Below, piece after piece: positions 1-33,116 of a DNA stretch of 33,116 bases. The translations under genes and the position numbers were made by a program. Source of the stretch: Flavobacteriaceae bacterium (GTDB taxonomy: Bacteria > Bacteroidota > Bacteroidia > Flavobacteriales > Flavobacteriaceae). The notes beneath the pieces are model-generated. The model worked only from the letters and a program-made list of their open reading frames with translations, was not told the DNA's origin and did not search any database. Positions within the stretch are counted from its first letter, which is position 1. Each line of letters opens with the position of its first letter. Location: positions 1 to 33,116 of the forward strand of contig JAKMGK010000009.1 in NCBI GenBank assembly GCA_022424955.1. Reading direction: 5' to 3'.

Positions 1-72
1 CATCAAGGATTGTAATGCCACAGGGTTGCGCAAGTGAAAAAACCCACTTATTTTTGATAAAAAGCACGATGT

Positions 73-834
73 ATGAAAATGATAGTCTCTCCTGCAAAAT
101 CCCTCAATTTTGAAGATAAACTACCTACCACTCAATTTACCGAAGCACGCTTTTTGCCAGAGGCAGAACGCATCAACAAACTCTTAAAGAAAAAGTCGGT
201 AAAGGCCCTGGGAAAACTTATGGGAATTTCAGAGAATCTATCGCAACTCAATTGGCAACGCAATCAAGAATTTAATCTTCCCTTTACGCCAGAAAACGCG
301 CGACCTGCTGTCTATGCTTTTGATGGGGATGTTTATACTGGTTTAGACGCCTATAGTCTCCCACAAGACAAAATAGCCGACTTACAGTCACAATTGCGTA
401 TCCTTTCAGGTTTATATGGTTTACTAAAGCCATTAGATCTTATCCAGCCGTATCGTTTAGAAATGGGAACAAAAATGCCAGTGGGCATAAAGAAAAATTT
501 ACCCGCTTTCTGGAAAGAGAAAGTAACCCAGACCCTCAATGAAGAAATGCAAGAAGGGGAAGTCTTACTCAACTTAGCCAGTAATGAATATTTTGCTGCT
601 ATCGATACTAAGGCGCTCAATGCAAACATTATTACGCCACAGTTCAAAGATTTTAAAAACGGTCAACTTAAAATGATTTCCTTCTTTGCGAAAAAAGCTC
701 GCGGAATGATGGCGCGCTATGTGATCGACAATGCTGCAAAAAATTTAAGCGATATCCAGGGTTTCACTACCGATGGCTATCAATACAGCGAAGAACATAC
801 CGAAAAAGCTTTTCAGCCCGTATTTATTCGCTAG
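73..834 (+). CDS. yaaA: Peroxide stress protein YaaA (DUF328/UPF0246)
   Basis: Intact 253-aa ORF beginning MKMIVSPAKSLNF with YaaA-like motifs (LSGLYGLLKPLDLIQPYRLEMG, NLASNEYF). Confidence 0.95.
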   Translation: MKMIVSPAKSLNFEDKLPTTQFTEARFLPEAERINKLLKKKSVKALGKLMGISENLSQLNWQRNQEFNLPFTPENARPAVYAFDGDVYTGLDAYSLPQDKIADLQSQLRILSGLYGLLKPLDLIQPYRLEMGTKMPVGIKKNLPAFWKEKVTQTLNEEMQEGEVLLNLASNEYFAAIDTKALNANIITPQFKDFKNGQLKMISFFAKKARGMMARYVIDNAAKNLSDIQGFTTDGYQYSEEHTEKAFQPVFIR

Positions 835-940
835 CCTTATCTTGTTGCTCTTTCCGTTTGTTGCGTTTTGTATTCCGGCGTACGCCAAAAGTCTTGTTGA
901 CGATTTTCCCGCGACGGGTTTTTTTGTCTCCTTTTCCCAT
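824..940 (-). CDS. 30S ribosomal protein THX (bTHX)
   Basis: Not in the ORF track. Reverse strand from 940 reads MGKGDKKTRRGKIVNKTFGVRRNTKRNKRKEQQDKASE*, with the bTHX hallmark MGKGDKKxxRGKI...G..R. Overlaps the yaaA 3' end by 11 nt. Confidence 0.85.
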   Translation of the reverse strand: MGKGDKKTRRGKIVNKTFGVRRNTKRNKRKEQQDKASE

Positions 941-991
941 AAGTAGTAGATTTGGTGAAATAAAACTAATTGTTTTTTAGCAACTCACCAA

Positions 992-1654
992 ATGTTTTAC
1001 CACACGCATCCTTATCCTCCCTATATTTTAGAAGACAGTACGCGTTTGATTGTGGGCACCTTGCCACCGCCGCGTTTTACCACAGGGGATTTAAATGATG
1101 TAGATGTGGATTTTTGTTATGGCAGCAGTAATGGCTTATTGTGGAAAGTGTGGGATCGTATCTATGATCTGGGTTTGGTATATGAAAACACACACTTTGC
1201 CATCGAGCAACGTAAGGCGTTTTTGAAGCGGGAAAAAATAGGGGTTTGCGATATTGTTGGAGCGGCTTATCGGGATAAAATTGATGCTTCAGATTTAGGA
1301 ATGCAACAAGTTAAATTAAGAGATTTACTAGGGATTTTACAAAAGTATCCAGCAGTATACAGCTTGATTTTTACAGGCGGAAATAGCAAGAATGGTCCAG
1401 AGTATTTCTTTCGCAAGCTACTTAAAACAGCGAAAATCCCTTTGGAATGCCTAGACGATCAGGTTCCCCGAAAGCATCAATTTGTCTGTGCAGGTAGAAA
1501 AATAACAACCCACAGTCTCACGGCTCCCTCAGGAACCGCTAATCGCGCCATTGGGAGTATGCCAATTTACAAAGTAGCCAAAGCCCAAGATCCCCATTAT
1601 ACCACCCTTGACTTTCGCGTGGAACAGTATAGAAAAGTATTTTTTAACGAATAG
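992..1654 (+). CDS. Uracil-DNA glycosylase family protein
   Basis: 220-aa ORF with UDG-superfamily-like segments (RLIVGTLPPPRF, GVCDIVGAAYRDKIDASD, THSLTAPSGTANRAIGS). Confidence 0.65.
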   Translation: MFYHTHPYPPYILEDSTRLIVGTLPPPRFTTGDLNDVDVDFCYGSSNGLLWKVWDRIYDLGLVYENTHFAIEQRKAFLKREKIGVCDIVGAAYRDKIDASDLGMQQVKLRDLLGILQKYPAVYSLIFTGGNSKNGPEYFFRKLLKTAKIPLECLDDQVPRKHQFVCAGRKITTHSLTAPSGTANRAIGSMPIYKVAKAQDPHYTTLDFRVEQYRKVFFNE

Positions 1655-2405
1655 ATTGGACAAAATCCTCAATCTTGTTAACCCCTTCTTTTTCTAAAAA
1701 CTTAATAAAAGCTGATCCAATGATGGCTCCACGAGAATGTGAACTAGCTGCTTCATAGGTTTGGGCATTGCTAATACCAAAACCAACCACAGTAGGGGTG
1801 TTGAGGTTCATATTGGCGATGCGTTGGAAATAGTCTGTTTGGGTGTTGCCAAAACTACTTTGTGCTCCGGTTACAGCTGCACTGGAGACCATGTAGATAA
1901 ATCCATTAGACACTTGGTCGATATAACGAATGCGCTCTTCGGGAGTTTGTGGGGTGATGAGGAACATATTATATAAACCGTGTTGATCAAATAAAGCTTT
2001 GTAATCCTCGTGATAAACATCTACGGGCAAATCTGGAATAATCAAGCCGTCGATTTCAATGGCTTCACAGCGTTGACAAAATTTTTCGATACCATATTGC
2101 ATCATGGGATTAAAATACCCCATTAAAACCAACGGAATGTCAATGTGTTCTCTTATGTTTTCTAGCTGTGTAAAGAGTTTTTCTGTGGTCATCCCATTGC
2201 GCAATGCTTGGGTAGAGCTTTCTTGGATGGTAGGCCCATCGGCTAAAGGATCAGAAAAGGGAAGGCCAATCTCGACCATATCCACTCGTGCGGCTTGTAG
2301 ATTTTTTAAGATAGGTACCGTGTCTTCAAGGCTAGGGTAACCTGCAGAAAAATAAATGGACAAGAGTTTTTTGTCCTCTTGAAATTTTTGGTCAATTCGA
2401 TTCAT
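1644..2405 (-). CDS. trpA: Tryptophan synthase alpha chain
   Basis: 253 aa; MVEIGLPFSDPLADGPTIQESSTQALRNG is diagnostic for TrpA; operon position. Confidence 0.97.
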   Translation of the reverse strand: MNRIDQKFQEDKKLLSIYFSAGYPSLEDTVPILKNLQAARVDMVEIGLPFSDPLADGPTIQESSTQALRNGMTTEKLFTQLENIREHIDIPLVLMGYFNPMMQYGIEKFCQRCEAIEIDGLIIPDLPVDVYHEDYKALFDQHGLYNMFLITPQTPEERIRYIDQVSNGFIYMVSSAAVTGAQSSFGNTQTDYFQRIANMNLNTPTVVGFGISNAQTYEAASSHSRGAIIGSAFIKFLEKEGVNKIEDFVQSIR

Positions 2406-3586
2406 TATAACTTAAAATAGTCAATATAGGTATCCAAGTCTTTGTCTCCACGACCTGAACAATTAAATACAATTACTTCTTCTGGTCCAAACTTACGCAC
2501 GTCTAGTGCGGCAAAAGCGTGGGCCGTTTCAATAGCGGGAATAATTCCTTCCATTTGAGAAAGGGTTAAGCCCCAGTCCATTGCTTCTTGATCTGGGATA
2601 GAGATAAATTCTGCACGTTTACTTCTAAATAAATGAGCGTGCATGGGCCCCACACCAGGATAGTCTAATCCAGCCGAAATAGAATAAGGCTCGGTTATTT
2701 GTCCATCTGGGGTTTGCATCAACAAGGTTTTGCTTCCGTGAATAATCCCTTCTTTCCCCAGGGCAGAAGTGGCGGCACTTTCGCCAGTATCAATGCCTTT
2801 TCCAGCTGCTTCGACAGCGATAATATTTACTCGTTCATCGTTGAGGTAGTGGTAGTACAAACCAGCAGCATTGCTTCCGCCCCCTACACATGCAATCACA
2901 TGATCGGGATAATCGCGGCCTTCTAATTCATGTAATTGCCATTTTGTTTCTTTACTAATAACCGATTGAAAACGAGCTACCATATCGGGATAAGGGTGTG
3001 GTCCTACTACAGAACCAATGATATAGTGTGTATCAACAGGATTATTGATCCAATCGCGAATGGCTTCGTTAGTGGCGTCTTTTAGTGTTTTACTCCCAGA
3101 TTGTGCTGGTCGAACTTCGGCACCTAGCATTTTCATACGCGCTACATTGGGCGCTTGTCGCTTAATGTCTAATTCTCCCATGTATACAATACATTCGATT
3201 CCCATTAAGGCACAAACGGTAGCAGTGGCTACTCCGTGCTGTCCTGCCCCAGTTTCTGCGATAATGCGGTTTTTTCCAAGGCGTTTAGCTAATAAAATTT
3301 GTCCAATGGTATTGTTGACTTTATGCGCACCAGTGTGACAAAGGTCTTCTCTTTTGAGATAAATTTTAGTATTGTATCGTTCTGACAAACGTTTTGCAAA
3401 ATACAAAGGTGTGGGGCGACCCACATAGACCTTGAGCAAATCGTCAAATTCTTTTTTAAAGTCTGGTTCTGCAGCAATTTTCAAATAGTTTTCCCGTAAT
3501 TCTGCTACATTAGGGTACAACATTTCTGGAATAAAGGCGCCACCAAAGTCGCCGTAATATCCTTTTTCATCTACATTATAGTTCAT
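2405..3586 (-). CDS. trpB: Tryptophan synthase beta chain
   Basis: 393 aa; HTGAHKVNNTIGQ PLP-lysine region and AETGAGQHGVATA. Confidence 0.98.
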   Translation of the reverse strand: MNYNVDEKGYYGDFGGAFIPEMLYPNVAELRENYLKIAAEPDFKKEFDDLLKVYVGRPTPLYFAKRLSERYNTKIYLKREDLCHTGAHKVNNTIGQILLAKRLGKNRIIAETGAGQHGVATATVCALMGIECIVYMGELDIKRQAPNVARMKMLGAEVRPAQSGSKTLKDATNEAIRDWINNPVDTHYIIGSVVGPHPYPDMVARFQSVISKETKWQLHELEGRDYPDHVIACVGGGSNAAGLYYHYLNDERVNIIAVEAAGKGIDTGESAATSALGKEGIIHGSKTLLMQTPDGQITEPYSISAGLDYPGVGPMHAHLFRSKRAEFISIPDQEAMDWGLTLSQMEGIIPAIETAHAFAALDVRKFGPEEVIVFNCSGRGDKDLDTYIDYFKL

Positions 3587-4193
3587 ACAATTCTTTTTTA
3601 AATTGTTTTAGCGCTTCTATTTTTTTAAGCCCTGGAGCGAGTTCAAATTTACTATTTACATCAATAGCAAAGAGGGGTAAATTGGTATTTAATAATTCTT
3701 TGATTTCTTGTGTGTTTTCTAACCCAATTCCGCCACTTAAAAAGAAGGGTTTTTGAGAGGGGTATTCTTTTAAAAGACCCCAGTCAAAGGTGTAGCCATT
3801 TCCGCCCGGCAGGGCTCCTTTGGTATCAAATAAAAAGAAATCACAACTGCTTTCATAAGCCTCAAGCGTGCTAAAGTCAAAAGTGTTTTTAACAGAAAAC
3901 GCTTTGATGACTTCTACCCCAAAACCCTGTATCAATTGACAATAATTAGGCGTTTCTTCGCCGTGTAATTGTACTGCTTGCAATTGATGTGTGCTAATGC
4001 TACTTTGAATATAATCCACAGATGCATCGACAAAAACACCTGTTTTTTTTATGCTTTTATCCAGTTTTGGCGTGGTCTCATTGACATAACGACTCGAGGG
4101 TGCCCAGAAAATAAAGCCTATATAATCTGGTTGCAAATCGCTAAGCGCAACAATATTATTGGGTTCTCGCATGCCACAGACTTTTAATTTCAT
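3576..4193 (-). CDS. trpF: Phosphoribosylanthranilate isomerase
   Basis: 205 aa; MKLKVCGMREPNNI..., LSGGIGLENTQEI; between trpB and trpC. Confidence 0.95.
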   Translation of the reverse strand: MKLKVCGMREPNNIVALSDLQPDYIGFIFWAPSSRYVNETTPKLDKSIKKTGVFVDASVDYIQSSISTHQLQAVQLHGEETPNYCQLIQGFGVEVIKAFSVKNTFDFSTLEAYESSCDFFLFDTKGALPGGNGYTFDWGLLKEYPSQKPFFLSGGIGLENTQEIKELLNTNLPLFAIDVNSKFELAPGLKKIEALKQFKKELYEL

Positions 4194-4975
4194 GCTTCTA
4201 ACTGTTGTATAAAATCTTGTGCCGCTGCACCAGGATCGTTTGTTTTCATAAAGTTTTCGCCCACTAAAAAACCTTGATAACCATAGGTCATTAAATCTTT
4301 GATAGCGCTTACGTCACTTATTCCACTTTCAGATACTTTGACAAATTCTGCGGGGATTTTTTCTGCTAAAGTTCTACTTGTGTCTAGAGAGACCTCAAAG
4401 GTTTTAAGATTGCGATTATTTACGCCTAACATATCTATGGTAGGGAGGATAGATTTTTCAAGCTCCTCTAGATTATGCACTTCTAATAAAACATCTAAAC
4501 CTAAGCTTTTTGCGGTAGTAGAGAGTTGCTGTATTTCTGCACGCGTTAAAACGGCAGCGATTAATAAGATGATATCGGCCCCGTGGGCTTTGGCTTCAAT
4601 TAATTGATATTCGTCAATGATGAATTCTTTCCGCAATAGCGGAAAATCTGTTGCGGCTCTTGCTAAGGTTAAATCGTCTAGCGATCCCCCAAAATATTTA
4701 CCATCTGTTAAGACAGACATTCCGCAAACTCCAGCGTTTTCATAGCCTTTAGCCACCGTTGCTATAGAGAGGGAACTATTGATATTTTGTTTCGATGGGG
4801 AACGACGCTTATGTTCTGCGATAATCCCAGAGGCACTTGCTCTAAGACGATCTGATAAAGCATTAGCGGGCCGATCAAATAGTGGAGAGGCTTCCCAGTA
4901 AGTGGATGGAAATAATTGCTTCCGTTGAGCAACTTCGATTTTTTTGTCGGCAACAATTCGGTCTAGGATGCTCAT
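4190..4975 (-). CDS. trpC: Indole-3-glycerol phosphate synthase
   Basis: 261 aa; IIAEHKRRSPSK, VLTDGKYFGGS, LGVNNRNLKTFEV, VSESGI. Confidence 0.97.
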   Translation of the reverse strand: MSILDRIVADKKIEVAQRKQLFPSTYWEASPLFDRPANALSDRLRASASGIIAEHKRRSPSKQNINSSLSIATVAKGYENAGVCGMSVLTDGKYFGGSLDDLTLARAATDFPLLRKEFIIDEYQLIEAKAHGADIILLIAAVLTRAEIQQLSTTAKSLGLDVLLEVHNLEELEKSILPTIDMLGVNNRNLKTFEVSLDTSRTLAEKIPAEFVKVSESGISDVSAIKDLMTYGYQGFLVGENFMKTNDPGAAAQDFIQQLEA

Positions 4976-5967
4976 GTTTTACTTAAGTTTTGAAGTTTAG
5001 TTAAGGCCTCAAATGCTTTTCCAGAAAGCAAGGATTCTTTGGCTTTTTCAAAGCCTTCAATTGGGGATAAATCTAATGCGGTAGCAATGGCCATTCCCGC
5101 GTTAGCACAAACGACTTCTTGTTGCGCCTGGGTTCCTTTGTTTTGAATAACATTCATAAAAATCTTTGCAGAAGAATCCACATTATCTCCACCAGCAATT
5201 TGATTCGCTTCGAGTGGCAATACCCCAAAGTCTTGTGGGGAAAGCACGCGTTCACTTTTTTTGCTAAAAGCCTTTGTGGGGCCCGTTAGCGAAATTTCGT
5301 CATAGCCATTTAGGGCATAGAGAATGGTAAAGTTGGTGTCTGTCTTTTGAAAAAGATAGTGGTATAAACGCGCTAATTCTAGGTTAAATACTCCCGTCAA
5401 TTGATTTTTAGGAAAAGCAGGATTAACCAGCGGGCCTAACATATTGAAAAAAGTTTTAACCCCTAGCTCTCGTCTAACTGGGGCCACGTTTTTCATGGCA
5501 GGGTGGAAGAGGGGAGCATGAAGAATACAAATCCCCGCTTGATCTACACAGCGTTTTAAAAAATCTTGCTCATTTGAAAATTTGACCCCTAAAGCTTCTA
5601 AGACGTTACTTGAACCACAGCCAGAAGAAACCCCATAGTTTCCGTGCTTAGTCACTTTTATACCAGCCCCAGCGGTAACAAAAGAAGAAAGGGTAGAGAT
5701 ATTAAAAGTGTCTTTTCCGTCTCCTCCAGTACCACATAAATCGATGGTATCAAACTCACTTAAATCGATGGCGATACACAATTCGAGTAGTGCCGCGCGG
5801 AAACCTTCGAGTTCCTCTAAGCTAACACTACGCATCATATAAACAGTGAGGAAAGAAGCGATTTGAGAGGTGTTATACTGTCCATCGGCGATATTGATGA
5901 TCATTTGCCTCGCCTCTTCTTTGCTGAGTTGTTGATGTTGTATGAGTCTGTTGAGTATGGCTTTCAT
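4972..5967 (-). CDS. trpD: Anthranilate phosphoribosyltransferase
   Basis: 331 aa; DLCGTGGDGKDTFNISTLSSFV and KHGNYGVSSGCGSSNVLEALG. Confidence 0.97.
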   Translation of the reverse strand: MKAILNRLIQHQQLSKEEARQMIINIADGQYNTSQIASFLTVYMMRSVSLEELEGFRAALLELCIAIDLSEFDTIDLCGTGGDGKDTFNISTLSSFVTAGAGIKVTKHGNYGVSSGCGSSNVLEALGVKFSNEQDFLKRCVDQAGICILHAPLFHPAMKNVAPVRRELGVKTFFNMLGPLVNPAFPKNQLTGVFNLELARLYHYLFQKTDTNFTILYALNGYDEISLTGPTKAFSKKSERVLSPQDFGVLPLEANQIAGGDNVDSSAKIFMNVIQNKGTQAQQEVVCANAGMAIATALDLSPIEGFEKAKESLLSGKAFEALTKLQNLSKT

Positions 5968-5969
5968 GC

Positions 5970-6533
5970 TTAACTATTGATCCAGTTATCTAATATTTTT
6001 TTTCCGTGTGGAGTGAGTACAGATTCAGGGTGGTATTGCACCGCACAAACGTCATAGGTTTTATGCCGCAGCGACATTAATTGTCCTTCTTCATCTACAG
6101 AAGTAGCGATAAGTTGGTCTGGTAAAGGACTTTCTACCACCCAGGAATGGTAGCGCCCAATATCAAAAACTGGGGGGAGGTCTTTAAATAAGACATCTTC
6201 TTGAATGACTTTTACGGGGGTAGCTATTCCGTGATAGACCTTGTCTAAGTTCTTGAGACTAGCGCCAAAAACCTCACCAATCGCCTGTTGACCTAGACAA
6301 ATCCCTAAGATTTTTTTAGCAGGAGCATAGCGTTCAATCGCTGCTTTTAGTAAGCCAGATTCGTCTGGAATTCCAGGGCCTGGTGAAAGGAGGAGTAGCG
6401 GGTAGTCTTCTAGCTCGTCTAACTCAAATTGATCGTTTCTTTTTACGGTAACTTCGCAACCTAGTTCTTCAAGATAGTGAACCAGATTGTAGGTAAACGA
6501 ATCATAATTGTCGATAACAAAAACTTTCTTCAT
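5970..6533 (-). CDS. trpG: Anthranilate synthase component II (glutamine amidotransferase)
   Basis: 187 aa; IDNYDSFTYNLVHYL, ILGICLGQQAIGE, AVQYHPESVLTPHG. Confidence 0.95.
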   Translation of the reverse strand: MKKVFVIDNYDSFTYNLVHYLEELGCEVTVKRNDQFELDELEDYPLLLLSPGPGIPDESGLLKAAIERYAPAKKILGICLGQQAIGEVFGASLKNLDKVYHGIATPVKVIQEDVLFKDLPPVFDIGRYHSWVVESPLPDQLIATSVDEEGQLMSLRHKTYDVCAVQYHPESVLTPHGKKILDNWINS

Positions 6534-6535
6534 TA

Positions 6536-7936
6536 TTATACGTTTTCTGCGAGGGTTAGTGCTTTGTCTAAGGCCGCTAATTTATTATATACTTCTTGTA
6601 ACTCACTTTCTGGGACAGAATTGGCAACAATTCCTGCTCCTGCTTGATAGTGGAGTTGATGGTTTTTACTCAAAAAAGATCGGATGATGATGGCGTGATT
6701 AAAATTACCGTGAAAGTCCATATATCCTATGGCACCGCCATAAAAATTACGTTGGGTAGTTTCATAACGATCAATTAATTGTAATGCTTTGTGTTTTGGC
6801 GCACCACTTAGTGTACCCGCCGGGAAAGTATCTGCCACTACCCGGAAGGTTTTGGCTGCTTTTTTCATGGTGCAAGTTACTTTAGACACCAAGTGAATGA
6901 CATGGGAATAAAATTGAATTTCCCTGTTTTTTTCTACGGCTACTTCAGAGCCATTTCGACTTAAATCATTTCGGGCTAGATCAACCAGCATGACGTGTTC
7001 GCTGTTTTCTTTAGGATCTTTGGCTAATTCTCCAGCGGCGAGAGCGTCTTTTTCGTCATCGCCTGTTCGGCGGAAAGTCCCTGCAATGGGATGGATTTCT
7101 GCTTTGCCTTCTTGGACAATTAATTGTGCTTCTGGCGAGCTTCCAAAAATTTTAAAGTCTCCGTAGTCAAAGAAAAACAAATAGGGAGAAGGGTTGATCG
7201 AACGCAGGGTGCGATAGACATTAAACTCATCGCCTTTAAATCCTTGAGAAAAGCGCCGTGAGAGAACCAGTTGGAAAACGTCCCCTCTAAAACAGTGCTC
7301 TTTCCCTTTTTTGACAAAATCAATAAACTGTTCATCGGTTAGATTTGATGTTTTATCGCCTACTTTTTCAAAACTAAAATAACTGCTGTTTTTTGCATTG
7401 AGCAGTATTTCGATTTCCCCTAAATTATGCTCTCCTTTATAAACGTGTGAAAATAAATGTGCTTCATGATTAAAGAGGCTAATGGCAATAATATTTTGAT
7501 AAACTGCATAGTATATATCTGGAATATCCTGCCCAGGTTTTGCCTTGTTGAGGTCAATATTTTCGAAACGATCTACTGCATCGTGAGCGACATAACCAAA
7601 AATTCCATTGCTAATAAACTTAAATGGGAAGCGTTCGCTATCGAATTGTTGCGAAAATTGATGAATACGTTCTGGGATATCCATGCTAGTCTCTGCTTGC
7701 ACAACTGTCGAACTTCCATCAGGATAATGCGTACTTAAAACGCCGTTTTTTAATTCAATTGATGCAATGGGGTTACAGCAGATATAGGAAAAATCATTAT
7801 TATTTGCATGATAGTCACTACTCTCTAATAATAGGGAATGAGGGAAGATATCGCGGAATTTGAGATAGGCGCTTACAGGTGTAAGCGTATCGGCGAGTAT
7901 TTTCTTATGTTCTGTTTTAAGGGCAAATTTTTTCAT
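6536..7936 (-). CDS. trpE: Anthranilate synthase component I
   Basis: 466 aa; chorismate-binding motifs PSPYLFFFDYGDFKIFGSSPEAQL, HPIAGTFRRTGDDEKDALAAGELAKDPKENSEHVMLVDLARNDL; first gene of the trp operon. Confidence 0.97.
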   Translation of the reverse strand: MKKFALKTEHKKILADTLTPVSAYLKFRDIFPHSLLLESSDYHANNNDFSYICCNPIASIELKNGVLSTHYPDGSSTVVQAETSMDIPERIHQFSQQFDSERFPFKFISNGIFGYVAHDAVDRFENIDLNKAKPGQDIPDIYYAVYQNIIAISLFNHEAHLFSHVYKGEHNLGEIEILLNAKNSSYFSFEKVGDKTSNLTDEQFIDFVKKGKEHCFRGDVFQLVLSRRFSQGFKGDEFNVYRTLRSINPSPYLFFFDYGDFKIFGSSPEAQLIVQEGKAEIHPIAGTFRRTGDDEKDALAAGELAKDPKENSEHVMLVDLARNDLSRNGSEVAVEKNREIQFYSHVIHLVSKVTCTMKKAAKTFRVVADTFPAGTLSGAPKHKALQLIDRYETTQRNFYGGAIGYMDFHGNFNHAIIIRSFLSKNHQLHYQAGAGIVANSVPESELQEVYNKLAALDKALTLAENV

Positions 7937-7951
7937 AGGGTGCCAAAATTA

Positions 7952-7980
7952 AAAAAGGCCTGTCGTGATGACAAGCCTTT
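7952..7980 (-). terminator. Intrinsic terminator/attenuator upstream of trpE
   Basis: Minus strand AAAGGCTTGTC-ATCAC-GACAGGCCTTT-TTT: 11-bp stem (one G-T), 5-nt loop, T-run, lying between the leader ORF and the trpE start. Confidence 0.88.
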
Positions 7981-8017
7981 GATATGTTGATACAGCGTGT
8001 TTCACGAATAAATTATT

Positions 8018-8059
8018 TTATTCGTTCCACCAATTTGAGCTGTTGTTTCTCGTTTTCAT
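8018..8059 (-). CDS. trpL: trp operon leader peptide with tandem Trp codons (MKTRNNSSNWWNE)
   Basis: atg aaa acg aga aac aac agc tca aat tgg tgg aac gaa taa directly upstream of the attenuator hairpin and trpE. Confidence 0.85.
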   Translation of the reverse strand: MKTRNNSSNWWNE

Positions 8060-8064
8060 TGAGT

Positions 8065-8095
8065 CAAATATAATTCAAAAAATTAATGTGTTCAA
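8065..8095 (-). promoter_or_regulatory. Bacteroidota-type promoter of the trp leader
   Basis: Minus strand TTG (8095-8093), 20-nt spacer, TATATTTG (8072-8065), matching the TTG/TAnnTTTG consensus; 5 nt before the leader ATG. Confidence 0.7.
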
Positions 8096-8110
8096 TATTG
8101 AAGAGAGAAA

Positions 8111-8191
8111 TTATTTTTTGGCGTGTGATCCATCACAAAATCCATCTGGATTTTGTGTATTTCCACAACCACATTTTGGTCGATTAGGCAT
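8111..8191 (-). CDS. CDGSH-type iron-sulfur mini-protein (26 aa)
   Basis: Not in the ORF track. Minus strand from 8191: MPNRPKCGCGNTQNPDGFCDGSHAKK*; CxC...CDGSH cluster-ligand signature. Confidence 0.72.
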   Translation of the reverse strand: MPNRPKCGCGNTQNPDGFCDGSHAKK

Positions 8192-8194
8192 ATT

Positions 8195-8767
8195 TTATAT
8201 TTTTAAGGTTACATCTAGTTCAAAATTATTGTCTATTGCTTTGTCTCCTAGATTGTCAAAGAAAGAATTTGATCCATAGCGAACATTGTGTTTAGAACGA
8301 TCGATATTTACTTTAGCCTTTGCTTCGTTTCCAATTACAGTTAAATCAAAGCTTGCCTCATTAGTAATTCCCTTGATGGTGAAGTCTCCTGATACAGCAT
8401 AAACTCCATTGCCTTTTGCCGTTACCTTAGTAAATACTAATTTGGCTTCTGGGTGAGTTGCTACGCCAAAAAAGTCATCAGAGCTTAAGTGTCCAATTAA
8501 TCTTTCAGCAGACCCTCCTTCTAAATCTGTGCAGGTCATTGAAGCCATGTCCACGATAAAGTTTCCACCAGTTACTGTGCCGTTGTCTAACGTAAAACTA
8601 CCAGATTTAAGGGAGATATTTCCTTCGTGGTACTTTCCAGTAAATTTTTCCCCTTTCCAGTGAATGTTACTAGCAGCAGCGTCAATCGCTGTTTCTTGTG
8701 CTTGAACGTTTTGTGCACCAAATAAAAAGGCTACACCTAGGGCAATGGATAAAATTGTTTTTTTCAT
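8195..8767 (-). CDS. YceI family protein, secreted
   Basis: 190 aa; signal peptide MKKTILSIALGVAFLFGAQNVQAQ, then YceI-like IDAAASNIHWKGEKFTGKYHEGNISLKSGSF and FTIKGITNEASFDLTV. Confidence 0.9.
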   Translation of the reverse strand: MKKTILSIALGVAFLFGAQNVQAQETAIDAAASNIHWKGEKFTGKYHEGNISLKSGSFTLDNGTVTGGNFIVDMASMTCTDLEGGSAERLIGHLSSDDFFGVATHPEAKLVFTKVTAKGNGVYAVSGDFTIKGITNEASFDLTVIGNEAKAKVNIDRSKHNVRYGSNSFFDNLGDKAIDNNFELDVTLKI

Positions 8768-8806
8768 AGAATTTAATTTGAATAATTAATGTGTGAAATA
8801 GGTAGG

Positions 8807-9241
8807 TTAGGTTGAAGTAAGTTTTGAGATAAGGTCAATCATTTTTTCTTTTTCGATAGGGCTAATATGTTGAACAAGTTGTGCTTCTTTTACTTCTAAT
8901 TTATTGTCAATGTTGGTTAAAAGATTTAAACCTTTTGTTGTAATTGTAATTTCAACTTTCCTTCTGTTGTTTTCACAAATATCTCTCTCGACCAACTTCT
9001 TTTCGATTAGTTTATCTACTAGTCTAGTGGTGTTGCTCATTTTGTGAATCATATGTTCATTAAGAGTTGAGAGATTAGCAGGTTTTCCTTTTTGACCTCT
9101 CAGGATTCGCAACACATTGAATTGGGGTAATGAAATCCCATAAGCCTTTGTCAATACATTCAACTCGTCGTTGAGTTTACTGCCCGATCGCAGTAAGGCA
9201 ACCACCAATTCTCTATTCAATAAGACATCTTTATTTGTCAT
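8807..9241 (-). CDS. MarR family transcriptional regulator
   Basis: MarR winged-helix pattern (LPQFNVLRILRGQKGKPANLSTLNEHMIHKMSNTTRLVDKLIEKKLVERDICENNRRKVEITITTKG). The ORF call extends to 9322, but a TATGTTTG box at 9266-9259 favours the internal ATG at 9241. Confidence 0.88.
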   Translation of the reverse strand: MTNKDVLLNRELVVALLRSGSKLNDELNVLTKAYGISLPQFNVLRILRGQKGKPANLSTLNEHMIHKMSNTTRLVDKLIEKKLVERDICENNRRKVEITITTKGLNLLTNIDNKLEVKEAQLVQHISPIEKEKMIDLISKLTST

Positions 9242-9350
9242 TACAACAATTGTATGTACAAACATAAGCAAATTTTTAAAACTGGTAAGTTTTGATAAAA
9301 AAATGATTTGAGGAGTGGACAATTCGAATTAAATTTGAAAAAAACAAATC

Positions 9351-9662
9351 ATGACTGAATTACACCAAGAGGATTGGAATGAGCAAAGACTAGCGACGAC
9401 TAATGCAGTTTTATTAGACGTTAGAACTGAGGAAGAATTTGATGAAAAACACCTTCCATCAGCAACCTTATTAGATATTCGCCAGCCGCAAGCATTTATG
9501 GACGCGGCACAAGGTTTAGCAAAAGAAAAAGCTTATTTTATTTATTGTCGTTCTGGCGCTAGAAGTGCTCAAGCATGCCAGTTATTAGATCAATTAGGGG
9601 TCGAAGCTACCTATAATCTTAAAGGCGGTATTTTAGCTTGGACTGGAGAAGTCGTCGAGTAA
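9351..9662 (+). CDS. Rhodanese-like domain protein
   Basis: 103 aa; AVLLDVRTEEEFDEKHLPSATLLDIR and active-site loop YCRSGARS. Confidence 0.92.
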   Translation: MTELHQEDWNEQRLATTNAVLLDVRTEEEFDEKHLPSATLLDIRQPQAFMDAAQGLAKEKAYFIYCRSGARSAQACQLLDQLGVEATYNLKGGILAWTGEVVE

Positions 9663-9679
9663 TCAAATACCCCAAATCG

Positions 9680-10205
9680 ATGAAAGAGGACTTCCTGCAT
9701 TATGTATGGAAGTTTCAAAAATTTCCCCACCATTCGATTAGTACAACTCGCCAGTATATACGCCTCGACTCAACAGGTTTTCGCCAAGATATTTGATGGC
9801 GAAACTAGAAAAACACAGTGGATGACTAAGGTAGGGGTGCCTTCTTACTGGAGCACCCATTATACCTTTGAAAAGTCTTCTCAAAATCGGGATAAAATAA
9901 TAACTTCCTCTTTTGTGGATCTTTTAAAGATCAACACATTGATTCCACTAGCTTTTTGTTATCAAAAAGCCAAAGGCAATGATCCAACCCGATTTATTTT
10001 TGACTTGATACATGAAATAAAGCCAGAAAAAAATGCCATGATAGCGGGATTTCAAGCTTTGGGGATAGAGGTGAATAATGCCTTAGATACACAATCGCTC
10101 CTTCAGCTAAGAAAAGCGTATTGTGAGTTAAAAAAGTGTTTACTTTGCAATGTGGGAGTATACCTTTTAAATCATCCCACTACAAGTTATGGCAAGGAAT
10201 TTTAG
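9680..10205 (+). pseudogene. DUF2851 family protein remnant with internal deletion and frameshift
   Basis: 9680 ATG reads MKEDFLHYVWKFQKFP (DUF2851-like N-terminus) and stops at 9796. The overlapping +1 ORF 9702-10205 reads ...FKNFPTIRLVQLASIY...SFVDLLKINTLIPLAFCY... (DUF2851-like C-terminus). The middle of the protein is missing. Confidence 0.75.
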
Positions 10206-10410
10206 ACATTGGTTTGAAAAACACGGTTTTGCAGTTTCAACGCGGCTGGCAGAGCTGTTGGGGATGAAAGTAAAGAGTGTGCGTTTGTTTTTTATATATG
10301 CTTCTTTTGCCACTTTAGTGGGTGGGTTTGTGATTTATTTGACCCTGGCTTTTTGGTTAAAACTCAAAGATTTAATCTATACCAAACGCACTTCGGTATT
10401 TGATCTATAA
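10189..10410 (+). CDS. PspC-like small membrane protein
   Basis: 73 aa; EKHGFAVSTRLAELLGMKVKSVRLFFIYASFATLVGGFVIYLTLAFWLKLKD resembles the PspC-domain proteins found downstream of DUF2851 in flavobacteria. Confidence 0.75.
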   Translation: MARNFRHWFEKHGFAVSTRLAELLGMKVKSVRLFFIYASFATLVGGFVIYLTLAFWLKLKDLIYTKRTSVFDL

Positions 10411-10431
10411 AAAATCAATCCAATTGAGAAT

Positions 10432-10482
10432 TTGTTATTAGGGATTATTTTAGGATATTCGATACCTAGAAACTAATAACAA
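10432..10482 (+). promoter_or_regulatory. Extended hairpin in the 5' region of the AGCS symporter gene
   Basis: TTGTTATTAG (10432-10441) pairs perfectly with CTAATAACAA (10473-10482); inner stem TTTTAGG-A-TAT/ATA-CCTAGAA; ends 4 nt before the ATG at 10487. Confidence 0.5.
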
Positions 10483-10486
10483 CCAA

Positions 10487-12034
10487 ATGCAATTAACTAC
10501 TAAGCGACTATTATACGTTTTATTTATACTCTTTTCAGCGCCATTATTTGCGCAAGAGCAAGGACTTGACGATCGAATCAATGAAGCGTTTACGCCCATA
10601 GCAAATTGGTGGGGTGCTGTTGTGCTTCACAACTTTCCTGGAACAGAGATCCCAACCATAATTTTTTTACTGGTAGGGGGTGCCTTGTTTTTTACAATCT
10701 ACTTTGGTTTTATAAATGTTAGGAAATTTCCAACGGCGATTAACACTGTGAGAGGGAAATATGATGAGGTTGATGATCATAGTAGTGATGGAGAAGAAGG
10801 AGAAGTTAGTCACTTTCAAGCGTTGGCCACTGCTGTCTCTGGGACAGTTGGAAACGGAAACATTGCAGGGGTAGCTTTAGCGATAGCTATTGGTGGTCCT
10901 GGAGCAACTTTCTGGATGATTCTTTGTGGATTAATTGGGATGTCAACAAAATTTGTAGAGTGTACCCTTGGGGTCAAATACCGCGATGTAGGGGAAGACG
11001 GAACCGTTTATGGAGGACCTATGTATTATCTAACCAAAGGATTAGAAGAAAGAGGTTTTGCCCGATTAGGAAAAACATTAGCGGTGATTTTTGCAGTGCT
11101 TTGTATTGGAGCTTCCTTTGGTGGTGGAAATGCAGCACAATCCAATCAAGCGGCCATGCAATTAGTAGAATCATTTGGGATGACAGGTGGGAATGCTAGA
11201 ACAATCATTGGTTTAATTATGATGGTTGTAGTGGGAATAATCATTATCGGTGGGATCAAACGAATCGCTCAAGTAACCGAGAAAGTAGTTCCTTTAATGG
11301 CCTTGATGTATATTTTGGCTTGCCTCTATATCATTCTTACAAATATCAGTTTTGTTGATGACGCATTTGGAATGATTTTCTCTCAAGCATTTAATCCGCA
11401 AGCAGGTCTTGGAGGTTTGTTAGGCGTATTAATTACTGGATTTAGGCGTGCCGCTTTTTCAAATGAAGCTGGGGCTGGTTCTGCTTCAATCGCACACTCT
11501 GCTGTAAAAACAAAATATGCTGCTTCTGAAGGTTTAGTGGCCTTATTAGAACCTTTTATTGATACCGTGGTGATTTGTACCTTGACTGCTTTAGTGATTA
11601 TTATTTTTAATGGCGATAGTACAATTTTCCAATACGGAGGAGAAGGAGGTATAGTCATGATTGATGGACAGCCTGCAGAAGGTGCTGCAATTACCGCCGC
11701 AGCATTTGCAAAATATATTTCATTTTCTGGACCATTTTTAACCATTGCAGTAGTCCTGTTTGCGGTTTCTACTATGATTTCTTGGTCTTACTACGGCTTA
11801 CAGTCTTGGATGTATGTTTTTGGAAAAAGTAAGATCTCTGATCTAACGTACAAGATCCTTTTCTTAATCTTTATCGTTATTGGAGCTGCAGGGGATATGT
11901 CTGCCGTTTGGACTTTTTCAGACGCGATGATTTTAGCCTTAGTTTTCCCTAATATGATAGGGTTGTTCTTCTTGTTCCCAAAAGTGAAAGAAGAATTAAA
12001 TCGTTATTTAGAGGCGATTGGGACGATAAAATAG
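10487..12034 (+). CDS. Sodium:alanine symporter family protein (AGCS)
   Basis: 515 aa; signal-like N-terminus; ALATAVSGTVGNGNIAGVALAIAIGGPGATFWM and GFRRAAFSNEAGAGSASIAHSAVKT are AGCS signatures. Confidence 0.93.
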   Translation: MQLTTKRLLYVLFILFSAPLFAQEQGLDDRINEAFTPIANWWGAVVLHNFPGTEIPTIIFLLVGGALFFTIYFGFINVRKFPTAINTVRGKYDEVDDHSSDGEEGEVSHFQALATAVSGTVGNGNIAGVALAIAIGGPGATFWMILCGLIGMSTKFVECTLGVKYRDVGEDGTVYGGPMYYLTKGLEERGFARLGKTLAVIFAVLCIGASFGGGNAAQSNQAAMQLVESFGMTGGNARTIIGLIMMVVVGIIIIGGIKRIAQVTEKVVPLMALMYILACLYIILTNISFVDDAFGMIFSQAFNPQAGLGGLLGVLITGFRRAAFSNEAGAGSASIAHSAVKTKYAASEGLVALLEPFIDTVVICTLTALVIIIFNGDSTIFQYGGEGGIVMIDGQPAEGAAITAAAFAKYISFSGPFLTIAVVLFAVSTMISWSYYGLQSWMYVFGKSKISDLTYKILFLIFIVIGAAGDMSAVWTFSDAMILALVFPNMIGLFFLFPKVKEELNRYLEAIGTIK

Positions 12035-12040
12035 AAATTT

Positions 12041-12862
12041 ATGTCATTTAAAACCGCTATGGGTTTTTCGGTTCAACGAAGGACAATAGCGGTTTTTTTA
12101 TCCTCTTTTTTCTAGGGATACTACTTTATTCCCGGGCACAAAAACAATCTATTCCTGTCGGTGGGATGCTTGAGTTAGACGGTCTATTACAACACACCAT
12201 TTACTCCCTTAAAGCGATAGAATCTCCTAAAATTATTTACCCTTTAATCTTAATTTTATTAGCGATCAACGCGGGTATTTTTTGGATTTAAGTCCGCTAT
12301 AAATAGATCGTTTACACGCTTATCGCAAGCAAGGAAAATGGATTAATTCTGTGCGTGATTTTCAAAAAGTCACTGGGGTCGATTCGACTTGGTTACATAC
12401 CTTCAGTACATTTTTTAACTTTCCATCACGTGTAAAAAAAAGCATAAAAAACCAGCTAAAAAATCATTTCCACCTCTAGACTTTAATACTGCAACAGCAG
12501 ATCAACTAAAGCAAATCTATGGCGTTGGTGAGGTATTGAGCCAACGCATTATTCGCTACCGCGAAAGATTACAAGGCTTTGCCACAGAAACACAACTGTC
12601 AGAGGTCTATGTTTTGTCTCCAGAGGTGGTAGCGCGACTTCAAGACAGATGTAGTATCATTACACCACCTACATTTAAAAAGATTGCGTTGCAAGAAGCC
12701 AGTGTAGAAGAACTTTCAAAAATACCCTACCTCTCTTATGCAGAAGCGCTAAAAATAGTGCGTTTAAGGACAGAATTAAAGGGAATGCATTTTTCCAGCC
12801 TAGATTCAATCAAAGATTTTGATGGTCTAAAAATTAAAAGATTAGCCCTATATTTGTTTTAA
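12041..12862 (+). pseudogene. Helix-hairpin-helix (ComEA-like) protein, decayed
   Basis: Coherent HHH-protein homology is spread over all three frames: LDGLLQHTIYSLKAIESPKI..., NFISDQRGYFLDLSPL*IDRLHAYRKQGKWINSVRDFQKVTGVDSTWL..., then DFNTATADQLKQIYGVGEVLSQRIIRYRERLQGF... Includes an in-frame TAA at 12300-12302. Confidence 0.85.
12050..12100 (+). terminator. Probable terminator of the AGCS symporter gene
   Basis: AAAACCGCTAT (12050-12060) / ATAGCGGTTTT (12086-12096), 25-nt loop, followed by more Ts; 16 nt after the symporter stop. Confidence 0.6.
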
Positions 12863-12868
12863 AAAGCT

Positions 12869-14032
12869 ATGATGGATACACCAACATTAGTTTCTATGCA
12901 CGAAACTGAATCCTTAAAATTGGTTACTGACGCCGCAAAAGATTATGCTGAAAAACACCTGCGCCCTTTCGTAATGGAATGGGATGAATCTCAGCACTTT
13001 CCTGTTGAAGCTATGCGAGCCGCAGGACAGCTGGGTTTTTTAGGTGTAATTATTCCATCAGAGTATGGCGGTTCTGGGATGAGCTATCACGAATACATCG
13101 CGATCATAGAACAGATTTCTATTGTAGATCCTTCCATTGGACTTTCTGTAGCTGCACACAATTCTTTGTGTACTAATCACATTTATCTATTTGGAAATGA
13201 AGCACAGCGTTGTAAGTGGCTCCCTAAATTAACTTCAGGAGAACATATTGGAGCATGGGGCTTAACAGAACACAATACCGGTTCAGATGCAAAAGGAATG
13301 ACTACCACTGCTCGTAAAGAAGGAGACGACTGGATCTTAAATGGAACTAAAAACTTTATCACCCACGGTAAAAGTGGAGATATTGCAGTGGTCATTGCTA
13401 GAAATGGAGAAAAAGGTGACAACCATGGAATGACGGCATTTGTTGTTGAACGAGGAACGCCGGGGTTTACTGCAGGGAAAAAAGAAAATAAGCTGGGAAT
13501 GCGCGCATCTGAAACTGCTGAAATGGTTTTTGACAATTGCCGTATTCCAGATGAAAATAGATTAGGAGAAGTAGGGGAGGGGTTTATACAATCCATGAAA
13601 ATTCTTGATGGTGGACGTATTTCAATAGGAGCTTTATCACTAGGGATAGCCAAAGGGGCTTATCAAGCTTCTTTAAAATACTCAAAAGAGCGCCATCAAT
13701 TTGGTCAAGCGATTAGTAAGTTTCAATCAATTGCTTTTAAGCTTGCCGATATGGCGACAGAGATAGAAGCTTCAGAACTATTATTACACAAAGCTGCCAG
13801 AGACAAAATGCAAGGAAAGAATGTGACAAAAATTGGTGCCATGGCAAAGATGTATGCTTCTGAAGCCTGCGTAAAAATCGCTTCTGAAGCCGTTCAAATC
13901 CATGGGGGTTACGGCTTTACAAAAGACTTTCCTGTAGAGAAGTTCTACCGCGACGCTAAATTATGTACCATAGGGGAAGGGACCACAGAAATACAAAAAC
14001 TGGTCATTTCTAGAGATATTTTAAAGAATTAA
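12869..14032 (+). CDS. Acyl-CoA dehydrogenase
   Basis: 387 aa; GAWGLTEHNTGSDAKGMTTTA, ILDGGRISIGALSLGIAKGAYQASLKYSKERHQFGQAISKFQ, QIHGGYGFTKDFPVEKFYRDAK. Confidence 0.95.
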   Translation: MMDTPTLVSMHETESLKLVTDAAKDYAEKHLRPFVMEWDESQHFPVEAMRAAGQLGFLGVIIPSEYGGSGMSYHEYIAIIEQISIVDPSIGLSVAAHNSLCTNHIYLFGNEAQRCKWLPKLTSGEHIGAWGLTEHNTGSDAKGMTTTARKEGDDWILNGTKNFITHGKSGDIAVVIARNGEKGDNHGMTAFVVERGTPGFTAGKKENKLGMRASETAEMVFDNCRIPDENRLGEVGEGFIQSMKILDGGRISIGALSLGIAKGAYQASLKYSKERHQFGQAISKFQSIAFKLADMATEIEASELLLHKAARDKMQGKNVTKIGAMAKMYASEACVKIASEAVQIHGGYGFTKDFPVEKFYRDAKLCTIGEGTTEIQKLVISRDILKN

Positions 14033-14064
14033 AAAAAGGTAGTGCTGATTTGATTTAAAGCCGT

Positions 14065-14072
14065 TATATTTG
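14065..14072 (+). promoter_or_regulatory. -7 promoter element of rpsU (TATATTTG)
   Basis: Matches the Bacteroidota TAnnTTTG consensus, 32 nt upstream of the rpsU ATG; no clear -33 TTG at ideal spacing. Confidence 0.6.
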
Positions 14073-14104
14073 CACACATTTTAAAAGAGAGGAGGTTACG
14101 TTTT

Positions 14105-14299
14105 ATGTTAATAATTCCAATAAAAGAAGGCGAAAACATCGATAGAGCGCTCAAGCGTTTCAAAAGAAAATTCGATAAAACAGGCGGGATGCGTCAACTA
14201 CGTGCTCGCAAACAATTCTTAAAGCCTTCTGTGAAAAACAGAGCTAAGATTCAAAAGGCACAATATATTCAAGGCCTACGCGACGCAGAAATGCAGTAA
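14105..14299 (+). CDS. rpsU: 30S ribosomal protein S21 (bS21)
   Basis: 64 aa; MLIIPIKEGENIDRALKRFKRKFDKTGGMRQLRARKQF; strong AGGAGGT upstream. Confidence 0.96.
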   Translation: MLIIPIKEGENIDRALKRFKRKFDKTGGMRQLRARKQFLKPSVKNRAKIQKAQYIQGLRDAEMQ

Positions 14300-14324
14300 G
14301 CAAATTGTGTTAAATAATTTCAAT

Positions 14325-14365
14325 GTTGTGGTTAAAGTTCTATCTTTAATCACAACGTTTTTTTT
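14325..14365 (+). terminator. rpsU intrinsic terminator
   Basis: GTTGTGGTTAAAG (14325-14337) / CTTTAATCACAAC (14344-14356), 6-nt loop, then G plus eight Ts ending at 14365. Confidence 0.85.
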
Positions 14366-15259
14366 ATGGCCATAGTGAAGTTTATTGATTATGTCGAAAA
14401 GGAGAAAAACTACTCTCCTCATACCCTTACTGCTTATCAAAACGACTTAGAACGCTTTGCAAGCTTTTGTGCCACAGAATTTCAAGAAACATCAATAGAC
14501 TTAATCGACTATCCTTTAATTCGATCCTGGATTGTTTCTTTAGGTCAAGAAGGTAAGAGCAATCGCACCATAAACCGGAAAATATCTGTCTTGCGATCTT
14601 ATTATAATTTCTTAATGCGCATTGAAGTGCGTACAACCAACCCACTTCGCAAGCACAAACCATTAAAGGAGGAGAAGAAAGTGCAGCTTCCATTTACTGA
14701 AAAAGAAATTGCAGCCTTGTTAGATGGGGCACATTTTGAGGATACACATCAAGGCTTATTAGCAAAAACAATTATAGAGACCCTCTACAGTACGGGAATG
14801 CGAAGAACAGAATTAGTGCATCTTGAATACAGCCAAGTAGATTTTGAAAATAATCAACTAAAAGTAATCGGAAAGCGAAATAAAGAAAGGATTATTCCCA
14901 TGATACCGTCTTTGAAAAAGAAGTTGCATCACTTTGCCACTTTGGTAGCACCAGTGCGAAATAAAACAGGGAATCTTTATTTTTTTTGTAATCAAAAAGG
15001 GGGAAAAATAAGTGATACACTTGTCTATCAGTTAGTAAATGATTATTTTAATAGAGTATCAACGAAGGTTAAGCGAAGCCCCCATATGTTACGGCATAGT
15101 TTTGCGACCCATCTTTTGAATCAAGGAGCAGACCTCAATACAGTAAAAGATTTACTAGGGCATGCTTCACTTGCTGCGACTCAAATCTACACCAATAGTA
15201 GTATGGAACAGATCAAAGCGGTCTATAAAGACGCTCATCCTAGAGGATACAATAAGTAA
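14366..15259 (+). CDS. xerC: Tyrosine recombinase XerC/XerD
   Basis: 297 aa; FIDYVEKEKNYSPHTLTAYQNDLERF; catalytic RRTELVHLE, HMLRHSFATHLLNQGADLNTVKDLLGHASLAATQIYTN. Confidence 0.93.
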   Translation: MAIVKFIDYVEKEKNYSPHTLTAYQNDLERFASFCATEFQETSIDLIDYPLIRSWIVSLGQEGKSNRTINRKISVLRSYYNFLMRIEVRTTNPLRKHKPLKEEKKVQLPFTEKEIAALLDGAHFEDTHQGLLAKTIIETLYSTGMRRTELVHLEYSQVDFENNQLKVIGKRNKERIIPMIPSLKKKLHHFATLVAPVRNKTGNLYFFCNQKGGKISDTLVYQLVNDYFNRVSTKVKRSPHMLRHSFATHLLNQGADLNTVKDLLGHASLAATQIYTNSSMEQIKAVYKDAHPRGYNK

Positions 15260-15284
15260 GTTTAATCATTAAATTCTTTGTCTT

Positions 15285-15581
15285 ATGAAAATCAATGTAC
15301 AAGCCACCAACTTTAACGTAGATCAAAAATTAGTTGACTTTACTCAGCGTAAAATCGATAAACTATATAAATTTTATGACAAAATTTTAAAGGTTGATGT
15401 TTTTTTTAAAGTTGAAAATACCCCAGCGCGCGTTAATAAATTTGCTGAAATTAAAATAGGAATTGTGGGTGAAAGCATTGTAGTCAAGAAGTTATGTAAA
15501 AGCTTTGAGGAGTCTATTGACTTAAGTGTTAAAGCAGCAGAGCGCATGTTAATCCGACACAAAGAACTTTTGCGATCCTAA
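15285..15581 (+). CDS. hpf: Ribosome hibernation promoting factor / RaiA family
   Basis: 98 aa; MKINVQATNFNVDQKLVDFTQRKIDKLYKFYD, typical short HPF. Confidence 0.9.
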   Translation: MKINVQATNFNVDQKLVDFTQRKIDKLYKFYDKILKVDVFFKVENTPARVNKFAEIKIGIVGESIVVKKLCKSFEESIDLSVKAAERMLIRHKELLRS

Positions 15582-15604
15582 GAATTATTTTTCTAACTTT
15601 TTCT

Positions 15605-15635
15605 TTGAAACAAAATAAATAAATCAATACATTTG
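15605..15635 (+). promoter_or_regulatory. Promoter of the tRNA cluster
   Basis: TTG (15605-15607), 20 nt, TACATTTG (15628-15635), 24 nt before tRNA-Thr; same spacing as the trp leader promoter. Confidence 0.75.
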
Positions 15636-15659
15636 CACCGCTCGTAAGGGTAGATAAAA

Positions 15660-15733
15660 GCCGATGTAGCTCAGCTGGCTAGAGCAGCTGATTTGTAATC
15701 AGCAGGTCGTGGGTTCGAGTCCCTCCATCGGCT
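15660..15733 (+). tRNA. tRNA-Thr (TGT)
   Basis: GCCGATG...CATCGGC acceptor; anticodon arm CTGATTTGTAATCAG; GGTTCGAGTCC T-arm. Confidence 0.95.
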
Positions 15734-15756
15734 CTTTGTTCTTTAAAATATTTATT

Positions 15757-15839
15757 GGGGAGATACTCAAGCGGCCAACGAGGACAGACTGTAAATCTGT
15801 TGTTTTTTAACTTCGCAGGTTCGAATCCTGCTCTCCCCA
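15757..15839 (+). tRNA. tRNA-Tyr (GTA)
   Basis: GGGGAGA...TCTCCCC acceptor; anticodon arm ACAGACTGTAAATCTGT; long variable arm. Confidence 0.95.
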
Positions 15840-15847
15840 CACCTTTT

Positions 15848-15871
15848 AAAGGCTTTCTTGAGAAAGCCTTT
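15848..15871 (+). other. Perfect hairpin between tRNA-Tyr and tRNA-Gly
   Basis: AAAGGCTTTC-TTGA-GAAAGCCTTT, 10-bp perfect stem, no following T-run. Confidence 0.7.
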
Positions 15872-15877
15872 ACTAAT

Positions 15878-15950
15878 GCGAGAGTAGCTCAGTTGGTAGA
15901 GCGTCAGCCTTCCAAGCTGAATGTCGCCGGTTCGAACCCGGTCTCTCGCT
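15878..15950 (+). tRNA. tRNA-Gly (TCC)
   Basis: GCGAGAG...CTCTCGC acceptor; anticodon loop CTTCCAA. Confidence 0.95.
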
Positions 15951-15959
15951 CTCTTTAAC

Positions 15960-16031
15960 GCCGACGTAGCTCAGGGGTAGAGCGTTTCCTTGGTAAGGAA
16001 GAGGTCGGCAGTTCAAATCTGCTCGTTGGCT
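15960..16031 (+). tRNA. tRNA-Thr (GGT)
   Basis: GCCGACG...CGTTGGC acceptor; anticodon arm TTCCTTGGTAAGGAA. Confidence 0.95.
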
Positions 16032-16043
16032 CTAAACAACACT

Positions 16044-16069
16044 AGGCTTCCCACAGGGTAGCCTTTTTT
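16044..16069 (+). terminator. Terminator of the tRNA cluster
   Basis: AGGCTTCCC-ACA-GGGTAGCCT followed by a T-run. Confidence 0.8.
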
Positions 16070-16226
16070 ATTTATCCCTACTCCTTGTTTTACCCTTTAA
16101 TATTGACCTAAACAATAGCGTCAATTTATTTTCTATTAATTTTTAACAGTTTAAATACAATTAAAAGTCTTTTTTAGGGTTTATAAAATACTTACCCCTA
16201 TAAATCAATTTGCGAACTTTTAACTT

Positions 16227-16712
16227 ATGACATCAGTAAGACTTTTGTTATTGACGCTTCTAATGTGCTTTCCTTTATTTAGCCTTGCACAATTTATAGG
16301 GTCGAATCAAGTGATTAATAATGGTAGAATGCGCTTTGGTAATGGGACACCTAACACAGAAATTGTTACTACTATCAATGGTGTAAGCCATACACTTAAT
16401 CTTGAAGAAGATTTGTTTTATGATTTAGACGAAGACGAATTTGTTCATCTTTTGCAAAATTATCGCGTTGAATTTGAAGTGGAAGACACTACGGTTGCTG
16501 TGATTGTCTTTTTTGATATCTTGACAGATAGAGACAATAATACTGTTGTAACCTCGCTTCCTAGTGGAGAAAATGGCCCTCTTGCTGTAGAAAATAAAAT
16601 GACCATCAATATTAATGGAGAAGTCACAGAAGTTAACGTTGACAATGCTACAGTGAATTATCCCAATGTTAGTTTTGACAATGGGCAATATTCTTTTAAT
16701 ATTTCTTTATGA
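16227..16712 (+). CDS. Secreted protein of unknown function
   Basis: 161 aa with signal peptide MTSVRLLLLTLLMCFPLFSLAQ; acidic beta-rich body; own terminator downstream. Confidence 0.75.
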   Translation: MTSVRLLLLTLLMCFPLFSLAQFIGSNQVINNGRMRFGNGTPNTEIVTTINGVSHTLNLEEDLFYDLDEDEFVHLLQNYRVEFEVEDTTVAVIVFFDILTDRDNNTVVTSLPSGENGPLAVENKMTININGEVTEVNVDNATVNYPNVSFDNGQYSFNISL

Positions 16713-16731
16713 AAGATTACTTATATCATTG

Positions 16732-16757
16732 AAACCCTCTTTTTAGAGGGTTTTTTT
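16732..16757 (+). terminator. Intrinsic terminator
   Basis: AAACCCTCT-TTTT-AGAGGGTTT plus T-run. Confidence 0.85.
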
Positions 16758-16829
16758 ATGCTTTATCCCTAAATAAGAGCAATAGATTCTCTTTAAGAAA
16801 TACTATCTTTAAATTGATAAATCAATAAT

Positions 16830-17690
16830 ATGCAAACACCAGAAGGATTAACCAGCCTACTTAGATTAAAGCAATTAGATCCCCATCGTTTTGAGGGAGA
16901 AAACTATCAAACAGTTTGGCAACGTGTTTATGGGGGACAAGTTTTAGCCCAAGCATTGCATGCGGCACATCAAACCGTTCCCGCAGACCGATTCGTTCAC
17001 TCACTCCATGGCTATTTTATTTTACCAGGCGATATCAAAACAACCATTGAATACAAAGTAGAAGCTTTACGCGACGGGGGTAGTTTCACCACCAGACGAG
17101 TAACTGCCCTCCAAAAAGGGAAAGCTATTTTTGTTTTAGCGGCTTCTTTTCAAATCCAACAAGAAGCTCTAGATCGCCACACTGCTTCTCCCGCAGCCAA
17201 AGACCCTGAAGGATTACTTTCTGATGTAGATCTTTTAAAGACGGAAGAAGGAATATCTGATAAGATGAAGTTGCATCTTTTAGCGCGTAACCCTTTTGCC
17301 TTTGAGTTTCGTCCTGAAAAAAAATACTCTCAAAAGGTAATGCCCAACGAAAATCGAAATATTTGGTTTAAGTTGAAGAAAGAGATATCATTGGATCAAC
17401 GTCAACAACAAGAGTTTCTGGCCTATGCAGTTGATTATGATCTTTTAGTAATGTCGGTCATTAGTCACTATCAAAACGAATATGATCAACCCTTGCAGGT
17501 CGCCAGTTTAGATCACGCTATGTGGTTTCATCGCCCTTTTGACGTGAATGAATGGTTATTGTTTTCTATGGATAGTCCTAATGTTTCTGGAGCACGATGT
17601 TTAGGGAAGGGCAGTATTTTTGATCGTAAAGGAAATCTAGTTGCTACTGTGATTCAAGAAGGTCTGGCAAGACCATTTAAATTAGATTGA
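16830..17690 (+). CDS. tesB: Acyl-CoA thioesterase II (TesB-like)
   Basis: 286 aa; RVYGGQVLAQALHAA, HSLHGYFILPGD, SLDHAMWFHRPF. Confidence 0.93.
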   Translation: MQTPEGLTSLLRLKQLDPHRFEGENYQTVWQRVYGGQVLAQALHAAHQTVPADRFVHSLHGYFILPGDIKTTIEYKVEALRDGGSFTTRRVTALQKGKAIFVLAASFQIQQEALDRHTASPAAKDPEGLLSDVDLLKTEEGISDKMKLHLLARNPFAFEFRPEKKYSQKVMPNENRNIWFKLKKEISLDQRQQQEFLAYAVDYDLLVMSVISHYQNEYDQPLQVASLDHAMWFHRPFDVNEWLLFSMDSPNVSGARCLGKGSIFDRKGNLVATVIQEGLARPFKLD

Positions 17691-18110
17691 TTCGCCATAG
17701 TGTTCTCTAAGTTGACGAATCCAGTGCGCTGGAATCTCTGCTTTTTTAAGCATTTTAATATTGTAGGCCTTAATGGTGTTGTTAGAAATAGCCACTAATC
17801 TATTTTGAGCGATGCTATACAAATGTGCTTGACATTCTAGTCGGTCTTCTTTTAACTTGACGATATCAAAATCAATTTTAACTGTATCTGGATAAACCAC
17901 CGGAGAAATATACTTGATATCGCTCCAGGCTAGTATAGGGCCTATCTCTGATATGCCCGCTGTTTCGCCTTTCATTAATTGTTCAAAAAGTAAGAGACGG
18001 GTAGATTCTACCCATTTTAAATAAATTATATTATTGACATGTTGCATAGCGTCCATGTCCCCCCAGTGAACACGCACTTCGAGAGAGACAATTGGTTTTA
18101 TCTGCTTCAT
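17682..18110 (-). CDS. Acyl-CoA thioesterase, YbgC/FadM-like hotdog fold
   Basis: 142 aa; VRVHWGDMDAMQHVNNIIYLKWVESTR. Confidence 0.88.
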   Translation of the reverse strand: MKQIKPIVSLEVRVHWGDMDAMQHVNNIIYLKWVESTRLLLFEQLMKGETAGISEIGPILAWSDIKYISPVVYPDTVKIDFDIVKLKEDRLECQAHLYSIAQNRLVAISNNTIKAYNIKMLKKAEIPAHWIRQLREHYGESI

Positions 18111-18868
18111 TATTTTTGTTTTAATTGCGCTGCAAAAGCTTGGACTCTTTTTTTGAGTTCAGGGTCTTTTCCACTAGCAATAAATTCACTCACCATTTGA
18201 TTTAAATCTCGATCGACAAGAGCAAGAAGTTGTTTACGAGCAAGTCTTTTACCCTCGATATAAACTGGTCCATAAACCTGTAGACATTTTTCAAGGTGTT
18301 TTTTGGCTAGGTCTAAGACTTGGTCAGCGGGAGCAATCTCTTGTACAATATTTTCTTCTAAGGCTTCTTTTGCAGAAAAGAGTTTAGCGTTTTGTAGGGC
18401 TTGAAATGCTTTTTGTTCCCCTAAGGTATAGCACCACAAATCCATCATTAATTCTGGCACAATCATGGAAAGTTTAAATTCATGCATCCCAATGACATGT
18501 TTAGGTTCTTCTGCCATAATACGATAATCAGCACAAAGGGTAAGAATTGTTCCACCCGCAGGGGCAAATCCTGTAATGGCACAAACAAAGGGTTTAGGGT
18601 AACGCACCATAGCTTGTAAAGCACCATAATAATCCATCCAGAAGGCATGGGTTTCATCTTCGGTCATCTGGGCTTGTTCGACCACGTCAAGACCAGCACT
18701 AAAGGCACCGGTGTGTCCTGTTAAGATCACTCCTTGAACCAATGAATTTTCTGCCAGGCTTAGGAAGCTTTCTTTTAATTCTCTAATCAATTGATGGGAA
18801 ATAGCATTGACCTTTCCATTGTTCAATTGAACAGTGGCGATATTGTTCTCTACTGTAGTATTTAGCAT
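18110..18868 (-). CDS. Enoyl-CoA hydratase/isomerase family protein
   Basis: 252 aa; GVILTGHTGAFSAGLDVVE, KPFVCAITGFAPAGGTILTLCADYRIMA. Confidence 0.92.
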   Translation of the reverse strand: MLNTTVENNIATVQLNNGKVNAISHQLIRELKESFLSLAENSLVQGVILTGHTGAFSAGLDVVEQAQMTEDETHAFWMDYYGALQAMVRYPKPFVCAITGFAPAGGTILTLCADYRIMAEEPKHVIGMHEFKLSMIVPELMMDLWCYTLGEQKAFQALQNAKLFSAKEALEENIVQEIAPADQVLDLAKKHLEKCLQVYGPVYIEGKRLARKQLLALVDRDLNQMVSEFIASGKDPELKKRVQAFAAQLKQK

Positions 18869-18960
18869 GTTTTTTATTTAAATCCGATTTAATATTCACG
18901 AAGATAGTACTATATTTAGCACTTCTTTAAAAAGAGAAGAACAGTTTTTTTGAAGCATTC

Positions 18961-19623
18961 ATGGAGATAAAAACAAACTATTATACCACTCAAAAGATTG
19001 CACGCTATTCCACTTATGGAACGCTGGGTCCTAAGACTAAATACTTTTGGTTTGCTTTACATGGCTCAAAGATGCTTTGCGAGCAAATGTTATATAAGTT
19101 TAAAGCATTTAATCCTGAAGAACATTTTGTGTTAGCACCAGAAGCTTTGCTTCGCTTTTATGAAAAAGATTTTGGGGGACCCGTTGTTGCCTCGTGGATG
19201 ACGAAGCGAGACCGTCTTGAAGAGATTGAAGATTTTAGCGAATACCTCTCTGGATTATACTCCTCTTTTGAAACGCAACTGCCCCAAGCTTGTGTCAAGT
19301 CTATTCTCGCTTTTTCACAAGGCGGTACAACGGCCTTTAGATGGTTACATACAAGAAAGGTTGAGGTAGATCACTTGATACCATATGCTTGCTGGATACC
19401 TGAGGATATTTCGCTTAGCGAAAGCAAAACAGATTTATCAAAAATTAATCTGTTGTTTACCTATGGAACAGAAGATCAATTCTTAACAGATAAACGCATC
19501 GCAATGGTCAACGAAGTCATTGCGCAAAATAAGTTAACGGTAAAATCATTGCCTTATAAAGGAGATCACCGCGTAAAGAAAGAACAACTTCAAAACATAT
19601 TTGAACACTATATTAAACAATAA
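18961..19623 (+). CDS. Alpha/beta hydrolase (esterase-like)
   Basis: 220 aa; nucleophile-elbow-like ILAFSQGGTTAFRW; terminal GDHRV; FTYGTEDQFL. Confidence 0.75.
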   Translation: MEIKTNYYTTQKIARYSTYGTLGPKTKYFWFALHGSKMLCEQMLYKFKAFNPEEHFVLAPEALLRFYEKDFGGPVVASWMTKRDRLEEIEDFSEYLSGLYSSFETQLPQACVKSILAFSQGGTTAFRWLHTRKVEVDHLIPYACWIPEDISLSESKTDLSKINLLFTYGTEDQFLTDKRIAMVNEVIAQNKLTVKSLPYKGDHRVKKEQLQNIFEHYIKQ

Positions 19624-19625
19624 TC

Positions 19626-20540
19626 ATGGCAGAAAAGAGCTATTGGGAAGGATCAGATCACTATTTGTGTGATACAGAATTAGCACAGGCATTTCACATT
19701 TCTAGAACCTTGGGGATGCCCCTTTTGATTGAAGGAGAACCTGGAACGGGTAAAACAGAGCTTCCCTTTCAGTATGCAAAAGCACAAGGACTAGAACTCC
19801 ATGTTTATCCTGCTGGATCAAAAAGTAACATTGAGCAGTTTGTCGCAAAATTTGATCACGTCAAATATTTAAGAGATTCGCAAGTTGAAATCCTTAATGC
19901 ACAAAGAGAAGAAAAAGGATTAGCCTCAAAAATGTCTACCGCTGGACGTGATACAGAATCTTTAGGAGATTATGTAAGCAAGGGGCCTGCGGCCAAAGCG
20001 TTTAGTTCGCCTAATTCGGTTTTACTAATTGATGAAATAGATAAAGCGCCACGGGAATTTCCTAATGATTTATTGTACGCGCTTAGTCACCGTAAGTTTT
20101 TGATGCCAGAATCAGGTGAAGTAATAGAAGTCTCAGAAGAAGACATGCCAGCCATTGTCATTACTTCAAACCGCGAACAAGAATTACCTACCGCTTTTAA
20201 AGGAAGATGTATTTATCATTACATTCAGTTTCCAGAAGCAGATAAAATGCGAGAAATCATTCAAAAGCACCACCCTAAAGTAAGTGATAAAATTGTTGAC
20301 ACCGCTTTAGATATTTTTTACCAATTGCGAAAAATTGGTTTAGAGCGTTCTCCTACCACAAGGGAATTATTGAACTGGTTAAAATACATCAAGACCTTTA
20401 GTTCAAAAGAAGCCATTGACAAACTCAATGCGCTTGACGGTCTGGGGACTTTGATTAAGACACAGGCAGACTATGAAAAGGTACAACGCCAATTGGCCCT
20501 TGGGGGAGGAACCCCCCCCATGGGAACTTCATTGAACTAA
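19626..20540 (+). CDS. MoxR-family AAA+ ATPase
   Basis: 304 aa; Walker A GEPGTGKTE, Walker B VLLIDEIDKAP. Confidence 0.9.
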   Translation: MAEKSYWEGSDHYLCDTELAQAFHISRTLGMPLLIEGEPGTGKTELPFQYAKAQGLELHVYPAGSKSNIEQFVAKFDHVKYLRDSQVEILNAQREEKGLASKMSTAGRDTESLGDYVSKGPAAKAFSSPNSVLLIDEIDKAPREFPNDLLYALSHRKFLMPESGEVIEVSEEDMPAIVITSNREQELPTAFKGRCIYHYIQFPEADKMREIIQKHHPKVSDKIVDTALDIFYQLRKIGLERSPTTRELLNWLKYIKTFSSKEAIDKLNALDGLGTLIKTQADYEKVQRQLALGGGTPPMGTSLN

Positions 20541-20545
20541 ATCCT

Positions 20546-21868
20546 ATGTTTACCACACTTCCAGAACGTTTTAAAGCTTTTCACCTCAAGGTCGATGTTC
20601 GCACCCTTTTACTTTTGCAAAAAGCCATCGATCGCGAGCTGGTAAAAACAATTGGAGATTTATACAATGTCCTGCGTACCTTTATTGTAAAGAGTCCGGA
20701 ATTAATGGGGCCTTACACCCGCGCATTTTACGATTACTTTTTATCGATTGATATTCGCAACGGCGAACAATTACACGACGCTGTTCTTCGTTCTCAAACC
20801 TTTCAACAATGGAAAGAGCAAAAAGCAGGACGTTTAGAAGAGGATATGAGTCGTAAAGAAATGGCTAACCTATTCTTAGACGAAGTACACATTACCCATT
20901 ATGATATTCAAAAAGTGATTGATGGGAGAGAACTCTGGGAAAAAGATAGTGGTGATGTTGAAGATCAAGATCGCGAAGAGCAAGAAGATAATGGTGAAAT
21001 AAGACCCTTAGATAAAATGGCCGACTATTCTGATTTGACCCTGGAAGAATTAATGGCGCGAATGGAAGAAGTACTTAAACAGCAAAAGCGAGATCACAGT
21101 GGCGGCAGTCACTGGGTGGGTACAGGAGGAATTTCCCCCTATGGACATGGCGGTGCTGCAAAAGATGGTATTCGAGTTGGTGGCAGTGGAGGTGGAAAAA
21201 TGGCCCGTAAAGTAATGGGCGATGCCAACTTTTTTCCAGTAGATTTAGAGACTATTTTAAACGATAATAACATAGACGCTGCATTAGCTTCTCTTAAAGG
21301 AATTATAGAGGAATCGGCACAAGAAACCCTCGATGTGAAAGAAACCATTAATCGCGGTTTAGAACGGGGAGGCTTATTTCTTCCAGAGATTAAAAACGAG
21401 ACCGATGAGAAACTACAGGTTCTTCTCTTTATAGATAATGGGGGGTATTCAATGCACCCTTATATTAAAGCTGTGCAAACCTTGTTTCGCAAAATGAAAA
21501 CACGTTTCGCCTACGATTTAGAAACCTATTATTTTCACAATACCATTTATGGACAAGTTTATAGCGATGCACACCGCAGAAAACGCGTCCCTATTGAACG
21601 CATCTTATCAAAAAGCCCTAATTACAATGTCTTTTTTGTTGGAGATGCTGCCATGGCACCCTATGAATTGAGTAATCAAAGTATGAATACCTACATGGAG
21701 ATGACTAAGCATTTTTCAAAATGTGCATGGCTCAATCCAGAACCATTAAAGTTTTGGGAACACACCTTAACAATACAAATCATTAAAGAACTCATTCCCA
21801 TGGAATCACTTACTCCCGCTGGAATAGAGAAAGCTGTTCTAAGAATGAATAAGAATAGGAAAAAATAA
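20546..21868 (+). CDS. VWA domain-containing CoxE-like protein
   Basis: 440 aa; FIDNGGYSMHPYIKAVQTLF (variant MIDAS), PNYNVFFVGDAAMAPYEL; 5 nt downstream of the MoxR gene. Confidence 0.85.
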   Translation: MFTTLPERFKAFHLKVDVRTLLLLQKAIDRELVKTIGDLYNVLRTFIVKSPELMGPYTRAFYDYFLSIDIRNGEQLHDAVLRSQTFQQWKEQKAGRLEEDMSRKEMANLFLDEVHITHYDIQKVIDGRELWEKDSGDVEDQDREEQEDNGEIRPLDKMADYSDLTLEELMARMEEVLKQQKRDHSGGSHWVGTGGISPYGHGGAAKDGIRVGGSGGGKMARKVMGDANFFPVDLETILNDNNIDAALASLKGIIEESAQETLDVKETINRGLERGGLFLPEIKNETDEKLQVLLFIDNGGYSMHPYIKAVQTLFRKMKTRFAYDLETYYFHNTIYGQVYSDAHRRKRVPIERILSKSPNYNVFFVGDAAMAPYELSNQSMNTYMEMTKHFSKCAWLNPEPLKFWEHTLTIQIIKELIPMESLTPAGIEKAVLRMNKNRKK

Positions 21869-21984
21869 AGGTTAACGACCATTAAATAGATGGCCTTTCT
21901 CTGGAATATTTTTAAAGGAATTTGAATTGACAAAAAAAACTTTAAAAAGTTTCTAGTTTATAACAAGTTAATCATAAAAATTTT

Positions 21985-21992
21985 TAAATTTG
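21985..21992 (+). promoter_or_regulatory. -7 promoter element of tuf (TAAATTTG)
   Basis: Matches TAnnTTTG, 33 nt upstream of the tuf ATG. Confidence 0.6.
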
Positions 21993-22025
21993 CACCTCTT
22001 AAAACACTAAAGAAAAACCTGTATT

Positions 22026-23213
22026 ATGGCTAAAGAAACTTTTGATCGGTCAAAACCCCACTTAAACATTGGAACTATTGGCCACGTTGATCACGGTAAA
22101 ACCACCCTTACTGCTGCAATTACTAAAGTACTAGCAGACGCTGGTCACTCTGAAGCTCGTAGCTTCGACCAAATTGATAACGCTCCTGAAGAAAAAGAGC
22201 GTGGTATTACAATTAATACTTCTCACGTAGAGTATCAAACAGAAAATCGTCACTATGCACACGTTGACTGTCCTGGTCACGCCGATTATGTGAAAAACAT
22301 GGTTACTGGTGCTGCTCAAATGGACGGTGCTATTCTTGTAGTTGCCGCTACAGATGGTCCTATGCCACAAACAAGAGAACACATCTTATTAGGTCGCCAG
22401 GTTGGTGTGCCACGTATTGTTGTTTTCTTGAACAAGGCCGATATGGTTGATGATGAAGAATTATTAGAATTAGTTGAAATGGAAGTACGTGAACTACTTT
22501 CTTTCTACGATTATGACGGAGATAATACTCCTATTGTTCTTGGTTCTGCTCTTGGAGCATTAAACGGAGAACAAAAGTGGGTGGATACTGTAATGAGCCT
22601 TATGTCAGAAGTTGATGCATGGATCGAGTTACCAAAGCGTGACATTGATAAAGATGCATTAATGCCTGTAGAAGATGTATTCTCGATCACTGGTCGTGGT
22701 ACTGTTGCAACTGGCCGTATCGAAACTGGAGTTTTCAATACTGGTGATGAAGTTGATATCATTGGTATGGGGGCAGAAAAACTTAAGTCTACTGTAACTG
22801 GAGTTGAAATGTTTAGAAAAATCTTAGATAGAGGTGAAGCTGGAGATAACGTTGGTATCCTATTAAGAGGGATTGAAAAGACAGACATCAAAAGAGGTAT
22901 GGTAATCTGTAAGCCAGGTTCTGTAACTCCTCACGCTAAATTCAAAGCAGAGGTTTATATCTTGAAAAAAGAAGAAGGTGGTCGTCACACACCATTCCAT
23001 AATAACTACCGTCCACAGTTTTACGTTCGTACAACTGACGTAACAGGGAACATCAACCTTCCTGATGGAGTAGAAATGGTAATGCCTGGAGATAACTTAA
23101 CGATTACAGTTGATTTAATCTCTCCTATCGCATTAAGTGTTGGTCTACGTTTCGCTATCCGTGAGGGTGGTAGAACTGTAGGAGCAGGTCAGGTAACTGA
23201 GTTGTTAGACTAA
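22026..23213 (+). CDS. tuf: Elongation factor Tu
   Basis: 395 aa; [64 protein letters not shown]. Confidence 0.99.
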
Positions 23214-23239
23214 CCAAACAAGTTTTTTAAATGACCCTG

Positions 23240-23268
23240 AGGTGTCCGCCATTGGCGGATGCCTTTTG
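23240..23268 (+). terminator. Terminator or processing hairpin between tuf and tRNA-Trp
   Basis: AGGTGTCCGCC-ATT-GGCGGATGCCT followed by TTT. Confidence 0.65.
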
Positions 23269-23280
23269 TGTCAAATAAAA

Positions 23281-23353
23281 ACGGGTTTAGCTCAGTTGGT
23301 AGAGCACTGGTCTCCAAAACCAGGTGTCGGGAGTTCGAGCCTCTCAACCCGTG
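23281..23353 (+). tRNA. tRNA-Trp (CCA)
   Basis: ACGGGTT...AACCCGT acceptor; anticodon loop CTCCAAA; position before secE. Confidence 0.95.
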
Positions 23354-23372
23354 CAGTTTAAAAGTATCACAG

Positions 23373-23570
23373 ATGGCAGCAATTATTAACTATATCAAAG
23401 ATTCTTTCGAAGAATTAAAAAACAATGTAACCTGGACCCCCCGTGCCGAATTACAGCAATCTGCTGTTGTGGTACTGGTCTTTTCCATACTATTTTCATT
23501 AGCTATTTGGGGAGCCGACACTGTTTTGTCTGGTGTAGTGCAAGCCTATTTTAACCTGATTAACGGATAA
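23373..23570 (+). CDS. secE: Preprotein translocase subunit SecE
   Basis: MAAIINYIKDSFEELKNNVTWTPRAELQQSAVVVLVFSILFSLAIWGAD. True start is 23373; the ORF call at 23259 runs through the tRNA. Confidence 0.94.
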   Translation: MAAIINYIKDSFEELKNNVTWTPRAELQQSAVVVLVFSILFSLAIWGADTVLSGVVQAYFNLING

Positions 23571-23572
23571 AC

Positions 23573-24124
23573 ATGGCAGAAGCAAGCCCAAAAAAATGGT
23601 ATGTTGTTCGTGCAGTAAGCGGTCAAGAAGCAAAAATCAAAGATTATATTGCTTCTGAGATCAACCGCTTAGGCTATGACAGTTACCTAGAAGACATTCT
23701 AGTTCCTACAGAAAAGGTCGTGCAGATTCGCAACGGTAAAAAAATTAACAAGGAAAAAGTATACTATCCTGGCTACATTATGATTAAGGCTGATTTATCT
23801 GGGGAAATCCCTCACGTAATCAAATCAGTAACTAATGTTATTGGCTTTTTAGGAGAAACGAAAGGCGGAGAGCCAATTCCTTTACGTACAGCAGAAGTAA
23901 ATCGTCTTTTAGGTAAAGTGGACGAATTAGAATTAAGTAAAGAACATGTAGCGATTCCTTTTACAGTAGGGGAAAGCATCAAAGTAGTCGATGGGCCTTT
24001 TAATGGCTTCACCGGTACAATAGAAAACGTTAATGAAGATAAACGTAAGCTGCAAGTAATGGTGAAGATTTTCGGAAGAAAAACACCACTAGAACTTAGC
24101 TACATGCAAGTAGAGAAAATTTAA
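23573..24124 (+). CDS. nusG: Transcription termination/antitermination factor NusG
   Basis: 183 aa; KKWYVVRAVSGQEAKIKDYI, PGYIMIKADL, VVDGPFNGFTGTIENVNEDKRKLQVMVKIFGRKTPLEL. Confidence 0.97.
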   Translation: MAEASPKKWYVVRAVSGQEAKIKDYIASEINRLGYDSYLEDILVPTEKVVQIRNGKKINKEKVYYPGYIMIKADLSGEIPHVIKSVTNVIGFLGETKGGEPIPLRTAEVNRLLGKVDELELSKEHVAIPFTVGESIKVVDGPFNGFTGTIENVNEDKRKLQVMVKIFGRKTPLELSYMQVEKI

Positions 24125-24142
24125 ATGTTACTCATATAAATT

Positions 24143-24172
24143 GAATTTCCTAGGCTTCCACTCTGGAAATTC
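24143..24172 (+). promoter_or_regulatory. Hairpin in the nusG-rplK intergenic region, candidate r-protein leader
   Basis: GAATTTCC (24143-24150) / GGAAATTC (24165-24172), 14-nt loop, 20 nt before the rplK ATG. Confidence 0.4.
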
Positions 24173-24191
24173 TCAAATGTAAATTGAAACA

Positions 24192-24629
24192 ATGGCAAAA
24201 GAAGTAGACAAGCTAGTCAAATTACAAGTTAGGGGAGGTGCTGCGAATCCATCGCCACCGGTTGGACCCGCGCTAGGTGCTGCAGGAGTCAATATCATGG
24301 AGTTTTGTAAGCAGTTTAATGCTAGAACTCAAGATAAGCCAGGCAAAGTATTACCTGTTGTGATTTCTGTATACAAAGACAAATCATTTGATTTCGTCAT
24401 TAAGACACCTCCGGCGGCCGTTCAATTGATGGAAGCAGCTAAGGCTAAAAAAGGCTCTGGAGAACCCAACAGAACAAAAGTAGCCTCGGTTACTTGGGAT
24501 CAAGTCCGTACCATCGCAGAAGATAAAATGCAGGATTTAAATGCATTTACCATCGAATCTGCTATGAAAATGGTCGCTGGTACCGCTCGTTCTATGGGCT
24601 TCACAGTTAAAGGTGAGTCACCCTTTTAA
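24192..24629 (+). CDS. rplK: 50S ribosomal protein L11
   Basis: 145 aa; [38 protein letters not shown]. Confidence 0.98.
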
Positions 24630-24648
24630 TTTTTAAAGAAGAAAAGAA

Positions 24649-25338
24649 ATGGCAAGACTTACAAAAAAGCAAAAAGAAGCACGCGCAAAGGTTGACGCAA
24701 AGAAAACCTATTCGCTAGAAGAAGCATCTGCATTAGTTAAAGATTTAACCAATGTAAAATTTGATGCCTCGGTTGATTTAGCAATTCGATTGGGTATAGA
24801 CCCTCGTAAAGCGAACCAAATGGTTCGTGGTGTTGTTACCTTACCACACGGAACTGGAAAGAACGTTCGCGTTCTTGCTCTAGTTACACCAGATAAGGAA
24901 GCAGAAGCCAAAGAGGCAGGCGCAGATCATGTCGGATTAGATGAATACTTACAGAAAATCAAAGACGGCTGGACCGATGTTGATGTAATTGTAACCATGC
25001 CCAGTGTAATGGGTAAATTAGGTCCTTTAGGACGTGTATTAGGCCCACGTGGTTTAATGCCTAACCCTAAGACCGGTACAGTAACAATGGATGTCAAAAA
25101 AGCAGTTAGCGATGTAAAAGGAGGTAAAATTGATTTCAAAGTGGACAAAACAGGAATCGTTCATGCATCTATTGGAAAATCATCTTTTGATGCCCTTAAA
25201 ATCCAAGAAAATGCAGACGAACTGCTTAAGACCATCATGAAGTTAAAACCTTCTACCACAAAAGGGACTTATGTTAAGAGCATTTTTATGTCTTCTACCA
25301 TGAGCCCAAGTATTTCAATTGACACCAAAATCGCTTAA
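24649..25338 (+). CDS. rplA: 50S ribosomal protein L1
   Basis: 229 aa; [36 protein letters not shown]. Confidence 0.98.
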
Positions 25339-25359
25339 GATTTTTAAAACGTATTCGTA

Positions 25360-25875
25360 ATGACAAGAGAAGAAAAATCGCAAGTAATTGAAACGCTCAC
25401 GGCTGAGTTAGCAGACGCTAAGACACTTTATCTAACCGATATTGCTGGATTAGATGCAGCTACAACTTCAGACCTGAGACGAGCTTGTTTTAAAGCCGGC
25501 ATTCGTCTTTCTGTTGTAAAAAACACCTTGCTTGAAAAAGCAATGGAAGCATCAGACAGAGACTTTGGCGAATTATCTCAAGTATTAAAAGGGAATACTT
25601 CCTTAATGTTTTCTGAAACTGGAAACGGACCTGCAAAACTGATCAAAGATTTCCGTAAAAAATCGGATAAGCCGATTTTAAAAGGAGCCTTCATTGAAGA
25701 GTCAGTTTATATCGGGGACGATCAAATTGATACCCTTGTGGCAATCAAGTCCAAAGAAGAACTCATTGGAGAAATTATTTCCATTTTACAGTCTCCTGCC
25801 AAAAAAGTTATCTCTGGACTTCAGTCTGGTGGAGGACAATTGGCTGGAATTTTAAAAACTTTATCAGAGCGTTAA
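25360..25875 (+). CDS. rplJ: 50S ribosomal protein L10
   Basis: 171 aa; LRRACFKAGIRLSVVKNTLLEKAM; operon position. Confidence 0.97.
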   Translation: MTREEKSQVIETLTAELADAKTLYLTDIAGLDAATTSDLRRACFKAGIRLSVVKNTLLEKAMEASDRDFGELSQVLKGNTSLMFSETGNGPAKLIKDFRKKSDKPILKGAFIEESVYIGDDQIDTLVAIKSKEELIGEIISILQSPAKKVISGLQSGGGQLAGILKTLSER

Positions 25876-25944
25876 GCCCTGATAACAAATTTGTGTACGC
25901 ACTCAACTAAATAATTATTTAATTAAATTTTTAAAAAATAAATC

Positions 25945-26319
25945 ATGGCAGATTTAAAAGATTTCGCAGAACAACTAGTTAATTTAACTGTAAAAGAAGT
26001 TAATGAATTAGCTGATATTTTAAAAGAAGAGTATGGTATCGAGCCTGCTGCAGCCGCTGTTGCTGTTGCTGGTCCTGCTGCTGGCGGTGGAGAAGCTGCT
26101 GAAGAGAAAACAGAATTTGATGTTATTCTCAAATCAGCTGGTGCCTCTAAACTTGCTGTTGTAAAACTCGTTAAAGAATTAACTGGTCTTGGCTTAAAAG
26201 AAGCTAAAGAATTAGTTGATGGAGCTCCTTCACCTGTTAAAGAAGGTGTTGCTAAAGACGAAGCAGAAGGACTAAAATCTTCTTTAGAAGAAGCTGGTGC
26301 TGAGGTTGAACTTAAGTAG
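25945..26319 (+). CDS. rplL: 50S ribosomal protein L7/L12
   Basis: 124 aa; [49 protein letters not shown]. Confidence 0.98.
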
Positions 26320-26342
26320 TTCTTCCCCATCCCATTGAAATA

Positions 26343-26383
26343 GGTTATGGTCTTTGACACACGTCAAAGACCGTAACCCTTTT
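26343..26383 (+). terminator. rplL-rpoB intergenic terminator/attenuator
   Basis: GGTTATGGTCTTTGAC (26343-26358) - ACAC - GTCAAAGACCGTAACC (26363-26378), 16-bp stem with one G-U, followed by CTTTTT. Confidence 0.85.
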
Positions 26384-26442
26384 TCCGTTTTAAAAACCCC
26401 CATTTCTGAGTTTGCTTTTTAACCCGTTATAAAAAAGTACTG

Positions 26443-29400
26443 ATGCCGAAAACAACACAAAAAACCCGCCTTAGTTTTGCTTCAGCAAAACGCACCCCCA
26501 ACTACCCAGATTTCCTTGATATTCAAATCAAGTCTTTCCAAGATTTCTTTCAGTTGGAAACTAAATCTGCCGAACGTGCAGAAGAAGGTTTATTCAACAC
26601 TTTTAAAGAAAACTTTCCCATTACAGACACCCGTAATCAATTCGTTTTAGAATTTCTAGATTACTTCGTCGACCCACCACGTTACAGCATACAAGAATGT
26701 ATCGAACGTGGTCTAACCTATTCTGTGCCCTTAAAAGCACGTTTAAAATTGTATTGTACAGACCCAGAACACGAAGATTTCGAAACCATCGTACAAGATG
26801 TGTTCTTAGGGACTATCCCATATATGACCCCTAGCGGTACATTTGTAATCAATGGTGCAGAACGTATCGTTGTGTCACAATTACATCGTTCACCAGGGGT
26901 ATTCTTTGGTCAATCTTTCCACGCCAATGGTACCAAACTCTATTCGGCAAGAGTTATTCCGTTTAAAGGTTCATGGATCGAATTTGCAACAGACATCAAC
27001 AACGTGATGTATGCCTATATTGATCGTAAGAAAAAATTACCTGTAACTACTTTATTCCGCGCCATTGGGTATGAGCGCGATAAGGATATTCTTGAAATCT
27101 TTGACCTTGCAGAAGAAGTAAAAGTTTCTAAGACTGGCTTGAAAAAAGTGGTTGGTCGTAAACTTGCTGCTCGTGTTTTAAACACTTGGCATGAAGATTT
27201 CGTCGATGAAGATACAGGTGAAGTAATCTCAATCGAAAGAAACGAGATTGTTATCGATCGTGATACCGTGATTGAAAAAGATCACATTGAAGAAATTCTT
27301 GAAGCGAATGTTAAAACAATTCTTCTACATAAAGAAGATGCGCATATGTCTGACTATGCCATCATCCATAACACCCTTCAAAAAGATCCTACCAACTCTG
27401 AAAAAGAGGCCGTAGAACACATCTATCGTCAATTGCGTAATGCTGAACCGCCAGATGAGGAAACTGCACGTGGGATCATTGATAAATTGTTCTTTTCTGA
27501 TCAGCGTTATAATCTAGGAGAAGTAGGACGTTATAGAATGAACAAGAAATTGGGGAACGATATCGAAATGGACAAGCAAGTCTTGACCAAACAAGATATC
27601 ATCACCATTATCAAATACTTAATTGAATTGATCAACTCTAAAGCAGAGATTGATGATATTGATCACTTATCTAACCGTCGTGTACGTACAGTAGGAGAGC
27701 AGTTATCTTCTCAGTTTGGCGTAGGATTAGCTCGTATGGCAAGAACCATTCGCGAACGTATGAATGTTCGTGATAACGAAGTCTTTACTCCTATCGATTT
27801 GATTAATGCGAAGACCTTGTCTTCTGTTATTAATACCTTCTTTGGAACTAACCAGTTGTCTCAGTTTATGGATCAAACCAATCCACTAGCCGAGATCACC
27901 CACAAGCGTCGTCTATCGGCTCTTGGACCAGGAGGTTTATCAAGAGAGCGTGCAGGATTTGAGGTGCGAGATGTTCACTATACCCACTATGGCCGTTTAT
28001 GTCCTATTGAAACACCTGAAGGGCCAAACATTGGTTTGATCTCTTCTTTAAGTGTTTATGCTAAAGTGAATAACCTTGGATTTATCGAAACACCTTATCG
28101 CAAAGTAACCGATGGGAAAATTGATCTAGACAATCCAATTTATTTAAGTGCAGAAGAGGAAGAAGATAAATTGATCGCCCAGGCGAATATTCCTTTTGAT
28201 AAAAATGGAAAAATTACCGAGGATAAAATCATTGCCCGTGAAGAAGCAGATTATCCCGTTGTTGATCCTAAACAAGTACACTATACAGATGTAGCTCCTA
28301 ACCAGATCGCTTCTATCTCGGCTTCATTGATTCCTTTCTTAGAACACGATGATGCCAACCGTGCCTTGATGGGATCTAACATGATGCGTCAAGCTGTACC
28401 TCTTTTACGTCCAGAATCTCCTATTGTAGGAACAGGACTAGAGCGTCAAGTGGCTTCTGATTCTCGTGTATTAATCAATGCAGAAGGAGACGGAGTGGTA
28501 GAATATGTTGATGCGCAAAAAATCACGATTCGTTACAGCTATACAGAACTAGAAGAAAAAGTGCGTTTTGATAGTGATACGAAGTCTTATAACTTGATCA
28601 AGTTTAGAAAAACGAACCAAGGGACATGTATCAACCTTAAACCAATTGTTCGCAAGGGCGATAAGGTGACAAAAGGACAAGTCTTATGTCAAGGTTATGC
28701 TACACAAGACGGAGAATTAGCTTTAGGTCGAAACATGAAAGTAGCCTTTATGCCTTGGAAAGGGTATAACTTTGAGGATGCGATTGTGATTTCAGAAAAA
28801 GTTGTTCGTGAAGATATCTTTACTTCTATTCATATTGACGAGTATTCTTTAGATGTTCGTGATACAAAATTAGGGGCAGAAGAATTAACAAATGATATCC
28901 CTAATGTTAGCGAAGAAGCGACCAAAGACTTAGATGAGTTTGGGATGATTCGTATTGGGGCAGAAGTTAACCCTGGCGATATCTTAATTGGTAAGATTAC
29001 TCCAAAAGGAGAATCTGATCCAACGCCAGAAGAAAAATTATTACGTGCCATCTTTGGAGACAAAGCCGGGGATGTTAAAGATGCTTCATTAAAAGCACCA
29101 CCATCATTACGCGGGGTAGTGATCGATAAGAAACTTTTTACCCGTTCTGTCAAGGATAAGCGCAAGCGCAACCAAGATAAAGTAGAGCTAGAAGCACTCG
29201 AAGTTAGCTATGACGTTAAGTTCGAAGAGCTTCGCGGAATTATGGTAGAGAAATTATTCTCTATCGTTAACGGAAAAACATGTCAAGGAGTACAAAATGA
29301 CCTAGGAGAAGAAGTACTTCCAAAAGGGAAAAAGTACACCCTGAAAATATTATCTAAAGTAGAAGACTACACTCACCTTACTAGAGGGACATGGACAACG

Positions 29401-30255
29401 ACAGACGAAACTAACCGTTTAATCGCTGATTTGATTCACAACTATAAAATCAAAGAAAACGATTTACAAGGTGCCTTACGTCGTGAGAAGTTTACCATTA
29501 GTGTAGGAGATGAACTCCCTGCTGGAATCAAGCGTTTAGCAAAAGTTTACATTGCGAAAAAGCGCAAGCTTAAAGTAGGAGATAAAATGGCTGGACGTCA
29601 CGGGAACAAAGGTATTGTTGCACGTATCGTTCGTCATGAAGACATGCCATTCTTAGAAGATGGAACACCAGTTGACATCGTGTTAAACCCACTAGGGGTA
29701 CCATCGCGAATGAATATTGGACAGATTTATGAAACCGTATTAGGATGGGTTGGATTAGAACTCGGCGAGAAATATGCAACACCAATTTTTGATGGTGCAA
29801 GTACAGCAGAAATCGACGAGCTTATTGAGAAAGCTGGAATTCCACAATACGGACATTCTTACCTCTATGATGGAGGAACTGGAGAACGTTTTGACCAACC
29901 GGCAACGGTAGGGGTAATCTACATGTTGAAATTAGGACACATGGTAGACGACAAAATGCACTCAAGATCTATTGGGCCTTACTCTCTTATTACGCAACAG
30001 CCGTTAGGAGGTAAAGCACAATTTGGTGGACAACGTTTTGGAGAGATGGAAGTTTGGGCACTTGAGGCTTATGGAGCGTCAAGTACCTTACAAGAAATCT
30101 TAACCGTCAAATCTGATGATGTGATTGGTCGTGCCAAAACATACGAGTCAATAGTAAAAGGAGAAACATTGCCAGAACCTGGCTTACCAGAATCCTTTAA
30201 CGTATTGATGCATGAATTGAAAGGACTAGGATTAGACATTCGTCTAGAAGAGTAA
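26443..30255 (+). CDS. rpoB: RNA polymerase beta subunit
   Basis: 1270 aa; [46 protein letters not shown] rifampicin region; [14 protein letters not shown]. Confidence 0.99.
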
Positions 30256-30297
30256 TCAAGGAAATTTCATTAACAACAACCAAAAAGAACATTAGTT

Positions 30298-33116
30298 ATG
30301 GCAAGAAATAGCGAAAATGTAACTCAAAAAAAATTCAATAAAATTTCCATTGGACTTTCCTCTCCAGAGGTTATTCTAGGAAATTCACGTGGTGAGGTCT
30401 TAAAACCAGAAACCATTAACTATAGAACCCACAAACCAGAACGTGACGGTTTGTTTTGCGAGCGCATCTTTGGTCCTGTAAAAGACTTTGAATGTGCCTG
30501 TGGAAAATACAAGCGTATTCGTTATAAAGGGATCGTTTGTGACCGTTGTGGGGTAGAAGTAACCGAAAAGAAAGTACGTCGTGATCGTGTTGGACACATC
30601 AACTTAGTTGTTCCTGTGGCACACATCTGGTATTTCCGTTCTTTACCTAATAAAATTGGATACCTTTTAGGCTTACCGTCTAAAAAACTCGACATGATTA
30701 TCTATTACGAGCGTTATGTTGTTATTCAAGCTGGACTTGCAGTAAACGAAGAGGGAGAATCATTACAGAAAATGGACTTCTTAACAGAAGAAGAGTACCT
30801 TAATGTAATGGAAAGCCTTCCAGACGATAACCAATACCTTGACGATAGCGATCCTAATAAATTTATTGCTAAAATGGGTGCAGAGTGTTTGATCGAATTA
30901 CTCTCGCGTATCGACTTAGAAGGACTTTCTTATGAATTGCGTCACAAAGCAAATAACGAAACCTCAAAACAGCGTAAAACAGAAGCCCTTAAGCGTCTTC
31001 AAGTTGTTGAGGCATTAAAGGATGCCAACACTCGTAAAGAGAACCGCCCAGAATGGATGATCATGAAGGCGATTCCTGTAATTCCACCAGAATTACGTCC
31101 TTTAGTCCCCCTTGATGGTGGTCGTTTTGCTACGTCAGATTTAAATGATTTATACCGTCGTGTGATTATTCGAAACAACCGTTTAAAGCGTTTAGTCGAA
31201 ATCAAAGCACCAGAGGTAATCTTGCGTAATGAAAAACGTATGTTACAAGAATCTGTCGATTCATTATTTGATAACACCCGTAAATCATCTGCAGTAAAAA
31301 CAGACTCTAACCGTCCATTAAAATCATTATCTGATTCCTTAAAAGGAAAGCAAGGACGTTTTCGTCAAAACCTATTAGGAAAACGTGTTGACTATTCTGC
31401 ACGTTCTGTAATTGTTGTAGGACCAGAATTAAAGTTATTTGAATGTGGTCTTCCTAAAGACATGGCAGCAGAATTATACAAGCCATTTATTACCCGTAAG
31501 TTAATCGAGCGTGGTATTGTTAAAACGGTAAAATCTGCTAAGAAAATTATCGATCGTAAAGAACCAGTTGTTTGGGATATTCTTGAAAATGTATTAAAGG
31601 GACACCCAGTACTATTGAACAGGGCCCCCACATTACACCGTTTAGGAATTCAAGCTTTCCAACCAAAATTGATCGAAGGAAAAGCGATTCAGTTACACCC
31701 ATTAGTCTGTACGGCATTTAACGCCGATTTTGATGGGGATCAAATGGCAGTTCACCTTCCTTTAGGGCCAGAAGCGATTTTAGAAGCACAATTATTAATG
31801 TTAGCTTCTCACAATATCCTTAACCCTGCAAATGGATCACCAGTAACTGTACCTTCTCAAGATATGGTATTGGGGCTTTATTATATGACTAAAGCGCGTA
31901 AGTCGACAAAAGATCTTGTAGTAAAAGGAGAAGGACTTACTTTCTATTCTGTAGAAGAAGTGCATATCGCTTATAACGAGAAACGTGTTGATTTGAATGC
32001 CACTATAAAGATTCGTACAAAAGTATTGAACGAAGAAGGTGCATTAGAATACCAAATCATCGATACCACGGTGGGACGGGTGCTCTTTAACGAAGTTGTC
32101 CCTGAAAAAGCAGGTTACTTTAATGAAGTTTTGACCAAGAAGAACTTGCGTGATATCATTGGACAGATCTTAAAAGTTACTAGCGTTCCAGAAACAGCAG
32201 AATTTTTAGATAAAATCAAAAGCATGGGATATGGTTTTGCCTTTAAAGGGGGACTATCCTTTAGTTTAGGAGATATTATTATCCCACCAGAAAAGTTACC
32301 ATTAATCGACGAAGCCAACAAGAAAGTTGACGGGATCATGGGGAACTACAACATGGGATTAATCACTAATAACGAACGTTATAATCAGATCATTGACGTT
32401 TGGACATCGACTAACTCGCACTTGACCTCTTTGGCCATGAAACGAATTAGCGAAGACCAACAAGGATTTAACTCAGTATACATGATGTTAGATTCTGGAG
32501 CACGTGGATCAAAAGAACAGATTCGTCAGTTAACCGGTATGCGTGGTTTGATGGCAAAGCCAAAGAAATCAACTGCTGGAGGTGGGGAAATCATCGAGAA
32601 CCCTATTCTTTCTAACTTTAAAGAAGGACTTTCAATTCTTGAATACTTTATCTCAACCCACGGTGCACGTAAAGGATTAGCAGATACCGCCCTAAAAACG
32701 GCAGATGCAGGTTACTTAACTCGTCGTCTAGTAGATGTATCTCAAGATGTGATCATTAACACAGTAGACTGTGGTACCCTTCGTGGTGTAACTGTAACGC
32801 CATTGCGTAAAAACGAAGAGATTATTGAAAAACTATCTGATCGTATCCGCGGCCGAGTAGCGCTAGAAGACATCGTTAATCCAAGAACTGGAGAGGTTGT
32901 TGTTGAAGCTGGAGTCGAGATTCAAGATCTAGTAGCAGATTCAATTGACGATATGCCTATCGCCTCTGTAGAAGTTCGCTCCCCATTGACTTGTGAAGCG
33001 AAACGCGGAATCTGTGCTTCTTGTTATGGTCGCAACCTTGCTACCGGTAAAATGGTGCAAAAAGGGGAAGCTGTTGGAGTTGTTGCAGCCCAGTCTATTG
33101 GAGAACCTGGAACACA
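30298..33116 (+). CDS. rpoC: RNA polymerase beta' subunit, truncated by window end
   Basis: Open from ATG 30298 ([60 protein letters not shown]) through zinc motif [23 protein letters not shown] and NADFDGDQM to the window end. Absent from the ORF track because it has no stop. Confidence 0.98.

Follow-up and report, generated by a model that had tools for sequence, protein, structure and literature searches.

A probable tryptophan-leader attenuator related to the Bacteroid-trp RNA, with a conserved candidate antiterminator pairing at the terminator apex, upstream of trpE in a marine flavobacterium

The region upstream of trpE in the DNA analysed here (a stretch of 33,116 nt, the window) very probably encodes a ribosome-mediated transcription attenuator of the trpEGDCFBA operon, as judged from sequence comparison and RNA folding. 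Compared by sequence, the element is a divergent homologue of the Rfam family RF01692 (Bacteroid-trp). The conserved partner of its antiterminator strand (X, UCGUGA) is probably the loop of the terminator together with the top of the terminator 3′ arm (Y, UCACGA), and not mainly the 5′ arm. The element is ordinary in kind, yet it is more informative than a first reading of the sequence suggested, since a specific antiterminator can now be proposed and put to the test. It offers a concrete, testable switch for a listed family whose model ends short of the switching strand, and it indicates that Trp-leader attenuation extends through much of Bacteroidia, a class from which there are few descriptions of leader-peptide control. 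The compact geometry of the antiterminator and the near-leaderless sensor ORF depart from the textbook trp operon.

The host, a marine flavobacterium, is represented by an assembly of 1.8 Mb in 114 contigs. The nearest named relatives of its TrpE are from Flavobacteriaceae metagenome assemblies (94-81% identity) and from Candidatus Arcticimaribacter forsetii (83%). The features of the locus are listed in Table 1.

Table 1. Coordinates of the trp leader and operon in the window
Feature	Position	Strand	Basis
Bacteroidota -7 promoter element TATATTTG (TAnnTTTG)	8065..8072	-	sequence; same motif in relatives
Leader peptide ORF MKTRNNSSNWWNE* (TAA 8020-8018)	8018..8059	-	sequence; WW or WWW leaders among relatives
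Tandem Trp (regulatory) codons TGG TGG	8027..8032	-	two- or three-codon run in nearly all of 138 leaders
P1 hairpin, 9 bp, ACGAATAAA-ATAA-TTTATTCGT; putative anti-antiterminator hiding strand X	8004..8025	-	folding
Strand X, UCGUGA; putative antiterminator 5′ strand, inside and just past the P1 3′ arm	8002..8007	-	comparison
Strand Y, UCACGA; partner of X, terminator loop and first bases of terminator 3′ arm	7963..7968	-	comparison
Intrinsic terminator hairpin, 11 bp, AAAGGCTTGTC-ATCAC-GACAGGCCTTT	7954..7980	-	folding; covariation in 7/10 pairs
Terminator T-run	7951..7956	-	sequence
trpE, first structural gene	6536..7936	-	Pfam PF00425 + PF04715
trpG, trpD, trpC, trpF, trpB, trpA	1644..6533	-	Pfam

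An earlier reading, made from the sequence alone, had described the leader ORF with adjacent TGG TGG codons, the 9-bp hairpin, the 11-bp terminator with its T-run and trpE, all of which were confirmed to the base; the operon order that it gave, trpEGDCFBA, agrees with the Pfam assignments. The 161-nt leader folded more stably than all of 200 shuffled versions (z -5.06). Against shuffles P1 had a z of -3.2 and the terminator, with a folding energy of -15.3 kcal/mol, a z of -6.7. This terminator is the sole terminator-like site within 700 bp, where shuffling gave an expectation of 0.2.

In the window 5 nt separate the end of TATATTTG from the leader ATG. The same TAnnTTTG motif stands ahead of the leader start in the 138 loci extracted from relatives, mostly with a gap of 4-5 or 16-18 nt. 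TAnnTTTG is the sigma-A -7 box of Bacteroidota as described for Flavobacterium psychrophilum in PMC9723704. If transcription starts a few bases past the -7 box, the leader mRNA in the window is predicted to be nearly leaderless.

The order of elements upstream of trpE was kept in relatives: the -7 box comes first, then a leader that starts with ATG or GTG and carries WW or WWW, then a strand with UCGUGA at its end, and after a linker a terminator resembling AAAGGCUUGUC-AUCAC-GACAAGCCUUU. Three consecutive Trp codons were found in 110 of 138 leaders and two in 27, so the WW of the window is the minority variant. The sequence-only reading had named loss of the tandem Trp codons and the terminator among relatives as the outcome that would speak against it; both are conserved, and comparison strongly supports the ribosome-mediated attenuation that it proposed. 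Missing from it were the known RNA family, the adjoining promoter and the near-leaderless start. It had also suggested looking for covariation in three helices. The terminator (7 of 10 pairs in the leaders of relatives) and X:Y covary, but P1 treated as a single fixed-column helix had just 65% of its cells paired on one register and was abandoned in that form. Because clades build P1 in differing registers, per-sequence folding was used instead, which gave a mean z of -2.4 across 71 leaders, with 89% of them under -1. A conserved hairpin in the linker was likewise rejected: it was suggestive within single genera, yet the mean z over 63 sequences was -0.13.

X and Y are exact complements in the window. 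Taken alone, the pair is within chance, as the pattern TCGTGA-N20-50-TCACGA occurs twice genome-wide and a control pattern three times, with no excess. The case for the pairing comes from a test set of 71 non-redundant Flavobacteriales leaders, in which 95.3% of the X:Y cells were paired and three pairs showed compensatory changes (0/500 shuffles), whereas sliding the partner lowered pairing to 77% or less at every offset. When the register was left free, the leaders scored 16.37 with their own partner versus 14.95 with permuted partners (sd 0.18, 0/500), and for 24 divergent leaders the corresponding values were 15.4 and 12.1 (0/2000). Examples of divergent pairs are GUCGUAAG:CUUACGAC (L082) and UUGUGAAG:CUUCACGA (L023, L030), and two members of another family have UGCGGGA:UUCCGCA (L091) and UGUGGG:CCCACA (L094). 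Kinship inflates the covariation counts, but the changes cited here fall in separate lineages. In some near relatives the pairing is weak, with four pairs in L104 and five in L103, L105, L110 and L116. The sequence-only reading had found the 8007-8002:7968-7963 pairing and half dismissed it as 'only 6 bp'; the pairing proved real and exact, and its conservation and covariation in the 71 leaders do not bear out the dismissal.

How far the pairing extends beyond X:Y bears on the nature of the antiterminator. It may be of the classical type, with X, ACA and GCU together displacing the terminator 5′ arm (UGU, GGC) and X:Y merely its start. The stalled-state fold of the window has this form: it comprises UCGUGA:UCACGA, ACA:UGU and GCU:GGC, 12 bp in all, with an energy of -10.5 kcal/mol. 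The candidate antiterminator of hisG in the same genome also pairs with the 5′ arm. In other Bacteroidia, where own-partner pairing again exceeded that of permuted partners (18.0 vs 14.0, sd 0.65, 0/1000), the partner is mostly the top of the terminator 5′ arm and the loop. Across the 71 Flavobacteriales leaders, however, extension into the 5′ arm was no better than with shuffled linkers (8.92 vs 8.59, 36/300; 4.9 vs 4.6 arm bases paired), and it was rejected as a conserved feature. We regard a classical antiterminator as a real contender, though on the doubtful side. The different partners (loop and 3′ arm top here, 5′ arm at hisG, 5′ arm top and loop elsewhere) indicate that the geometry varies around the terminator apex.

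With a confidence a little short of even, we propose instead that the Flavobacteriaceae trp antiterminator pairs, over 6-8 bp, with the loop and upper 3′ arm of the terminator and not with the 5′ arm, that it works kinetically or by forming a pseudoknot and has a near-leaderless leader peptide as its sensor, and that the same module, with Lys codons, has been reused ahead of thrA in Chryseobacterium-like genomes. The trp antiterminator of Escherichia coli uses the 5′ arm of the terminator. A possible departure from the enterobacterial design, raised when the sequence was first read, is thus borne out by the conserved partner, loop plus 3′ arm top.

The window contains a short ORF with tandem regulatory codons ahead of an intrinsic terminator, and comparison and folding point to a mutually exclusive antiterminator that a stalled ribosome would free. 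Transcription would start directly downstream of TATATTTG, a few bases from the leader ATG, and a ribosome would trail RNA polymerase through the leader ORF. When charged tRNA-Trp is scarce, the ribosome would stall at TGG TGG and cover the 5′ arm of P1, leaving X free to pair with Y as Y exits the polymerase. Since Y spans the loop and the uppermost bases of the 3′ arm, the terminator would fail to nucleate in time and trpEGDCFBA would be transcribed; Trp-starved ribosomes thus probably keep the trp genes on. With plentiful Trp, or with an untranslated leader, X would be masked, either by the ribosome or within P1, and formation of the terminator would end transcription.

The positions of the elements suit this scheme. 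In the 71 leaders the distance from the last Trp codon to the start of X is 14-23 nt, and 69 of them have their stop codon between -13 and +9 relative to X. The probability of X:Y pairing was calculated for the point shortly before completion of the terminator 3′ arm. Its mean was 0.24 and its median 0.02 in the absence of a ribosome; the corresponding values were 0.92 and 0.97 when a ribosome occupied the last Trp codon, and 0.06 and 0.00 when it occupied the stop codon. As these are equilibrium folds with assumed standard footprints, and X and Y were chosen by best fit, the contrast between the states weighs more than the values. In about a quarter of the relatives X:Y was likely without any ribosome. 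The window differs from most relatives, which have the stop codon in or near X: its stop codon is 13 nt ahead of X, and with a ribosome on it the probability of X:Y was 0.96. Since such a ribosome leaves X free, termination at high Trp must depend on P1 re-forming after release. The stalled-state fold of the window was the best one at first, and the terminator fold overtook it when some 7 nt of the terminator 3′ arm had been exposed. The full terminator being more stable than X:Y, antitermination must be kinetic, a race as in other attenuators.

Pairing of X with the loop is topologically compatible with the lower terminator stem and, as nested folding cannot assess such a contact, X:Y might be a kissing or pseudoknot interaction that stabilises the terminator. 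We consider this improbable, because X is free only under a Trp stall and a pro-termination contact would then turn off Trp synthesis just when Trp is lacking.

Outside the family of the window, 38 regions upstream of trpE were sampled from Bacteroidia, including one from its own order; under strict rules, 24 of the 38 held a WW-containing leader followed by a terminator. No such combination appeared on the opposite strand (0/38), in shuffled sequences (0) or in ilvD-region stretches (0/36). Same-strand genes end a short way upstream of the leader (8195, 8111) and intrinsic terminators are ordinary between operons, but these controls and the joint occurrence of promoter, WW or WWW leader, X and terminator in more than 100 relatives make it highly improbable that the terminator merely ends the upstream YceI/mini-CDGSH transcript and that the Trp codons are accidental. 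Upstream of ilvD in the genus of the window no leader was found in the loci available, several of which stop short of the upstream region.

Two loci of another family (L091, positions 1-420, and L094; family f2) carry two tandem WWW leader-terminator units ahead of one trpE (MQKINTIWWWQSKL, then MLNNKINNWWWPV...), and a clear X:Y is seen in the second unit only. In two loci of family f5 (L327, L328) a WWW leader and terminator precede trpB, not trpE.

RF01692 was described as 'Bacteroid-trp', the 'Bacteroidete tryptophan peptide leader RNA' (Weinberg et al. 2010, PMC2864571), and Table 1 of that paper places it among likely cis-regulatory RNAs and does not class it as a switch. The window scored 33.5 bits (E 0.017) against the family, below the gathering cut-off of 49 bits, and by Rfam's own rule it is therefore not a member; the cut-off was passed by 11 of 20 relatives tested. 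Homology to such members was found with a model (R2) built from 30 other leaders, with the clade of the window left out. The training set included L033, L057, L061, L068, L136 and L013, each above 49 bits against RF01692. R2 gave the window 64.5 bits (E 7.5e-10) in its own genome, a single strong match, the next-best scoring 30.1 bits. Within the same bacterial family, weak extra matches of another model (R1) were rejected as ordinary gene-end terminators.

RF01692 and the window have in common that a Trp-codon leader stands ahead of Bacteroidota trp genes and that a P1-like hairpin with UCGU(A/G)A at its end is followed by GGCUUGUC. Unlike RF01692, the window has WW in place of WWW, a shorter linker and a stop codon 13 nt ahead of X. 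The RF01692 model stops at the terminator 5′ arm, so that the terminator 3′ arm and X:Y lie outside the model. With the E. coli trp attenuator (RF00513, Trp_leader) the element shares tandem Trp codons, a protecting hairpin, a terminator and three-state logic; it differs in its nearly leaderless start and in the conserved antiterminator, whose partner is the loop and upper 3′ arm of the terminator and not the 5′ arm. An Rfam search with RF00513 gave no match in the window up to E 5, and several distant Bacteroidia approach the cut-off of that family.

Trp riboswitches, T-boxes and TRAP-like systems govern trp genes elsewhere, and attenuation could in principle be exerted by a riboswitch, T-box or protein of this sort and not by a stalled ribosome. 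We hold this to be very unlikely indeed: no such Rfam family was matched, the sole relevant match being the peptide-leader family RF01692, and the invariant feature is an open leader with in-frame tandem Trp codons at a fixed distance from X.

Attenuators of this kind are already known. PMC2965389 (2010) states that leader-peptide attenuation had previously been known only in Proteobacteria and Actinobacteria, and adds Firmicutes. A survey of the same year by Lopatovskaya et al., cited in PMC4833913, may extend to Bacteroidetes. A passage of PMC6414381 compares Bacteroid-Trp with the E. coli leader and places it upstream of trp in F. psychrophilum, and in the same species PMC9723704 reports transcriptome clues of leader-peptide attenuation ahead of amino-acid operons; the antiterminator pairing is not given in those passages. 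As far as this literature shows, the switching strand is newly pointed out here.

The genome of the window has a similar arrangement upstream of hisG (G000:C106, L228), with TATATTTG, a His-rich leader (MRNNHLHIHYMQFRSNER) and a terminator with T-run; the candidate antiterminator strand, UCAAACG, pairs with CGUUUGA of the terminator 5′ arm. This attenuator resembles the trp element in its -7 box, short leader, terminator with T-run and competing strand, and differs from it in the His codons and the classical pairing. Similar His-rich leaders were found in most hisG relatives examined.

A trp-type module with the same P1/X strand and the same terminator apex precedes thrA-like genes (MKVLKFGGTS) in Chryseobacterium-like genomes and one Flavobacterium-like genome (L083, L087-L090, L324, L325, L329-L332). 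Its leader, e.g. MILSNLKKGKKQNLRRTS, has Lys codons at the position of the Trp codons, and from its sequence the module is a possible lysine-sensing attenuator. Upstream of thrA in the genome of the window (L277) there is a possible leader (MIKIKIELKTLPFYTPWGY) and a long-range GAGTTAAAG/CTTTAACTC pairing, with no clear terminator, and another kind of control may operate there.

In the window a minus-strand ORF of 26 amino acids (MPNRPKCGCGNTQNPDGFCDGSHAKK, 8191-8111) with a minimal CDGSH-like iron-sulfur motif separates the trp leader from the YceI-like gene, and counterparts occupy the same site in two other loci (L003, L004).
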